This document shows, in pieces, positions 1 through 64,000 of a DNA stretch of 64,000 nt (its first letter is position 1; every line of letters begins with the position of its first letter). The stretch lies in NCBI RefSeq assembly GCF_900452395.1, contig NZ_UGNV01000001.1:2505501-2569500 (forward strand). Reading direction: 5' to 3'. Below the pieces are notes generated by a model. The model was not told the origin of the DNA. It saw only the letters and a program-made list of their open reading frames with translations, and ran no database searches. This stretch comes from Legionella beliardensis. GTDB lineage: Bacteria; Pseudomonadota; Gammaproteobacteria; Legionellales; Legionellaceae. Both the position numbers and the translations under genes were made by a program.

Positions 1-522
1 TATGTTAAAGTAGGCCAGCCCTTAGTTAGCTTAATTGCCATTCAAAAACTTAAAGTCGAATATACGTTACCCGAAAATTTAATTGCTCATATTAGGCAAG
101 GACAGAAAGTTCAAGTTATTTCGGATGCCTTTCCGGGTCAAATTTATCAGGGTTTGGTCAATTATATTGCTCCTAATGTTGATAAAGAAACGCGTACTAT
201 TGCGGTAGAGGCATTGATTGATAATAGACAAAACCGCTTATCGCCTGGGCTTTTTGTGCGTGTTAAGCATCAATTAGACGAACCTAAAAAACGTTTTTTG
301 ATACCGGAAGAAAGCGTTATTCCAACCATCAGTGGGCAAAAAGTTTTCATTTTTGATAAGGGTAAAGCAATTGCTAAGCGTGTGAAAGTAGGTTCACATG
401 ATGGCGATATGATTGAAGTTCGTGAGGGTTTAAAGCCAACTGATCTGGTTATTATCCGAGGCCAACATAAGCTAAAAGAAGGGGCACCGGTCATTGCAAA
501 AAATAAAGGGAAGTATGTGTGA
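1..522 (+). CDS. RND efflux periplasmic adaptor (MFP), C-terminal part, 5' end outside window
   Basis: The reading frame is open from base 1, so only the C-terminal 173 residues are present. They cover the end of the lipoyl/barrel region and the beta-barrel and membrane-proximal domains of an AcrA/MexA-type adaptor. Recognisable pieces are the PxG-type turn in SPGLFVRVK, the IPEESV strand, and the closing VIIRGQHKLKEGAPV. Such proteins link an inner-membrane RND pump to an outer-membrane channel. The stop codon overlaps the GTG start of the pump gene by 4 bases, so the two are translationally coupled. The inner methionine at 154 is not the true start because homologous sequence continues upstream of it. 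Confidence 0.88.
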   Translation, partial: YVKVGQPLVSLIAIQKLKVEYTLPENLIAHIRQGQKVQVISDAFPGQIYQGLVNYIAPNVDKETRTIAVEALIDNRQNRLSPGLFVRVKHQLDEPKKRFLIPEESVIPTISGQKVFIFDKGKAIAKRVKVGSHDGDMIEVREGLKPTDLVIIRGQHKLKEGAPVIAKNKGKYV

Positions 523-3500
523 ATTTATCTGAATTTTGTATCAAACGTCCAGTCTTTACTATTGTTTTTTCAGTGCTATTAATTGTTATTGGCCTCATTT
601 ATTTTCATAGGTTGCCAATACGCCATATTCCTAATATCGACAAACCCACCATCACTGTTACGACTAACTTTGAAGGTGCTAGCCCTGATTTGGTCGAAAA
701 AGACATCACCATTCCTATTGAAAACTCACTCGCCAGTATTTCTGGCGTTGATAGCATACGTTCTGTAAGTTTCTTAGGTAAAAGCCGTATAAATATTGAT
801 TTGCAGCTAGGGGTTGATATCAATGAAACAATTAATGACATTCGTAATAAAATGTCAGCCCTACAAAACAAATTGCCTCTAGGAAGCCAAGCACCCACAG
901 TTACCAAAAATGACGCGGATGCTACACCTATCATGATTATTGGCTTTCATGATAGCGAGAAAAATTCCTTAGAAATTACAGATTATTTAGAGCGCAACAT
1001 AAAGCCTGCCCTGCAAGAAATTCAAGGCGTCGGTGAGGTAGTATTTCATGGCAACCGTAATTATGCTGTAAAAATTGCCTTAGATCCTATAAAAATGGCC
1101 GCACGCCACATCACTGTCGCCCAAATAAAAAAGGCCCTTATCCAGCAAAATATTGATGTCCCTAGCGGACAAATTAAAAGTAAAAATCGCTATTACACGG
1201 TCGTTACTCATGCTCGTTTAAAAAATGCGCAAAAATTTGCCGAATTAGTTATTGCTCAGCGCAAGCATCAGTTAATTCGACTAAGCGATGTCGCTAAAAT
1301 TAAAGTTGGCAGTCAAAATGATGACAACTTACTACGTATCAATAGTAAACCCGCAGTAGGATTAGCTATATTAACCCAATCAAATGCTAATCCTTTAGAA
1401 GTAGCGCAAGCCTTAAAAAAATCATTAAAACAATTGCAATTATCTTTTCCCCCTACTCTCAAAGCTGATATTGTTTTTGATGCAACACGATTTATTCACC
1501 AGTCGATTAGTAAGGTTTATCATACCTTCTTTGAAGCAGCCATTTTTGTAGGTTTGGTTGTTATTTTATTTCTGGGTAACTTACGCGCGGCATTAATTCC
1601 CATTATAACGATTCCCATTTGTTTAATCAGCGCTTTTTGGCCTATGTCTTGGCTTGGGTTTGAATTAAATACATTAACATTACTTGCTATGGTTTTAGCC
1701 ATTGGCTTAGTGGTTGATGATGCAATCGTTGTTTTAGAAAATTGCTATCGCCATTTAAAAGCAGGCCTCACACCGTTTGCCGCTGCTATTAAAGGAAGTA
1801 CAGAAATTGGCTTTGCCATTATTGCAATGACTATTACGTTAGCGGCTGTTTATGCACCTATTGGTTTTGTTAAAGGCTTTACCGGCAAGCTATTTTTCCA
1901 ATTTGGCGCAACACTGGCTATATGTGTCATTTTATCCGGTATTATTGCTTTAACCCTATCCCCTATGATGTGCTCGCAATTACTGCGGCATGAAGAAAAT
2001 CGCTATAGTCAGTGGCTCAATGAGCTCTTTACCAAGCTTAGTGAGAAATATATTTCTAGCTTAAAAAAAATAATAAACAAACCTCCTTACCTCTTGGCAG
2101 GCATTTTATTAGGGAGCTTACTTGGTTTACTCTCGTATTATTCTTTACCGGCCGAATTAGCGCCTATTGAAGATCAGTCCTATATTATTGGGCCAGTTGC
2201 TTCACCCACCAATGCAAGCACTCAATACACTAATCACTACACGCACGAGCTTGAAGCAATTTATGGGGCAATTCCTGAAAAAACTGTTTATTTAGCGTCT
2301 ATCAAACCATCGACCGCCTTTACCCTTTTACAATTGCAACCGTGGGATAAACGTAGTCGTTCGCAAAAAGAAATCACGGAAGAGCTTAATGAAAAAATGC
2401 AACAAATTACTGGCGTTAATGTATTTCCTGTAAGTCCTAATCCCTTTGGCCATCGTGGCGGTAATAATAACAGTCAATTTAGCGTGACTTTACTTAGTAA
2501 TACATCTTATTTACGCTTAAATGAGATTAGCAATGATATTATAAAATCATTGACAGAATTGCCTGAACTTAGGCAAATTAAAAATAACTTAGCGCTTGAT
2601 AGTGAACAAATTGATATTGAAATTAATCGCCAGCTCGCCGCTGATTTAGAAGTCAACTTTGCTGATATTGCCGAATTATTATCAACGATGCTAGGTGGCA
2701 ATAATCCAGCTAATTTTAATTATGAGGGTCAAACTTATCAGGTCATTTTACAATTAAAACATGCTGCATTACGAGATGTCGCTATCATTAATAAATTATA
2801 TGTGCAAAGTGAACGCGGCAAAATGATTCCCTTATCGAGTTTAGTAAACATTAAAACCACGATTGGCCCTGATAGTCTTCCGCACTTAAATCGCTTACGC
2901 GCTGCAACCATTAGTGCTGAACTTAAACCAAATGCTCATTTACAAAATGTCATTAAGGAAACACAAAAAATTCTCCAAAACAAATTACCAGACGACGTTC
3001 AGTATCGCTTTACAGGTCAGGTAAAAGATTATTTAGAATCTTCTAGTGATAGCTTATATGCTTTTTCATTAGCTCTATTATTTATTTATCTGGTCTTAGC
3101 AGCGCAATTTGAAAGTTTTATTGATCCTTTAATCGTCTTATTCAGTGTACCACTTTGCCTTATTGGTGCCCTTATTGCTCTTTATCTAACTCACCAAAGT
3201 TTATCTATCTACAGTAATATTGGCATGATCACCTTAATTGGTTTAATTACCAAACATGGCATTATGATTACTGAATTTGCTAATCAACAAATAAAGCAAG
3301 GCACAGATAAGTTAACTGCCCTCCTCGATAGTGCGTGCGTTCGACTTCGTCCTATATTAATGACTACATTAGCCATGTTATTAGGCGCCCTACCGTTAGC
3401 GCTCGCAACAGGTGCCGGTTCAGAAAGCAGGAGACAATTAGGCATTGTTATTATAGGAGGCATGTTATTTGGGACTTTATTCTCACTGTATGTGGTTCCT

Positions 3501-3611
3501 TATACTTATTTTAAGTTATCTAGGCGTATCTTAAAAACCAATCAACCCCCAATAAAAGCTACTAAGGTGATTAAAGCCATTAAGTCTAAGCAGACCGCCT
3601 TAAGCGAATAA
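519..3611 (+). CDS. RND family multidrug efflux permease (AcrB/MexB-like, HAE1 type)
   Basis: At 1030 residues this is full length for a proton-driven RND drug exporter of the inner membrane. It begins with the usual cytoplasmic-helix and TM1 pattern (SEFCIKRPVFTIVFSVLLIV). TM4 carries the proton-relay Asp pair in VVDDAIVV (about residues 400-401), and TM10 carries the matching Lys in GLITKHGIMITEF (about 912). Two large periplasmic loops lie after TM1 and TM7. The start is GTG inside a 4-base overlap with the adaptor gene. No outer-membrane channel gene follows, so it must be upstream of the window or shared. Substrate cannot be read from sequence. It is quite diverged from the second RND pump at 39.1-42.3 kb, so this is not a recent duplication. 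Confidence 0.95.
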   Translation: MNLSEFCIKRPVFTIVFSVLLIVIGLIYFHRLPIRHIPNIDKPTITVTTNFEGASPDLVEKDITIPIENSLASISGVDSIRSVSFLGKSRINIDLQLGVDINETINDIRNKMSALQNKLPLGSQAPTVTKNDADATPIMIIGFHDSEKNSLEITDYLERNIKPALQEIQGVGEVVFHGNRNYAVKIALDPIKMAARHITVAQIKKALIQQNIDVPSGQIKSKNRYYTVVTHARLKNAQKFAELVIAQRKHQLIRLSDVAKIKVGSQNDDNLLRINSKPAVGLAILTQSNANPLEVAQALKKSLKQLQLSFPPTLKADIVFDATRFIHQSISKVYHTFFEAAIFVGLVVILFLGNLRAALIPIITIPICLISAFWPMSWLGFELNTLTLLAMVLAIGLVVDDAIVVLENCYRHLKAGLTPFAAAIKGSTEIGFAIIAMTITLAAVYAPIGFVKGFTGKLFFQFGATLAICVILSGIIALTLSPMMCSQLLRHEENRYSQWLNELFTKLSEKYISSLKKIINKPPYLLAGILLGSLLGLLSYYSLPAELAPIEDQSYIIGPVASPTNASTQYTNHYTHELEAIYGAIPEKTVYLASIKPSTAFTLLQLQPWDKRSRSQKEITEELNEKMQQITGVNVFPVSPNPFGHRGGNNNSQFSVTLLSNTSYLRLNEISNDIIKSLTELPELRQIKNNLALDSEQIDIEINRQLAADLEVNFADIAELLSTMLGGNNPANFNYEGQTYQVILQLKHAALRDVAIINKLYVQSERGKMIPLSSLVNIKTTIGPDSLPHLNRLRAATISAELKPNAHLQNVIKETQKILQNKLPDDVQYRFTGQVKDYLESSSDSLYAFSLALLFIYLVLAAQFESFIDPLIVLFSVPLCLIGALIALYLTHQSLSIYSNIGMITLIGLITKHGIMITEFANQQIKQGTDKLTALLDSACVRLRPILMTTLAMLLGALPLALATGAGSESRRQLGIVIIGGMLFGTLFSLYVVPYTYFKLSRRILKTNQPPIKATKVIKAIKSKQTALSE

Positions 3612-3613
3612 AG

Positions 3614-3654
3614 ATTAATTTCTGTACTACACTTAGCGGTAAGAAGAAATTAAT
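3614..3654. promoter_or_regulatory. 10-bp inverted repeat upstream of the DUF2188 gene
   Basis: ATTAATTTCT at 3614-3623 is matched by its exact reverse complement at 3645-3654, across a 21-base spacer. It lies between the RND pump stop and the DUF2188 start. It could be an operator or a weak terminator hairpin; there is no T-run, and the AT-rich arms make chance occurrence possible. Confidence 0.3.
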
Positions 3655-3666
3655 GCGAGATAACTC

Positions 3667-3900
3667 ATGGTAAAATATAGTGGTTCACACCATGTCACGC
3701 CTAGTGCAGATGGTGGATGGCTTATTAAACGCTCTGGATCAAAACGCGCCTTTCGTCGCTTTGATACTAAAAGTGAAGCCGTTCAAGCGGCCAGAGAAAT
3801 TAGTCGTAATCAAAACACTGAGCTTTTTATTCATGACAAAGACGGTAAAATTGAACTTAAAGACAGCCATGGCCATGATCCTTACCCACCAAAGGGTTAA
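3667..3900 (+). CDS. DUF2188 family small protein
   Basis: The 77-residue product matches the DUF2188 pattern: a GGWLIKRSGSKRAFRRFDTK strand-turn-strand, an alanine-rich helix (EAVQAAREISRNQ), a strand ELFIHDKDGKIE, and the signature ending in DSHGHDPYPPKG. Members are small soluble proteins of unknown role, common in proteobacteria. An overlapping frame starting at 3680 is a shadow. It sits 55 bp after the RND pump, separated by an inverted repeat, and may have its own promoter. Confidence 0.85.
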   Translation: MVKYSGSHHVTPSADGGWLIKRSGSKRAFRRFDTKSEAVQAAREISRNQNTELFIHDKDGKIELKDSHGHDPYPPKG

Positions 3901-4035
3901 GCTTCGGGCTTGGCTTAATTACTTTACCTAGCAGTCAAGCCTAGCAAAATTTAAAATTTCAAAGTTTTTGCTTTCCTTCTTTTACCATTTGTTGGTAACG
4001 TTAGTATTGAAAAATAAGGACAACGAGGTGCAAAA

Positions 4036-5595
4036 ATGAAGAAATTATCTAAATTAAGAACAAACAATCTAATTGAATTTTTTGCTGATCAAACACAAAC
4101 TAATTTTTGGAAAAAAGGCCAAATCTATACGTTTGCTGATAAAAAAATCACATTTAAACACGATGTAATCCGTAGAAAATGTAAAAATGGTCATGATGTA
4201 CGGTATGAATTTATTAGCCCACATTGCATAGGTTCAGGTGGTATGGGCACTGTTTACGATATTCAAGGTACCTTAGCAATTAAAGATAATGAGGTTCGTT
4301 TTAAACAATACGGTTATCATGGCAGAAATCGTGTTGTTAAAATACAGCATCATACTATCACACGCCCAAAGACATTAGCCATCAAAGAATATCAGATGGC
4401 CCAACAAGCTAATCATTTGGCTATTAAAGAGCCCGTCTTTAACGGCGATACAAGTTATACGGTCATGAAAAAATTAAAAGGCCAAGAACTTTTCGATGTG
4501 ATTAACGATGATATAGAGAAAAAAAATAGTTTAACATTAAAACAACGAATCGATTTAACTTATGCACTTTTAAGAGCCTTAAAATCGCAAGTTGTCGATA
4601 AAGGGCTCATTCACCGCGACATTAAACCTGAAAATATCATGGTTGATCTTAAAGAACCTATTGCAGTCAGCATCTTTGATTATGGTTTAAGTATTCCAGC
4701 AAATAGCAGCAGCAATGATTTTGTTGGCACACCTCATTATACGGCTCCTGAAATTTTTACTCATGGTAGGCAAACACCCGCCCTCGATATTTTTTCTATG
4801 GGACGCGTGCTTGCTCTTTTATGGCATGTAGATACTGAAAGTTATGACTGCTCACCTGATAATTTTACAGCGATTTATCGCAATGCGAAGAACATCAATC
4901 TTAAAGGTTTATTTCAAGATATTACAGGCTTAACTGATAATGAGAAGCAAATTATCACTGCTATGCTACAGGCAATGCTTAAGGGTAAAAGCTTTGAACG
5001 TATCTCAATTGACAAAGCCATTGTACAATTTTCTCCAGTTTATAATAACCACTCAGGCGAATTAAATCGAGCTCAAAAAAGAATTGAATTTAAAGTTTCG
5101 CGAGCTAAAGAGAAGCTTGTTAAACTCATAAATGACTTAGAGGCCCTAGCGAAAGATACGCATGAGTTAAAAAATATGGGCCAAGATTATGCAGCAAACC
5201 AATTAACTGACCTAATAGAGAAAATTAAATTTAAATTAACAAAATTAAAAAACTACGACATAGAATCATTTATAAATAAAGCGGATGATTACACCAAAGA
5301 AGTTTTGCAAAATATAACAGATTATCAAATTCATTTCGCAAGCCATAAAAACACTATGGCAATATTATCTAGTTTTTATATTAATCTAAATGGCGTGCAT
5401 GCAAATTTTGCTAAGCATACGCCTGATAAGACAAAGCCTGTTGATAGAAGCCTTTTATTCTTTAAACCCCATACGGCGCATTTGCTTAAAGAAGAACATT
5501 CACTACCTATTAAAGTTAAGCAATCGATTAGATGCGGAGAAAACGAAGACATAGCAACTACATTTGATGCAGCACCTATTACACTTGCTTGCTAA
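4036..5595 (+). CDS. Eukaryote-like Ser/Thr protein kinase, candidate secreted effector (LegK-like)
   Basis: The protein has 519 residues. The N-terminal 60 residues are unassigned and are followed by a protein kinase domain to about residue 350. Visible kinase elements are the glycine loop GSGGMG (from residue 66), the VVK lysine (K102), the catalytic loop HRDIKPEN (H193, D195), a DYG in place of DFG (D215), and GTPHYTAPE before the substrate lobe. All catalytic residues are present, so it should be active. The last 170 residues are helical and lysine-rich with coiled-coil character. There is no transmembrane or PASTA segment, unlike typical bacterial receptor kinases, and the layout recalls the Legionella LegK effectors. 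Effector status is inferred. A GAGG ribosome-binding site precedes the ATG at good spacing. Confidence 0.85.
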   Translation: MKKLSKLRTNNLIEFFADQTQTNFWKKGQIYTFADKKITFKHDVIRRKCKNGHDVRYEFISPHCIGSGGMGTVYDIQGTLAIKDNEVRFKQYGYHGRNRVVKIQHHTITRPKTLAIKEYQMAQQANHLAIKEPVFNGDTSYTVMKKLKGQELFDVINDDIEKKNSLTLKQRIDLTYALLRALKSQVVDKGLIHRDIKPENIMVDLKEPIAVSIFDYGLSIPANSSSNDFVGTPHYTAPEIFTHGRQTPALDIFSMGRVLALLWHVDTESYDCSPDNFTAIYRNAKNINLKGLFQDITGLTDNEKQIITAMLQAMLKGKSFERISIDKAIVQFSPVYNNHSGELNRAQKRIEFKVSRAKEKLVKLINDLEALAKDTHELKNMGQDYAANQLTDLIEKIKFKLTKLKNYDIESFINKADDYTKEVLQNITDYQIHFASHKNTMAILSSFYINLNGVHANFAKHTPDKTKPVDRSLLFFKPHTAHLLKEEHSLPIKVKQSIRCGENEDIATTFDAAPITLAC

Positions 5596-5606
5596 AAATT
5601 AGATGA

Positions 5607-6575
5607 CTATTTTTTGCTATCTGGGGCGATATGAAATAAAGGCTCACCTTCATTGACCAAAGGGGCTGTTGATTTAGCAATAATAGTACCATTGCATGGG
5701 GAGCGCACTTGTTTGGCAGATTCCAAATCGAAAGGATCTAATATTTTAGCAAGGACTTGATTCTTTTTAATATGGTGATTTATTGATTGATGCGGCAATA
5801 ATAATCCACCAGCTGGTGCTCTAATCCAGGTTAATTCCCTATAGTAAACAGGGTTAGTCTTTTTTTTCGCCCATTTAGCATCAATCATATTTAAATTAGC
5901 TAATACATTAAGTACCCCTTGTAAGCCAACTTTAATACACCCATCATCGACTCGGGAAGCTTCTCCTCCCTCAAACACGAGTAAAGGAATATTAAGCGAC
6001 ATGGTTAATCCGCGTAGCGATTTTTTTCTTACTGGGCTATCAATAATAGCAACGCCAAATGCTTCTGCTAATTGACACAACTCGGTCATCGACTCATCAA
6101 TTCGAGTTTGTGGCAGATTAAATAGATAGTTTCCGCCTGAATGCAAATCAATGCCATAATCACATTGTTTAATAATATTTTCAGTAAGAAAGTAAGCAAG
6201 CCTTGATGCTAATTTTCCAGTTTTATTACCTGGAAAAACGCGGTTAAGATCTTGTCCTATTGCTTCTCTGGTTCTTAAAATAAGCCCAAATGGATTGGCG
6301 ACTGGAATCGTAATGAGTGTGCCATTTAAGTGCTTTACTGCTTTGTGTTCGTGTAAGCGATTAATAATTTCTATACCATTAACCTCATCACCGTGTAAGG
6401 TACTTAAGATAAATAATTTAGGCCCTGTATGTTGCCCATGAAAAATATGAATAGGTACCTTGATGCGCCTGCTGGTATAAAAATTAGAAAAATCACAAAG
6501 AATAGTATGATTTTGGCCCGGTTTAATAGACACATTACATAAGGTTAATGATGTATTTTTCTTCAGTTGAGTCAT
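5607..6575 (-). CDS. Succinylglutamate desuccinylase/aspartoacylase family zinc deacylase
   Basis: This 322-residue protein belongs to the AstE/AspA branch of M14-like zinc carboxypeptidases. Zinc ligands are visible as H61 and E64 in TLHGDEVNG and H145 in IDLHSGG. The NRVFPG stretch (about 111-116) fits the substrate-binding arginine, and the Glu in LVFEGGEASR fits the general base. The C-terminal about 90 residues form a barrel-like domain (IRAPAGGLL to CNGTIIAKS) typical of the larger family members. Family enzymes cleave N-acyl amino acids or related amides; the exact substrate is unknown. It converges with the kinase gene, with 11 bases between the stops, and appears monocistronic. Confidence 0.85.
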   Translation of the reverse strand: MTQLKKNTSLTLCNVSIKPGQNHTILCDFSNFYTSRRIKVPIHIFHGQHTGPKLFILSTLHGDEVNGIEIINRLHEHKAVKHLNGTLITIPVANPFGLILRTREAIGQDLNRVFPGNKTGKLASRLAYFLTENIIKQCDYGIDLHSGGNYLFNLPQTRIDESMTELCQLAEAFGVAIIDSPVRKKSLRGLTMSLNIPLLVFEGGEASRVDDGCIKVGLQGVLNVLANLNMIDAKWAKKKTNPVYYRELTWIRAPAGGLLLPHQSINHHIKKNQVLAKILDPFDLESAKQVRSPCNGTIIAKSTAPLVNEGEPLFHIAPDSKK

Positions 6576-6622
6576 GAATTTTCCTTATAAAACTCAACAA
6601 CTTACTACATTCTAAGTATAAA

Positions 6623-9175
6623 TTAGTGATTTACTTTCCTTAATAAAGTATAGACTTGCTTAACAGAAATGGGTTTACTAAATAAATAGCCTTGATAATA
6701 ATGGCAACCAAATTTTTTAAGAATACTTAATTGCTCTTCAGTTTCTACACCTTCTGCAATAGCTTTTACGTTTAGTGATTTAGCCATAGCAATAATCGCT
6801 TTAACGATAGCCTGGCAATTCTTATCGACCGCTAGTTGCGAAATAAAAGATTGATCGATTTTAATAATATCAATCATAAAATCTTTTAAATAAGAAAAAG
6901 AAGAGTAGCCGGTACCAAAGTCATCGATAGACAATTTCATACCCAATTCTTTCATTTGTTTTATGATAGATAGATTCTTATCATTTAAGGTCATTAACGT
7001 ACTTTCGGTAAATTCAATTTCTAAATGGCGAGGATTGATGTGGGTTAAATCAAGAATTGCTTTTAAACGCTCAATGAAGCGAAAATTAAGCTGTTGCACA
7101 GAGACATTCACTGCAATATTTAAATCACTAAATAACCCATCTTCCTGCCAACTTTTAATTTGTTGGCAAGCAGTACGTAACACCCATTCACCAATAGGAA
7201 TCATCAGACTACTTTCTTCAGCCAGTGAGATAAATTGCTTGGGATAAATAATCTTATTATTACCACTGTTCCAGCGAATTAACGCCTCCAAACCACTTAT
7301 CTTTCCTGTTTTAATGGCAACTTGTGGTTGATAATAAAGAATAAATTCCTGTTTTTCCAAAGCATGATGTAAATTACTTTCTAGAATTAATTTTTGCTGG
7401 GTAAATGCAGAAATTGCTGGCAAATAAAATTGATAATGATTGCGCCCGTGTAGCTTCGCATAATACATAGCCATATCAGCATTTTTAATGAGGGTTTCTG
7501 CATCTGCACCATCATCAGGATAAATAGTAATACCAATACTTACTGAAATATAAAATTTTTTCTGGTTAAGAACAAATGGCTGTACCATCACATCTAAAAG
7601 ATTTTGCGCCACAGTTGCGATATTTTTTGTATTCTTTATATTAGGCAAGATAACAATAAATTCATCGCCACCAAAACGAGAAATAAAATCTAAACTGCGA
7701 ACATTATTGCGAATACGCACGGCAACCTCTTGCAGCAATTTATCACCACAATCATGTCCCATGGTGTCATTAACTTTTTTAAAATTATCTAAATCTAAAT
7801 AAAGAAGTGCCATCACGTTTTGCTGAACTTTGGCATTTAAAATGGCATGATTTAAATTATTTTCTAGGGAAGCGCGATTACCGAGCCCTGTTAATACATC
7901 ATGCTGGGCTAAATAAAGTAATTCATTTTCGACCCGTTTACGCTTAATAAAGATACCCATATGACTACCAATAGTCGTAAAAACGGAGATTAAATTAATA
8001 CTAGGTACGCTTAAAAATTTACTATAAAAAATAATAACGCCAATTACTTCATTATTATAAGTGATAGGTAGCCCAAAAAAACTCTGTAAGCCCTTTTCAA
8101 TAAAGGGAATAACTTGGTTAGCTTTTAAGTCATTTCTTAAATCGACAATCCAATGCGGCCTTGCCATTTGCCAAATGAGCCCTGGCAAATCATCCCCTAA
8201 TTTACATTGCTTACCATGGCTTACTTTTTCTAATTCTCGATAGTCATCTTTTGCATACCAAACTGACACCAAGCAGAGTGCTTTTTTCTGTTGATCAACC
8301 GCCCATAGCTCACCTACTTGCCATTCAAATATTTCACAAATAGTTTTTAAGACACTGTGGGCAGCATAATCTAAATTAGGCGCCTCTGCTAATGCTAAAG
8401 TCACTCGATATTGAATAGCTAATTGTTGCTCATTTAGCTTCGTTTTCGTAATATCATGTATAATAATGGCAGCACTAATAACCTTATTAGATCGTGTTTT
8501 AATAGGAGAAATAGTAAGAGCAACATCAAAATACTGCCCATTTTTACCTTTTAAAACAGTTTCATAATGTGAAATTTTCCCGCCAGCAGCAATGCGATTA
8601 ATTATTTTTCTATATTCACTTTGTTGCTGTCGAGAAAATAATATAGAAAGCGGCTTACCAATGATTTCACCAGCAGAATATTGATAGATTTGCTCAGCAG
8701 CATTGTTCCAACTGGTGATAGTGCCATCGGCAGTAATACTTACAATGGCATCAAATGCATTCTCAACAATAGCAGCTAATTGGGTATCTGCTTGTTTAGA
8801 TTTTTTACGTTCAATTGCGTAATGAATAGCACGAGATAGGGAACTACTTGTTATTTCAGATTTAAACACATAATCTTGCACCCCTTCTTTTAAAACATTC
8901 ATTGCCGTTTTTTCATTTTCTAAATCGCTAATTACAATAATTGGGATATGAGACGCAATAATTGTTAGCTGTTTAAAAGCTGATAAGATCTCATGATCAG
9001 TGAGCTCTAAATCCACTAAAATTAGATCAAATTCATCTAATCTAGCTATTACCGTATTAAACTCACCAAGTGTAATTACTTCAAATACAAATTTTTCAAT
9101 CGCAGATATAACTTGTTGAGTTAATTGCGACGCATCAGGGCTAGCTTCAATAATTAGTAAGTGTTTTTTCTTCAT
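6623..9175 (-). CDS. REC-PAS-GAF-GGDEF-EAL protein (dual cyclic-di-GMP synthase/phosphodiesterase)
   Basis: The 850-residue protein has, in order, a receiver domain (1-125), PAS (130-245), GAF (255-415), GGDEF (430-590) and EAL (600-850). The GGDEF active-site motif is intact at 502-506, with an RSLD inhibitory site five residues before it. The EAL motif is intact (E630), with DDFGTGYSS further on. Both activities are therefore possible. The receiver has the phospho-acceptor D55 and K105, but the usual acidic pair is reduced to Glu-Ala (IIEASPD), so phosphorylation may be weak or absent. It is the last gene of a four-gene signalling block, 27 bp after the lone receiver gene, and probably sets the cyclic-di-GMP output of the kinases upstream. 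Confidence 0.93.
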   Translation of the reverse strand: MKKKHLLIIEASPDASQLTQQVISAIEKFVFEVITLGEFNTVIARLDEFDLILVDLELTDHEILSAFKQLTIIASHIPIIVISDLENEKTAMNVLKEGVQDYVFKSEITSSSLSRAIHYAIERKKSKQADTQLAAIVENAFDAIVSITADGTITSWNNAAEQIYQYSAGEIIGKPLSILFSRQQQSEYRKIINRIAAGGKISHYETVLKGKNGQYFDVALTISPIKTRSNKVISAAIIIHDITKTKLNEQQLAIQYRVTLALAEAPNLDYAAHSVLKTICEIFEWQVGELWAVDQQKKALCLVSVWYAKDDYRELEKVSHGKQCKLGDDLPGLIWQMARPHWIVDLRNDLKANQVIPFIEKGLQSFFGLPITYNNEVIGVIIFYSKFLSVPSINLISVFTTIGSHMGIFIKRKRVENELLYLAQHDVLTGLGNRASLENNLNHAILNAKVQQNVMALLYLDLDNFKKVNDTMGHDCGDKLLQEVAVRIRNNVRSLDFISRFGGDEFIVILPNIKNTKNIATVAQNLLDVMVQPFVLNQKKFYISVSIGITIYPDDGADAETLIKNADMAMYYAKLHGRNHYQFYLPAISAFTQQKLILESNLHHALEKQEFILYYQPQVAIKTGKISGLEALIRWNSGNNKIIYPKQFISLAEESSLMIPIGEWVLRTACQQIKSWQEDGLFSDLNIAVNVSVQQLNFRFIERLKAILDLTHINPRHLEIEFTESTLMTLNDKNLSIIKQMKELGMKLSIDDFGTGYSSFSYLKDFMIDIIKIDQSFISQLAVDKNCQAIVKAIIAMAKSLNVKAIAEGVETEEQLSILKKFGCHYYQGYLFSKPISVKQVYTLLRKVNH

Positions 9176-9202
9176 CCTAATTCTCTACCCTTGGCTAATA
9201 AC

Positions 9203-9646
9203 TTATTCAGTTTTTGGCGGCAACGTTACAATCGTAAACCAAAAGTGTTCAATAGACCGAACAACCTCAATAAACTGCTCTAAATCTAGGGGCTTTGTAA
9301 TGTAACAGTTAACATGCGTATTATAAGATTGCGCAATATCTTCTTCTGCTTTAGAAATAGATAAAATAGCGACAGGAATGGAGCGCAAATTAGCATCTTC
9401 TTTGATTTCTTTTAAAACTTGCCTTCCGTCTTTTCTTGGCAAATTTAAGTCAAGTAAAATGAGGTCCGGTGTTGAGACATTTGTGTATTTATCCTCTTTC
9501 CTTAAGAAAGCCATTGCTTCTACACCATCCATCACAACACTTAAGTCTACTCTTAACTTACTTTCTTTAAGTGCTTCTTCAGTTAAACGAATATCGCCAA
9601 TACTATCTTCAACCAGTAAAATTTGAATAGGGTGCAATCTCTCCAT
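9203..9646 (-). CDS. Single-domain response regulator (Rcp1/CheY-like)
   Basis: The 147-residue protein consists of one receiver domain with no output domain. It has the acidic pair E13-D14, the phospho-acceptor D66 in LLDLNLPRKDG, and K118 in YITKPLD. The long insert before the acceptor helix and the C-terminal HFWFTIVTLPP are typical of the Rcp1 group, the partners of phytochrome-type kinases with HDLQEP phospho-sites. That agrees with the two kinases directly upstream, both of which carry SHDLQEP. It lies 10 bp after the membrane kinase gene. It probably passes phosphate to, or competes for it with, the GGDEF-EAL protein. Confidence 0.92.
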   Translation of the reverse strand: MERLHPIQILLVEDSIGDIRLTEEALKESKLRVDLSVVMDGVEAMAFLRKEDKYTNVSTPDLILLDLNLPRKDGRQVLKEIKEDANLRSIPVAILSISKAEEDIAQSYNTHVNCYITKPLDLEQFIEVVRSIEHFWFTIVTLPPKTE

Positions 9647-9656
9647 AATTAGCTCC

Positions 9657-11291
9657 TTACTTAGGAAGAGTAAAAAAAAAGGTAGAGCCTACACCTACTA
9701 CTGATTCTACCCAAATACGTCCCGCATGCCGCTCAATTATTTTCTTGCAAATTGCTAAGCCAATGCCACTTCCTGGAAATTTATTACGTGTATTTAAACG
9801 CTTAAAAATAATGAAAATCTGCCCGTAATATTCTTTAGCAATACCTATGCCATTATCATGTACCATAAATAGCCATTCTTTTTCCTTCTCTTTTACTTCA
9901 ATCAAAATTTCAGGTGTTTGGGTACAGAACTTAATGGCATTGCTAATTAAATGTTGAAAGACAAACGATAATTGATTTTGATTTGCTACTACTTCAGGCA
10001 AAGATTGATAATTAATTTTAGTATTTGTTTTCTCAATAACTTCCTTTAATTCTTTTATAACCTTTTTTAAGATAGATTCCGTGTTAACTAGGTCACGTGA
10101 ATCTAGAGCCTGCTGATTTTCAGCAGCCATCGTTATTGTTAAATAAAATGATAAATCAGTTAATAAACTTTGCATTCGCTGGGCACCTTCTGCAGCATAA
10201 CCCATAAATTCATGTGCTGAAGCATCTAATTTATCAAGATAACGCCGTTCAATCAGCTGAGTGTAGCTTACTACTAAGCGCAACGGTTCTTGTAAATCAT
10301 GAGAAACCACATAAGCTAACTGGCGTAGCTCTTCATTTGATTTTTGTAAGTAAAGCAAGGCTTCATGCAATTTCTTATCTGCTTCATTTTTCGTTCTATC
10401 AAGCAGGTGTGAAATGATAAAAATAATAATTAAAAAACTAAATATCACGCTGCAGGTCATGATAGCCACGCCGGTTGCGCCATCCCACCACCCCCTTTCT
10501 GTACCTACTAATCTAATGATTAAATAACTAATAGGTAATGCAATGACCAGCGGCAGTAAATAACGCATCATCTGGCCACCTCGGGTATTGCGTGCAAGAA
10601 TAGAGATAAACCCTTCTGCAGGTTTTATTAAAAAAATAGATAATGAAACTAATAGGCAGACAAATGCTGTATAAGGACTAATATCAGCAAAGGTTATAAA
10701 TGTTTTTACTGTTTCATAAGTAATAAGATGATAACTAAACCCAATAACGCAATAGATACTGATTATCATTGTTACAATAATTAGACTTTGATAGATATAA
10801 GGCTTAACCTGATTAAGAATAAGTAATACAACGCCAAATAAAATAAAATTTACTGCGGTAAATGATGATATCCTACCTGGGGGAAAAAGTGCTGCAGAAG
10901 CAGTATTGTCTTTAAATATTAATTCATCAATATACAAATTTTTATTAAAAATAATTTCACTGTAGGTCAATACACCAATTAACAAAGTAAATAGGGCTGC
11001 AATTTTGGCTATGATTAAGCGGTATTTCGTTTGCTTAACTTGCGGATTTTGTAAAATTAAGGAAATACTTACTAACAAAAATCCTATGACTGCGTTGACC
11101 TTCATAGATATGATCTTTATAGGTAAGAGATGTAAGAAGGGTTCTTTTAAGTGATCTATATCAAACAGCCACCCGCTAAGCACTACGATACAGGCTAAGC
11201 CAGTTAGAATACTTAAATAAAATGCTGCTTTTTGATAGTAATAAACTAGCTTTGGATTAATTAACTCAAAAAAGTCTAGTTGATTACTCAT
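9657..11291 (-). CDS. Membrane-bound sensor histidine kinase with multi-TM N-terminal sensor
   Basis: The 544-residue protein starts with about eight membrane segments (residues 20-300). A conserved PPGRISSFTAVNF loop there is seen in membrane-sensor domains of many proteobacterial kinases. Next come a short coiled coil, a HisKA domain with H331 in VVSHDLQEP, and a HATPase domain with the N box (QHLISNAIKFC), G1 (VHDNGIGIAKEY) and G2 (GSGIGLAICKKI). No extracytoplasmic ligand-binding domain is seen, so the signal probably arises in the membrane. It overlaps the stop of the upstream PAS kinase by 4 bases. The kinase core closely resembles that of the neighbour, suggesting duplication. Confidence 0.92.
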   Translation of the reverse strand: MSNQLDFFELINPKLVYYYQKAAFYLSILTGLACIVVLSGWLFDIDHLKEPFLHLLPIKIISMKVNAVIGFLLVSISLILQNPQVKQTKYRLIIAKIAALFTLLIGVLTYSEIIFNKNLYIDELIFKDNTASAALFPPGRISSFTAVNFILFGVVLLILNQVKPYIYQSLIIVTMIISIYCVIGFSYHLITYETVKTFITFADISPYTAFVCLLVSLSIFLIKPAEGFISILARNTRGGQMMRYLLPLVIALPISYLIIRLVGTERGWWDGATGVAIMTCSVIFSFLIIIFIISHLLDRTKNEADKKLHEALLYLQKSNEELRQLAYVVSHDLQEPLRLVVSYTQLIERRYLDKLDASAHEFMGYAAEGAQRMQSLLTDLSFYLTITMAAENQQALDSRDLVNTESILKKVIKELKEVIEKTNTKINYQSLPEVVANQNQLSFVFQHLISNAIKFCTQTPEILIEVKEKEKEWLFMVHDNGIGIAKEYYGQIFIIFKRLNTRNKFPGSGIGLAICKKIIERHAGRIWVESVVGVGSTFFFTLPK

Positions 11292-12415
11292 TGCTCAATC
11301 TCTTTAGGAATAGTAAAATAAAATGTCGCGCCCTTGCCTTCCCCCTCCGATTCAACCCAAATTTCCCCACCATATCGTTCAATAATTTTTTTACACGTAG
11401 CTAGTCCAATACCACTGCCCTCAAAATCTTTTTGATTATTAAGCCGCTTAAATAAAATAAAAATTTGCTCAAAGTAACGCGGATCAATCCCTATACCATT
11501 ATCTTTTATAGAAAAAAGCCACTCGTGTTCTTTTTCCTTGGCTTTAATTTGAACATCAGGTTGTTTAGTATTAAATTTTAATGCGTTACTAATTAAGTTT
11601 TGAAAAACTTGCGTAAGTTGATTTTCATCATAAACAATAGTCGGTAACTGCGTGTAATTAACCTGCGCATGCTTATCAAGAATAAGTTGATGTAAGTCAT
11701 TAAGAACATGCGTTACTAACTCATTAGAATCAGTCGAGGCAAATGCATTAGCTCTGGTCGCAATACGCGAGAAGGTTAGGAGGTTATAGATTAAGCGCTC
11801 CATGCGCTCAGCCCCTTCTACCGCAAATTTAATAAATTCTTTGGCATCCTCTCCTAATTTATCGCCATAGCGCCTTGATAATAATTGCAAATAATTTTTG
11901 ACTGTTCTAACTGGCTCTTGTAAATCATGAGAAGCAGTGTAAGCAAATTGTTCTAGTTCTTTGTTTGAGCGCTCTACCTCAGTAAGCATTTTATTAAGTT
12001 TTTCTTCAATATGTTTTTGCTTGGTTAAATCTTTTAAACACACGAGTAAACCTTGCATATTACCCTGACTATCTGGAAAACCAGCGGCATTTAATAATGT
12101 AATAACTTTCTTATTATTTTTAGTTATAATATTGCATTCAACATCTTGTATTTTGCCTTGCTCAAGTGCAGTTGCAATCGCTTTAGATGCTTTGTCATCA
12201 TTGAAATAGTTATAAATTGATGTATTTAACAGATCTTGGAGAGAATAATGAGTTAAATTAATCATGGCATAATTAACATTGAGAATGATGCCCTGTACAT
12301 TGATAACAGCAATAGCGTCAAGAAGTGACTCTAAAATTAGATAATTAGCGGACTTAGCATCTAACTTTTTGTTATTTCTATTTTTTTTATTGATTAACTC
12401 AATAAATTTTTTCAT
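11288..12415 (-). CDS. Cytoplasmic PAS-domain sensor histidine kinase
   Basis: The 375-residue protein has a PAS domain (about 25-135), a short coiled coil, HisKA with H163 in TASHDLQEP, and HATPase with the N box, DNGIGI and GSGIGLATCKKI motifs. It has no membrane segment, so it senses a cytoplasmic cue or a PAS cofactor. It is the first gene of a tight four-gene run (this kinase, membrane kinase, lone receiver, GGDEF-EAL protein) and its stop overlaps the next start by 4 bases. The promoter should lie in the 364-bp gap before the HIT gene. Confidence 0.92.
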   Translation of the reverse strand: MKKFIELINKKNRNNKKLDAKSANYLILESLLDAIAVINVQGIILNVNYAMINLTHYSLQDLLNTSIYNYFNDDKASKAIATALEQGKIQDVECNIITKNNKKVITLLNAAGFPDSQGNMQGLLVCLKDLTKQKHIEEKLNKMLTEVERSNKELEQFAYTASHDLQEPVRTVKNYLQLLSRRYGDKLGEDAKEFIKFAVEGAERMERLIYNLLTFSRIATRANAFASTDSNELVTHVLNDLHQLILDKHAQVNYTQLPTIVYDENQLTQVFQNLISNALKFNTKQPDVQIKAKEKEHEWLFSIKDNGIGIDPRYFEQIFILFKRLNNQKDFEGSGIGLATCKKIIERYGGEIWVESEGEGKGATFYFTIPKEIEQ

Positions 12416-12779
12416 TACCTTCCTTGGATAATTACATTTAATTTTTCAGCGGCCTTTATTTATTATAGACATATTGTTATAAAGAAAGCGTGGCAGTAAT
12501 TAACATCAGTTTGCTGTCAAAAGTGAGTATTTTTTTATAGAAAACTAGGGTATGTTGAAAATTAACCTACCGTCTACGCGCCGCGGCTTGTCTCTGCGAG
12601 ATCCACACGAAATTTGCCTATAAAACTGTTTGTCTATAGAAATATAATCCTATCTCTACGTACCAAGCTTTATGCGCAGCATGTAGAGAGATAGTTAGAT
12701 TATGTATACTTTTATGACACTTGCTAATTAATCTTAAGCAAGGTAGCCTGTCTGCTAAAAAATTGGCTAGATTAAACCC
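12416..12779. other. Divergent intergenic region with a hairpin and a GC-rich repeat remnant
   Basis: This 364-bp gap separates the leftward kinase operon from the rightward HIT gene and must hold both promoters. A GC-rich patch at about 12569-12606 resembles the palindromic repeats at 16.6 and 20.4 kb and is probably a worn copy. An imperfect inverted repeat runs from about 12650 to 12695 (CTATCTCTAC against GTAGAGAGATAG). No RNA gene or small ORF was recognised. Confidence 0.5.
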
Positions 12780-13199
12780 ATGTCTTTTACCATTAATAAT
12801 CAGATTTTGTCGTCTTGCTTTGAATTAGGTGATGGGCCTGTATCAAAAATTTTATTAAAAAATAATGCCGATTATCCTTGGCTTATTTTAGTGCCTAGGG
12901 TAGAAAATATACAAGAAATTGATCAATTACCAACTAAAATTCGGTATTTACTGATAGATGAAATGAGCTCTCTTTCTAATTTGATGCGCGTCTATTTTAA
13001 GCCTCATAAACTTAATATTGGTGCTCTAGGTAATATTGTATCGCAGTTACATATTCATATTATTGGCCGCTTTACCCACGATAAACTATGGCCACATGCT
13101 GTATGGCAAGCAGCAGAAGCAACTCCTTATCATGAGCAATCCTTACAACCAACATTAGCGCATTTACGCGCTCAAGTCAGACTTTTATTTAAAGAATAA
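12780..13199 (+). CDS. HIT domain protein (histidine triad nucleotide hydrolase family)
   Basis: The 139-residue protein has the HIT fold pattern. The phosphate-binding region is SQLHIHIIGRF (residues 88-98, H91 and H93), preceded by the conserved N-I-G-A-L-G-N strand and turn. The core WLILVPRVENIQEI strand at residues 34-47 is also typical. The third triad position is Ile rather than His, as in some HIT branches. Family members hydrolyse dinucleoside polyphosphates or nucleoside phosphoramidates; the substrate is not decided here. It converges with the methyltransferase gene across 16 bp that include a short palindrome. Confidence 0.88.
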   Translation: MSFTINNQILSSCFELGDGPVSKILLKNNADYPWLILVPRVENIQEIDQLPTKIRYLLIDEMSSLSNLMRVYFKPHKLNIGALGNIVSQLHIHIIGRFTHDKLWPHAVWQAAEATPYHEQSLQPTLAHLRAQVRLLFKE

Positions 13200-13215
13200 C
13201 AATAAGCTAATTAGC

Positions 13216-14046
13216 TTAAGCTAAAAATTTGACATGAATAATACCACCTCGTTTATATAAATTAAAAAGTAGCATTCGTAAGCGTGTAACAAAAGGAAAA
13301 TGGTGTCTAAAGCTTAATGAATTAAAATAAGGCAATTGTGAAATTAATTTTATATTTCCTGACCACCGTTCAAGCTCATAGCCATAATCAAGCCCCCATT
13401 GTAGTTTGGCATTAACTATATTGGCAGCCTCTAAAATAGCATTAACATAGGCTAAACTTGCACTTGGAATTGCATCAAAAATTAGCTCTGCTTGTGGAAA
13501 TTTATTAGCCATAGTGACTAGCAAAGACTGCGCTTGTGCCTTAGGAAAATACATAAATAATCCACCAGCCACAAAAAAAATATGCTCGCCAAACTTCTTA
13601 ACAGCAGCTATCCAATTTGAATCAAGAAGAGAATAAGCTAGATAGTGCACCCGCTTATCCGGGACTGGTAGTAAGGTTTTGCGCAAATCTATCACTTGCG
13701 GCAAATCAATATCAAGCCAGGTTAGCTGGCCATTATCAACTCGATAAAAGGTAGTATCAAGGCCCGCACCAAGGTTAACAATGACCGCCTTGGGATGGCG
13801 CTGTAAATAAACTTTAATTGCTGCATCAAATTGATAAGCGCGTGCAATCATCCAAATCGATGTAGCATAGCCAACGCTTGCAAATAATTGATTAAAATCA
13901 TAATCAATCTTTTCAATTAACTTAATGGCTTGCGCATCATATAGGGGCGGATTTGGAAACTGACTAAATTTAGCTCTAGCTAGCAACGGTAATAAGAGGG
14001 TTTGTGATACGCCTGTTAAGTTAAAATCAATCTTTTTATCATTCAT
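13216..14046 (-). CDS. SAM-dependent methyltransferase, PPM1/leucine carboxyl methyltransferase family
   Basis: At 276 residues this fits the LCMT/PPM1 family. The SAM-binding glycine loop is VIVNLGAGLDTTFYR (residues 88-102), followed by the acidic end of strand 2 in TWLDIDLPQVIDLR, a pattern specific to this family. The FFVAGGLFMYFPK stretch is the usual motif IV-like strand. In eukaryotes the family methylates the PP2A C-terminus, while bacterial members include polyketide O-methyltransferases and orphans. The substrate here is unknown. The gene stands alone between the HIT and DJ-1/PfpI genes and is transcribed in the same direction as the latter, 35 bp downstream of it. Confidence 0.86.
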   Translation of the reverse strand: MNDKKIDFNLTGVSQTLLLPLLARAKFSQFPNPPLYDAQAIKLIEKIDYDFNQLFASVGYATSIWMIARAYQFDAAIKVYLQRHPKAVIVNLGAGLDTTFYRVDNGQLTWLDIDLPQVIDLRKTLLPVPDKRVHYLAYSLLDSNWIAAVKKFGEHIFFVAGGLFMYFPKAQAQSLLVTMANKFPQAELIFDAIPSASLAYVNAILEAANIVNAKLQWGLDYGYELERWSGNIKLISQLPYFNSLSFRHHFPFVTRLRMLLFNLYKRGGIIHVKFLA

Positions 14047-14081
14047 AGTTTATTTATACTTAAACCTGTTAGGCTTGGTAG

Positions 14082-14807
14082 TTAGCTAGTTTTGAGCCTC
14101 TTTACAACCGCTTCACCAACGCCTTTAGCACTGGCTGGGTTCTGTCCTGTAATAAGCAGACCATCTTCAACGATGTAGCCTTTAAGAGGCAACTTAGCTT
14201 TGCTGTATTCAGCACCTCGTTTTTTTAATTCCTCTTCTAAGTTGTATGGCACAGCATCGTCACGCTTGGCTAATTTTTCTTCCTGCCATGAAAAGCAAGT
14301 TAGTTTTTTACCCTGAACAAGGGGGCTGCCATTACTTAGTTTTACTTCTAACAAGCCTGCTGGACCATGGCAAACAGCGGATATAATTTTATTTGACTCA
14401 TAAAAATTTCTTATTAACTCAGCTAACGCTTTACTTTTGGGGAAATCAAAACATACCCCATGACCACCAGTAAGATAAATGGCACTGTAATCTGCTGGAT
14501 TAATATCAGTTAGGGATAACGAATTTTTTAATAAATCCATAAATGCTCGGTCTTTGTAGTGATGATGCGCTTTGCCTGTTAAGCCTATAGCATGACCCAT
14601 TGTTGGCAACATTAAACTTTCAGGATCAAGGGGTATAAAACCACCTGCGGGACTTGCAATATCCATATTAATACCGGCCTTACTTACCTCATCCCAAAAA
14701 TGCGTCAATTCGCCTAGCCATAAGCCTGTCCTATAACCAACCTTTTCATATTCAGCAGTATTGGTTGCAACGATTAAAATTCTATTTTTGTCTAGCATTT
14801 TATTCAC
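14082..14807 (-). CDS. DJ-1/PfpI family protein, Hsp31-like glyoxalase/chaperone type
   Basis: The 241-residue protein has the class I glutamine-amidotransferase-like fold. The nucleophile elbow AVCHGPAG places the reactive cysteine at C146 with H147 next to it. The N-terminal AGINMDIASPAGGFIPLDPES and the DYSAIYLTGGHG strand match the Hsp31-type subgroup, whose members act as glyoxalase III, deglycase or holding chaperone. Length and motifs are complete. A PfpI-like protease is less likely given the size. It is probably cytoplasmic and stress-related. Confidence 0.88.
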   Translation of the reverse strand: MNKMLDKNRILIVATNTAEYEKVGYRTGLWLGELTHFWDEVSKAGINMDIASPAGGFIPLDPESLMLPTMGHAIGLTGKAHHHYKDRAFMDLLKNSLSLTDINPADYSAIYLTGGHGVCFDFPKSKALAELIRNFYESNKIISAVCHGPAGLLEVKLSNGSPLVQGKKLTCFSWQEEKLAKRDDAVPYNLEEELKKRGAEYSKAKLPLKGYIVEDGLLITGQNPASAKGVGEAVVKRLKTS

Positions 14808-14970
14808 TCCCTTGAAATAACGCCCTAAAAGATAAGCCTTCTTTTTTAATCTAATAATGATGTTTTATTTCTTAAAATTAAAGCGAAATTTTTTTAATAA
14901 AACCTTAATACAATAAAATTATACTAAATGCATATATTAATTATAATTTGTTCAAATTAATGATTATATT

Positions 14971-16461
14971 ATGTATTCTAAAGAAGAAAACCTATTTCCC
15001 CCTACTGAATTTTTTACAGACATAGACGATGATAATCAACCACCAATTATCCTAGACATACAAGTTAGTAAGTTGCCTATACCTCTACATCCTATAGAAG
15101 AAAAACTTCATTCACAATTAAGTAATTACCCCTCATTAGAACATGAATACGGCGTAAGCCATCTAAGCGCCGAAGGAATAGATGAATTATTTAAGGGGGT
15201 TGAAGACCATGCAAAAAAATACATGCAGAAAAGTCTACCCCTTGATTATTATCGGAGTCAATTTATCAAATATGCTGTTAAATTAGCTGCAATTGAGAAA
15301 ACAAATTATCAAGGTGATGAGGAAGTAAGAAAAAATGCGCCAGAAAAAGCAATTACTTCTGCAGAAAAACTCTTAGGAAAAAAAGGCACTAAATTGTATC
15401 AAAACGCTTTAAAAGAAGAAGTAAATAGCATTCAATATCGAACTGCCGTCTTTAATAAGGCCACGAAATTCATTGCTGGAGAGAGATGGCAAAAAAGCTA
15501 TTTTATTATTATTAGTGGGCCATCAGGATCTGGGAAATCGTTTGCCACAAATTTGATACTGCAAACAGTTAATAAATTGCCACAAAAAATAAGAGAAAAT
15601 AATGAGGGAAATTTAATCATTTGTATCGATGGTGCTATTTGCCGTGAAGTCTCTCAAATGCGAAAACTCGCAATTCGTTTAGCCAATAAAAAAGGGTACT
15701 CTGGAATTGAAGATTTACACGAACAAAGTAGTATTTTAGAGACTGCTAAAGAACGTTTAAAAGCGGCAACTATAAAAGATAACAATTTTTCTATTGTGAT
15801 GCCAGAAACTTATTCTTATTGGGCAAGTCCATTTAAAGCCTCTGACTATAGAAAATTTATGATTCATATGACTAAATCAGAAAGGCAAGTTATTTTTGGT
15901 AAAGTCATCGGTCATCATGAGAGTAATTTCGAAAACGTAGTTTGCCATTATTTAGGCCCAAGGCGAGCTTGGAAAACTGAGGGGTTTGATGTTGTGGAAC
16001 TTGATCTTAATAGTACCGAGGACCTTACAGAATCTAAAGCTCATGTGACTTCTGGTTTTTACTTTGGAAAATCAGGTTCTGATAGCGCTTCTGAAGCTTA
16101 TGAAGCTATTCAAAAAAATTATAAAAAACCAGTTCTAAGATTAGATGTAGTGAATGATTTGATTCTCCTTCGCAAAGAAAAAGAAAATCCTGAAACTTGG
16201 GTGCCGGCTAAATTAGGCGATGAAGATATCTACCTGGCCTCCCAATATACCTGTAATCAATGGCGGGAAAGCCAAGCGCCGATGGGATTGCGTGAATATA
16301 GCGCGGCAAATCCTCATACAATAATTATACCCAGTCCAGCTTTTCAAAAATTATTATTAAATGAAGGGGCTACTACTCCCTCTACAAAGCATAGATTTTT
16401 TAGTAAAAAAGATGATCCTGACTCAGGAAATAAACATTCACCAGCTAAATTAAATTACTAA
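14971..16461 (+). CDS. P-loop NTPase/kinase, zeta-toxin-like, candidate effector
   Basis: The 496-residue protein has no signal peptide. The first 150 residues are helical and charged. A clear Walker A loop follows in IIISGPSGSGKSF (about 176-188), and then a strand ending in Asp (LIICIDGAICRE) placed like the substrate Asp of zeta-toxin or APS-kinase-like phosphotransferases. IVMPETYSYW further on may correspond to the second catalytic strand. The region around KVIGHHESNFENVV is unassigned. The last 45 residues are polar and lysine-rich. There is no antitoxin gene beside it, which argues against a simple toxin-antitoxin pair; secretion as an effector is an inference. The fold is well supported and the function is not. 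Confidence 0.6.
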   Translation: MYSKEENLFPPTEFFTDIDDDNQPPIILDIQVSKLPIPLHPIEEKLHSQLSNYPSLEHEYGVSHLSAEGIDELFKGVEDHAKKYMQKSLPLDYYRSQFIKYAVKLAAIEKTNYQGDEEVRKNAPEKAITSAEKLLGKKGTKLYQNALKEEVNSIQYRTAVFNKATKFIAGERWQKSYFIIISGPSGSGKSFATNLILQTVNKLPQKIRENNEGNLIICIDGAICREVSQMRKLAIRLANKKGYSGIEDLHEQSSILETAKERLKAATIKDNNFSIVMPETYSYWASPFKASDYRKFMIHMTKSERQVIFGKVIGHHESNFENVVCHYLGPRRAWKTEGFDVVELDLNSTEDLTESKAHVTSGFYFGKSGSDSASEAYEAIQKNYKKPVLRLDVVNDLILLRKEKENPETWVPAKLGDEDIYLASQYTCNQWRESQAPMGLREYSAANPHTIIIPSPAFQKLLLNEGATTPSTKHRFFSKKDDPDSGNKHSPAKLNY

Positions 16462-16489
16462 ATTTGGTGATTCAAATTAGCGATTGTAT

Positions 16490-16925
16490 TGCAACGATAC
16501 TAGAAAAACCTGGGTTTCGGCCTCTTGGGCCTGCACCCAGGCTACGTTTATTTAGTATGAAATAAATCACAACCGAATTACCGCGGCGTGTCTGCGGTAT
16601 CCAGTGAAACGGCACTGATGGGTATGGGTACCGTGGTCAAGCCACGGTATTTCGCACTAGGGTAGATAAAGCAAGTAGATGCTGTCTTAAAAAACAAAAA
16701 ACCTTTTAACGAAACTTTGCTTGCTATTAAAGACAGTATCTACATTTACTACAAGATTGCTGGATACGCGGTCATTCTTTCATTGATTGACTTCATTTTA
16801 CCGAAATACCGTGGCTTGACTATGGTACCCACTAAAATGAGAGTGATTAGCAAGTAGAGGGATGAAACGAATTGAAGCCCAGTTTCCGGCTCTTTGGGAC
16901 TGCGCCCAGGCCACGTTTACTGATT
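16490..16925. repeat. Composite of palindromic dispersed repeats
   Basis: This non-coding stretch holds several nested repeats. At 16509-16541, CCTGGGT is closed by ACCCAGG with a GC-rich centre. A related, more diverged direct copy lies at 16873-16919, and both end in ACGTTTA. Between them, GC-rich elements around 16578-16652 (TACCGTGG to CCACGGTA) and 16796-16838 are inverted relative to each other. Another inverted pair is GTAGATGCTGTCTT (about 16676) with AAGACAGTATCTAC (about 16730). The same families recur at 20.1-20.4 kb and near 49 kb. No gene was found here. Confidence 0.7.
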
Positions 16926-16969
16926 GTGGGTAAAAATAATTTAATTAATTACCTAAATAATCTTTAGGA

Positions 16970-19048
16970 TCACACATCAACTCGCCATATTCCATCCCAA
17001 GTTTGTGGCGGTTTTTTTATTAACTTCTGGCAACGCTTCTTATATAAATTAGCTAATTGATCGCCAGGATAAGCAGGAGTAACATGGGTAAATAACTCAT
17101 AGCTTTTATGCCAATCCCCTTTTTGATAATAATAAAACGCATCCGTAAATCCTTGCTTATGCTTTTTTAGATTTTTGAGATCTTGGGCGGTAATCAGTTC
17201 ATATATTGTCGTACTTTCTTGCTTGCCACGCACAGCCACCTTATCTAGAAAACGAAAAGAAAAATATTGCTTAACTTGTTCAAAAGTAGATTGACTGACA
17301 ATAATCTGCGTATGATATATTTTATTCATGGCTTCAAGACGGCTTGCTAAATTCACTGCATCGCCTAAGGCCGTAAAATTTAATCGATCTCCTGAACCAA
17401 CGTTACCAACAATAGCATCCCCTGTGTTAATACTGATTCTTATAATAAACTCTGGAAGTTTGAGCTTTTGATTCTTAATATTTAATTCAGCCGCTTTTTC
17501 CATCATGTGAACAGCAGTTCGGCAAGCATGAAGAGCATGTTTTTTATCAGGTGTAGGCGTATTCCAAAGTGCCATAATGGCATCGCCTATGTATTTATCA
17601 AGCGTGCCTTGATGACTAATTACAGCTTCTGTCATCAATTGAAAATACTCAGAGAGATGCACCATTAATTGTTTAGGCGATATTGTTTCAGCAATCTTAG
17701 TGAAATCTTTAATATCAGAAAATAAAATGGTAATAGTTTGATGTTCGCCACCAACTTCAGCAATTTTACCAGTACGCAGCAATTTCTTTACCAATGAGCG
17801 CGGAACATAGCGTTGGAATGAATTAAGACTAGTGCGCAAATTTGATAGGCTCTTATCCATATAGCTAATTTCTTTAATCATAGTTTTTAGCAAAGGTTTA
17901 GGCTTAAGATTTAAACGCGTAATTTCTTGCGCTTCCCTTGCCAAATGTATAATAGGCCGAGAGATTTTTTGTGAAAAATAGCGAACAACTAGCACTCCTA
18001 GTAGAAGGATAACAATAGCTAATAGTAATGTTTTAAGGCTTAAGCTTCTAAGCAGCGCTAATACATCATTTTCAGGAACAATGATGATAATATGCCATAG
18101 TTCTTCTGAATTACCTTTAATAAAGATAGGTTCACTTACTAGAAAGAAACGTTGTTTATTGTATTCGTAAAGGATTATTGGCGTATGCTTTTCACTCCAC
18201 TGAAATTGAGAAAGAGGCAGAGGAATTTGAAACAGTTTAAGGTTTTCAGGAGTTAATATTTTCCCACGAATGTCTTTTTGATCATTAGGATTTCTATAAG
18301 CAATGACTTGTCTTTTTTCATTGGTAATATAAATCATTGAATTATTAGTTACAGGTAATTGGTTGATGAAATGTTGAATAGTATCAACTTTCAGATCCAT
18401 CCCTAAAACACCCAGTAATTGTTTGTTTTGATCATAAATAGGTAATGTCGCCGAAATGCCGGGTATAGCAGCTGTTTTGGTAGTAAAAGGTTGCAAATTA
18501 TAAATAGTTGACCAAGTTAATTTATCTACTGCAACTGCTTGTTGGTACCAGGGCCGGTTTCTTGGATCGTAATTAATGGTTAAATTAGTCTTTTTTAAAA
18601 AATTGCCTTGTTCATCGTATTCATAACGTATTTTATGCAATGGCTTTGTTGAGTTCATAATAATATTCGTTGCAACTATTCCTGCCGTTAGGCGATCAAT
18701 GCCGTACGAATCGCCATTGACTGTGCCATAATAAATGGCAGCTATTTCTGGGTTTTGATGTATCATTTTAAGAATTGAGGCAGTAAATTCATCACCATCA
18801 TCAATGACCTTATGAGTTATTAAATACTGAATTTGCATAAGATCACGATTAAAGGGAAGTAAATAATTATCAATACTGTGCTTAATTAACTTAGATGTTA
18901 ATTCAATTGAACTGCGGGCATTCGCACTTAAAATTTTATTTAATACGACATAATTAATACCAATAATAGTAAAACCAACAAGGCTTAACAAAAGCACAAA
19001 TAACGTGATTATACTAATGTAGATACTAAATTGATTGTATTTAAGCAT
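16970..19048 (-). CDS. Membrane adenylate cyclase, Cache-HAMP-class III catalytic domain
   Basis: The 692-residue protein has a TM helix near the N-terminus (about 10-35), a large double-Cache extracytoplasmic sensor (40-320, with the NPRNRPWYQQAV type motif), a second TM helix (about 335-355), a HAMP-like linker, and a class III cyclase domain (about 430-620). Metal-binding Asp residues are D445 (FSDIKDF) and D489 (IGDAIMALW). The adenine-selecting Lys and Asp fit DKYIGD and FTALGDAVNL, and the transition-state Asn and Arg are in NLASRLE. It should therefore make cAMP in response to an external small molecule. A CpdA-like phosphodiesterase lies 18 kb away. The gene is monocistronic. Confidence 0.92.
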   Translation of the reverse strand: MLKYNQFSIYISIITLFVLLLSLVGFTIIGINYVVLNKILSANARSSIELTSKLIKHSIDNYLLPFNRDLMQIQYLITHKVIDDGDEFTASILKMIHQNPEIAAIYYGTVNGDSYGIDRLTAGIVATNIIMNSTKPLHKIRYEYDEQGNFLKKTNLTINYDPRNRPWYQQAVAVDKLTWSTIYNLQPFTTKTAAIPGISATLPIYDQNKQLLGVLGMDLKVDTIQHFINQLPVTNNSMIYITNEKRQVIAYRNPNDQKDIRGKILTPENLKLFQIPLPLSQFQWSEKHTPIILYEYNKQRFFLVSEPIFIKGNSEELWHIIIIVPENDVLALLRSLSLKTLLLAIVILLLGVLVVRYFSQKISRPIIHLAREAQEITRLNLKPKPLLKTMIKEISYMDKSLSNLRTSLNSFQRYVPRSLVKKLLRTGKIAEVGGEHQTITILFSDIKDFTKIAETISPKQLMVHLSEYFQLMTEAVISHQGTLDKYIGDAIMALWNTPTPDKKHALHACRTAVHMMEKAAELNIKNQKLKLPEFIIRISINTGDAIVGNVGSGDRLNFTALGDAVNLASRLEAMNKIYHTQIIVSQSTFEQVKQYFSFRFLDKVAVRGKQESTTIYELITAQDLKNLKKHKQGFTDAFYYYQKGDWHKSYELFTHVTPAYPGDQLANLYKKRCQKLIKKPPQTWDGIWRVDV

Positions 19049-19221
19049 ACAATTTTTAAGCCTTTAACAAGCATTTTTAATTATATACTTATATTGTATA
19101 CGCAATTTTTGGATAAGAATGACTTAAAACCCTACAATATCACCGATTGCTTCTGGAAAGTGAACAAATACATTCACTCGTCTTTTTGCCAGCTGGCATT
19201 CTTGCGTAGAAGAAAGCTAAA

Positions 19222-19341
19222 CTAGAAAAGTTAAGTCGTTGCGAACCTTTATGAAATAAAGGTGAAGCAATCCAGTAGCGTACGTTTGTCAAAGCCCGAA
19301 CTGGATTGCTTCGCTGCGCTCGCAAAGACGAGCAAATGGAT
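19222..19341. repeat. Dispersed repeat with inverted ends (GCAATCCAGT family)
   Basis: GAAGCAATCCAGT at about 19262 is answered by ACTGGATTGCTTC at about 19301, followed by a GC-rich tail (GCTGCGCTCGCAAAGACGAG). This is a known style of short interspersed repeat in several proteobacterial genomes. A 61-codon frame across it on the minus strand is repeat-derived and not a gene. The rest of the 19049-19391 gap is AT-rich; only promoter sequence for the cyclase is expected there. Confidence 0.65.
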
Positions 19342-19391
19342 TAAAGCAAATGGCGGCTTTAAAGCTAGCGCTCCTTATCCAAAACCCTCAA

Positions 19392-19844
19392 TTATGCATA
19401 TTCTTTAACGGTAACTTCTAGCCATTGTTTATGACGTCTTTCGTCATTTAGCCCTTGTCTTACAATAGCAACTGCCTCAGGCCACTTACCAACCTGTTTA
19501 TTAATGCGCTCATAAGCGGTGTTGGTATCTGTCTCATTACTAATCATAGCCTTTAAAATGGCCTCATCTCCTAATAGGTTAGCCAAAATGACCTTACCTT
19601 GCGTAAGATACTGCTTCAAGTCAGGCCCCTCTGGCGCTTTTTGCTGGTGCATCGTTAACAGGCTTGTTATGTTTTCAATATGACGTATATGATCGCGCAT
19701 AAACCCCGTTAATTTTTTTCTATATTCTTTACTTTCTAGCCGTTCAATGGCTGCTTTATAAGCTTTAACAGCATCATAGTCCAATTCACACAGAGCATAG
19801 AGAGCATCATGAAATTCGTTTTGTGTTCCTACCATTGTTGTCAT
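19392..19844 (-). CDS. Ferritin-like four-helix protein (DUF2383/DUF892-like)
   Basis: The 150-residue, all-helical protein starts with an ELDYDAVKAYKAAIERL helix and has Glu and His residues at helix positions typical of ferritin-like folds: E17, HIRHIE around residue 51, and E-R-R-H in the last helix. The pattern resembles the DUF2383-type ferritin-like family. Such proteins are often stress-induced and their chemistry is not settled. A ribosome-binding site (AAGGAGAAAAAC) precedes the ATG. Next genes are far on both sides, so it is probably monocistronic. Confidence 0.7.
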   Translation of the reverse strand: MTTMVGTQNEFHDALYALCELDYDAVKAYKAAIERLESKEYRKKLTGFMRDHIRHIENITSLLTMHQQKAPEGPDLKQYLTQGKVILANLLGDEAILKAMISNETDTNTAYERINKQVGKWPEAVAIVRQGLNDERRHKQWLEVTVKEYA

Positions 19845-20098
19845 GTTTTTCTCCTTATTCTTATTCTTCTAAAAATCCTAGAGATAACAAAAAACCTTAG
19901 TTTCAGATTTAAAAATGAATTTTTTATCAGTATTGGTAACTAGTGCAATCTCCATTAACAGAACAGTCAATGTCCTATCTATTTTATGACACAATTTTTG
20001 TGCCTATTTACAACATAACATTATTAAATATTTTGTCAATATTATTGTGACATGAATTGAGTCAAAGATTAAAGATTGCTTAAATATATAGACATTAA

Positions 20099-20410
20099 GT
20101 AGCCTGGGTGCAGCGCAGCGAAACCCGGGTTGCAGTCCTTACAGACTTACACCCAGGCTACAAAAAAATCCATAGCCTCTACACTTCGCCCATAATTTAA
20201 ATCAATCATCATTGCTAAGCCCACCCGTAGCCTGGGTGAAATGTAGTGAAACCGGGGCTACTTATTGGGTGAATTCTTTAGATATACTCTTCAGCTACAA
20301 CAATCAGACTGAACACCGTGGTCAAGCTAGGGCATTTCCATAGAATGGAAAGAAGCCAAAGGAAAAACGAATTACTGCGGCTTGACCGCGGTATCCAGCA
20401 ATGTGGCACT
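20099..20410. repeat. Cluster of GC-rich palindromic repeats at the edge of the RiPP island
   Basis: Two copies of an AGCCTGGGT element occur. One at 20101-20160 is closed by ACCCAGGCTA, and a shorter one lies at 20227-20261. A third, ACCGTGGTCAAGC-type element at about 20318-20400 is related to the repeats at 16.6 kb. They fill most of the 19845-20432 gap; the remainder (19845-20098) is AT-rich without recognised features. The repeats directly flank the 3' end of the exporter gene and mark one boundary of the RiPP island. Confidence 0.7.
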
Positions 20411-20432
20411 TAAGTTATGGCAACATGTTAAC

Positions 20433-22526
20433 TTACCTTTCAGCTAAATTATCTAACTGAATTACCCTATCTGCCATTTGAATAGTTTCCTGGCGGTGGG
20501 CAATAATAATTTGTGTTATGGCAAGTGATTTAAGGGATTGGTTTATATTAATTTCATTGACAATGTCTAAGTGGCTTGTTGCCTCATCTAAAAATAATAG
20601 TTTAGGCTTTTTATACAAGGCGCGTGCTAATAAAATACGCTGTTTTTGCCCTCCCGATAAAACAGAGCCCATCTCGCCTACTTGCGTTTCATACCCCATG
20701 GGAAATCCCATAATAGTGTCATGGATACAGGCAAGCTGTGCGACTTGATAAACATAATCGAGATTAATTTCTTCAGCGAAAAAAGAAATATTTTCTAAAA
20801 TAGAACCTGCTAATAAGCAATCTTCCTGCATCACCGATGCGGTTAATTCCCGATAGTTTTTTAAGCCAAATTGACTGAGTAACATCCCATCAATATAAAT
20901 CTCGCCTTCTTGTGGGCTTAAAAGTCCCATCATTACTTTCAACAAAGTGGATTTACCACAGCCAGAAGGCCCGGTAATTGCTATTTTCTCACCGGCTTTA
21001 ATGGTCAGATTAATTTTGTTGAAAATAAAAGGCTCGCTCTTATCATAACGAAAGCTAAGGTTACTTAATTGTAAATTGCCCTTCATAAAGGCATGTTGCC
21101 CACGCCCTTGTGTTACCAACTCAGGCTCTTGTAAAACGATATCACTTAAACGATTTAATTGAATTGAAATTAATTTGTAGTCGAAAGCATAATGAATAAA
21201 AGAAGACGCTTTGTTAATTAATAAAAGACGGTAGGAAAGAAAGGCAACTAGCATGCCAGTAGAAAATTTGCTAGTTAAAATGAGCAGGGCCCCTGTAAAA
21301 ATAATTGCAATGTGATCTATATGAAACACTAACTGATTAATCACATCATAATTATTATTTAACCTTGAAATTCTAATATCAGCATTTAAAGCTTGTATAT
21401 AACTATTATGCCATAATTTAAAACGACCATTTTCCTTAGCAAACGTTTTAATGGGTACAATACTTTGTAATGTTTCTAAAAAGACTGATGCGGCCCTAGC
21501 ATGCTGGGTCACGGAAGTTTCTGTTTGATTTTTCAAACTACGATATGACAAATAACGTATTCCTAAAAATAAAAGCAGATTACAGCAAATAATTAGGGTA
21601 AGTTTTAAACTATAAATAATCATGACGGCTAGATTCATAATGACCATGAAACCGTCAAGCATAGTATTAATAAAGTCAGTACTTATTTTCTTTTGTATGT
21701 GATCAATTGTCTGAAATTTTGACTGAATATCACCTTTATGGCGACGAGAAAAAAAATCTAAAGGTAATCTTAAAAGATGGGTCACCACACTTGCAGAGAA
21801 CTTTTCTGTCAGATGACTCGTTAAATAAACTATCATATAACTACGACTATATTCGATAACACTTTGCAATAGGATAAGTATTAAAAAGGCAAAGGTTATC
21901 ATATAAAGATTACTCATATTACTCGTACCAATAATATCATCGGTGACATATTGAATTAATAAAGGATTTAATAGAGAAATCATTTCAATAGATAACGACA
22001 GTAAAATTAAAAAAATAATAAATTTATTAATCCCTCGTGCCATTTTCATGAAATGATAAAGCGTTAATTTATTATTATTTATTATTTTTTTAAATGAATC
22101 AGACTTTTCAACTTCTAATACGATGCCGGTAAAATGTTGGGATAATTCTGCTTGGTTATAGCGCTTAACACCAGTAGCTGGGTCATGAATAATGACATAA
22201 TTTTTTGTAACTTTTTTTAAAACAACGAAGTGGTTCATGTTCCAATGCAAAATAGCTGGAAGACGAGTAAATTTTAAATCATCTAAATTAACACGCAGCG
22301 CCCTCGTTCTAAAACCTAACTCTTGTAATAAATGACTAATATCAAATAGCGTAATCCCTTTTATGGAAGTATTCCTTAAGCTATTTAGCGCACTTAAATC
22401 AATTTGATGACCCCAGTAATTGCAAATCATCGTAACACAAGCATGACCGCATTCAGCAATTTCATTTTGTAAAATAACGGGTAAATGGCTAGCCTTTTTA
22501 AGACTAAAATTTAAACTATTAATCAC
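20433..22526 (-). CDS. Peptidase-containing ABC exporter (C39 protease, double-glycine leader type)
   Basis: The 697-residue protein has a C39 cysteine peptidase (1-140), a six-helix transmembrane region (about 165-450) and an ABC ATPase (about 470-697). The peptidase is complete: oxyanion Q20, nucleophile C26 in AECGHAC, H99 in NMNHFVVL and D115 in IHDPATG. The ATPase has Walker A GPSGCGKST, signature LSGGQKQR and Walker B LLFLDEAT. Such PCAT proteins cut precursors after a Gly-Gly leader and export the core. Both precursors in this island have that leader. It is translated with the upstream HlyD adaptor through a 4-base overlap and is the last gene of the island. Confidence 0.95.
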   Translation of the reverse strand: MINSLNFSLKKASHLPVILQNEIAECGHACVTMICNYWGHQIDLSALNSLRNTSIKGITLFDISHLLQELGFRTRALRVNLDDLKFTRLPAILHWNMNHFVVLKKVTKNYVIIHDPATGVKRYNQAELSQHFTGIVLEVEKSDSFKKIINNNKLTLYHFMKMARGINKFIIFLILLSLSIEMISLLNPLLIQYVTDDIIGTSNMSNLYMITFAFLILILLQSVIEYSRSYMIVYLTSHLTEKFSASVVTHLLRLPLDFFSRRHKGDIQSKFQTIDHIQKKISTDFINTMLDGFMVIMNLAVMIIYSLKLTLIICCNLLLFLGIRYLSYRSLKNQTETSVTQHARAASVFLETLQSIVPIKTFAKENGRFKLWHNSYIQALNADIRISRLNNNYDVINQLVFHIDHIAIIFTGALLILTSKFSTGMLVAFLSYRLLLINKASSFIHYAFDYKLISIQLNRLSDIVLQEPELVTQGRGQHAFMKGNLQLSNLSFRYDKSEPFIFNKINLTIKAGEKIAITGPSGCGKSTLLKVMMGLLSPQEGEIYIDGMLLSQFGLKNYRELTASVMQEDCLLAGSILENISFFAEEINLDYVYQVAQLACIHDTIMGFPMGYETQVGEMGSVLSGGQKQRILLARALYKKPKLLFLDEATSHLDIVNEININQSLKSLAITQIIIAHRQETIQMADRVIQLDNLAER

Positions 22527-23539
22527 AAGGTAAGCTCTCCATAAACACTAAAAATAGGATCTAAAACCCATTGCCATATTTTTCGCTTAGAACCTTCTAC
22601 AATCGCCGTTATAGTCATGCCTTGTTGTAGTTTCTTCTGATGACCATATATATTCACATACTGGCTAGCTAGTTTGGCAGTTACTTTATAATAAGGTTGA
22701 CCTATTTGAATAGATTTTTCATCTTCAGCGTCGGTTAAAATACTTTCATCAATCGATTCGATAACTGCTGGGTAATTGCCAAACCGTTTATAGGGATAAG
22801 CATCATAGCGTATTGTAATTTTACTCTTCTTATGCAAAAAACCTGACTGATTTACTGGCACAAATAAATTGGCAATTAGTTCTGATTGAATAGGCGCAAT
22901 TTTTATGAGGGGCTTAGTTAGGTTAACATACTGCCCTTTTTTAAAAATTGCAGCTGCAATAAATCCATCAACAGGTGCATAAACAATATAAGATTTCTCT
23001 TGTTTATGTCTAATTATTTCGACTTCTATTAAATTAATATTACGTTGTAATTCACTTATCTCTTGCTTTTTTTGATTATACAAATCTAAAGAAATATATT
23101 TTTTTAACAGCAGAGCTTTCAATTTATTGAATTGCTTTTCTTTAGCGTCCAATTCACTAATAATTAATTTTTTTCGTTCATTTAATTGTTTTAAAATGGT
23201 ATCCCTATGATTAGGGTAGTTATCGAAAATTGATTTAATTAAAAAAATAGCATCGCCTTGTTTAACTTGTTCGCCTTTCGCTTTATAAATGTGAGTAATG
23301 ACACCACTTTTACTCGGGTAGACGCTAACAACACCTTGTTGGTCATTAAGGCAGCCTATAACAACAAATTTTTCAGAGCATTCACCAAAAAAAATAAATA
23401 AAATAATACCCAAAATTATAATTGTAATACTATAAGCAATAAACTTAAGTGGAAAAGGCGTATTAATTGATACTGTACCTAACTGTGCTAAACTTTTATG
23501 TTTAATTACTTCAGGCCTAAATAGGGATTCATTATTCAT
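22523..23539 (-). CDS. HlyD-family adaptor for peptide export
   Basis: The 338-residue protein has one N-terminal TM segment (about 33-52) after a cytoplasmic tail. It then has a lipoyl half-motif, a coiled coil (about 115-180), the second lipoyl half (VYAPVDGFIAAAIFKKGQYV) and a beta-barrel region. This is the usual adaptor of type I-like bacteriocin exporters in Gram-negative bacteria, linking the C39 ABC transporter to an outer-membrane channel. Its stop overlaps the transporter start by 4 bases. It lies 54 bp after ATP-grasp ligase 1, so it is probably in the same transcript. No TolC gene is adjacent. Confidence 0.93.
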   Translation of the reverse strand: MNNESLFRPEVIKHKSLAQLGTVSINTPFPLKFIAYSITIIILGIILFIFFGECSEKFVVIGCLNDQQGVVSVYPSKSGVITHIYKAKGEQVKQGDAIFLIKSIFDNYPNHRDTILKQLNERKKLIISELDAKEKQFNKLKALLLKKYISLDLYNQKKQEISELQRNINLIEVEIIRHKQEKSYIVYAPVDGFIAAAIFKKGQYVNLTKPLIKIAPIQSELIANLFVPVNQSGFLHKKSKITIRYDAYPYKRFGNYPAVIESIDESILTDAEDEKSIQIGQPYYKVTAKLASQYVNIYGHQKKLQQGMTITAIVEGSKRKIWQWVLDPIFSVYGELTL

Positions 23540-23593
23540 ATTGATAATCTATTAATAGCCTGTAGCTAAGAGTTAAGCTACAGGTAGAGATAA

Positions 23594-24703
23594 CTAAGCA
23601 GCTTCGGTCTTTTTTAAAGCATTAAGCATGATATGCTTTTGCATATTTTCATAAACAACCACTGCAGCTTTTTCCTCATAATCAGCTAAACTGATAGTCT
23701 CTTTGTCTTTCCAATTGAAATAAGCATCTCTATTGAGAATAAATTTCACAAATTTATCTAACATTTTTATTGTTGGGCAACAGTCTTCTATCCAAAGAAA
23801 TTGACCTTGTTGATTAACTTCGAGAAAATAATAATCACCTTCTGGCGTGACTATAAAATCAAAGCAACCGAAAACTATACCTAGAGCATCCATGAAATTT
23901 TGTATTTTCTTCTCAAGAGAATAGGGTAACTTATAAGGCTCTACCTTTAATTCTAAAGGTGGAATATATCGCCAATCGTTTAAACCTTGAGGATGCTCTT
24001 GGGATGCAATTTTTGCAGCCACACTATGTGTCCCAAAACAGGTAATCCGCAACTCATATTTCTTTTTGATGTATTTCTGAAAAATTCCGGGCGTTAATTG
24101 TAATATCTCATTAGAAGGCAGCTGTTCTTTACAAATCGTTTTAGTGTAAAACATTCTTAAAACATCTTTTTCATACCAATGGTGGGCTGACAAGGGCTTA
24201 TAAACTGCTTGCTCATGTTCATACTGATTTAAAAAATATTTTATTCGCTCAGGTGAATTAGAAATTAGAGTCGGAGGGATTTTAAAGCCACATTGCAATG
24301 CTAGCTTTAATTGAAATAATTTAGAATTTGCGCGACTAATCGCATCATAAGGATTAATCCAAAAGGCATCATTAGCAAGAACTAAGGGAATACCATCATG
24401 AAAAAAAGTATTTTCTTTGCGAATAAATTCCTGATCGCCTTTAGCAAAGTTATTACCAATAAAAGGACGCCTAGCACGACGCCACCACACTATATCAATA
24501 TCATGATGATTTGTTAATGGCTGTTGTGATTCATTTTCTAATAGCCATGCTTGTTGTTCATTAGAAAAAAATATGCTGTTGGTTTGCTTGGTAGGCATAT
24601 CCGCGGTGAACCATAGACTACATTGATGCGATTTTTCCTCTAGCGCTAATTTTGTTAAAATGGCATGCACATCATCTGGTTCTGTAGAAATTAAAACATT
24701 CAC
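23594..24703 (-). CDS. ATP-grasp ligase 1, MvdD/graspetide-type
   Basis: The 369-residue protein has an N-terminal pre-ATP-grasp domain (STEPDDVHAILTKLALEE, then DIVWWRRARRPF) and a C-terminal ATP-grasp domain. In the latter, VYKPL is the nucleotide-binding strand, FQKYIKKKYELRITCFG the central strands, and FLEVNQQGQFLWIE (about 300-318) carries the Glu and Asn that bind magnesium. This layout is that of the MvdC/MvdD-like ligases that form macrocyclic esters or amides between Thr/Ser/Lys and Asp/Glu in graspetides. The nearby precursor 1 is its likely substrate. It is clearly homologous along its whole length to ligase 2, at moderate identity. Confidence in graspetide function rests on context and family. 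Confidence 0.85.
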   Translation of the reverse strand: MNVLISTEPDDVHAILTKLALEEKSHQCSLWFTADMPTKQTNSIFFSNEQQAWLLENESQQPLTNHHDIDIVWWRRARRPFIGNNFAKGDQEFIRKENTFFHDGIPLVLANDAFWINPYDAISRANSKLFQLKLALQCGFKIPPTLISNSPERIKYFLNQYEHEQAVYKPLSAHHWYEKDVLRMFYTKTICKEQLPSNEILQLTPGIFQKYIKKKYELRITCFGTHSVAAKIASQEHPQGLNDWRYIPPLELKVEPYKLPYSLEKKIQNFMDALGIVFGCFDFIVTPEGDYYFLEVNQQGQFLWIEDCCPTIKMLDKFVKFILNRDAYFNWKDKETISLADYEEKAAVVVYENMQKHIMLNALKKTEAA

Positions 24704-24823
24704 AATATTTCCTTAGTTAACGTTGGGTCACTATAAAAATGAACTATTTTGATAACGAATTAATCTTTTTTAATTTAGATCCGATCTAAAAACTACGCCT
24801 GTTACAGGCTAATATTTATTGCG

Positions 24824-24852
24824 ACACAAACGCTAGTTCATAGCGCTTGTGT
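24824..24852 (-). terminator. Stem-loop between precursor 1 and ligase 1 (attenuator-like)
   Basis: On the transcribed minus strand, ACACAAGCGCT pairs with AGCGTTTGTGT through an 11-bp stem with one G-U pair and a 7-base loop. A second perfect palindrome, GCCTGTTACAGGC, lies just downstream at 24797-24809. There is no good T-run, so full termination is uncertain. A position between precursor and ligase genes would suit partial read-through that gives excess precursor. Confidence 0.45.
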
Positions 24853-24973
24853 TGAGTTCATCTTAGTTGTTGTAATGTTTATAGGTTTCAATAAATATTT
24901 TTAAGAGAATGCTCTAAGTAGTTGTACCTTATTAAATTAAGTTACCTAATCCCTATAAAAATTTTCCTAAAGA

Positions 24974-25150
24974 CTAATCCCAATCTGAATCAGAATCTGT
25001 ATCAAATGTGCCATGTTTATTCGTATTATATCTAGTTCTTTGATAAGTAAGCCCTGGTGCGCCACCGCCTGCTGTCTTTTTTAATTCCTCTTCACTAATC
25101 TCTGTGGCTAAATTAAATGCTAATACTCGTTCATGATTATTATTTTTCAT
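24974..25150 (-). CDS. RiPP precursor peptide 1 (graspetide-type, double-glycine leader)
   Basis: This 58-codon gene is short and easily missed. Residues 1-29 form a leader: ERVLAFNLATEISEEELKK, then a Gly-Gly at 28-29, the cut site for C39 exporters. The leader aligns with that of precursor 2 (ERALAYQLAKEI and so on). The core, residues 30-58, has Thr at 35, 39, 43, 48 and 51 and Asp at 50, 52, 54, 56 and 58, giving a strongly acidic tail that ends in SDWD. Thr/Ser ahead of Asp is the donor-acceptor order of graspetides. AGGA lies about 7 bases before the ATG. Ligase 1 follows after 270 bp containing a stem-loop. Confidence 0.85.
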   Translation of the reverse strand: MKNNNHERVLAFNLATEISEEELKKTAGGGAPGLTYQRTRYNTNKHGTFDTDSDSDWD

Positions 25151-25160
25151 CTTGTTTTCC

Positions 25161-25200
25161 TATTAAGTAATTACTTAATAATATCCATATTATTAAGTAA
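25161..25200. promoter_or_regulatory. Operator-like triple inverted repeat upstream of precursor 1
   Basis: TATTAAGTAA occurs three times in alternating orientation: 25161-25170, inverted at 25171-25180, and again at 25191-25200. The first two form a perfect 20-bp palindrome, and the second and third form a perfect inverted repeat with 14-bp arms. The element ends 10 bases before the precursor 1 start codon, where a repressor or an mRNA structure could control expression. The regulator at 28019 is a possible partner. Confidence 0.5.
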
Positions 25201-25266
25201 TTGGGTTGGACTTCTATGCTCATCCTGAATTAGAAAAATCTAATTATTTCCATTAACTTAATTAGT

Positions 25267-26304
25267 TTATGCTAGCGACCATTTTTGCCAAGCATCAATA
25301 TCGGTATCACTGTAATTTTTCCCACTGATTTCTTTAAGTATTATGTAAGCAAATTCATGATTATTTGGCTGCTTTAAACGCAATATCTCGACTAATCTTT
25401 TTTTGCCTTTTGCAAGTATAATTTTCTTGCCATCGGTTGATTTAACTGCAGAAGATAAGATAGACAACGCTTTATTTCTATCTGTAGTGTAAGGTGAATT
25501 GATTAAGGGTAATATCGTATCTATATTGATATCGGATATATGCGCTTTTTGCATCGTATAAGCTATAACGCGCATGACATTATTGCGCACACCTTCACTT
25601 CTATCTTCTACACTTGGCATTAAGGTAGATATAATTTCCTTAGGATCCTTAAAATGTCCTACTAGAAAAGCTGCAGCTGCGCGCCTTTCAGGGTTTGGAT
25701 CTTCTTTTAGTGTTTTGATAATAAAATTTTTCTGCGTTGTAGCGCCTCTATTAAATATAGCTAAATAAGGTTTTAATTGCGCATGTGTAAAACCAGAAAC
25801 ACAATGATAAACAGGGCATGGATCAGCAGGATTAAGCTTATTTTCGTTTATTAAACGCATTTCTATATTATCAAACTCAATTCGTTTAGCTATCAAATCA
25901 TGTTTATCACGTTGATTTAATTTAATATTAACCTTAGGCTGCACGTAATGTAGCCTTTCTTTTTCATCATGTCGAACGACTTCAATTGTTGTATAACTGT
26001 TTTTGTCATCTGGGTAATAAATTGTCTGCAAATCAACAAATGCATAGCCTTCATTTTGTTTTATTTTTTCAGTTAAATTCTTTTTTCGTATCGCTAATTT
26101 TAAAAAATCTTGCTCATCTTTTTTTAAATCTTTAGTTAGAAGAGTTTTAGTTAAACTAGTCATTAATTGATTAACTTCATGTGAGTATTTTCTTAATACA
26201 CGATCAGCATTATTAGGATTATCGCCGTACAAATCAACAATGTTAGCCGCGCTTACAGTGCCAGATACAACTAACGCGGAAACGCATAAAAATTTTTTTA
26301 ACAT
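25267..26304 (-). CDS. Periplasmic/exported HEAT-repeat protein of the RiPP island
   Basis: The 345-residue protein has a signal peptide (MLKKFLCVSALVVSGTVSA, cleavage about residue 19). The middle part (20-170) is charged and unassigned, with a close Cys pair in DPCPVYHC. From about residue 185 there are HEAT-like repeats (NPERRAAAAFLVGHFKDPKEII and then SEGVRNNVMRVIAY). Its ATG overlaps the end of ATP-grasp ligase 2 by 7 bases, so it is translationally coupled and belongs to the island. HEAT proteins bind peptides or proteins. Roles could be maturation, release or self-protection in the periplasm, but none is shown by sequence. Confidence 0.8.
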   Translation of the reverse strand: MLKKFLCVSALVVSGTVSAANIVDLYGDNPNNADRVLRKYSHEVNQLMTSLTKTLLTKDLKKDEQDFLKLAIRKKNLTEKIKQNEGYAFVDLQTIYYPDDKNSYTTIEVVRHDEKERLHYVQPKVNIKLNQRDKHDLIAKRIEFDNIEMRLINENKLNPADPCPVYHCVSGFTHAQLKPYLAIFNRGATTQKNFIIKTLKEDPNPERRAAAAFLVGHFKDPKEIISTLMPSVEDRSEGVRNNVMRVIAYTMQKAHISDINIDTILPLINSPYTTDRNKALSILSSAVKSTDGKKIILAKGKKRLVEILRLKQPNNHEFAYIILKEISGKNYSDTDIDAWQKWSLA

Positions 26305-27422
26305 GCCTCTCTCCTACTAGAATGATTTACACTATTTAAGTCCACATGATAGAGTAAATTCTTGTTAATTAAGTCATTCATCTCTTTACGATATTTATCA
26401 ATGGAGTGAATGATATTTTTTTCGTTCCATTGAAAGTTAACTGTGCGATTACTTAGGAAGTTAATAAAAATATCGAGCATTTTAAATTTAGGCTCATACT
26501 CTTCTATCCATAAAAATTGGCCCTGCTCATTCACTTCAAGGAAAATATAATCACCCTCAGGCGTTACAATAAAATCAAATGAACCAAAAACGATGCCTAA
26601 TTTGCGCATAAATCGTTTTAAACGCTGTTCAATAATAGGTGGCAAACGATATGGCTCAATGGTCATTTTATTCTTTATAATTGCTCGCCAATCTACTCTG
26701 CCCTCGCTATGACATTGAGAATTTAATTTTGCAGCAACAATATAGTTGCCAAAGCACGTGATTCGTAATTCATATTCTTTGCGGATTTCTGTTTGAAAAA
26801 TACCTGGCGTAAGCTGTAAAACCTGATTAGAAGGAAGTTCTAAAAAATCAATTTTAGTTGTATACGCTATTTTCACATGATTTTCTTCAAACCAAAAATT
26901 GGAACATAACGGCTTATAAACCACGCCAGTGTCTTTATGATTTGCTATAAAAGAACGTATTTCTTTAGGATCATTTGAAAATAATGTCTTGGGAATGGTA
27001 AATCCACATTGAATGGCTAATTTTAATTGCAGTAATTTCCAATTGGCTCTTACTGACGCTTCTTTAGAGTTTACCCACCAAGCGTTTGGCGCAACACTGT
27101 GCGTAAGGCCTTCAAAAAATATGTTGTTTTCTCTATTAATAAAGGAAAAATCGTTTGGATGAATACCCTGTTTTGGTAAAAAGGGCTTGCGTGCTCGACG
27201 CCACCAAACGACATCATAATCATGCTCTGTATGAGACTCGTATTTATCTGCGCTTTTCCATTGATAGAAATCATTATCAATAAAAACAGAGTTTTTTTGC
27301 TTAGTTGGCTGATCTGCTGTAAATAATAGCCGTACATGATGGCCCATTTCCTCTAAGGCAATTTTTACTAAAGCAGCATGCATGTCATCAGGTTCAGTTG
27401 GAATTAAGTACTTCATTGTCAA
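26298..27422 (-). CDS. ATP-grasp ligase 2, MvdD/graspetide-type
   Basis: The 374-residue protein is a paralogue of ligase 1. It has the same pre-ATP-grasp start (PTEPDDMHAALVKIALEEMG), the DVVWWRRARKPF motif, the VYKPL strand, the FQTEIRKEYELRITCFG core and the FLEVNEQGQFLWIEE metal-binding end (about 303-317). Key ATP-grasp acidic residues are present. It lies 175 bp after precursor 2, which is its likely substrate, while ligase 1 sits next to precursor 1. The pair suggests duplication and divergence of a precursor-ligase unit. An alternative function as a peptide ligase of another kind cannot be excluded. Confidence 0.85.
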   Translation of the reverse strand: MTMKYLIPTEPDDMHAALVKIALEEMGHHVRLLFTADQPTKQKNSVFIDNDFYQWKSADKYESHTEHDYDVVWWRRARKPFLPKQGIHPNDFSFINRENNIFFEGLTHSVAPNAWWVNSKEASVRANWKLLQLKLAIQCGFTIPKTLFSNDPKEIRSFIANHKDTGVVYKPLCSNFWFEENHVKIAYTTKIDFLELPSNQVLQLTPGIFQTEIRKEYELRITCFGNYIVAAKLNSQCHSEGRVDWRAIIKNKMTIEPYRLPPIIEQRLKRFMRKLGIVFGSFDFIVTPEGDYIFLEVNEQGQFLWIEEYEPKFKMLDIFINFLSNRTVNFQWNEKNIIHSIDKYRKEMNDLINKNLLYHVDLNSVNHSSRREAC

Positions 27423-27447
27423 CGTCCAGTCCTATCCTTATAAAATT

Positions 27448-27543
27448 ACTTCTACACCTTTTAGGGTTAATAGTTGGCACAATTCTCATCTTAAATTTGC
27501 TAATTTTTTTACCTTTATTAAGCTAAAACTTAAGTGTAGAAGT
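27448..27543 (-). other. Long-range inverted repeat between precursor 2 and ligase 2
   Basis: ACTTCTACAC at 27448-27457 is exactly complementary to GTGTAGAAGT at 27534-27543, with 76 bases between. In the transcript from precursor 2 this could fold into a long hairpin ahead of the ligase 2 start. It matches in position the stem-loop between precursor 1 and ligase 1, which supports a shared expression-balancing role. Confidence 0.4.
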
Positions 27544-27597
27544 ATAAAAAGATAATAGTCATTAAGGTTTAAACTAATTTTTCAACTTATTAACTTG

Positions 27598-27780
27598 TTA
27601 CCAATCCATAGAAATATCTACAAAACTATCCCATGCGCCAGTACTACCTGTTGGCCTAAACGTTGTACTCGTTGTCACTTTCAAGCCATTTCCCCCACCG
27701 CCAGATACGTCTTTTAGCTGTTCATGATTTATTTCCTTAGCTAATTGATAGGCAAGGGCTCGCTCTTTTTTATTGTCCAT
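27598..27780 (-). CDS. RiPP precursor peptide 2 (graspetide-type, double-glycine leader)
   Basis: The 60-residue product has a leader with ERALAYQLAKEINHEQLKDV followed by SGG (Gly-Gly at 27-28), the classical C39 cleavage pattern. The core, residues 29-60, has a Thr/Ser cluster (T36, T37, S38, T39, T40, then T44, S46, T47) and three Asp residues evenly spaced by four (D51, D55, D59) near an aromatic C-terminus ending in MDW. This order fits macrocycle formation by an MvdD-type ligase. A strong ribosome-binding site (AGGAG, 5 bases before ATG) is present. It is the first gene of the island and faces the regulator gene. Confidence 0.87.
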   Translation of the reverse strand: MDNKKERALAYQLAKEINHEQLKDVSGGGGNGLKVTTSTTFRPTGSTGAWDSFVDISMDW

Positions 27781-27891
27781 ATTTTCTCCTAATTAAATGA
27801 GGTTGGTTGCTATGTATTCCATTAAATTGAAGAAGAACATTTTTATAACGCTCAGGTTTTATAAATATTCTTCTTTAATTTCATCGCCACG

Positions 27892-28004
27892 TCATGTTAA
27901 TATAATTTATTCATTTTTTAATTTAATTCATGTTAATTTATTCACTTTTATTCATTAAACCTTATTTATACTGTTTAGTCAAGAAGTTACGAATAATTTA
28001 TTCA
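27892..28004. promoter_or_regulatory. Direct repeats between precursor 2 and the regulator gene
   Basis: TAATTTATTCA occurs three times, at 27903-27913, 27934-27944 and 27994-28004. A partial copy (TTTTATTCA) lies at 27946-27954. The first two are each preceded by CATGTTAAT. The first two copies are 31 bases apart, about three helical turns. Lying in a divergent promoter region, they are good candidates for binding sites of the XRE/S24-like regulator, the last copy being just ahead of its own start. Confidence 0.5.
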
Positions 28005-28018
28005 TAATTTGGAGTTTT

Positions 28019-28663
28019 ATGAGCAATTCACCCATTAGTGATAATTTAAGCAAGCTCTTAAAGATACACCATGAGTTATCCTTAAGTGAGCTAGCAAGGC
28101 AAACGAATATCCCTCAACCGACGTTACACCATTTATTAAATGGAACGACGAAAAGGCCGCGCAGAAAAGTTTTAGAAAGCTTAGCTAATTACTTTAATAT
28201 TTCAATCGCACAACTCATAGGGCAGGCATCTTTATATGACTCTATTCCTGAAGAAGTGAAACAGAGTTTTAGCATTACCACCATTCCTGTGATTAGCTGG
28301 GATATGATAGAGAATTGGCCAAACAATCGACAAGAGGTAGGACAATTTGGGGAAATTATATTTACTAAAGAATTAGGGAAAAATTCATTTGCGTTAATTG
28401 TACAAAATGGTAACGTTTCTTTATTTCCTGACAACTCGATTTTAATTTTTGATAGTCAAAAAGAATTAAAAGACAGAGAATTCGTGATTGTATATTCCCC
28501 GAAAAATGGCAAGGTTCTCGTAAATCGTCTATTTATAGAAAAGTCTGACTACTTCATTAAGCAAGAACAACCTAACGGAGACATGAAACTCATAAAATTA
28601 AACTTAGACAGTGATAGAGTATTAGGCTCATTAATCGAAGCGCGTTTGGTGCAATTTCAATGA
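28019..28663 (+). CDS. XRE-family regulator with degenerate S24/LexA-like C-terminal domain
   Basis: The 214-residue protein has an N-terminal helix-turn-helix (about 18-60, SLSELARQTNIPQPTLHHLL) and a C-terminal domain laid out like phage C2/LexA repressors. The serine position survives in NVSLFP (normally GDSMxP). The catalytic lysine position is Asn (VLVNRLF, where VKRL is usual), so self-cleavage is unlikely and the domain may only dimerise or sense. It diverges from precursor 2 with 238 bp between them that contain direct repeats, and is the probable regulator of the island. It converges with thpR, 8 bp between the stops. Confidence 0.85.
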   Translation: MSNSPISDNLSKLLKIHHELSLSELARQTNIPQPTLHHLLNGTTKRPRRKVLESLANYFNISIAQLIGQASLYDSIPEEVKQSFSITTIPVISWDMIENWPNNRQEVGQFGEIIFTKELGKNSFALIVQNGNVSLFPDNSILIFDSQKELKDREFVIVYSPKNGKVLVNRLFIEKSDYFIKQEQPNGDMKLIKLNLDSDRVLGSLIEARLVQFQ

Positions 28664-28671
28664 AATTAATT

Positions 28672-29253
28672 TTAGGGAAATAAACAGGCTTTTCTTAATG
28701 GAAATTGCTTAAGCAACAGATACGTTGATGAATGCCGATTAAGATTACTTTGCAGTAAGCTAATATATTCGACTGACTGTACCGGCAATTGCGGTAGACA
28801 AATTTGCTCGAATAATTTGGCTGGTGGCTGGTATTTATGGAAGCGGCCTAATGTAACATGGCCGCGAAAGGCGCGTTTTTCAATCTGATAATCTATCGCA
28901 TTGATTGCGTGCCCTAGACAATAAGCTAAAGGTGCAAGCTTATCGGCTGGCTCAGCTTTTAGAGCAATCAGTCGCGGGTGCTCAGGTTTGGGAAATAGTT
29001 CTAGCTCGGTAAGTTCAAGATTAAAAGTGTCAGTATCTATTAATTTTAATTCCACTTGCTCAATTAACCTAGGTATGTCAGTGCACTTAATTGATTGCAG
29101 AAATTGTAACGTTACATGTAATTTTTCAAGCTTAGTCCAGTGTATCATTTGTTCAGGAATGACTTGATCTAATTGTTTTATTACACCCGCAATCCATGCT
29201 TGAGTGGCAGGTGATAAAGTAATGGCAAAAAAAGCCCTTATTGTTGCGCTCAT
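28672..29253 (-). CDS. thpR: RNA 2',3'-cyclic phosphodiesterase (2H phosphoesterase)
   Basis: The 193-residue protein has the two HxT motifs of the 2H phosphoesterase superfamily: LHVTLQFLQ (about residue 45) and GHVTLGRFHK (about residue 130). The start (IRAFFAITLS), spacing and length fit ThpR (formerly LigT), which opens 2',3'-cyclic phosphates on RNA and can ligate tRNA halves in vitro. It converges with the regulator gene and is not obviously part of the RiPP island. Confidence 0.9.
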   Translation of the reverse strand: MSATIRAFFAITLSPATQAWIAGVIKQLDQVIPEQMIHWTKLEKLHVTLQFLQSIKCTDIPRLIEQVELKLIDTDTFNLELTELELFPKPEHPRLIALKAEPADKLAPLAYCLGHAINAIDYQIEKRAFRGHVTLGRFHKYQPPAKLFEQICLPQLPVQSVEYISLLQSNLNRHSSTYLLLKQFPLRKACLFP

Positions 29254-29526
29254 AAATGGCTAGTTAATTTCAATCAATTTCTTATTTTCTATTGATACCA
29301 TACGTTAAGAAATTTCTAAATAAGAATAGTCAAGCGTTTTAGCTTATTTTAATTGGACTTTGTTAATCTGCAGCACGAGCTCCCTTCATTTAACCAAGAT
29401 TAAGTAAACGAACTCATCCTTTACAACATTGCAAAACACTTTTACTATGTAGAAATATTTAATGAAGGCCTATCGAGGGTTTATCTCAAATTACCTTAGA
29501 AGCGCTGAAGTTTTCAGGGAGAAGTT

Positions 29527-30327
29527 ATGAGATCAAAATTAATAGACGGTCTGGAAGTATTTAAAAATAAGGGATATAAGAAATTTGAAGAGCTTTTTAA
29601 ACTGTTAGCCCAAGGGCAAAGCCCTGAAGTTCTTTTTATCACCTGCTGTGATTCTCGTATTGATCCGGCTAAATTGACTAAAACAAAACCCGGTGACTTA
29701 TTTATTCACCGCAATATAGGCAATATTATCCCGCCCTATCCCATACCTTGTGGTGAAGCCGCAACCATTGAATATGCGGTAGAAGAATTGCAAGTAAAAG
29801 AAATAATTATTTGTGGCCATTCTCAATGTGGGGCAATGAAAGGCTTATTAGCGTCTAACCTTGAGCAAAAACGACCTTCTGTAGCAAGTTGGCTCGAGCA
29901 TGCGCAACAAGCCTTACAAGTAGCAGGTAGGGATGCTCTTGAAACTGATGCGGCTACAACATTAAGATCAGTGATTGAATGTAATATTCTAACCCAAATT
30001 GAAAATTTAAAAACCTACTCTATCATTTCTGAGAAACTGCAACGGCAAGAAATTACTATACAGGGTTGGTACTATGAGTTTGAAACCGGCAAGGTCTTTA
30101 TTTATGAAGAAACCATGAAAAAGTTTCTTCCGAGTGAAAAATTTTTAAATCAGGCAACCCAATTAAAGCAACAATCACCGAGAGAGCAAACGCTTGATCA
30201 CACGTCATCGGGTGATTTAGGATTTTTCAAATCAACACCAGCAGAAAGAGCAGAGGAGCCAGCAGAAAAAATAACAGATTCAAAAGATAAAGATTATACC
30301 TTATCTAATCAAACGTTAAATATGTGA
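29527..30327 (+). CDS. Beta-class carbonic anhydrase
   Basis: The 266-residue protein has the zinc site of beta carbonic anhydrases: C41 in CCDSRIDP, H98 and C101 in GHSQCGAM, with the Asp-Arg dyad D42 and R44. It interconverts carbon dioxide and bicarbonate in the cytoplasm. The catalytic part ends near residue 205. A polar tail of about 60 residues, rich in Glu, Lys and Ser, is longer than usual for the family and looks disordered. The stop is 2 bases from the convergent ubiX stop. Confidence 0.93.
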   Translation: MRSKLIDGLEVFKNKGYKKFEELFKLLAQGQSPEVLFITCCDSRIDPAKLTKTKPGDLFIHRNIGNIIPPYPIPCGEAATIEYAVEELQVKEIIICGHSQCGAMKGLLASNLEQKRPSVASWLEHAQQALQVAGRDALETDAATTLRSVIECNILTQIENLKTYSIISEKLQRQEITIQGWYYEFETGKVFIYEETMKKFLPSEKFLNQATQLKQQSPREQTLDHTSSGDLGFFKSTPAERAEEPAEKITDSKDKDYTLSNQTLNM

Positions 30328-30329
30328 GG

Positions 30330-30890
30330 TTATTCTTTCCACCGTTTAACAATTCCGATATCAATGTCAAATAAATCAAGCACACGCCCTACACTATGAT
30401 TAATTATGTCATCTAGCGTTTTTGGCTGATTATAAAAAGCTGGAATGGGCGGTGCGATAATCGCTCCCATTTGGGTGACTTTGTGCATATTTTCAAGATG
30501 ACCTAGATGCAAGGGCGATTCTCTAACCATTAGCACTAATTTACGGCGCTCTTTCAAGACAACATCAGCAGCCCGTGTTAATAAATTGGAGGTCATTCCG
30601 CAGGCAATACTTGCTAAGGTTTGCATAGAACAAGGGGCAATAATCATCCCTATGGTTTTAAACGAACCACTGGCAATCGCCGCAGCAATATCTTCAACAT
30701 GATAATATTTATGTGCTAATTGAAGTAACGCTTGCGCTGAAAGGGACACTTCATAACCCCGTGCTTGTTGCGCAGCTTTAGAGATAATTAAATGTGTTTC
30801 ATAATTGGTCTTTGCTAAAAATTCTAAAAGACGTATTCCATAAATAATGCCGGAAGCGCCTGAGATACCAATGATGATACGTTTAGTCAT
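30330..30890 (-). CDS. ubiX: Flavin prenyltransferase
   Basis: The 186-residue protein matches UbiX/Pad1. The N-terminal [21 protein letters not shown] loop binds [15 protein letters not shown] carries the conserved Ser/Cys region, and [13 protein letters not shown] is the dimethylallyl-phosphate binding stretch. It makes prenylated FMN for the UbiD decarboxylase in ubiquinone synthesis. It follows the CHMI-like gene by 12 bp, in one leftward transcript that may begin at the hybrid kinase. Confidence 0.95.
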
Positions 30891-30902
30891 TTTTAAAATG
30901 CC

Positions 30903-31256
30903 TCAGCCTTTAAAATAAGGTGAACTTGTCTCGATAATTTCTATCGAAAATTCCAAATTTAATGCTCTATTATCTTGCTGAAAAAGCTTTTTCATTAAAC
31001 TCAATAATTCTCGCCCTACGTATTCTTTTGTTGCATCAGAACGGCCAGCTAATATTTTTAAAGTTAAGTGCACAAAAGCATTATTTACTTGACCTGAGCC
31101 TAAATAAAACATGTTATGACAAATAAACCGACTTTTGCAGCTAGACAACTGAGTGGGTAGCAATCTTTCTAATAAGGAATGTGCCTGCGCAAAGAATGGC
31201 ATTACTGCAGCCTTAATGTCAATATTGTCACTGCACTCTAATATTAGATGTGGCAT
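30903..31256 (-). CDS. 5-carboxymethyl-2-hydroxymuconate isomerase family protein
   Basis: The 117-residue protein starts MPHLILECS, so Pro would be residue 1 after methionine removal, the catalytic base of tautomerase-fold CHMI (HpaF) enzymes. The later FVHLTLKILAGRSDATKEYVG stretch carries the conserved arginine region. Length is normal for the family. In the homoprotocatechuate pathway the enzyme isomerises a ring-cleavage product, but no other genes of that pathway are here, so the true substrate is open. Confidence 0.85.
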   Translation of the reverse strand: MPHLILECSDNIDIKAAVMPFFAQAHSLLERLLPTQLSSCKSRFICHNMFYLGSGQVNNAFVHLTLKILAGRSDATKEYVGRELLSLMKKLFQQDNRALNLEFSIEIIETSSPYFKG

Positions 31257-31276
31257 GGATAAATACCTTAATTTTA

Positions 31277-33268
31277 TTAATTTAAAGATTGCGAAGTAGA
31301 ACTATTTTTAGCTAACCAACTTTTAATCTCAATAATGGTACGTTTAACAATCACAATAAATTGCTGATACGCTTTATCCCTTTCTTCCTCAGTTAAATGA
31401 TTCAAATGCTGCTCTAATAATTGACAGGCATGCTGCATTTGAGTAGCACCACAGCATAACGCGCTACTTTTCATTTTATGAATAAGTTTATTTACTTGCG
31501 ATAAATTTTGCGTATTCCAAGCTTCTTCTAACTCACTTACATGAATAGGTGTTTCGTCAATTAACATTTGCAATAAATCAGGCAAGGCTTCAATTGACCC
31601 TATTGTGTTAACACCCTGCTCGATGTCAATTAAGCAGTATTGGTCTACTTTACCAAGTAAACTCATTTGCTCCTCAGGGGCTTTGTTTGCTTGAGTTAGC
31701 TTAGGTTCTACAAACGTTGCTAACAATTCATTTAAAGCAACCAATCGAAAAGGCTTTGTTATTACTTTATTCATGCCTGCTTTTAATAACATGGCTTCGG
31801 TATTAGCTGGAGAATAAGCAGTTAAACCCACGATAGGTGTTGGCACTCTATTTTCTTCTTTTTCAATGCCTCTAAAGATTTTTGTTAATTCATTGCCATA
31901 AATATCTGGCAAACCAACATCTAATAATAGTAGATCAAACGTCTTTTCTCTAAAAAGTTCGATTGCCCTGGCGCCATTACGGGCTGAGTAAAAAAGACAA
32001 TTCGCTTGCTTGAGAATCGTTTCAGCGGCTTTCAAAGCAATAGCATTATCTTCAACAATAAGAATTGATGGTTTTAAATTATTAAAGGTTATATTCATTA
32101 AATGATTTTCAAGTTTTTTTTCTGAAATGGCTTTAGTTTCAGCTATTTTATCTAACTCTGTTGTTAGCACAGGAATTGTAATGGAAACAGTCGTTCCTTG
32201 TCCTACCTGACTTTCTACTGCAATACGTCCTTTCAACAGCTTAGTGTATTTTTTAACAATATGTAATCCAATCCCATAGCCAGAGTAAAGGCCTTGCGCT
32301 GAGGGATTAGCTCGGTAAAAGCGCGTGAATATTTTCTGCTTATCTTCTGGCTTAATGCCAATTCCCGTATCGCGTATTTTAAAAGTCAGTTTACTTATAT
32401 TTTCTATTTGCTTTTTTAAGCAAACTATAATTTCTATTGAACCTTCATTGGTAAACTTAACCGCATTACCTATTAAGTTTAATAAAATTCGATGAAGCTT
32501 AATTTGATCGGTTTGAATAAATTTAGGTACACCCTTATCTATAGTTATCTTTAAATTTAAACCTTTAACCTTTATAGCGGGTAATTCTAATTTATAGATA
32601 TGCTGGATTAATTCATAAATATTAAATGTGGAAATTTTAATATGATTTTCACTTTCACTTTCAGTAGCCACGATATCTAAAACACTATTTAATAATACTA
32701 ATAGCTGCTCTGAACTGAAATTAACCATATGAGCATATTCTTTTTGTTCTTGTGTATGGGCTTCTTGCTCTAAAAGATTAGACATCCCAATAATGCCACT
32801 TAAAGGGGTACGAATATCATGGCTCATATTGCGAATAAACTCATCTTTAGCGCGTATGGCAGCTTCAGAGGTTTTTTTCGCTTCTTTAAGCAGCTCTTCT
32901 TGTTTTTTACGCTGCGTAATATCATTGTATATGCCTAAAATACCAACAATCTGGTTTTTATTATCATAAAAAGGGACTTTACTGACTAATACTGTGCGCT
33001 TAGCGCCATTAGGTTGGATAAACGTTTCTTCGTAATCTAATTTCGCTTTACCCGATTCAATTACGAATCTATCGTCACTGCGATATTTCACTGCAGCCTC
33101 TTCAGGCAAAACATCAAAATCTGTTTTTCCAATGATGTCTTTAGGCTCAGAAAAACCTAGCTTTTCAGCAAAAATTTTATTACAACCACGAAATATTAAA
33201 TTACAATCTTTCCAGAAGATAGCATGTGGTAAGTGATTAATAAGATTTAATAGTATGTATTTATCCAT
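31277..33268 (-). CDS. Hybrid sensor histidine kinase, PAS-HisKA-HATPase-REC-HPt
   Basis: The 663-residue soluble protein has a PAS domain (1-125), HisKA with H150 in NMSHDIRTPLSG, HATPase (about 255-370, motifs LLNLIGNAVKF, DTGIGI and GYGIGLHIVKK), a receiver with acceptor D450 in LLLLDVGLPD, and a C-terminal HPt domain with H597 in IHKMKSSALCC. All phosphorelay sites are intact, so it can pass phosphate His-Asp-His to an unlinked response regulator. No regulator gene is adjacent. The two Cys after the HPt His are unusual. Without TM segments, it must sense a cytoplasmic signal. Confidence 0.93.
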   Translation of the reverse strand: MDKYILLNLINHLPHAIFWKDCNLIFRGCNKIFAEKLGFSEPKDIIGKTDFDVLPEEAAVKYRSDDRFVIESGKAKLDYEETFIQPNGAKRTVLVSKVPFYDNKNQIVGILGIYNDITQRKKQEELLKEAKKTSEAAIRAKDEFIRNMSHDIRTPLSGIIGMSNLLEQEAHTQEQKEYAHMVNFSSEQLLVLLNSVLDIVATESESENHIKISTFNIYELIQHIYKLELPAIKVKGLNLKITIDKGVPKFIQTDQIKLHRILLNLIGNAVKFTNEGSIEIIVCLKKQIENISKLTFKIRDTGIGIKPEDKQKIFTRFYRANPSAQGLYSGYGIGLHIVKKYTKLLKGRIAVESQVGQGTTVSITIPVLTTELDKIAETKAISEKKLENHLMNITFNNLKPSILIVEDNAIALKAAETILKQANCLFYSARNGARAIELFREKTFDLLLLDVGLPDIYGNELTKIFRGIEKEENRVPTPIVGLTAYSPANTEAMLLKAGMNKVITKPFRLVALNELLATFVEPKLTQANKAPEEQMSLLGKVDQYCLIDIEQGVNTIGSIEALPDLLQMLIDETPIHVSELEEAWNTQNLSQVNKLIHKMKSSALCCGATQMQHACQLLEQHLNHLTEEERDKAYQQFIVIVKRTIIEIKSWLAKNSSTSQSLN

Positions 33269-33286
33269 AAATCCGATTTTTCTTCC

Positions 33287-35026
33287 TTAAGGATTCCTTG
33301 GCTTTTCTTCATTTGACGAAATCGATTTATCCAATTTATGACATAATCTGTTAGGATTAATTACTTTATTCGGATTAAAAACACCTAACTGGCTAGGGTT
33401 TATAAACTCATGTTTGAATTTTATTTCTTCATGTATTGCTTTAGCAATTTGGCCAATTTCGCCCTTAAATTCATCGCTTAAAGTACCTATAGGGCGAGAG
33501 GGACTTTGTTCGGCCGACATTAACGCTTGATGTTGATTAATCATACCACTGATACGCTCACGATACTTACCATACAACAATGTGTCTATTTTTTCTTCGT
33601 ATTTCTGATTAAAATTTTCAGAAAATTGATTTTTAACTAACTGAACTAAATCCTCATACATCATAATACATCTAAAATCCCTATCCATACGTTGACTAAC
33701 TTGTTCAGCATTATTAACTGCATAAGTCATTTTCATGCCTGAATTAGAGATATAACCAAAGGCATTAGGTTTAGAAATTACGCCATCTAATTGACGTGCA
33801 TGAACCGCACTGCCTTTTTGATAAATTGAAGTTTGTGTGTAAGCTTCTTGCATGTCAAGTTGCTTAACAAAACCGACATGAAATTCCAGCAACTCTGCCT
33901 GTTTAAAAAGCTCCTTATAGTCGCCTGCAAAACAGGCAGCACAATCGTCAATAATATTTTTAGCAAACGTCTTGCCCTCTTCTGTGTCGGGCTTAAGCTT
34001 AGCGAGCTTCTCTTGCAAGGCTTCTGGCATCTCTTTGCCAACTGGATAATAGCCAACATTGGTAAACCGCTCACTAGTTAAAATTGCTGTTCCATCTCCT
34101 AAATTAGTAATAGAGAAAAAAGGACCAGAGGAAAAAATACAGGTGTTAAGGTTAGTTAGTTCCTGAGGGAGTTTCACTAATAAGCTAACTTTGACACGAT
34201 TCACAGAATTTGAGCTAGCAGCTGTCTCAATAGGGCCAGCACTGACATTAACCCCAGCAGTCTGCGGTTCTAATTTTTTATCTAGAAGTTCTATATTTTG
34301 CCAGGCACAATTCACAATTCCCCTAGCTTCTTGCCTTATTTCATAGCCATCTGCCTGCGATGCTACCACATAATAACCAAATTGTTCAGTCATTAATCCT
34401 AAATCAGTAACGCGAGAATTTGGTATAAACTCAATATTGGCATGACTATCAACTTCAGCTTGTAGATGCTTCTGCAATGCAATGATATCGACTTGCGACT
34501 CCCCTGTTTCATAAGCCACAGCAACTGACGTTACTTTTTCACCATCTGGAGTACTTATAGGGATAGTATTTGAGATAAAATTATATTCTTCTGGCTTAAG
34601 CTTTTGTATAAAATGTTCGACTTTACCAAACACCTCATTGGTTGGATCGGCATCTATCCTTTCCTGATAAAGGGCACGTAAACGATGCGTAATCTGTTCA
34701 GCTTCTTCTGGAGAAACTAATGATTCTCCAATGACGTAGTGACGGCCACGGCGACAAGGACTAGATAAATTATCTTTACCCGCCAGAAACTCAGGGTATT
34801 TCTTGGCAAATTCAATGGCTCTTGTTAAACAGTGCTCTGCTGTTTTAATATCACCCAGATAATGCATGCCCGTATGTAATTTGTTACATTCATTTTGTGT
34901 TGAGCTTGTAGGTGGTAAAACTTGAGAGCCTGCTTCTATTAAAGCTACTTTATATCCTTTATTAGCCAGCTCTAATGCGGTGAGTGTACCTGCTATCCCA
35001 GCACCGATGACAATAATGTCATGCAT
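33287..35026 (-). CDS. FAD-dependent oxidoreductase (DAO family)
   Basis: The 579-residue protein begins with the FAD-binding Rossmann motif DIIVIGAGIAGTLTALELA (GxGxxG at residues 8-13) and the Glu that holds the ribose (ALIEAG). The TSSTQNECNKLHTGMHYL region fits the DAO/GlpD-like fold. It is longer than simple amino-acid oxidases, and the final 120 residues are charged and helical without a recognised domain. The substrate is unknown. It lies 18 bp upstream of the hybrid kinase gene, in the same direction. Confidence 0.8.
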   Translation of the reverse strand: MHDIIVIGAGIAGTLTALELANKGYKVALIEAGSQVLPPTSSTQNECNKLHTGMHYLGDIKTAEHCLTRAIEFAKKYPEFLAGKDNLSSPCRRGRHYVIGESLVSPEEAEQITHRLRALYQERIDADPTNEVFGKVEHFIQKLKPEEYNFISNTIPISTPDGEKVTSVAVAYETGESQVDIIALQKHLQAEVDSHANIEFIPNSRVTDLGLMTEQFGYYVVASQADGYEIRQEARGIVNCAWQNIELLDKKLEPQTAGVNVSAGPIETAASSNSVNRVKVSLLVKLPQELTNLNTCIFSSGPFFSITNLGDGTAILTSERFTNVGYYPVGKEMPEALQEKLAKLKPDTEEGKTFAKNIIDDCAACFAGDYKELFKQAELLEFHVGFVKQLDMQEAYTQTSIYQKGSAVHARQLDGVISKPNAFGYISNSGMKMTYAVNNAEQVSQRMDRDFRCIMMYEDLVQLVKNQFSENFNQKYEEKIDTLLYGKYRERISGMINQHQALMSAEQSPSRPIGTLSDEFKGEIGQIAKAIHEEIKFKHEFINPSQLGVFNPNKVINPNRLCHKLDKSISSNEEKPRNP

Positions 35027-35221
35027 AATTAAAGTCCAAACATTGTTATTTGTGTCTAAAATTATAGCACTTTTACAAATTTTAAGACAATAATTTTTTT
35101 TAATTTACAGGATAAAGAATTTATTTTTTATTCTAAGTGCTTAAATTATATTCTTTTTTCTAAAAGACAAAAAATAACTTAAGCGATTTTTTGACAAATG
35201 AGTTATATGAGCTACCGTTTA

Positions 35222-35492
35222 TTCTCATTGCGCAATATGGTAGTTTTCATTCCCGTTTATTATCATGGCGCAACATGGTGGTTGTCATTCCCGCGCAGGC
35301 GGGAATCCATCCCTTATCTTGGCAACTTGCTTAATTTTAGGATGGATCCCCGCCTGCGCGGGGATGACAATAAAGAATTGACTACCATCGTTTCTTAGCT
35401 AAGTGGATCCCCGCCTGCGGGGGATAACCGTAACATCATCATGCTTTTGTACTTGGTTTTGGATGGATCCCTGCCTGCAGGTATGACAATAC
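35222..35492. repeat. Palindromic dispersed repeat (CCCGCGCAGGCGGG family)
   Basis: The main copy spans 35284-35368: a left arm with TTCCCGCGCAGGCGGGAATC and an inverted right arm with ATCCCCGCCTGCGCGGGGAT. Partial right arms recur at 35404-35427 and 35464-35489, and a degenerate direct repeat precedes it (about 35222-35293). The same family forms the tandem array at 63.1-63.4 kb. A 66-codon frame here is repeat-derived. The rest of the 35027-35621 gap is AT-rich with nothing recognised. Confidence 0.75.
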
Positions 35493-35621
35493 CCCGTTCC
35501 TAATCCTGCTCTACTTCTTAAGCATAAATCATCTAATTTTTGCACACTACATAAAGCTTAAGTCATTTTATCTATGCACAGGCATTGATATAGACTTATA
35601 AGCGCTTTTTCTAAACTTAAC

Positions 35622-36500
35622 CTACATTATAAGTTTAGCTCTAGCTGAAGCTCCCATTTCAAGGCTGGTTATTAATGTATTTAAATCAGCAATTCTAAGC
35701 GCAATTTGCTGCCTTGATTCTTCATCTTTTCTTGGTAAATCTTCTTGTTCTTCCCTTAACTCTTCATTAGCAAAGAAAGTTATCAATCTGCTAGGCGATT
35801 TATTTTTTTCTTCCAACTTATGCTGTAAACTTTCTTCTGCTGCATGCAGGTTATCTAAAATCATCTCTTTTAAACTGTCTGAATCTAAAAGAAAATTAGT
35901 ATAGTTAAACTTGATTAAATGATCTAAAAGACCACTATCTCTTGCTTCAGCACATTTATGACAAGCTTCTTTAAATTGTGCAACTATCTCCTCTTTTTCT
36001 GTAGGTGTTTTTTCCTTTAAAGCATCTACACTAATAAAGTCAATAAGTGCCTTATGCATGCGCTTAGCATCTAATAGAAAGCAATTTAAAAACTCTTTAT
36101 TTTTATTAAAAGCACTCTGTTTCTTGCCCTCTTTAGCTTGCTCATATTGCTGGTAAGTTTTTCGAATAGCATTCAATACTCGGTCATCTTGTAATAGTTT
36201 ATCTTTATTTAATGCACCAATTGACCAAAGTAGCAAGAAGGAGTAAGCATCTACGCCATTATTTAAATAGTTATATTTAATGGGCGAGTGATGCTGCCTT
36301 GGGGTGTTTAAGTAAGTAATTAATTTTTCTAATGTTTCAGGATAGTTATTTACCTGATTTTCATCAAAAACATAAATATGACGCATACAAGTAGAAAGTA
36401 TAATTGGGTTTATATCCCGGATAAAATTATCTAAAGGACACCGTCCCCCTTTGTCTTTGTTAAAGTGATCAAGGTGTAAAACTAAACAAACAAGACGCAT
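35622..36500 (-). CDS. Hypothetical protein with Glu-rich C-terminal region, possible effector
   Basis: The 292-residue protein is not recognised. It has no signal peptide or TM segment. It begins MRLVCLVLHLDHFNKDKGGR, has Cys/His scattered in a helical middle (FKEACHKCAEARDSG), and near the end a block ANEELREEQEDLPRKDEESR followed by a short hydrophobic tail ending KLIM. Glu-rich blocks near the C-terminus are a feature of many Dot/Icm substrates, so effector status is possible but unproven. A ribosome-binding site (AAGGA, 8-9 bases before ATG) supports the start. Confidence 0.65.
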   Translation of the reverse strand: MRLVCLVLHLDHFNKDKGGRCPLDNFIRDINPIILSTCMRHIYVFDENQVNNYPETLEKLITYLNTPRQHHSPIKYNYLNNGVDAYSFLLLWSIGALNKDKLLQDDRVLNAIRKTYQQYEQAKEGKKQSAFNKNKEFLNCFLLDAKRMHKALIDFISVDALKEKTPTEKEEIVAQFKEACHKCAEARDSGLLDHLIKFNYTNFLLDSDSLKEMILDNLHAAEESLQHKLEEKNKSPSRLITFFANEELREEQEDLPRKDEESRQQIALRIADLNTLITSLEMGASARAKLIM

Positions 36501-36706
36501 ACAAAAAATCCTTCAATTTATTATTTAATCCAAATTTCATTATGAAAATGACCTAGAATGCTTTTGTTAAAGTAATAAACATCCTTTTAAGCCATTTAAA
36601 TAATCAACTAATCCTCATAAAGCACTTAGAGGACAACAATAAATCAAGGTGAATTAGATTGGCAAGATGATGAAGCAAAAAAAAAACACTGAAAAATTAC
36701 ATTTGC

Positions 36707-37489
36707 CTAGGCTATCTTCCAAATTATTGGCACAGATTGATACGTGTTCGCCTTAAAGTAATGAATCTTATAACCAATTGCCTGCTCTATTTGTAAATCA
36801 TTAGCCCCTTTTGGGATTTGAAAGCAGGTAGCTGGCGAACACTCAATGTTAATATTTCTATGCTTAAAACGATAATGGCCATGAACATGCCCACAAATAA
36901 TTAATTGAACGGGTGAGTCTGCTATTTTTTCCCATAATGCATCACGATTTTCTAAACCATATTGATCCATTAATGGTGTATTTATAGTCATAGGATGGTG
37001 ATGCATAATCAGGGCTATTTTTTTATTTGTTTTCTTTAATTTATTTATTTCTTCTGCAATAAATTTTAATTCTTTTTCATTAATATAACCGCTACCTGAA
37101 CCCGGTATTTTGGTATTTATAAAGATAAAATGCCAATAGTTACAAGCAAGTAGTGGTGTATTTTGAAAAAAAGTGGCATCTTTAAAACAATCTTGCATGA
37201 TTTGCACATTATCGTGATTACCGGCAATCCAATAGATTGGTAGGTTAAACCCGTTAAATGCGCCTACAATGCGATTATAAGAAGCAGCTGTTTCATCTTG
37301 TGATAAATCACCGGTTAATATAATCGCATCTGCGTCCTTAAGCTCATGTGATTTTATATGCTCTATGACTTGGCTGAAGTGAACATTGCTATCTATTGCA
37401 AATATTCTTGACTCATCTTCAGCAAACAAATGCATATCACTAATTTGTATAATTTTTAAGTTATTTTTCAGTAAATTTTTATTAATCAT
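36707..37489 (-). CDS. cpdA: Calcineurin-like metallophosphoesterase, CpdA-type cyclic-nucleotide phosphodiesterase
   Basis: The 260-residue protein has the full metallophosphoesterase motif set: ISDMHLF, LTGDLSQD, AGNHDN, MHHHP and CGHVHGHYRF. The order and spacing fit CpdA, which hydrolyses 3',5'-cAMP in the cytoplasm. With a membrane adenylate cyclase in the same window, cAMP turnover is a reasonable role, although related class III phosphodiesterases can have other substrates. The gene stands alone, diverging from the MATE pump. Confidence 0.83.
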   Translation of the reverse strand: MINKNLLKNNLKIIQISDMHLFAEDESRIFAIDSNVHFSQVIEHIKSHELKDADAIILTGDLSQDETAASYNRIVGAFNGFNLPIYWIAGNHDNVQIMQDCFKDATFFQNTPLLACNYWHFIFINTKIPGSGSGYINEKELKFIAEEINKLKKTNKKIALIMHHHPMTINTPLMDQYGLENRDALWEKIADSPVQLIICGHVHGHYRFKHRNINIECSPATCFQIPKGANDLQIEQAIGYKIHYFKANTYQSVPIIWKIA

Positions 37490-37704
37490 ACTGCTATCAC
37501 TTACACTGATTTATTATAAAAATAGAATTTACTCTTTACGCGATTAAAATAAAGTGGTCAACTTTTTTATCTTTGCTCTTTAATTTGGATATTAATGATT
37601 AGATTGCCTTGCCAGAAGCCTAAGTTAAGAATCATAATCAACAAACAAGCCCCTGCCAATCAGTTGAAACATATTATTAAGCAATCTGATAAAGAGTATA
37701 GTAA

Positions 37705-39072
37705 ATGAGTGTATTTTGGAGGGATGTTCATTCCTTACTTAAATTAGCAATTCCTTTAGCCGCTACCGGTCTAATCCAATCAGGGGTTTTCTTTTTTGAA
37801 ACATTATTTCTTGCCCGTTTAGGCTCAGATACATTAGCAGCTGGTGCGTTAGTAAGTTGGTTATTTGGTACGTTTGTTGTCATTGTTGTTGGCCTTTTAA
37901 GCTCCATTAACGTCCTTGTTGCACACAAATTTGGTGCTAAAGATTATGAGGGCATTACCTACGTTGTACGAGATGGTTTTTGGCTTGCACTTATTTTAGT
38001 TATCCCAAGTTTTCTCTTATTTTGGAATATGGGCCATATCTTCTTATGGTTGGGCCAAGAACCTACTATTGCCAAGTTATCAAGTTCTTATTTGCACGCA
38101 CTGACATTTGGTATTTTACCTAATTTTATCATCATCGGCTTACTTGAAATGATTACTGGTTTAGGTCAAGCAAAGCTTATACTTAAATTTTCTATCATTT
38201 CTGTTTCACTAACAATATTTTTTAGTTTTGCCTTAATTTTTGGCAAATTTGGCTTACCTGCTTTAAGCATTGCTGGGGCCGGTTGGGGTCTAACCATTAG
38301 CAATTGGTTAACCGTGTTAATTATAATTGCTTATTTAGCGACCAGCCGTAAGAATCGATTTTATTTTAAGCATTTATTAACCTTATCTAAGCCTTTTTAT
38401 TTAGTGGAGCTTATTAAAATTGGCGCACCAATGGGCTTTATGTACTGTGTTGAGGTGGGTTTTTTCTTTGTACTGACATTAATAATGGGTTTATTTAGTA
38501 GTCATGTGCTTGCTGCCAATCAGGTTGCTTTACAATATTTAGGCGCTTTGATGTCTATTATCTTTTGTATTGCACAAGCGATCACTGTGCGCATGGGGCA
38601 CTTATTAGGCGCTAAGAATGTTAAAGCGGCCGAACAAGCTGCTTATATTGGAATCTTTATCTCTATGATTGTTATGCTAAGCATTGCTTTGGTTTATTGG
38701 CTATTTCCCAACCTACTTATTGCGGCTGATTTTGATCTTTATGCAGCAGAAAACCAAGTTATTATTCATTATGCTGCCCAATTTCTTGCTCTAGCTGCTA
38801 TCTTTCAACTACTCGATGCCATTAGGATAGCGCTTTTTGGTGCCTTGCGCACATTAAGAGATACACGCTTTACTCTTTTAGTTTCTATCTTAAGTTTTTG
38901 GGTCATTGCTCTACCACTAGGCTATATTTTAGCAACTCATTTTAAATTAGGCGGGCCTGGCCTTTGGTGGGGAATGATTGTGGGTGCTGGCAGCAGCTGC
39001 CTACTATTATATTATCGGTTTAGAGTTAAAATTAATAATTATCAACCGGTAGACGTTCTTGATAAGTTATAG
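37705..39072 (+). CDS. MATE family multidrug efflux transporter (NorM-like)
   Basis: The 455-residue protein is predicted to have 12 TM helices in two six-helix halves, as in NorM-type MATE exporters. It starts VHSLLKLAIPLAATGLIQSG, and the ETLFLARLGSDTLAAGALVSW stretch is the usual first-loop pattern. These pumps exchange cationic drugs for sodium or protons. A short AT-rich inverted repeat (39075-39096) follows the stop, between it and the convergent RND pump. The gene appears monocistronic. Confidence 0.92.
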   Translation: MSVFWRDVHSLLKLAIPLAATGLIQSGVFFFETLFLARLGSDTLAAGALVSWLFGTFVVIVVGLLSSINVLVAHKFGAKDYEGITYVVRDGFWLALILVIPSFLLFWNMGHIFLWLGQEPTIAKLSSSYLHALTFGILPNFIIIGLLEMITGLGQAKLILKFSIISVSLTIFFSFALIFGKFGLPALSIAGAGWGLTISNWLTVLIIIAYLATSRKNRFYFKHLLTLSKPFYLVELIKIGAPMGFMYCVEVGFFFVLTLIMGLFSSHVLAANQVALQYLGALMSIIFCIAQAITVRMGHLLGAKNVKAAEQAAYIGIFISMIVMLSIALVYWLFPNLLIAADFDLYAAENQVIIHYAAQFLALAAIFQLLDAIRIALFGALRTLRDTRFTLLVSILSFWVIALPLGYILATHFKLGGPGLWWGMIVGAGSSCLLLYYRFRVKINNYQPVDVLDKL

Positions 39073-39128
39073 ACAGATTTTTTTAAATAAAAATCTTAGA
39101 GCAAGTTAAATTACGTTTTTTCATTCGT

Positions 39129-42100
39129 TCACTGCTTAGCTCTCTTAAAGCTAAAGCGACTGATTAATACATAAAAGATAGGAGTAAAAACCAAACCAAA
39201 AAAAGTAACACCTATCATGCCACTAAACACAGCAACGCCAATGGCTCGGCGCATTTCAGCACCAGCGCCGGTGGCAATCACTAAAGGAAAAACACCTAAA
39301 ATAAAAGCTAAAGAAGTCATTAAAATAGGTCTAAGCCTAAGTTTCGCAGCTCTAATGGCTGCTTTAAAGCGATTTAAACCCCTATCTTCTAACTGTCTCG
39401 CAAATTCAACAATTAAAATGGCATTTTTTGAAGCCAAGCCAACTAACACTAAAAAACTAATTTGGGTCATAATATTATTTTCCATACCCCATAGTTTAAT
39501 GCCAAGCATGGCTGAAAAAAGGCACATAGGCACAATTAAAATAACAGCCAAAGGCAACATCCAACTTTCAAATTGAGCAGCCAATACTAAGAATACAAAT
39601 ACAACCCCTAATCCAAACGCTATACTTGCTGTATTGCCTACCATTTTTTGTTGGTAAGCAATTTCAGTCCATTCAAAACCAATACCATCAGGAAGAATAC
39701 GTTTAGCAAGATTTTCCATTGTAGCTAACGCCTCATCCGTACTGTAGCCTGGTCCAACATCACCTTGAACTTCAATGGCAGGATAAAGATTAAATCGAGG
39801 TACTCTAGCAGGCCCGGTATTATTGGTTACTGTTGCAATAGAACCAATAGATACCATACCACCACGATTGTTTCTAACTTTAATGCGCAAAATATCATCA
39901 ACAGTATGGCGATAATCTGCGGCAGCTTGAGCAATGACTCTAAATGTACGACCTAAATAATTAAACTCATTAACAAAAAACGAACCAAGATAAACCTCAA
40001 GTGCCTCGACAATATTGCTATAAGGGACATTTAGACGTAATACTTTTTCTCTATCAATATCTAAAAAAAGCCGAGGCGTTGTATTATTAAATAGAGTAAA
40101 CACGGAGGTCACTTGTGCGGTTTGATTTGCCTCTTTAATAAGCTCATTAGCTGCCTTGGTTAAAGCTGCAAGTCCCCGCCCATCTCTGTCTTGCACCATC
40201 ATTTTAAATCCTCCAGCATTTCCAATTCCTCGTACAGGCGGCGGGGGGATAACAACAATAAAGGCTTCTTTAATCGAGCTTAGCTCTTTGCGTAGATTAT
40301 TAAGAATTGCATCGTAAGTTATACCTCGTTGATGTCGCTCTTCAAAAGATAAAAGCGGCGTGAAAATCGCGCCTGCATTAGAAGCAGAAGTAAAGTTAGC
40401 GCCAGAAAATCCAGTAAAACTAACGGTATTAGCAATGCCTGGTATTTTTAAAATTTTAGCCACTGCCTTTTTCATTACAGCATCTGTGCGAGCTAGTGAT
40501 GCAGCAGGCGGTAGTTGTACCGCGACAATAAAATAACCTTGATCTTGGCGCGGAATAAAGCCCCGAGGCACATAAGTGAATAAAAGAAAAGTTAAGCCAA
40601 TTAATACTGCATAAATGATCAACATGATAAATGTACGACGAGTTAAGCGCGCAACTAATTGGCCATAGTACTTAGAGGTACGATCCATAAATGAGTTAAA
40701 CCCTAACAAAAATCGATGAACTGGCCGCCGCCACCAAACTAGTTGCGACGCTTCATGATTTTGGTGTTTAGAAAATAATAATGCACCCAGTGTAGGACTT
40801 AAGGTGATTGAAACAAAAACCGAAATCGCCGTTGCGATAGCAATTGTTGCACCAAATTGTTGGTAGAATCGTCCTGAGATACCTTTTAAAAAGATGGTAG
40901 GCATAAAAACTGCGATTAACACAAGGCCAATAGCAACAAGGGCTGCTCCAACTTCAGTCATCGTTTTTTTAGCAGCATCATGAGCATTCATGCCTGCGCT
41001 TATATTACGCTCCATGTTTTCAATGACAACAATGGCATCATCAACAACAATACCAATTGCTAACACTAATCCAAATAAGGTTAAATAATTTAAAGAAAAC
41101 CCTAGAAGATTCATGACTGCAAAAGTTCCAACTAACGAGATAGGAATAGCAACAACAGGAATAACCGCGGCACGCCAACTCTGCAGGAAAAGCAAAATCA
41201 CTAAGATGACTAAGGCAACTGCTTCATAAATGGTATGAAAAACAGCATTAATAGATTGCTCAACAAATAATGTTGGATTATAAGCAATGTCATAAGCAAG
41301 GCCTGGTGGAAAATCTTTAACTACCTCTTGCATGGTCGCTATGATTTCTTGGGCTGTCGCTAAGGCATTACTACCTGGTCTTTGAAAAACGGGTAAGGCA
41401 ACTGCTGCGTATTTCCCTAAATAACCTATAGTTCGATAATCTTGAGCGCCTAATTCTACCCGACTAATATCTTTTAAGCGGACAATTCTTCCTTGCTCAG
41501 TTGACTTAACAATAATATTTTCAAAATCTTCCTTTTTAACTAGGCGGCCTCTTGTTTGAATATTGTACTCAAAACCATATTGGGTATCTTGGGGCGGCAT
41601 GTTTAATGTACCACTGGCAACTTGAAGATTTTGGGCACGAATTGCAGCTAAAACATCATTAGCAGATATATTAAAAGAATTCATCAAGTCTGGATTTAAC
41701 CAGATACGCATTGCATACTCCGTTGCACCAACTAATCGTACTTCACCAACCCCTGCAATGCGCTTTAACCTATCGCGAATATTTAAAACAGCATAATTAC
41801 CAATAAACGTTTGATCATACTTACCATCAGGTGAATATAAATTAACAACGAGCATTAAATCTGGAGAATTTTTATTTGTTGTAATACCAATGCGACGCAC
41901 TTCCTCTGGAAGTCTTGCTTCGGCAACAGAGACTCGATTTTGTACCAGCACCTGAGCGTCATCTAAATTAGTCCCTAATTCAAACGTAATGGTTATTCGT
42001 AGTTGCCCATCATCCGTTGACTGCGAATCCATATACAACATGCCCTCAACGCCATTTATTTCTTGCTCAAGTGGCGTGGCTACTGTTTCGGCTACCGTTG

Positions 42101-42269
42101 TAGCATTAGCGCCTGGGTAAGACGCTTGGACTTGAATCGTTGGAGGAACAACCTGTGGGTATTGCTCAATAGGTAAATTAAAATAAGATAAGAAACCGAT
42201 CAAAACAATAATAATTGAAATGACAGTCGAAAATATTGGCCTATCAATAAAAAAATGAGCTATACGCAT
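39129..42269 (-). CDS. RND multidrug efflux permease (AcrB/MexB-like)
   Basis: The 1046-residue protein is a full-length HAE1-type RND pump. TM1 begins MRIAHFFIDRPIFSTVISII. The proton-relay pair is in VVDDAIVVIENMER (about residues 410-411) and the TM10 Lys in LVGLASKNAILIVEF. Two large periplasmic porter/docking domains are present. It is the closer of the two pumps in this window to AcrB and MexB. The adaptor gene lies 13 bp upstream in the same transcript. No outer-membrane channel gene is attached, so a shared TolC-like channel is expected. Confidence 0.96.
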   Translation of the reverse strand: MRIAHFFIDRPIFSTVISIIIVLIGFLSYFNLPIEQYPQVVPPTIQVQASYPGANATTVAETVATPLEQEINGVEGMLYMDSQSTDDGQLRITITFELGTNLDDAQVLVQNRVSVAEARLPEEVRRIGITTNKNSPDLMLVVNLYSPDGKYDQTFIGNYAVLNIRDRLKRIAGVGEVRLVGATEYAMRIWLNPDLMNSFNISANDVLAAIRAQNLQVASGTLNMPPQDTQYGFEYNIQTRGRLVKKEDFENIIVKSTEQGRIVRLKDISRVELGAQDYRTIGYLGKYAAVALPVFQRPGSNALATAQEIIATMQEVVKDFPPGLAYDIAYNPTLFVEQSINAVFHTIYEAVALVILVILLFLQSWRAAVIPVVAIPISLVGTFAVMNLLGFSLNYLTLFGLVLAIGIVVDDAIVVIENMERNISAGMNAHDAAKKTMTEVGAALVAIGLVLIAVFMPTIFLKGISGRFYQQFGATIAIATAISVFVSITLSPTLGALLFSKHQNHEASQLVWWRRPVHRFLLGFNSFMDRTSKYYGQLVARLTRRTFIMLIIYAVLIGLTFLLFTYVPRGFIPRQDQGYFIVAVQLPPAASLARTDAVMKKAVAKILKIPGIANTVSFTGFSGANFTSASNAGAIFTPLLSFEERHQRGITYDAILNNLRKELSSIKEAFIVVIPPPPVRGIGNAGGFKMMVQDRDGRGLAALTKAANELIKEANQTAQVTSVFTLFNNTTPRLFLDIDREKVLRLNVPYSNIVEALEVYLGSFFVNEFNYLGRTFRVIAQAAADYRHTVDDILRIKVRNNRGGMVSIGSIATVTNNTGPARVPRFNLYPAIEVQGDVGPGYSTDEALATMENLAKRILPDGIGFEWTEIAYQQKMVGNTASIAFGLGVVFVFLVLAAQFESWMLPLAVILIVPMCLFSAMLGIKLWGMENNIMTQISFLVLVGLASKNAILIVEFARQLEDRGLNRFKAAIRAAKLRLRPILMTSLAFILGVFPLVIATGAGAEMRRAIGVAVFSGMIGVTFFGLVFTPIFYVLISRFSFKRAKQ

Positions 42270-42282
42270 AAGGTCCTTTTAA

Positions 42283-43386
42283 TTAACGATTATCTCCAGT
42301 TAACTTGATAGTAATGGGCTTCACTTTCTGATTAGGCGATTGAATACTTTGAATGCCATTAATGACCACCAGTTCATTTCCTTTTAAACCGCGACGAATA
42401 ATGTAATAGCCATTTTCTTGTAAAGGCCCTAATTCAACATAGACACGCTCTACCTGATTTGCTTGATTGACCACATAAACAAATTGCCGTGTTTGCTCGG
42501 TATTAATGACCTGATCGGGTAAAAGTAGTGCTTCATACTCGCTACTTGCCGCTAATCTCGCTCGGCCAAATAAACCAGGGTATATTAGTTTATTAGGGTT
42601 TGAAACCACCGCTCTAGATTGAATAGTACCCGTACCTGAGTCAATGATGTTATCTTGAAAATCGACTCTGCCACGATGAAGATAATCTTTTTCATCAGGC
42701 AGCTTAACTAAAATAGTATCAGAGCCCTTATGTTGCTGCCTTAAACGCGTATACTTCAGTAAATCAAGTTGGCTAATATCAAAATAAAAATGAATGGGGT
42801 CAATGGAGACTATTTTTGTTAAAATAGTCTCATTCATTCTAATTAAGTTACCTACACTCACAAAATAACGGCTTATTTTTCCACTAATGGGTGAGCGTAT
42901 CTCCGTATATTCAAGGTTAACTTGTGCATCTTTTAATTGCGCCTCGGTTACTTTTAAATCTTGTAATCGTTGATCGACTACTTCTGCTGCCACAAAGTTC
43001 TTTTTATGAAGTTCAACCACGCGCTGATGGCGGTTCTTTGCTAAATTAAATTGCGCTTGTGCGCGTGCTAACGCATACTCAAATGGCCTTGGATCAATAA
43101 TAAAAAGTACATCGCCTTTTTTAACAAATTGACCATCTTTAAATTTTATAGCCATTAAGTAGCCACTTACTCGCGAGCGTATTTCAACCTCTTCAATGGC
43201 TTGAAAACGTCCTGTGTACTCATCCCAGTCAACTAATTTTTTCTTTAAAGGGTAGGCAACTTCTACTACGGCTAAGTCTTGTTTCTTTTTAGGCTCAGTT
43301 GACCCTGAATTACAAGACAGCAGAAGTATAATAGTACTAAAGATAAAAATAGTAACAGGTGTTAAACCTTTGTGCATTCTTATCAT
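42283..43386 (-). CDS. RND efflux periplasmic adaptor lipoprotein (AcrA/MexA-like)
   Basis: The 367-residue protein has a lipoprotein signal with lipobox LLSC (Cys at about residue 25). Then come lipoyl half-motifs (RSRVSGYLMAIKFKDGQFV and EIRSPISGKISRYFVSVG) flanking a short alpha-hairpin, a beta-barrel (PIHFYFDISQ) and the membrane-proximal domain. It bridges the pump at 39129-42269 to the outer membrane. The promoter should lie in the 354-bp gap upstream; no regulator gene is adjacent. Confidence 0.94.
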   Translation of the reverse strand: MIRMHKGLTPVTIFIFSTIILLLSCNSGSTEPKKKQDLAVVEVAYPLKKKLVDWDEYTGRFQAIEEVEIRSRVSGYLMAIKFKDGQFVKKGDVLFIIDPRPFEYALARAQAQFNLAKNRHQRVVELHKKNFVAAEVVDQRLQDLKVTEAQLKDAQVNLEYTEIRSPISGKISRYFVSVGNLIRMNETILTKIVSIDPIHFYFDISQLDLLKYTRLRQQHKGSDTILVKLPDEKDYLHRGRVDFQDNIIDSGTGTIQSRAVVSNPNKLIYPGLFGRARLAASSEYEALLLPDQVINTEQTRQFVYVVNQANQVERVYVELGPLQENGYYIIRRGLKGNELVVINGIQSIQSPNQKVKPITIKLTGDNR

Positions 43387-43740
43387 CCCTGCTTTTTAAT
43401 AAAGGCATCAAATCAATATTTTTATCAATTAATTAATTTAGTTTATATCAGTTATAATAAGATTGCTTAAAATTATTTATTTAATTCTTAAAAATAATCA
43501 TCTAAAGTTAGGGCTTCCCTTGGTAGAAAAATAAGAGTAAGTTTATATGTATAGCCTTTCTCCTATGCACAAGAAGTAAATGTGCTAAATTTGCCTTATT
43601 TTTGTGTAGTGCAATTTAATAAATGTAGGGAAATTAAAACAACCCTATTATTTAGTAGGCGCTTTAACGCTGATACGGTACCTTAAAGTCATATCTATAA
43701 CTTTTGCAAGCGCTCCAGAACAGAAAGAAAGGATGAAATC
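43387..43740. other. Divergent promoter region without recognised genes
   Basis: This 354-bp AT-rich gap lies between the RND adaptor (leftward) and the APC permease (rightward) and should hold both promoters. A ribosome-binding site (AGAAAGAAAGGATG) sits just ahead of the permease ATG. No clear operator, RNA gene or small ORF was seen. Confidence 0.4.
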
Positions 43741-45297
43741 ATGCTGAAACGCGATATTTCCACAACCAATGTTTTAATTGCATCTGCAGGTGGTATGATT
43801 GGTTCAGGCTGGTTATTTAGTCCCTACATTAGTGCACAGATGGCGGGTAGTAATTCGTTAATTAGTTGGATTATTGCTACTATTTGTATGTTTTTTATTG
43901 CTCTACCTTTATGTGAGCTAGGCGCGATGTTTCCGATTTCAGGCGGAATGTCTAATTATCCAACGTACACGCATGGCCAAGAAGTAGGATTTCTTTTTGC
44001 CTGGACATCATGGCTTTCTTATGTGGTTATGACCCCTATTGAGATACAAGCTATTTTGCAGTATTCGAGCCATTTCTTTCCTCTATTAACGGTCAATGAT
44101 TCGGCAACACTTAAGCTTTCTAATCTAGGTTATATCGCTGCCATTACGATTATGTTGTTTGTCGTTTTTGTAAATTCCTATGGTATTAAAATGCTTGCTG
44201 AATGTAATAAATATGCAAGTATTATTAAATTTATTTTACCTAGTATTGCCATTTTTTCTTTTTTATATTATGCACCTAATTTAAACAATATATCCATTCA
44301 TGTATCCAATAAAGAAGATTGGGTCGCTATTTTTACGGCACTGTCTGCAGGGGGTGTCGCGTTTGCTTTTACAGGGTTTCAAAATGGTTTAGTGTTAGCA
44401 GGTGAAGTTAAGAATCCACAGCGCAATATTCCTATTGCTATTTTAGGCGCAGTCCTCATCGGTTTCTTATTATATTTTATGTTACAACTAAGTTTTCTAG
44501 CCGCTGTACCCGCGAAATATTTAACTCATGGTTGGCAAAATTTAAACTACCCAGGTGATAATGGTCCTTTAGTAGGATTAACGCTGATTCTTGGTCTTAC
44601 CATTGTAGCAAGCCTGTTACTATTTGATGCGGCTTTCTCACCATTTGGAACAACCCTTGTCTACACGGCAGCAACGTCTCGTATTTTATATGGCATGGCG
44701 CTTAATAATCATTTACCTAAACTTTTTTTAAAAGTTAACCGCCATAAAATACCTTATATTACGCTTTATGCTAACTTTCTTGTTGGGATATTGTCTTTTC
44801 TTCCCTTTCCTGGTTGGCAAAAACTAGTCGCTTTTCTTTCTTCAGCAAGTATTCTTTCTTACAGCATAGGTCCTATCTGTTTATTAGCGATGCGCGAGCT
44901 GCAGCCAGCAACGCCACGCCCTTTTCGCCTGAAAGGTGCCCTAATCTGTTGCCATGTCGCCTTCTATTTTTGTAACTTGATGTTGTATTGGTGTGGATTC
45001 TCCATTTTATGGAAGCTTGATTTAGCATTAATTATTGGTCTCGTGCTTTGTCTTGCTTATCGCCGCAAAAGCCTCTTTCAATGTGATTGGCGTTTATTTT
45101 GGTTTTTATTTTACATGATCTCATTATTGATGATTTCTTATTTAGGCTCTTTTGGTGGCCTTGAAATACTACACTTTCCGTTTGATTTAATCGTTATTTT
45201 GCCTTTAAGCATATTAGTACTGTCACTATCACAACGTTTATTAAATAAAACAAATCATGAGCCTGTGCAGTGGGATTTAGAAGAAGCAGCCTTGTGA
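43741..45297 (+). CDS. APC superfamily amino acid permease
   Basis: The 518-residue protein has 12-14 predicted TM helices. TM1 has the substrate-binding unwound motif in SAGGMIGSGWLFSP, and TM6 includes GGVAFAFTGFQNGLVLAGE, both typical of amino acid-polyamine-organocation transporters. EVKNPQRNIPIA after TM6 is a family signature. It imports or exchanges an amino acid or amine, which one is unknown. Several such permeases are usual in Legionella, which lives on amino acids. It converges with the barrel gene. Confidence 0.9.
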   Translation: MLKRDISTTNVLIASAGGMIGSGWLFSPYISAQMAGSNSLISWIIATICMFFIALPLCELGAMFPISGGMSNYPTYTHGQEVGFLFAWTSWLSYVVMTPIEIQAILQYSSHFFPLLTVNDSATLKLSNLGYIAAITIMLFVVFVNSYGIKMLAECNKYASIIKFILPSIAIFSFLYYAPNLNNISIHVSNKEDWVAIFTALSAGGVAFAFTGFQNGLVLAGEVKNPQRNIPIAILGAVLIGFLLYFMLQLSFLAAVPAKYLTHGWQNLNYPGDNGPLVGLTLILGLTIVASLLLFDAAFSPFGTTLVYTAATSRILYGMALNNHLPKLFLKVNRHKIPYITLYANFLVGILSFLPFPGWQKLVAFLSSASILSYSIGPICLLAMRELQPATPRPFRLKGALICCHVAFYFCNLMLYWCGFSILWKLDLALIIGLVLCLAYRRKSLFQCDWRLFWFLFYMISLLMISYLGSFGGLEILHFPFDLIVILPLSILVLSLSQRLLNKTNHEPVQWDLEEAAL

Positions 45298-45361
45298 GCT
45301 GTTTTAAATATAGTGCTCCTTATAGGCTGCTCAAGATTATTTGTCGATAGTCAAATTAAAG

Positions 45362-46261
45362 CTATTTTGTTATAACAACAACTTGATTTATACCAAATAA
45401 ATAACTAAGTGTAACCATAGCCGTATGTAACCTAAAATTACTTAAGTTTAACTTTTGTGTTGCCCAAGTTAATCTCCCATAATCTGAGGAGACTGAGCCT
45501 AAATCTTGATAGTCATAGCTGAAAGAAAGTGTAGTCCGAGCATTTAAAGCAATGTCAATTCCTGCGCCAGCATGATAGGCCAAATGATTTGTAGTGTTTG
45601 CTCCAAATGCTGGGTTTATTCGGGGCAGCACATTAGGAAATGCTGCTTCACGATACCTATCACTATGATTCCAAGCACCACCAAAACCTGCAGTTATATA
45701 AGGAGAAAAGCTGTAATATTGCATTAAATTGAGCTTTGCAAATATAGAACCTACATCACTACTAATTTCCCAGTTATAGCTATAATTTTTAAACTCCCCA
45801 AGTGAATATTGGGTCAGCGTATTGCCGAGATTTTCTCTAAAAAAATGTTGATAACGTAAACCTAATGACCAACTAGGAAACCATAGACGATTTCTAAACC
45901 AACTATACCCACCCGCCACAGTTATAAGCGCCATCCCCTCTTCTCTTGTAGTCAGTTTATCAGCATTCATTGGCCAAAGATCATCAGACCCATTACCTAC
46001 GGCGATATCATGAGTAAGCCTTGGCTCTGCATAACCTCCTCCAGCAGTGACAAACCAGCCTGAGTAATCTGTCCCTAAACGAGTATATTGTAAAGGTGAA
46101 ACGATTTGTGGGGGTGGAGAGGGTGTGGGGGCAGGTTCTTTGGTCACATCAACTTTAGGCCCTTTTAATTCATAGAGAAATTCTGCATAGCCATTAAAAC
46201 TTGCACCAAAAATCGATAGACCTATTGCAAAACTTAAACGATACCTCCTGGCGTACTTCAT
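45362..46261 (-). CDS. Outer-membrane beta-barrel protein
   Basis: The 299-residue protein has a signal peptide (cleavage after about residue 26, GYA). A proline-rich linker follows (KEPAPTPSPPPQIVSPLQY), then alternating strands with many aromatic and Gly residues (GWFVTAGGGYAEPRL, GLRYQHFF, YITAGFGGAWNHSD, TTLSFSYDYQDLGS), as in 8-stranded barrels of the OmpA/Omp25-like group. The C-terminal residue is Lys, not the usual aromatic; the last strand VTLSYLFGI ends seven residues earlier. The ligand or role is unknown. Confidence 0.8.
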   Translation of the reverse strand: MKYARRYRLSFAIGLSIFGASFNGYAEFLYELKGPKVDVTKEPAPTPSPPPQIVSPLQYTRLGTDYSGWFVTAGGGYAEPRLTHDIAVGNGSDDLWPMNADKLTTREEGMALITVAGGYSWFRNRLWFPSWSLGLRYQHFFRENLGNTLTQYSLGEFKNYSYNWEISSDVGSIFAKLNLMQYYSFSPYITAGFGGAWNHSDRYREAAFPNVLPRINPAFGANTTNHLAYHAGAGIDIALNARTTLSFSYDYQDLGSVSSDYGRLTWATQKLNLSNFRLHTAMVTLSYLFGINQVVVITK

Positions 46262-46417
46262 TGTATATCCTTAAGAATAAAACCCAAACCTTGGTTAGCT
46301 ATTAATTTTAAATAATTTTTAAAAGAAGTCTATTTATTTAACATGAGTTTTCTTCTAGCTTGCCTTTCTACGCAAAGTGCTAGGTAAGCGCGACAGAGTA
46401 AATTGGTATAATTGCAT

Positions 46418-47266
46418 TTATCTGGATAATTTACAGATGAGATCTAAGAAATCTTCTGTCCTTAAGTGTAACTTATTGTCTAAATAGCCTGCTTCGCTTT
46501 CCAGAAATGTATTAATTACATTAACACATTGATTACATTTTAAGTGCTTAAAATTAAATATAAGCTCACCTGCTTTAACAACATCTTTATAGTCTTTACA
46601 ATTTAGGTAAGACTCATACCTTTCCCTATCACCATATGTTAATAATGCAATACGTTTCATATGTTGAAAGGGGCACCACTGCTGTTCAACAATTTGGAAT
46701 TGATTATATTTTTTGGTAATGCTATCTAGAAATGACTTTATAGGGGGTGACGCTTTATCATAAATTTCTGGAAATAACGCCCTTGATGAGCTAGGTTTTT
46801 TATCGGCAAAATAATTATCTCGTTCTAACATGATCTTAATATGACTCGTACAGGCGAATAAAAATTTTAGTTTTCTTAATGTTTTAATATCTAAGTATTT
46901 TTCATTATAGTCCTCATCATGCTCATTTATAGTTGCTATCGCAAAGGTACAGTAACCATTAACAATCGAGCACCAGTCACACCAAGATTTAATTAAGGGG
47001 CTAAAATTAGCACGCGTTAATGAGATATAGTCTTCTAATTTTTTTTGTGAATGCGCTGATAGTGTTTTCCCAGTTTTTACTATCGATAAAAAAAGATAAA
47101 TATTTAAGTACATAGGGCTAACAAAAAAACCATTAACTAGCATTTTTAGCGATCGTTTTTTATCAAAAAAAAAAGACTTATTGAAATGATTTTTAAAATT
47201 TAAATTAATTTTAAAAAATTCTAGCATATATTTATGAACAATCACTTGCTCGGAAAAAGAAAGCAT
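46418..47266 (-). CDS. Hypothetical protein, helical, Cys/Lys-rich
   Basis: The 282-residue protein is not recognised. It has no signal peptide. It is largely helical and basic, with two short Cys groups (SWCDWCSIVNGYC about residues 90-102; LKCNQCVNVI near the end) that might bind metal. There is a mildly hydrophobic stretch at 46-62. AT content is high, as in other accessory genes here. It stands alone between the barrel and the NMNAT-like gene, so context gives no clue. Confidence 0.6.
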   Translation of the reverse strand: MLSFSEQVIVHKYMLEFFKINLNFKNHFNKSFFFDKKRSLKMLVNGFFVSPMYLNIYLFLSIVKTGKTLSAHSQKKLEDYISLTRANFSPLIKSWCDWCSIVNGYCTFAIATINEHDEDYNEKYLDIKTLRKLKFLFACTSHIKIMLERDNYFADKKPSSSRALFPEIYDKASPPIKSFLDSITKKYNQFQIVEQQWCPFQHMKRIALLTYGDRERYESYLNCKDYKDVVKAGELIFNFKHLKCNQCVNVINTFLESEAGYLDNKLHLRTEDFLDLICKLSR

Positions 47267-47512
47267 TATTACCCCCTGTTTTCTAAGTATTTATTCAAAA
47301 CATAAAGTACTTACACTTATAAATAAGTTTATTTCATAACTAGCATTTTTGCCGCAATGGTTATTATTTTACTCATAGAAAAATACTTATTACCTTTTTA
47401 ATTAACATAATTTTAGTTGAAATAAAATCATTATGAATGGGGGTAAAAATACCTTGTTGTTTCAATTTAGACTTTTATAATAAGGCCAGTATTTATAAAA
47501 GAGATAACGATT

Positions 47513-48793
47513 ATGCCTAAAGTGATACCTATATTATTTACTAATGCGAATCCCTTAACTGTAGCGCAATTAAAAATACTAACAAAAGCCGGCTCAATCT
47601 TATCTAGCGAATTTGGTTTTGAAGTGCCTAGATTAATTATTTCACCTATTAATGACGCCTATATTCAACAGAGAATATATCCTAGAATTGAATTAAATGG
47701 CAAAACATATCACCGCTTGCGTTTTTCTGCGAAAGAAAGATTAGCCCTCGCTCAAGCCACAATACAAGATAATGCTGACGAAGCAGCTATAGATGTTGAA
47801 ATAGATATCGCAGCTTTTGAGCTTAATCATACTGTACTCCCTAATAGTTTACCAAAACGAGGCTATATTGAGCATTGGGAAATGTTAGAGTATTTGCAGT
47901 GCGCTGAGATTGAACGATGTCAGCGTGCAACCATCGAGCCGACCTTATATATTTTAGTTGCCGGGACTGATTTAGCAAATCAACGGGGTAATTGGAATGA
48001 TCTTTCACCAGCCATACCTTGCATGCTCGCTACTCGCAGCACAGTGGATAATGAAACGGGTGAATTAAAGCAGCAAACTAATCTGCAATCACCTAGTGAT
48101 TATTTAAAGCGCTTAGGCTATGAAGGTACTGCTTTTAATCATTTTCAATCGCGTGTTTTTAAATACGTTGAATCTCCATATGCTAACTTATCTTCTACCA
48201 CATTCGCTGAATGCAAACCAGAGGCTTTAAATTTAATGGGAGATAAGGCATTTACTAAATTAGTCTCAATTTTATCTAATTGGTCGAAATCTGAAGTACT
48301 CAAAGAAAATGTACCCCAACAAGTAGAAACAGCTAAAACATCCTTAGCACTTATAAAGAAATATGCCCTAGAAGGCATATTAGGTGAAAATAAAAACGCC
48401 ATTATTCAACAAATATTTCCGGGCGATCTAAAAGCGCCTGCTCTTTTTACAAAAATAAAATCATTTTGCGCCGCTTACTTCAAAGAAAATATCGATGGTT
48501 TACAAAAAATAAATAATATTTTTAATCAAGATGTAACTGATCAAACGCAGACTCAAGATGAAGTTGTTTCACAATTGATAGCCTTAGCAAAATGGAAAAA
48601 GTCTGATTCTAATTTCACCAGTTTTTTTCACCATACTATACGTCATAGATTACCCGAAGTAGAGAAATTTTATCAAATCCTTGCCTCTCTTAATGAGGCC
48701 GACTCAAAATCATGGGATAAGGTTATCCAGGAATTAACTGATTTAACAGAAGCAAGCCCTAAAGCACCTGACCTTCCCGCGCTCATTTGTTAA
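47513..48793 (+). CDS. Eukaryote-NMNAT-like nucleotidyltransferase-fold protein with degenerate catalytic motif
   Basis: The 426-residue protein has an N-terminal half (1-245) laid out like eukaryotic nicotinamide mononucleotide adenylyltransferases. Matching pieces are TNANPLTVAQLKIL where NMNAT has GSFNPITNMHL, LIISPINDAYIQQ for ISPVNDNY, RFSAKERLALAQATI for the following helix, YILVAGTDLANQRGNW for LCGADLLESF, and NLSSTT for ISSTKIR. The HxGH-type His is Gln and the final Arg is missing, so catalysis is doubtful. The last 180 residues are helical and unassigned. No signal peptide. It may be an effector acting on NAD-related ligands; this is inferred by eye only. Confidence 0.6.
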   Translation: MPKVIPILFTNANPLTVAQLKILTKAGSILSSEFGFEVPRLIISPINDAYIQQRIYPRIELNGKTYHRLRFSAKERLALAQATIQDNADEAAIDVEIDIAAFELNHTVLPNSLPKRGYIEHWEMLEYLQCAEIERCQRATIEPTLYILVAGTDLANQRGNWNDLSPAIPCMLATRSTVDNETGELKQQTNLQSPSDYLKRLGYEGTAFNHFQSRVFKYVESPYANLSSTTFAECKPEALNLMGDKAFTKLVSILSNWSKSEVLKENVPQQVETAKTSLALIKKYALEGILGENKNAIIQQIFPGDLKAPALFTKIKSFCAAYFKENIDGLQKINNIFNQDVTDQTQTQDEVVSQLIALAKWKKSDSNFTSFFHHTIRHRLPEVEKFYQILASLNEADSKSWDKVIQELTDLTEASPKAPDLPALIC

Positions 48794-48889
48794 TTTTTGG
48801 ATTAAGTGTAGTTGAAACTAAATAGAGCTAATTTAAATCAAACTAACTTGTCATCTCCACTTAACTTGTCACCTTCGCCTAAGTAACCA

Positions 48890-49186
48890 TAGCCTGGGAG
48901 TAGGCCCATAGCCGTCAGGCTAAGCAAATAGCTCTCTTAGAACCGTAGAAAATAATATGCTTAGAGTACTTACGGCCTCACAGCAGAGGTAAGTTTGGGC
49001 GCTTTTTGGAACGTGGTTGTGCATGGACGCACAACATCGAGCCGCATGGACGGTTTCGGCGCTTCCAAAAAGTGCCCAAACTTACCTCTGCCTGCATCGA
49101 TCTTGACTCTTGGCCGCTTAGCCTGACGGCCATGGGGTGCAGGCCCAAAGGGCCGGAACCCGGGTTTCACTTCGTTACCCAGGCTA
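48890..49186. repeat. MITE-like long inverted repeat
   Basis: The outer ends are TAGCCTGGG (48890) and ACCCAGGCTA (49177-49186). Internal arms pair 48903-48924 with about 49117-49138. The inner arms 48984-49010 and 49064-49090 pair over 27 bp with one mismatch. The centre holds a hairpin, GTTGTGC-ATGGAC-GCACAAC (49016-49035). The right arm also contains a shorter CCCGGGTTTCACTTCG element related to the repeats at 16.5 and 20.1 kb. No transposase frame is present. Two short frames across it (48970-49170, 49006-49236) are repeat-derived. Confidence 0.75.
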
Positions 49187-49429
49187 CATACCTAATTTTC
49201 TACGCAACAATGCTGCAAAGTCCTAAGCAGCGCTAGCAATTAATTTATTTACCATACCTAGTATTTAATTCCAAAAAAAAATATGATGGTTAAATTCATT
49301 CTGCACATCATAATCATAAGCAAATGTGCATCGCTAAGAAAATAAGCTAGTCCAGTGTTTGAAGTCTGCTAGGAATAAAATAATTGCCTAGGGCCTGTTG
49401 TTTAGCAAATCTAAGGAGGGATGAGGTAA

Positions 49430-51718
49430 ATGAAGCTTTTACAATATTATAAAGCACTAAGCCTGCTATGTTTTCTTAGTTTAAGTACTGTATTTGCTGC
49501 CAAAGATCCTATTGGTGTTAGCCTATCACCAGCCGGTGGCTTTCCTCTCCAAACCCAATTAGGCGGTAATTACACTATTTCTTATACTTTAGTAAATAAT
49601 TTACCTACGAAAAAACGAGTAAACGTTTTTGTCTATAAGCAGAAAGGCAATCTATTTGTTGTTAATAATCAATGTAACACTATTTTAAATCCCGCTGGCC
49701 GTGCGGGTAGTGCATGCAATGTCAGTATTAATTTTATACCGACTGACTTTGGCAGAGCGACTATTCAACTCGCAATGCAATATGATAATAACATTGTGCC
49801 TATACCACCAGTAAAGACACGCGTAACATCTAACCCACCACCACCTCCACCGCCCCCACCAGTTACGGGCGTCATTACTTGGCCTGGCAGAAATCAAGGT
49901 ACGGCGCTAGTCGATGCGAATGGTAATGGTGTTGGCTCTTTTGTTGCTAATGCTTTTGATACTACAGGCCAACCTGTTATTTATACCTTTGGCTTAAATG
50001 GGCCAGGCACTATTCTGGGCAATCAAAATGGCTTTTTTCTTTTATCAAATGCTATAGGCCAAAATGAAACAGCGCAAGTCACCGCAACAGCCATTGATGC
50101 CTTGCCAGTGGTGGGCGGACCTATTCCTATTGTAAGGAGTAATATTCCTGCGAAAAGAATTGCTATCTATAATAATAGCCCTATTCCCATTTATCCAATT
50201 ATTGAAACGCCTATACAACCTGTAGATCACTGGTTACAAGCCCAGTTTCAAGTTACAAATATTAATACCGACACCTTTGAGCACACTAACCTTTATCGTG
50301 TTTATATTAATCCTTTGACAGGCGGCATCCCACCAGGTAGATACGCTATTGTTTCCGTGCCATTTTATTCAGCTTTAACGACTAACCCTACACCGAGTAC
50401 GCCTGATCAATATATTGATTGGTGGAACGCAGTTCGCGTTTATCTTTATGACTATTTCCCAAGTCTTGCAATCGCTTATAATGCTGACCGGCAAAATCCC
50501 GTGACACCGCTCACGCCTGCATTATTTTGCGAAATAGGCTCAGCTTGCTTAGGCCCTTTACCTACTTACGCAAGTACCACCGGCCTGCCATTAAATTCTC
50601 CAAGTCAGCTTACTGAATATACATTTGCTAATGTCGTAACGGGCTTAAGCGTACCTTATCCTATAGATAGAAATTATGTAGATTATGACATATCCTACGT
50701 TGATCATACTTATCTACCAGTCGCTATGGAGTCTTATGGTAATAGTATGATTGGTTATACAGGTACGGTGATGGATCTCGTTAATTTTCGATCAATTGTC
50801 CATAACTTTATCAACACCGAGCAATGGCCAATCTATGTCGCTACACCACAATACCCTGCTCCTAAAGTTCCTGGCACTTATAATGTATTAATAGGTAACC
50901 AACCCTTAACGGAGCCTAATACTACGCAAACAGTCGCTGAGCTTACTACTTATTGGCTATCTTGCCTAAATAATATTGCTCATCCTCGCCATCTACAGTG
51001 CCTTAATGTCAATGATTTGTTTACTAAAAACTATGCCAACTATCAAACATTATGCTTGGATAATACCCCTTTAAGTACCTTAAATTTACTCCAGCATGTG
51101 TATGGCTGGGTTGCTTTTACTTGTACAGGGGTTACTAATAATTTAGCCTCAACGCCTGGGGCAAATTACACACAAGCTGAGAATTCTTACCAAATACTCC
51201 AATATACGCCACCATTTAATCCTTATGTGCAACTTATTCATAGCGCTACTTATCTCAATATGAACGCTTATGCATTTTCTATTGATGATGCAGTAGGAAA
51301 TATGAATGTCCGGGGAGCAGGTGTTGTGATTGCGATAGGTGGTGCTCAGGGCTTACCTAATCCTAATCCATTCAATAAAAATGCAACGGCAAACGTAAAT
51401 TTAGGTGCACCCGTATCGGGAGGCGCTTCGTGGCTATCGTATGGTATTTGCTCGGCAACTCCTAATCAAAATTTTGATCAAGGTGTCTTTTCATTTCAAA
51501 TTCAAACAGTCACTTATCCCTGTGTTATTACCCTGCAAGATAGTAATAATCTTATCTATCGTTTTACAGTATTAGCACCACCACCCTTTCAAGGCGGGAA
51601 CACATCAACCTACATTAACTGCAACCTAAGCCCACCAAGTACGCAAGCTTGGTGTCAAGGGATTAATATTGATTTTAATACTCGACATGATATTGATACA
51701 CCATCACCCGTCATCTAA
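49430..51718 (+). CDS. Large secreted protein with Pro-rich linker, function unknown
   Basis: The 762-residue protein has a signal peptide (KALSLLCFLSLSTVFA, cleavage about residue 23), a beta-rich N-terminal domain (25-135), a poly-Pro linker (NPPPPPPPPPV), a second beta-rich part, and a large domain from about 240 with many Tyr, Asp and Pro (VDYDISYVDHTYLPVAM, GYTGTVMDLVNF). Cys pairs suggest disulfides in an exported protein. The layout (domain, linker, large domain) is that of type II-secreted hydrolases, but I cannot assign a catalytic family. A good ribosome-binding site (AAGGAGGGATGAGGTAA) precedes the ATG. Confidence 0.75.
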   Translation: MKLLQYYKALSLLCFLSLSTVFAAKDPIGVSLSPAGGFPLQTQLGGNYTISYTLVNNLPTKKRVNVFVYKQKGNLFVVNNQCNTILNPAGRAGSACNVSINFIPTDFGRATIQLAMQYDNNIVPIPPVKTRVTSNPPPPPPPPPVTGVITWPGRNQGTALVDANGNGVGSFVANAFDTTGQPVIYTFGLNGPGTILGNQNGFFLLSNAIGQNETAQVTATAIDALPVVGGPIPIVRSNIPAKRIAIYNNSPIPIYPIIETPIQPVDHWLQAQFQVTNINTDTFEHTNLYRVYINPLTGGIPPGRYAIVSVPFYSALTTNPTPSTPDQYIDWWNAVRVYLYDYFPSLAIAYNADRQNPVTPLTPALFCEIGSACLGPLPTYASTTGLPLNSPSQLTEYTFANVVTGLSVPYPIDRNYVDYDISYVDHTYLPVAMESYGNSMIGYTGTVMDLVNFRSIVHNFINTEQWPIYVATPQYPAPKVPGTYNVLIGNQPLTEPNTTQTVAELTTYWLSCLNNIAHPRHLQCLNVNDLFTKNYANYQTLCLDNTPLSTLNLLQHVYGWVAFTCTGVTNNLASTPGANYTQAENSYQILQYTPPFNPYVQLIHSATYLNMNAYAFSIDDAVGNMNVRGAGVVIAIGGAQGLPNPNPFNKNATANVNLGAPVSGGASWLSYGICSATPNQNFDQGVFSFQIQTVTYPCVITLQDSNNLIYRFTVLAPPPFQGGNTSTYINCNLSPPSTQAWCQGINIDFNTRHDIDTPSPVI

Positions 51719-51750
51719 GCATTTCCTGGATGTGGTCTCTAATATGAATG

Positions 51751-51783
51751 TGACCTAAAAGATGCAAGGTATCTTTTAGGTCA
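51751..51783. terminator. Perfect 13-bp stem-loop between convergent genes
   Basis: TGACCTAAAAGAT and ATCTTTTAGGTCA form a perfect 13-bp stem with a 7-base loop (GCAAGGT). It lies between the stop of the secreted-protein gene and the stop of the leftward gene, where a two-way terminator would sit. There is no T-run on either side, so it may instead be an mRNA-stabilising hairpin. Confidence 0.55.
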
Positions 51784-51833
51784 TACAATAGTAGGTATGA
51801 TTTTAGAGCTGACTTTGTCGATTACATAACGTG

Positions 51834-52649
51834 CTATTTGAATTTAAACCCGTCTTCTTCTGGTGTATCATTTGCAGGCACTTGATTTAGCGTAATTTGT
51901 TGGATTTTCTTTTCAATGGCAGAAAGCTCATTATCAACAGGTTTGCTAATCGCATCAAGTATTGCAGCTTGCTCTTTAACCTCTTCACTTATTGCTGCAA
52001 AATCTTCTGAGGAAATATCACCTTCTGGCAACGTCTCTCCCATAGCTGCTTCGTCGCCTACACTAGAGGCTGAAGCGTCAATTTGTTTTAACTTATCATT
52101 TCTTATTTGATTAATTTCTTCTACTGATTCTGGTGTTCTAGGAACAGTATATTCATGTGGGTCACTGGCTCCTATTTTCGTTCTAAGGATTATAGGAGAA
52201 TTGTTAAAAGATGCACGATGCACATCTTCTGCTTGGCGTATTACATGGCCATTGCTCGATTCTAAAATTCTATTGACTAGTATGCCTTTTTTTTCCCATT
52301 CCTCAAGCATCTTATTATTAATTAAAAAATCGGCAAGTATCTCATTCGCAGCAGTACATAAATTTACATCCGCAATAAACGTTAAACTAGCGACGGCTTG
52401 AATACCGCCTAGTTCCTCTATAATTTTTTCTAGCTTAGATAATATGGCATTTTCTATATTTTTTAAGACTTCATTATTCTCAATATTTAAATTAGCTTCT
52501 GTAGGTGATGGAATTAACACACCCCTTTTTTTTGCTCTAATTTTTTCTACATTATAACCTGATTTACCCATCATACTGTTATGATAGCAGCTCACTAATA
52601 CTTCCTGATTATTGCCTAATCCGTAATAAAAATAAGCATCTCTTGGCAT
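51834..52649 (-). CDS. Hypothetical protein with acidic C-terminal half, possible effector
   Basis: The 271-residue protein is not recognised. The N-terminal MPRDAYFYYGLGNNQEVLVSCYHNS and the middle NGHVIRQAEDVHRASFNNS look globular. From about residue 160 it becomes polar and acidic (EEINQIRNDKLKQ, DISSEDFAAISEEVKEQ), ending in PEEDGFKFK. No signal peptide or TM segment. An acidic C-terminal tail is a common though weak mark of Dot/Icm substrates. The small coiled-coil gene lies 120 bp upstream in the same direction, so they may share a transcript. Confidence 0.65.
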   Translation of the reverse strand: MPRDAYFYYGLGNNQEVLVSCYHNSMMGKSGYNVEKIRAKKRGVLIPSPTEANLNIENNEVLKNIENAILSKLEKIIEELGGIQAVASLTFIADVNLCTAANEILADFLINNKMLEEWEKKGILVNRILESSNGHVIRQAEDVHRASFNNSPIILRTKIGASDPHEYTVPRTPESVEEINQIRNDKLKQIDASASSVGDEAAMGETLPEGDISSEDFAAISEEVKEQAAILDAISKPVDNELSAIEKKIQQITLNQVPANDTPEEDGFKFK

Positions 52650-52769
52650 GATTTACGTTTACTTTTAACAAAATTTATTTATTTTATTGTAATAGGAAAT
52701 AATTAAGGGAATATTAAATTATATAAGGGAGTTTTAAATAAGTAACTTTTTCTTATTAAATCTAAGCAT

Positions 52770-53084
52770 CTAAGCTTCAAACTGTGCTCTTAATGATTCA
52801 TATTTTCGTTTAAATTCTTTAATTTTTTCTTCAGGATTTGTTTCTAATAATTTTTTCTCTAAAAAATTAATATTATCTTTTAAAACTTGCAATTCAGTAT
52901 CTAATTTTTCATCAGGTTTTTCTTGTCTTTTTAATAATAAAGCTTGCTGCTTCTTTTTTAAGCCATTTAAATAACTATAAAATGATTCTAGCTTTTGTTC
53001 CCGCGTTACTAGCTCTTTTTTAAACTGATTTAATGAACGTCTAACAGTATCTTCGGGTTTAATATATTTATCAAAGAATATCAT
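52770..53084 (-). CDS. Small coiled-coil protein
   Basis: The 104-residue protein is almost wholly predicted coiled coil (Lys/Glu/Leu/Gln-rich from about residue 15 to the end), with no signal peptide and no known domain. A ribosome-binding site (CAGGTAGCT before ATG) supports translation. It precedes the acidic unknown protein and could be its chaperone or partner; this is only suggested by position. Confidence 0.6.
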   Translation of the reverse strand: MIFFDKYIKPEDTVRRSLNQFKKELVTREQKLESFYSYLNGLKKKQQALLLKRQEKPDEKLDTELQVLKDNINFLEKKLLETNPEEKIKEFKRKYESLRAQFEA

Positions 53085-53222
53085 AGCTACCTGTCTGACG
53101 AGTCTTTCGTATCAGTTAATTTTAGTACAATTAGCTTAACATAGTATTAATTTATGTTGGTAAAAGAAATTTTGTTATAACTAATTGAGTTTCGTATAGA
53201 GCCAATGGTTTTAAAACCTGCA

Positions 53223-54062
53223 TTAATCCGCAATTTGGCTCATTAATTCAGGCCTGTATTCAAAATGCATGGTATCGTAGTGATACCATTTACCTCCCCA
53301 TATAAAACCATATTTTTCAAAAATTGGGATAATCTCCCAAGGAATGCTGTTACGGTATTTAACTGGAGTAGTCTCAGTAATGGGTTTTTTAGCTTTTTGT
53401 AGATCCCATTGCCAATAATTTGATTTATCGGCATTAATATCAATAGTCATGCCAAAGCTATGATTACTGAGGCGATGCGTATTAGCAATAAGCCGCCATT
53501 TAAAAGTACCACCAGGATTTTTTAAGAAAACGATATACTCTGGATGCTTGGCAACAAGCGTCTCTAACTCGTTGGAAACACTTATTAATTTTTGACTAAC
53601 CTGGTTAACTGTCGTAACACGCAAAGGATAAGCGTGCCCAAATAATTTTGGCATCCAATAAATCGTTGTTAAATGCGATTTCACCTCTTCCTCAGAGTTT
53701 CCATACATTTTACGAAAAAATGGCTCATATCGTATACGACCAGGATCACTGGTCGGATGGTAGTTTTTAGGATTAGGTGGTATACCAGAATCATAAACAA
53801 CATCTTTAATCTGATCGTATAAGGAGGGCTTGTCTAATTTTTCTTGCCAAGTTTTATTAGGATGGTTATCGCCGGCACTCATTTTCGTGCCATCTGCCCA
53901 GACTATATAATCAGCGAAAACTGCTTTTATATGTTCGGGATAGGCTTGTTGTAGGCGAGTTAAATCAGCCAACGTTGTTGCATAGATATTAAAGTTTAGT
54001 AAAAAGAGGCTCCAGAATTTAATTTGCATTAGCCTAGTTAATTTAAGCGAGTATAAGCTCAT
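53223..54062 (-). CDS. M15-family D,D/L,D-carboxypeptidase-like peptidase (VanY type)
   Basis: The 279-residue protein has an N-terminal hydrophobic signal (about 10-28). The zinc site of M15 peptidases is visible: HSFGMTIDIN gives the His-(x6)-Asp pair, and YDTMHFEYRPEL the catalytic Asp/Glu region with the third ligand His. KWRLIANTHRLSNHS is the usual preceding strand. Such enzymes trim peptidoglycan stem peptides in the periplasm. Upstream sequence 30-140 is an extra domain of unknown role. Monocistronic. Confidence 0.87.
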   Translation of the reverse strand: MSLYSLKLTRLMQIKFWSLFLLNFNIYATTLADLTRLQQAYPEHIKAVFADYIVWADGTKMSAGDNHPNKTWQEKLDKPSLYDQIKDVVYDSGIPPNPKNYHPTSDPGRIRYEPFFRKMYGNSEEEVKSHLTTIYWMPKLFGHAYPLRVTTVNQVSQKLISVSNELETLVAKHPEYIVFLKNPGGTFKWRLIANTHRLSNHSFGMTIDINADKSNYWQWDLQKAKKPITETTPVKYRNSIPWEIIPIFEKYGFIWGGKWYHYDTMHFEYRPELMSQIAD

Positions 54063-54197
54063 GAGGATATAAATTAAATAATTAGATATAAATTATAGAT
54101 TTATTTTCTTTATACACAAGATATAGTTTATCTTCTAAAAAATAGAAAGAAATAACTATGGTTTATTAATATATAACCGTTAGAAGCAAACGCCATG

Positions 54198-55025
54198 CTA
54201 ACTCGACCTACCTCTTAAAACAGCTTTAAATTTAGACTTAGGCTCAGCCTTAAGCTTACGATTTTTTAAGTAATATATAATAAGAAAAATTGCACCCGCT
54301 GCTAATACATGTTTTAAAGTATGCCCGCTAACTAATTGCCAAGACCAATCATAAACTTGTTTATCTAAGGCTTCTGCAAGCTTTGCAAAGCTAAATAAAA
54401 TAAATACGCCAATTAAGTAACGCTCACCTGTATAATTTGATGAGAAAAAAATAAAGGTCAATAAAATCATTAAAATTGGATAGGCTTGTGACCAGCCGTA
54501 TAAACGTAAATCACCGCGACCTAATTGCTCACTTAGTTCCCAATAACCGGCACAAAATGAAGCAATTAAAATAGCAGGAATTAATAAATAAAAACCAACC
54601 CAGTGATTAATTCTCTCCATTATAAAGGCTGAAAAAAAGGACATAAAAATAATGCCCATAGGCAATCTATCCCAAAATAATGAAGCATTATTTGGTAACC
54701 AGTGATAATAAGCAGAGCCAACGCCTGTAAGAATTGCACCAAGAAACAACCCTATATAAGGCCATTTTAACTGTGCACTAGGTAAGTTAACTTTTCTCTG
54801 GCTGGTGAGAAGAGTTATTAAACCAACAACACCCGCAATTATGAATAGCGCGTTGGAGATAACGTTGAAAAAATTTGGAATAGCCAGCATGAGGCGTTTA
54901 TCAGCAAAATCATGATAACTTAATGCTTGCGGAATAGGCGGAATTAAGGCAAGCGCAAGAGTCGTAGTGATTGAGATAACTAAAAGTACGGTAACTACTA
55001 AATAAAATGCTTTTTCATGCTGCAC
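54198..55025 (-). CDS. Alkaline-ceramidase-like integral membrane hydrolase (CREST superfamily)
   Basis: The 275-residue protein has seven predicted TM helices. GVGSAYYHWLPNNASLFWDRLPM (cut here: SAYYHWLPNN and LFWDRLPM) has the conserved Ser, His and Asp of the CREST/ceramidase fold, and FADKRLMLAIPNFFNVISNA carries the N-terminal pattern. The final helix has a His (SGHTLKHVLAAG) where the zinc-binding pair lies. Eukaryotic members cleave ceramides; bacterial members are poorly studied. A host-lipid role is possible but not shown. It diverges from the MarR operon. Confidence 0.8.
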   Translation of the reverse strand: MQHEKAFYLVVTVLLVISITTTLALALIPPIPQALSYHDFADKRLMLAIPNFFNVISNALFIIAGVVGLITLLTSQRKVNLPSAQLKWPYIGLFLGAILTGVGSAYYHWLPNNASLFWDRLPMGIIFMSFFSAFIMERINHWVGFYLLIPAILIASFCAGYWELSEQLGRGDLRLYGWSQAYPILMILLTFIFFSSNYTGERYLIGVFILFSFAKLAEALDKQVYDWSWQLVSGHTLKHVLAAGAIFLIIYYLKNRKLKAEPKSKFKAVLRGRSS

Positions 55026-55150
55026 GCGCCTATCCTTATCATTTTATTGATTAACTATTGCTTTCGCTACTTATTAAATTAGTCATAAGTACTAAATTAG
55101 TCAATACCGATGCATTGACAATTGTTGCCTAGACAACTATTATTATTTGT

Positions 55151-55624
55151 ATGAGTAAACTATCCGATCCAAGTCACTTAGAGAATCACTTAGGCTATTG
55201 GCTGCGTTGCCTTTCTAATTTTGTATCTGGAAGCTTTGCAGAGAAATTAGCCACACTGCACATTTCAGTCGCGCAGTGGGTGGTATTACGCACGCTTTTT
55301 GACTATGACTCTACTACTTTAAATGAAGCAGCGCATGCAATTGGTGTAGACAAAAGCTCACTATCGCGCATGATTGAACGCCTTGTTCAACGAGAGCTTG
55401 TGAAGCGCGCCGAAGGTAAAGATAGGCGGTCTGTTAGCTTGTCATTAACAGCTGCTGGTAGAAAGCTTGTTCCTAAATTGGCAAAACTTGCAGACGAGAA
55501 TGATGAAGCGTTTTTTCGTAGCCTATCTCTTAGAGAGCGTGAAAAGCTTCTATTCCTAATCAAACAGCTGCTTAAAGCCAATAACTGGGATTTAACGACG
55601 CATGGCAAAGATAGAATGTTATAA
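55151..55624 (+). CDS. MarR family transcriptional regulator
   Basis: The 157-residue protein has the winged-helix layout of MarR. The recognition part is LNEAAHAIGVDKSSLSRMIERLVQRELVKR (given in parts: AIGVDKSSLSRMIERL), followed by the wing AEGKDRRSVSLSLTAAGRKL, a strong family signature. N- and C-terminal helices would form the dimer. It starts a three-gene operon with a DUF1398 gene (8-bp gap) and tag (8-bp gap), and may control them or the divergent ceramidase-like gene. Confidence 0.93.
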   Translation: MSKLSDPSHLENHLGYWLRCLSNFVSGSFAEKLATLHISVAQWVVLRTLFDYDSTTLNEAAHAIGVDKSSLSRMIERLVQRELVKRAEGKDRRSVSLSLTAAGRKLVPKLAKLADENDEAFFRSLSLREREKLLFLIKQLLKANNWDLTTHGKDRML

Positions 55625-55632
55625 ATGGAGAC

Positions 55633-56019
55633 ATGATGAATATCAACGTTATTAATGAATGTACAGAGCTTTCCTTTGAAGGCAACATAAAATTTCCTGA
55701 TGTAATTAAACAATTGGCTGCCAACAAAGTCGAGCGTTATCTGGTTGATCTTGTAGGTAAACAGAAATTGAATTACGGAGCAGACAACAATGTATACACC
55801 GAATCATTGCCTTTAAATGGCCAAGCAGTTTCCCCTACCTTTGATGTGGCTGCGATTAAAAGCGCTATCCTAGATAGTCAGCAAAATAAAATTAATTACC
55901 CTGATTTTCTAGACCGTATCATTGCCTCTGGCTGTAGTCATTATGAAGTATTTATTACGGGTCGCAAAGTTATTTACTTTGGCCGTGATGGTAGCCAACA
56001 CATTGAATTATTTCCTTAG
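55633..56019 (+). CDS. DUF1398 family protein
   Basis: The 128-residue protein matches DUF1398. It has an FPDVIKQLAANKVERYLVDL helix-strand, a middle FDVAAIKSAILDSQQNKINYPDF helix (in parts: FDVAAIKSAILD), and the end SGCSHYEVFITGRKVIYFGRDG. Members are small soluble proteins of unknown role, often next to regulators. The second ATG at 55636 is an equally good start, 3 bases downstream; GGAG lies at a suitable distance for either. It is the middle gene of the MarR-DUF1398-tag operon. Confidence 0.85.
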   Translation: MMNINVINECTELSFEGNIKFPDVIKQLAANKVERYLVDLVGKQKLNYGADNNVYTESLPLNGQAVSPTFDVAAIKSAILDSQQNKINYPDFLDRIIASGCSHYEVFITGRKVIYFGRDGSQHIELFP

Positions 56020-56027
56020 GAAGAACC

Positions 56028-56597
56028 ATGACTAAACGGTGCGCCTGGCTACCTGAGAATAAACCACTTTATACTATTTATCATGATACAGAATGGGGTG
56101 TGCCAGTACATGATGATCATAAGCATTTTGAAATGTTAATCTTAGAAGGCGCACAAGCAGGCTTAAGTTGGTACACTATTCTTAAACGCCGCGACGATTA
56201 CCGTAAGGCATTCAAAGAGTTTAATCCAGCGGCCGTTGCTAGTATGACTGATACTGAACTTGAGCAGGTCTTAACAACAACAAATGTGATTCGGCATCGT
56301 CTTAAAATTTTTTCAGCTCGCAAAAATGCGGCTGTTTTTCAAACTATTCAAAAAGAGTTTGGCTCCTTTGATGCGTATGTTTGGCAATATGTCAATGGCA
56401 TACCAAAACTTAATTTGCCACAAATGCTTAAAGATATACCAGCATCAACAAAAGAATCCGCGGCCCTCTCTGATGATTTAAAAAAGCGGGGCATGAGCTT
56501 TGTTGGCTCAACCGTTATATATGCTTATATGCAGGCAATTGGTATAGTAAATGATCATATGCAAGATTGCTTCCTATGCCCACAACTAGGATCTTAA
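56028..56597 (+). CDS. tag: DNA-3-methyladenine glycosylase I
   Basis: The 189-residue protein is a typical TagA. N-terminal C5 and the YHDTEWGVPVHDD motif, the base-pocket stretch LEGAQAGLSWYTIL, and the C-terminal HMQDCFLC zinc ligands (Cys, His, His, Cys set with the N-terminus) are all present. It removes 3-methyladenine from alkylated DNA. The gene ends the MarR operon, which suggests a stress link. Confidence 0.95.
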   Translation: MTKRCAWLPENKPLYTIYHDTEWGVPVHDDHKHFEMLILEGAQAGLSWYTILKRRDDYRKAFKEFNPAAVASMTDTELEQVLTTTNVIRHRLKIFSARKNAAVFQTIQKEFGSFDAYVWQYVNGIPKLNLPQMLKDIPASTKESAALSDDLKKRGMSFVGSTVIYAYMQAIGIVNDHMQDCFLCPQLGS

Positions 56598-56720
56598 ATG
56601 ACAACAATCGACTTTACATAAACCGAATTGATTATAAATTTACCATAAGAGTTTTTTTATTGATTTTATATGGATAGATAGTATCATTCTGTTTAATTAT
56701 TATTATAAGTAGGTAATAGT

Positions 56721-57236
56721 ATGCCATTTTTTCCCGGCTGGACTCATGCTCAAATAAGAGATTTTTGTCAAAGTAAATCTTTTGAATATTTAAAAAATTT
56801 AAATAAGAAATTTGGTAATTTATTTGAACAAATGGACGATATTTTAACAAAAAATAATAATGAAATTGAGCAGATTACGCAGCAGATAACAAACCTTAGA
56901 GAACAAATAAAAGAAAATGATCTTGCACTAGCACAAGCAGAGGATAATCGTAACAATGTATTGTCTAATGCCCCAGGCAATGGACCAGAGCGTTATTTAG
57001 CTTTGCAAGCAGTGTCTTATGTGCCTGAAGATAAAACAATAGATTATAAAAAAGATATAGAAAAACTTGAGAAAGAGAAACGTAGCCTAATTGCAAGCAA
57101 TGGCCTGATACAAGGGGAAATACGTGATAATATAGGTAAATTAAGAATTGTTAATGCTGTTATGGAGGCTAAAAGGCCCTATACTCCGACAGAGGAATTA
57201 AATCTGTCAAAACATGGTAATTTAAATCAGATTTAG
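56721..57236 (+). CDS. Coiled-coil hypothetical protein
   Basis: The 171-residue protein is not recognised. The first 30 residues are mildly hydrophobic and aromatic (MPFFPGWTHAQIRDFC). Two coiled-coil segments follow (about 38-80 and 112-150) around a short loop (LSNAPGNGPERY). The polar C-terminus lacks a known domain. No signal peptide. A short spacer with weak AGGTAATAGT sits ahead of the ATG. It resembles in size and style the coiled-coil protein at 52.8 kb, but no sequence match is claimed. Confidence 0.6.
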   Translation: MPFFPGWTHAQIRDFCQSKSFEYLKNLNKKFGNLFEQMDDILTKNNNEIEQITQQITNLREQIKENDLALAQAEDNRNNVLSNAPGNGPERYLALQAVSYVPEDKTIDYKKDIEKLEKEKRSLIASNGLIQGEIRDNIGKLRIVNAVMEAKRPYTPTEELNLSKHGNLNQI

Positions 57237-57288
57237 TAATGCCCGTAGTATGAGTTAATCTATTTTTTAATGTTAGTTAACTAAGCTA

Positions 57289-58011
57289 TCAACTAATCGA
57301 TTCCAAATACAAAATAAATAAATAGCACGCGCTTATAATAAAGAACACTATCAATAATGTAGTGAATAACGCCTTATAGTTAACAATTGTATTAGGCTTA
57401 AGATAAAAACTATAAGCGCTTAGTAAACCACAAGCGGCACCAAGTAAAAAACCGCCAATCACATCAGTTAACCAATGAACTTCTAGAAGTATACGAGCTG
57501 CTGCCTCCAATAAAATCGATAAACAAGCTATGACAAGCCCAAGCCATGGGCGACGCATTTGAGGAATAATAAGCGCTGCTAGAAAAACAATATAAGTGGA
57601 ACTTAAAGTTACATGACGACTAGGAAAGGCATAAGTTAATGAATCAGCAACCGCGCCTGCAGGCCTAAGATAAACAATCGTATTCTTAAGAATAGAAGCA
57701 CATACAGCTGCAATAACAATAGCTACTAATAAATGTAGCGCTAACCGTTTTTGCTGCTTTATAAATAAAATTAGGCTTGTTATGACAATTGTTGGAATAA
57801 CAATATATTTATTACCAAATAAAGAAATAAAATTACCAAGATAGTCAGTAAATGGGCTCTGTATTTTATGCACTAACACATAGAGCGCATCATTGATGCT
57901 TAAAAAGGGAAGTTTGTAAAAAACGATTGCAGTAAGAAAAAGAAATAAAAAAAGACAACAAATACCACCTATTAAAAAATATTTTTTTTCTGCTTTATTT
58001 ATCTTGCTCAT
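57289..58011 (-). CDS. PAP2-family membrane phosphatase
   Basis: The 240-residue protein has six predicted TM helices and the three phosphatase motifs: KNTIVYLRP (K-x6-RP), FPSRHVTLSS (PSRH for PSGH) and ARILLEVHWLTD (SR-x5-H-x3-D with Ala for Ser). It acts on lipid phosphates such as phosphatidic acid or undecaprenyl diphosphate at the outer face of the inner membrane. I chose the ATG at 58011, preceded by AAGG at 5 bases, over an upstream TTG at 58038. Confidence 0.9.
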   Translation of the reverse strand: MSKINKAEKKYFLIGGICCLFLFLFLTAIVFYKLPFLSINDALYVLVHKIQSPFTDYLGNFISLFGNKYIVIPTIVITSLILFIKQQKRLALHLLVAIVIAAVCASILKNTIVYLRPAGAVADSLTYAFPSRHVTLSSTYIVFLAALIIPQMRRPWLGLVIACLSILLEAAARILLEVHWLTDVIGGFLLGAACGLLSAYSFYLKPNTIVNYKALFTTLLIVFFIISACYLFILYLESIS

Positions 58012-58070
58012 AACTGCCTTGTTTTTAATGAAATACAACCTTACTTATTTCTTACATACTATATTATTCT

Positions 58071-59576
58071 TTAAACCGTTTTAACTGCCTTCTGAGGATT
58101 TAAGTGAGGCCTAATCTTAAGTGGGTAAAATGTGAGTAATAAAAAGAATAATAATCCTACCATTATCCACGCCATTAAATAAAAACAATCATCTAAAGCT
58201 AAAGCAGTCGCTTGCCTAGTTACCGCGTGGCTTAATTGCGCTAACGCTTTATTTCCATGCAAATTAAATTGTGCTGCTTTTTTAAAAAACATAGACGTTG
58301 CATGCGAAAAACTTGTTAAATTGCCCCCCAAACGTTCATAATAAAATACTTGTCGATGGTGCCAAAGCGTGACAAAAAGTGCGGCCCCTAAACCACTACA
58401 GATTAATCGTATCACGTGAAAGCAATTGACAGATTCGGCTGCTTCTTCTTTGGTAAAAATTTGTATAGAAAGCCGAAAGATTGGCGGTAAAAAAAAGGCT
58501 AACCCTATGCCTGCAAGAACACGAGAAAAAGCAATACGTGTGAAATTAGTGTCTACACTAAACGTTGTTGTATAAAAACATGATGCTGCTAAAAAAATTA
58601 AAGCGACAGCTAAAGGCAGACGAGGATCTAGACGTTGGTAATCAAGAAAAATGGGTATCCAAGCGCCAAAGGCCATGGTTACGATGATAAGAGCAATCCA
58701 ATTAAACGTGTAATTGACGTATAATTTTAACCACAAGCCAAGCAAAATAACCATGCCATAATACATAGCAAACAATAGCCCCATATTTACTATGGCAAAC
58801 GTAAAATAGAAGGTTTTAAAAAGACGTAAATCAATCAGGGGATGGGTAGTATTTAGACTTCTAATAACAAACAAAACCGTACTTACCCCGCCTACGATTA
58901 ATAACATATTAATGAGGTGGGATCGAAACCAATCTAATTGCTGCCCAACAATTAAAGCACTACCAATAAAAATAATACTGATACTGTAGAAAAATAAACC
59001 TAGTTTATCCAAATAACTTTTATGAAAAGGTTGGTCTAATTCTCTAAAATAATGACTCACTAAAATAATTAAGAATAAACAAATAGGAATATTAGTAAAA
59101 AATAAAAAACGCCAATGATGAGTATAAGCAACCCACCCGCCCCAACTGGCTCCTAATACCGGGGTAAAGGTAAAACAAATAAATAAATAGGGTAATAACT
59201 TGGCTTGTTTCTCAGGGGTAAATACAGTGGGAATAAAGTACACGGAAATTAATACATAAAGAGGGCCTGAGGCTAACCCTTCCAAAAACCGATATAAAAC
59301 AAAGTCGAAATAACTTGTCGCTGTTGCACATTGCCATGAAAAAACAATCATTAAAAGCAAACAGACAAGAAATAATTTAACCGGACTAAGCCTTATTATA
59401 AACGGCTTACCAAATGGCGTACTCAACGCATTACCTAGACAAAAGAAACTAACACCATATGATGCCAGAAACGTACTTCCGCCTAAATCACTTACGATAT
59501 AAATACCGGCCATGATAGGCAAAGTTAAATTAAAAATAACAAGACTTAAAGAAAAGATGAGTATAAATAGCTGCAC
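58071..59576 (-). CDS. MFS drug:proton antiporter, DHA2/EmrB-like
   Basis: The 501-residue protein is predicted to have 14 TM helices, as in EmrB/QacA. TM1-2 start LFILIFSLSLVIFNLTLPIM, and GSTFLASYGVSFFCLG and the LGASWGGWVAYTHHWRFLFF (motif C region) are typical. The start is GTG directly after the stop of the EmrA-like gene. With that adaptor and the outer-membrane factor upstream it forms a tripartite pump that can extrude lipophilic compounds. No regulator is attached. Confidence 0.92.
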   Translation of the reverse strand: MQLFILIFSLSLVIFNLTLPIMAGIYIVSDLGGSTFLASYGVSFFCLGNALSTPFGKPFIIRLSPVKLFLVCLLLMIVFSWQCATATSYFDFVLYRFLEGLASGPLYVLISVYFIPTVFTPEKQAKLLPYLFICFTFTPVLGASWGGWVAYTHHWRFLFFTNIPICLFLIILVSHYFRELDQPFHKSYLDKLGLFFYSISIIFIGSALIVGQQLDWFRSHLINMLLIVGGVSTVLFVIRSLNTTHPLIDLRLFKTFYFTFAIVNMGLLFAMYYGMVILLGLWLKLYVNYTFNWIALIIVTMAFGAWIPIFLDYQRLDPRLPLAVALIFLAASCFYTTTFSVDTNFTRIAFSRVLAGIGLAFFLPPIFRLSIQIFTKEEAAESVNCFHVIRLICSGLGAALFVTLWHHRQVFYYERLGGNLTSFSHATSMFFKKAAQFNLHGNKALAQLSHAVTRQATALALDDCFYLMAWIMVGLLFFLLLTFYPLKIRPHLNPQKAVKTV

Positions 59577-60770
59577 TTAAGCCTCACGTTGAATACTTTT
59601 TAAATTAAGCGGTTGATAGGCATATTGTTTTAAAGTCGGATCTAAATTAGCTAAGATGATTTGCTGAATTAAGGCGCGATTACCGGCTTCCTCTTGTTTA
59701 AAAATATCAGTTGTGTAACTTGGTCCTAGGTTTGATTTTGGCAGAAGAGGCCCGCTTTGGTCGGAAAAATCAACCGTTACTTCTAAAGATAAGCCAAGCC
59801 TGAGCGGGTACTTTCTTAACTCGTTTTCATTTAGAGCAATTCGCACCGGTAATCTTTGAACGATTTTTATCCAATTTCCTGATAAATTCTCAGGTGGCAA
59901 TAGGGAAAACACATTACCAGCACCGCCTGGTAAACCAATAACTCTGCCATGAAACACCACACCTCGGCCGTAAAGATCGGAAGTAATGGTAACAGGCTGC
60001 CCTATCCTTACATGTTTTAATTGTGTTTCCTTGAAATTGGCATTAACCCATAATTGATTAAGAGGAATAATAGCCATCAATGCATCCGTAGGATTAACGA
60101 ACATCCCTACTTGAATAGTCCTTTGGGCAATAATTCCATCTACAGGGGCATAAATTTTAGAACGATACAGTTGAACCCACGTATCACGAACATCTTGAGC
60201 GGCTTTCTGTACAACCGGATGATTAACAATCGAACTATTTTGAATAAAAGCTAATGTTCTTTGGTAATTATTTTCACTACTTGTTAAAGCCGCAGCACTC
60301 GCTTTTAAATCATCGGCTGCATTTTGATAATCCTCTACGGAAACTCCCCGTGCTTTTACTACCCCGGCCCGATGTTCGAAATTTTGTTTTGCTTTTAGAA
60401 ATTGTGCTTTGCGAATACCAATTTCTGCTTGCTCACGAAATGCTTCGTGAAAAACCTGGCACACTTCCCGAACCGTCTGCGCCAGATGAGCCTTAGCTTT
60501 TTCAAGGGCAATTAAATTATCCGTTTCATTCAAATTAACGAGAAGCTGCCCTTTTCTAACGAAGAAAGTATCATCGCTGTGTACACCAGTCACAAACCCA
60601 CTTCTAAGCGGCTTAATATAAACTTGGTTTCCTTGAACATAAGCATCATTGGTATACTCATAAGGATGCAAAAATAATAACCAAACTAAAAGCACCAGTA
60701 CGATTAATATCAGTATGAAAAACACGATATACTTTTGACTTTTTTGCTCAAATTTTAAATCTGTTTTCAT
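59577..60770 (-). CDS. EmrA/HlyD-type membrane fusion protein
   Basis: The 397-residue protein has a single N-terminal TM helix (about 16-38), an HPYEYTNDAYVQGNQVYIKP start of the lipoyl region (in parts: YTNDAYVQGN), a coiled coil (about 80-170), the second lipoyl half IYAPVDGIIAQRTIQVG, and a barrel (NQLWVNANFKETQLKHV). This is the EmrA pattern. The start at 60770 lies in an ATGA overlap with the outer-membrane-factor gene; an upstream GTG-type start inside that gene is less likely. Confidence 0.93.
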   Translation of the reverse strand: MKTDLKFEQKSQKYIVFFILILIVLVLLVWLLFLHPYEYTNDAYVQGNQVYIKPLRSGFVTGVHSDDTFFVRKGQLLVNLNETDNLIALEKAKAHLAQTVREVCQVFHEAFREQAEIGIRKAQFLKAKQNFEHRAGVVKARGVSVEDYQNAADDLKASAAALTSSENNYQRTLAFIQNSSIVNHPVVQKAAQDVRDTWVQLYRSKIYAPVDGIIAQRTIQVGMFVNPTDALMAIIPLNQLWVNANFKETQLKHVRIGQPVTITSDLYGRGVVFHGRVIGLPGGAGNVFSLLPPENLSGNWIKIVQRLPVRIALNENELRKYPLRLGLSLEVTVDFSDQSGPLLPKSNLGPSYTTDIFKQEEAGNRALIQQIILANLDPTLKQYAYQPLNLKSIQREA

Positions 60771-62227
60771 GATTGTCTTACCAAGGGAATATCCGGCTGG
60801 CAATATCCTCCGCCTAGGGCTTTTATCAGTTTAACTGATGCAAGGTATTGATCATAAAGAAGACTAAGACTTACCAGTTTGTTTTGAATCACTTCCTCTT
60901 GTTGTCTATAAACTTCCATGCCGTTATCTAAACCATTTCTTTCACGATTTTTAATTATTTTATATCTATCTTCTGCGAAAGAAAGTATTTTGTTTTGCTC
61001 TTGCCTTTTGCGATTAACCGCTTTTGCAAATTGCAAAATATCGAGTATTTCTTGGGTACTCCTTAGTAATAAATTATTATATGCAAAAATAGCTGCATCA
61101 AATTCTGCTTTATTCGCTCTAATATTTGCTCGAATACGACCCGCAGTAAAAATAGGTAGATGAATCGCAGGTCTAAGCGCTGCAGTAACGCTTGAAGCTC
61201 TTAAAAGCTTTTTCCAACCGGTACTTTCTAAGCCAATTAAACCAACCAGATTAACATCAGGATAGTATTCAGCCATTGCAGCACCTGTTTTATAAGCTAA
61301 TGCTTTAGCGCGCCATATTTGTGCCATGAGATCAGGTCGTCTAGCGATTAAATCGAGCGAAATCGTCTTAGGAACGATTAATTTTCTTGGTAACCCCGGA
61401 AGTCTTTGTTCATCGGCTAACGCTGTCTCTGGGTTTCTACCAGCCAACACATTAACGAGGTGGCGATTTACAGCAATTTCATGGTCTATATCAGCCAACC
61501 ATTGCTTAGCTGTAAATAAATTCTCCTGCGCTGTGTAAATAGGTAAGTCATCTGCTAGCGCATTGTTAATGAGCGCCCTTTGTAGTGAAAGTATATTTTG
61601 GCGAACTGTGACTAGCTGTTGATACAATTTTTGTTTAGCTATGTTAACTTTATAAGCAAAATAAGCTTGGGCGAGAGCCGTTGTGGTTAAAAGCTGTATC
61701 TGTGCCACTTCCCCGCGCAAAACTTTGGCCTCACCAACGGCTGCTGCCAATAAATTACGATTTTGGCCCCAGAAATCAAATTCATAACGGAAAGAAAGCG
61801 AAAAATCTAAAAGGTCAGTATGCCTAGGTAGACGAGGATTAAGCGCCCGAAATAAACCGTTTTTACTTAAGTATTGTAAATTTTCTCTGGCATCAAAAAA
61901 AACGAGTGGAAATAATTTTGCACCAACCACCACTGCTTCTTGCCGAGCTGCCTGCATTCGGCTTTTTATTTCATGAATTGACGGGTTACATGTGAGCGCG
62001 TCTACCATCAATTTGTTGAGCTCAGGCGAATTATAAGCAACCCACCAATATTTACTTGGCCAGTCACCCGATTTTATAAACCCTGCCCTTTTTTGTGCTG
62101 TAATTTCCTTTTCTATCTTAGGTGTGGCTTTAAGATGTTGCACTTGTTGTTGCGGCGATAAAGACACTTGGCAGGATAATAAAAAGAAAAATATAAAATA
62201 AATACCTATCCTGCAGGTACTTCCCAT
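60767..62227 (-). CDS. Outer-membrane efflux lipoprotein (NodT/OprM-like TolC family)
   Basis: The 486-residue protein has a lipoprotein signal with LLSC (Cys at about residue 19) and two homologous OEP halves. Landmarks are KYWWVAYNSPELNKLMVDAL, the LLTTTALAQAYFAYKV helix, the LIARRPDLMAQIWRAKAL motif (about residue 295), typical of NodT/OprM, and PAIHLPIFTAGRI. It forms the outer-membrane channel of the tripartite pump with the EmrA- and EmrB-like proteins and could serve other pumps in the window that lack one. It is first in the operon. Confidence 0.93.
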   Translation of the reverse strand: MGSTCRIGIYFIFFFLLSCQVSLSPQQQVQHLKATPKIEKEITAQKRAGFIKSGDWPSKYWWVAYNSPELNKLMVDALTCNPSIHEIKSRMQAARQEAVVVGAKLFPLVFFDARENLQYLSKNGLFRALNPRLPRHTDLLDFSLSFRYEFDFWGQNRNLLAAAVGEAKVLRGEVAQIQLLTTTALAQAYFAYKVNIAKQKLYQQLVTVRQNILSLQRALINNALADDLPIYTAQENLFTAKQWLADIDHEIAVNRHLVNVLAGRNPETALADEQRLPGLPRKLIVPKTISLDLIARRPDLMAQIWRAKALAYKTGAAMAEYYPDVNLVGLIGLESTGWKKLLRASSVTAALRPAIHLPIFTAGRIRANIRANKAEFDAAIFAYNNLLLRSTQEILDILQFAKAVNRKRQEQNKILSFAEDRYKIIKNRERNGLDNGMEVYRQQEEVIQNKLVSLSLLYDQYLASVKLIKALGGGYCQPDIPLVRQS

Positions 62228-62466
62228 AAGCCCATTCCTTGGTTATTAGCTAATAAATCAATGCTTAAGATCTGATAACAGATTTTAGTTTAAATGACAT
62301 GAATTATTTAATAGTATCCCTGAAAAAACCTGAAGTAAAACGTTTTTTATTTTGTGTCAAACGAACTAAATAGCTAATAAAATAACATGATAATAGAAAA
62401 TTGTGCGCTCATGAATGCCATATAAACTTGCCAAAGATACTAAGATGGATTTAAAGAATAATTCCT

Positions 62467-62976
62467 TTAAGAAAACCCTAAGTATTTTGGAAAGAAAAAC
62501 CCAATAGCAAGGAAACTGGTTGTCCAGATTAGGGCGCCAGTATAAGCAAAAAGTGCAAACTCCCAGAAACGTAAGTAAACAATTCCAGCCGCAATGCCAA
62601 CTAAATGGCGTACACCAGGAATAAAATAACCAATGAGTAATAACCATTTACCAAAACGTTCAAATTTTTGATGCATGCTTTCTAATTTGTCTTCCGTTAT
62701 ACCAACCCAACGACCTAATTGCAGCGTCAGTAACCTTCCACCAAAATAGCCAATTAAATAGCTAACTGTAATGCCGACTACGCTGCCAAAAAAGGCATAA
62801 ATAGGCGTTAACCATACTGATAATTTACCATGCGCTATTAAATAGCCAGAAAGCATCAATAATGTTTCATCAGGGATAGGTAAACCAATAATACCTAGCG
62901 CCAGTAAAACAAATAGGGAAAAGCCGCCATAAGAAGATAACCAATAGTTTAAATTTGCAGCACTCTCAATAACCAA
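62467..62976 (-). CDS. DedA family membrane protein
   Basis: The 169-residue protein carries the DedA/SNARE-associated signatures: GLPIPDETLLMLSGYLIA (the acidic E/D motif), a G-rich helix pair VGITVSYLIGYFGGRLL, and GYFIPGVRHLVGIAAGI (conserved Arg motif; the usual first Arg is Tyr-preceded Gly). Members are undecaprenyl-phosphate or lipid scramblase-like proteins of the inner membrane. It is shorter than most (190-220 residues), ending after the fourth helix region with GFFFPKYLGFS. Another frame runs on beyond the stop but does not look like DedA, so a frameshift is not supported. Confidence 0.88.
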   Translation of the reverse strand: MVIESAANLNYWLSSYGGFSLFVLLALGIIGLPIPDETLLMLSGYLIAHGKLSVWLTPIYAFFGSVVGITVSYLIGYFGGRLLTLQLGRWVGITEDKLESMHQKFERFGKWLLLIGYFIPGVRHLVGIAAGIVYLRFWEFALFAYTGALIWTTSFLAIGFFFPKYLGFS

Positions 62977-63076
62977 TTTATCAACCTAAAAATCTTTTGA
63001 TCGAAACTATCACATCTTATGTTCGGTTGTAAAAACTTTAATTTGCTTAAAATGGCTGCTTCATAACTAGGTGTTA

Positions 63077-63440
63077 GATGTTGTCATTCCCGTATAAGCG
63101 AGAATCTATACTAGAATTGGCCTGATGCTAAATGCTCGGCATGGATCTCCGCCTACGCGGAGATGACAGAAAAAAGAGGCTTGGCAGGGAAGCTGCAATC
63201 CAATACTGTCATTCCCGTGCAGACGGGAATCCATGCCGAGAATTGGCACGATGCGAATGTTGAGAATGGATCTCCGCCGGCGCGGAGATGACAGAAAAAA
63301 GAGGCTTGGGAGGGAAGCTGCAATCCAATACTGTCATTCCCGTGCAGACGGGAATCCATGCCGAGAATTGGCACGATGCGAATGTTGAGAATGGATCTCC
63401 GCCGGCGCGGAGATGACAAGTTAGGTGGAAATGACAAGTT
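63077..63440. repeat. Tandem array of a palindromic dispersed repeat, 125-bp period
   Basis: Two nearly identical 125-bp units start at 63176 and 63301 (GAGGCTTGG onward). A diverged third unit lies before them (about 63080-63170). Each unit carries TTCCCGTGCAGACGGGAATC and an inverted GATCTCCGCCGGCGCGGAGAT arm (given in parts: GATCTCCGCC and GGCGGAGATC-like). This is the same family as at 35.3 kb. A 100-codon frame across it is repeat-derived. With flanks this fills the 62977-63480 gap. Confidence 0.75.
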
Positions 63441-63480
63441 AGATGGAGAAAGCAAGCTGTTTAATTAATGCGCATCTAGA

Positions 63481-64000
63481 TTATTTAAACTCTTCCAAAA
63501 AATCAATTAATTGAGATGATTCTAACGGTGGGCTAATATAATAACCTTGAATTTGATTACTGTGTTGTTTGCGTAAAAATTCAAGCTGTTCTTTGGTTTC
63601 GACGCCTTCAGCTAACACTTGCAACCCCATCGATTTAGTCATATTAATGATAGCTTCCACGATATTTTTATCATCTACATTCGTATTAATGCCCTGAGTA
63701 AAGCTTTTATCGATTTTAATTTTGTCAAAAGGAAATAATTTAATGTAATTTAAGCTAGAATAGCCAATGCCAAAATCATCCATAACCAATCTTATTCCCA
63801 TATCTTTTAAAATTTTCATTGTATTGGAAACGTGGCTAGAATTTTCTAAAATCACATGTTCGGTAATTTCTAATTCTAAGGAATATGGTGCAAGGCCACT
63901 GTCTTTAATCGCTTTTTCAACTACTTGGATAAAATCTCTTTGGAGTATTTGCTTTCCCGACACATTGACTGCAATGGTTAAATCGGGCGACAGGGTTTCC
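63481..64000 (-). CDS. EAL-domain protein, C-terminal part, 5' end outside window
   Basis: The frame is open to the window edge, so only the C-terminal 173 residues are seen. They cover the second half of an EAL domain: AVNVSGKQI, the ELEITEHVIL motif, DDFGIGYSSLNYIK (loop 6, with Ile for the usual Thr), KIDKSF, LAEGVETKEQL and GYYISPPLES. Metal and general-base residues in this part (E in ITE, DD, K, E) are present, so cyclic-di-GMP hydrolysis is possible. Whether GGDEF or sensor domains precede it cannot be seen. Confidence 0.9.
   Translation of the reverse strand, partial: ETLSPDLTIAVNVSGKQILQRDFIQVVEKAIKDSGLAPYSLELEITEHVILENSSHVSNTMKILKDMGIRLVMDDFGIGYSSLNYIKLFPFDKIKIDKSFTQGINTNVDDKNIVEAIINMTKSMGLQVLAEGVETKEQLEFLRKQHSNQIQGYYISPPLESSQLIDFLEEFK

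What the first reader, a model, noticed from the sequence alone, without database searches (positions are those of the whole stretch)
20433..28663. Two-precursor, two-ligase graspetide-type RiPP island with C39 exporter
Seen: two MvdD-like ATP-grasp genes, two small precursor genes with Gly-Gly leaders, an HlyD adaptor, a complete C39 ABC exporter, and a divergent XRE/S24-like regulator, all leftward except the regulator. Known: MvdD-type ligases make omega-ester or omega-amide crosslinks in graspetides, and C39 domains cut after Gly-Gly. Inferred: the island makes and exports two crosslinked peptides. Double-glycine export of a graspetide, with paired ligase-precursor units and a periplasmic HEAT protein, is unusual and may be undescribed in this lineage.
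Basis: partly seen in the sequence, partly recalled or inferred. Interest (0 to 1): 0.92.

Follow-up and report, generated by a model that had tools for sequence, protein, structure and literature searches.

The report
Legionella crosslinked-peptide gene cluster with exporter
A Legionella relative carries genes that very probably make two small peptides, staple each into a hairpin with three side-chain bonds, trim them and pump them out; this kind of peptide is known, but the paired enzymes and a companion secreted protein make this branch distinctive.

Summary
The two ligases match graspetide ligases by profile. Both precursors have a double-glycine leader, and their cores carry three Thr and three Asp, each set spaced by four residues (T-x3-T-x3-T-x6-D-x3-D-x3-D). 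Among relatives, 37 of 73 non-redundant precursors have this three-rung ladder (shuffle mean 0.03). It equals the spacing of the nested fuscimiditide stem, so I predict tricyclic hairpins, cut by the intact C39 domain and exported.

It is not undescribed in the lineage: a two-precursor Legionella pneumophila graspetide, Gra-7, was dehydrated three times in E. coli (PMC9576775), and C39 exporters top the list of genes beside such ligases (PMC8939145). The ligase occurs in 68 of 143 Legionellaceae genomes, fragments included.

Not found described in what I could search: the HEAT protein is a core part (directly after a ligase in 51 of 52 cases), probably periplasmic and peptide-binding; two diverged ligase-precursor pairs travel together; and five precursors from four relatives put Cys exactly at a donor position, predicting native thioester rungs. 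I have no mass data for the window's own peptides.

The parts
20433..22526 (-). C39 peptidase-containing ABC exporter (697 aa): cuts after Gly-Gly and exports
   Evidence: Pfam Peptidase_C39 3.2e-37, ABC_membrane, ABC_tran; QNEIAECGHAC, GPSGCGKS, LSGGQ and LLFLDE present; GTG start overlaps the end of the HlyD gene by 4 bases
22523..23539 (-). HlyD-family periplasmic adaptor (338 aa)
   Evidence: TIGR01843 2.7e-26, below its cut-off; HlyD_3; HlyD-ABC order in relatives
23594..24703 (-). Graspetide ligase B (369 aa, GTG start)
   Evidence: TIGR04187 2.8e-56; 50% identical to ligase A; B clade in tree
24796..24852 (-). Two RNA hairpins between precursor B and ligase B, the second followed by a T run; possible partial terminator or attenuator
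   Evidence: z -3.8, 1 of 200 shuffles folds as well; a terminator-like scan hit, but such hits in the region are not above chance (5 against 4.1)
24974..25150 (-). Precursor B: leader MKNNNHERVLAFNLATEISEEELKKTAGG, core GAPGLTYQRTRYNTNKHGTFDTDSDSDWD (T-x3-T-x3-T-x6-D-x3-D-x3-D)
   Evidence: leader profile 6.7e-10; three-rung ladder
25267..26304 (-). Secreted HEAT/ARM-like protein (345 aa), start overlapping the end of ligase A by 7 bases
   Evidence: HEAT_2 7.7e-6, just under cut-off; AlphaFold mean pLDDT 81.8, pTM 0.79; family in 61 of 143 Legionellaceae genomes
26298..27422 (-). Graspetide ligase A (374 aa from TTG; an ATG lies two codons inside)
   Evidence: TIGR04187 8.5e-59; PDB 5ig9 1.4e-36; A clade in tree
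27598..27780 (-). Precursor A: leader MDNKKERALAYQLAKEINHEQLKDVSGG, core GGNGLKVTTSTTFRPTGSTGAWDSFVDISMDW (T-x3-T-x3-T-x6-D-x3-D-x3-D)
   Evidence: leader profile 4.4e-13; three-rung ladder
27781..28018 (.). Divergent promoter region with five TTATTC/GAATAA copies, probable operator of the regulator
   Evidence: 5 copies against shuffle mean 0.59 (0 of 300 shuffles reach 5); nearly the same spacing in five of seven relatives looked at
28019..28663 (+). XRE regulator with weak S24-like C-terminal domain (214 aa)
   Evidence: HTH_26 1.1e-11; Peptidase_S24 0.0035, below its cut-off

Best explanation
The island is a graspetide gene cluster of a family widespread in Legionellaceae. Shown by sequence: two paralogous ATP-grasp ligases each with an upstream precursor, intact C39-ABC and HlyD export genes, a HEAT protein with a signal-like N-terminus inside the operon, and a divergent XRE regulator facing an array of operator-like repeats. 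Inferred: each ligase binds the leader (ERxLAYxLAxEI) of its own precursor, phosphorylates three Asp side chains spaced by four, and esterifies them with three Thr spaced by four, giving a nested three-rung hairpin (outer T1-D3, middle T2-D2, inner T3-D1; loss of 54 Da). The C39 domain cuts after Gly-Gly and the peptides leave through the ABC-HlyD channel with a TolC-type pore encoded elsewhere (recalled, not searched). The HEAT protein sits in the periplasm and most likely binds the peptide, as immunity or escort rather than as part of the cytoplasmic ligase. What the peptides act on is unknown; protease inhibition is a guess from microviridin and plesiocin.
For: Ligase profiles. Ladder: three Thr/Ser-Asp rungs in 37 of 73 precursors against 0.03 in shuffles, none at spacings 2, 3 or 5 (one at spacing 2 if Glu is allowed); 16 precursors not used there gave 12 with two or more rungs against 0.36 and 6 with three against 0 (not filtered for likeness to the first set). 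Same T3/T7...D18/D22 spacing as nested fuscimiditide (PMC12291112). T1 and D3 are kept or lost together: 37 both, 11 neither, 8 and 3 single, as nesting predicts. A and B pairs: B cores of different genomes resemble each other (0.37) more than the A core of the same locus (0.27); Mantel r 0.49, 0 of 999 permutations. HEAT directly follows a ligase in 51 of 52 cases and ligase-HEAT-HlyD-ABC is the commonest order, 28 of 60 loci exactly. HEAT and ligase co-occur: 59 genomes both, 9 ligase only, 2 HEAT only, 73 neither. Of the 9 with ligase only, 8 show no exporter at the locus, which ties HEAT to export. Gra-7 of L. pneumophila lost three waters.
Against: No mass data for this organism. 36 of 73 cores have fewer than three rungs, 14 fewer than two. 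Ligase scores lie below every curated NCBIfam cut-off. Nesting is by analogy and one co-loss test whose register choice favours complete ladders and which ignores relatedness. G048 has ligase and exporter but no HEAT found, and three exporter loci lack HEAT in place, though HEAT lies elsewhere in those genomes. Identity of the L. pneumophila Gra-7 enzyme with this family was not tested: its accession is in a supplement I could not read.
Confidence: 0.78

Rival explanations
1. The HEAT protein is a biosynthetic partner or tailoring enzyme of the ligase, as MirC is for rosaritide, not immunity or escort.
For: It follows a ligase directly in 51 of 52 cases and overlaps it in 11. Partner-dependent graspetide ligases exist (PMC13097080). 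C163, H167, C168, R276, K278 and Q312 are the same in 53 of 53 sequences and could be functional.
Against: A signal-like N-terminus in the window protein and, by eye, in most of the 52 homologues listed; 9 of 68 ligase-bearing genomes have no HEAT (some of these ligases are fragments); it goes with the exporter rather than the ligase; an open copy stands alone in G064; Gra-7 was modified in E. coli by its ATP-grasp enzyme (whether a HEAT gene was in that construct I did not see).
Confidence: 0.22
2. The three crosslinks are staggered (T1-D1, T2-D2, T3-D3) rather than nested, giving a cage as in microviridin.
For: The even spacing on both sides fits either order; microviridin rings are staggered (PMC12291112).
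Against: Two-rung cores tend to lack T1 and D3 together, which nesting predicts; fuscimiditide (two) and amycolimiditide (four crosslinks) are nested.
Confidence: 0.2
3. One ligase serves both precursors, so the pairing is not functional.
For: Both Gra-7 precursors were modified with the same enzyme; several loci have two or three precursors for one ligase, e.g. L127 and L129; both window cores share the same ladder; L100 keeps a B precursor although its B ligase is only a fragment.
Against: Two diverged clades of ligase travel with two kinds of leader and core.
Confidence: 0.3
4. The ATP-grasp enzymes are RimK-like ligases that add amino acids, not graspetide macrocyclases.
For: The RimK-family model also matches weakly (36.6 and 20.3 bits).
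Against: MvdC, MvdD and TIGR04187 models score 169-199 bits; the PDB entries hit are ATP-grasp ligases 5ig9 and 5ig8, AMdnB and CdnC; the precursor ladder.
Confidence: 0.04

Closest known systems
Gra-7A and Gra-7B of Legionella pneumophila (graspetide group 8; PMC9576775, 2022)
   Same: Same genus in the broad sense, two precursors, ATP-grasp enzyme, three dehydrations per peptide, C39 protease (LahT150) cut localising them to the core of precursor A
   Different: The same ligase was used for both precursors there, two ligases here; sequences not compared (accessions in a supplement not readable here); a HEAT protein is not mentioned in the passages seen
Fuscimiditide and amycolimiditide (graspimiditides; PMC12291112, passages)
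   Same: In fuscimiditide, Thr donors and Asp acceptors spaced by four around a loop; both are nested stem-loops
   Different: Loop of 6 instead of 10-12 residues, three rungs instead of two or four, no methyltransferase (aspartimide) gene, a C39 exporter present
Rosaritide (MirA/MirB/MirC/MirD; PMC13097080)
   Same: TIGR04187 ligase, conserved extra protein, peptidase-containing transporter, three macrolactones
   Different: Partner is a predicted PpiC-type isomerase needed by the ligase; donors (8, 9, 11) and acceptors (22, 24, 26) are spaced differently and the rings interlock
Microviridins (MdnB/MdnC, MvdC/MvdD)
   Same: Ligase family; two ligases in one cluster (recalled)
   Different: There two ligases act on one core (recalled); here each ligase has its own precursor; no PFFARFL leader motif

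Membership tests
Graspetide gene cluster | MvdC/MvdD/TIGR04187-type ATP-grasp ligase | tested here: met
   169-199 bits to the three models, though below their curated cut-offs; PDB 5ig9 at 4.2e-54 with the family profile
Graspetide gene cluster | Adjacent precursor with leader and a core holding matched donors (T/S/K) and acceptors (D/E) | tested here: met
   Both window precursors; 59 of 73 precursors (these two included) with two or more rungs against 2.9 in shuffles
Graspetide gene cluster | Ester or amide crosslinks, loss of 18 Da each | not testable with these tools
   Needs mass spectrometry; Gra-7 of L. pneumophila lost three waters (PMC9576775)
Group 8 graspetides | Group 8 core consensus and ligase cluster | not tested
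   The defining papers were not seen; one, by a recalled DOI, is not held
Graspimiditides | Cluster encodes a PIMT-type methyltransferase | tested here: not met
   The eight island proteins were profiled and none is one; the other frames of 18000-31000 were only listed
Microviridins | PFFARFL leader motif | tested here: not met
   Window leaders read ERALAYQLA and ERVLAFNLA; motif as given in PMC8939145
Peptidase-containing ABC exporter (C39) | N-terminal C39 domain with catalytic Cys motif, plus permease and ATPase | tested here: met
   Pfam domains, motifs
NHLM/NHLP export system | TIGR03796 above cut-off | tested here: not met
   481.6 bits against a cut-off of 853.3
ARM/HEAT solenoid | Solenoid fold of residues 130-345 | tested here: inconclusive

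The most novel reading that the evidence does not exclude
Legionellaceae graspetide ligases build a three-rung hairpin from a fixed ladder in which Thr, Ser or Cys may serve as donor, so that some family members carry native Cys-Asp thioester rungs, a bond so far made by these enzymes only on altered substrates in the texts I could search; and each system comes with its own periplasmic ARM/HEAT protein that binds the exported hairpin and protects the producer. The window's own two peptides use Thr only.
Probability: 0.25. Interest if true: 0.75.

Novelty: new variant of a known kind. Interest (0 to 1): 0.52.

Why it matters
The ligase occurs in 68 of 143 Legionellaceae genomes searched, so the system is likely to matter to these amoeba-dwelling bacteria, yet the ligase and HEAT protein of a named member are still annotated 'hypothetical protein'. 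The ladder gives a simple rule for predicting ring number and loop size from sequence, the two-ligase loci offer natural pairs for studying leader specificity, and the HEAT family is a concrete candidate for a self-protection or escort factor of exported graspetides. If the Cys donors are real, they would be natural thioester-stapled peptides.

Tried and rejected
Rejected: plasmid mobility. L. adelaidensis NZ_LR134435.1, a 'plasmid' with the cluster, carries dnaA, dnaN, rpmH and yidC and looks like a chromosome piece. Rejected: a fixed insertion site. Five flanking proteins of the window match none of the 60 loci (up to 16 kb each) except a 43% carbonic anhydrase in L141; but ThpR of the two nearest relatives lies about 23 and 69 kb from their clusters on the same contig, so neither recent transfer nor a fixed site is shown. 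Promoter scan: 41 sites against 38.5 expected, uninformative. Hairpins between precursor and ligase elsewhere are weaker: z -1.7 (window A gap), -0.6 and -2.2 (the two gaps of L094). PDB by sequence for HEAT: alphaReps and armadillo or HEAT proteins, and two weak glutathione transferase rows; the N-terminal part (to about residue 127) of the HEAT protein was barely tested. Arg207/208, Asp234 and Arg240 of HEAT fit the general HEAT consensus (recalled) and were not used as evidence of a binding site. Regulator catalytic residues were not tested. Papers: ten searches; 'HEAT repeat' with 'ATP-grasp' and 'ribosomally synthesized' gave no paper; supplements and most subscription papers could not be read, so 'not found described' is limited to that.

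Dropped rows: L137 from alignment A4 (a stop codon at the chosen coordinates, redone without it). Of 93 frames hit by the leader profile, 88 passed E 1e-4; the 73 are these reduced at 70% identity and include one of the three frames without Gly-Gly (L134). The Cys test used all 88, not the 73. The leader profile was built from 68 leaders of the same loci, so its E-values are partly circular; those leaders came from upstream frames with a G[GAS] pair, and the core ladder was not used to choose them. The operator count used seven of the twelve related loci with a regulator hit.
Full report
What is there. All genes of the finding were confirmed at their coordinates, with domains from Pfam and NCBIfam. 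Order on the minus strand: precursor A, ligase A, HEAT protein, precursor B, ligase B, HlyD, C39-ABC exporter; the XRE regulator points away. Ligase A and HEAT overlap by 7 bases, HlyD and the exporter by 4.

Are the ligases graspetide ligases? The best NCBIfam model is TIGR04187 (199 and 191 bits), followed by MvdC and MvdD (169-182); none reaches its curated cut-off. A profile of 15 family members hits PDB 5ig9 (4.2e-54), 7m4s AMdnB, 5ig8 and 7mgv CdnC (that 5ig9 and 5ig8 are MdnC and MdnB is recalled). In 321 genomes of the class 18 match; outside Legionellaceae and one genome of another family (G246, 433 bits) the best is 182 bits, so this is a compact lineage. I file it as graspetide on these profiles and on the precursors, not on the cut-offs.

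Precursors and the ladder. A leader profile finds 88 precursor frames in 60 relatives' loci and the window; 64 of 68 ligases have one within 700 bp upstream, three of these without Gly-Gly. A genome-wide search finds precursor-like frames in 59 of 140 Legionellaceae genomes; all 59 are among the ligase-bearing genomes except G057 and G063, whose weak hits are other Gly-Gly peptides. After the Gly-Gly the cores vary freely except for Thr/Ser at i, i-4, i-8 and Asp at j, j+4, j+8 around a loop of 6 or 7 residues in 31 of 37. Of 73 non-redundant cores 59 have two or more rungs (shuffle mean 2.9, largest of 200 is 7) and 37 have three (mean 0.03, largest 1); with spacing 2, 3 or 5 none has three, or one if Glu is allowed as acceptor. 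Sixteen further precursors, none of them used though some resemble members of it, gave 12 and 6 (shuffle means 0.36 and 0). Four rungs do not occur among the 73. Both window precursors have three rungs with a loop of six. Fuscimiditide has T3, T7, D18, D22 with nested esters (PMC12291112, passages), and Makarova et al. note TxxxTx(6-10)Dx(1-4)D in candidate-phyla clusters (PMC8939145, section 6 part 1). T1 and D3 go together: 37 both, 11 neither, 8 T1 only, 3 D3 only, Fisher 6e-5, not corrected for relatedness or for the choice of register. This favours nesting but does not prove it.

Paired units. The midpoint-rooted tree separates an A and a B group (support 0.93 and 0.90). Eight of the 60 loci, plus the window, hold both. 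In these nine, B cores of different genomes are closer to each other (0.37) than to the A core beside them (0.27); over 64 ligases, ligase and core distances correlate at 0.49, leader distances at 0.44, no permutation of 999 reaching either. So the pairs are old and inherited together. Against strict pairing: both Gra-7 precursors were modified with the same enzyme, and L100 keeps a B precursor although its B ligase is only a fragment.

Regulation. Between regulator and precursor A lie five TTATTC/GAATAA copies. Of seven relatives looked at, all have four or five against shuffle means of 0.2-0.8; in five (L094-L097, L112) the spacing is nearly that of the window (about 30, 10, 43, 7), in L133 and L134 it differs. 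A strong hairpin pair lies between precursor B and ligase B (z -3.8), but the other three gaps folded gave only -0.6 to -2.2.

Cys donors in relatives. Of 88 precursors 58 have three in-register Asp. In 50 all three donors are Thr/Ser; in eight one is not, and five of those eight odd residues are Cys, against 18 Cys of 1203 other residues (binomial 4e-8, relatedness ignored). Off-register positions show 0 to 5 Cys of 132 to 161 residues other than Thr/Ser. The five lie in four genomes (G132 twice, G042, G079, G095). In the later set of 16, three more cores with three Asp have one odd donor: Val, Gly and Cys (L271, again G132), so six of eleven in all; L218 has C, T, S with Glu as first acceptor (read by eye). 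Thioesters by graspetide enzymes are on record only with altered substrates in the passages found (PMC13097080, PMC12291112).

Against the literature. Carter et al. count 21,584 predicted graspetides and list transporters for group 8 and others (abstract and parts 1-2 of 6 read); neither their main text nor Makarova's holds the words HEAT or Legionell-. PMC9576775 made Gra-7 of L. pneumophila and puts it in group 8 (section 11 and passages). Hence the system is a variant of a known kind, not a new one; the HEAT component, the paired ligases, the ladder rule in this family and the Cys donors are what I could not find described.

Noticed in passing
L113 447-641 and 49-243, L109 2429-2704, L126 6962-7171, L127 7568-7816 (also L271, L218): Precursors with Cys exactly at a Thr/Ser donor position of the ladder, predicting native Cys-Asp thioester rungs.
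   Followed up: partly
L132, L133, L134 (G103, G107, G108): Ligase kept without HEAT, HlyD or exporter; the upstream frame keeps the leader but has no Gly-Gly and a quite different, conserved C-terminal part ending IFPPSSHFYFI.
   Followed up: partly
L147 7831-8910 (G064): Lone open HEAT frame in a genome without a ligase match, as expected of an orphan immunity gene.
   Followed up: partly
L009/L217, L214, L215, L216 (G016, G020, G021, G017): Ligase without exporter, HEAT or recognisable precursor in one genus-level group; repurposed or decaying.
   Followed up: no
L222 (G138): Whole cluster present but exporter, adaptor, ligases and HEAT match in several pieces; decay or poor assembly.
   Followed up: no
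NZ_LR134435.1 (L210): Record labelled plasmid 26 of L. adelaidensis holds dnaA, dnaN, rpmH and yidC, so it looks like a piece of the chromosome.
   Followed up: no
window 20101-20159 and 20229-20238, 16534-16543: Repeat AGCCTGGGTG, two copies inverted about 40 bases apart beside the exporter end of the island; 4 in the window against 0.07 expected.
   Followed up: no
L274, L275 (G057, G063): Other Gly-Gly leader peptides (e.g. ARRKKAKKLSSEELNNVSGG) in genomes without a ligase match; possible unmodified secreted peptides.
   Followed up: no
L272 397-594 (G079): Core with Ser, Lys, Ser in donor register and Glu, Asp, Asp as acceptors, suggesting a lactam rung (read by eye).
   Followed up: no
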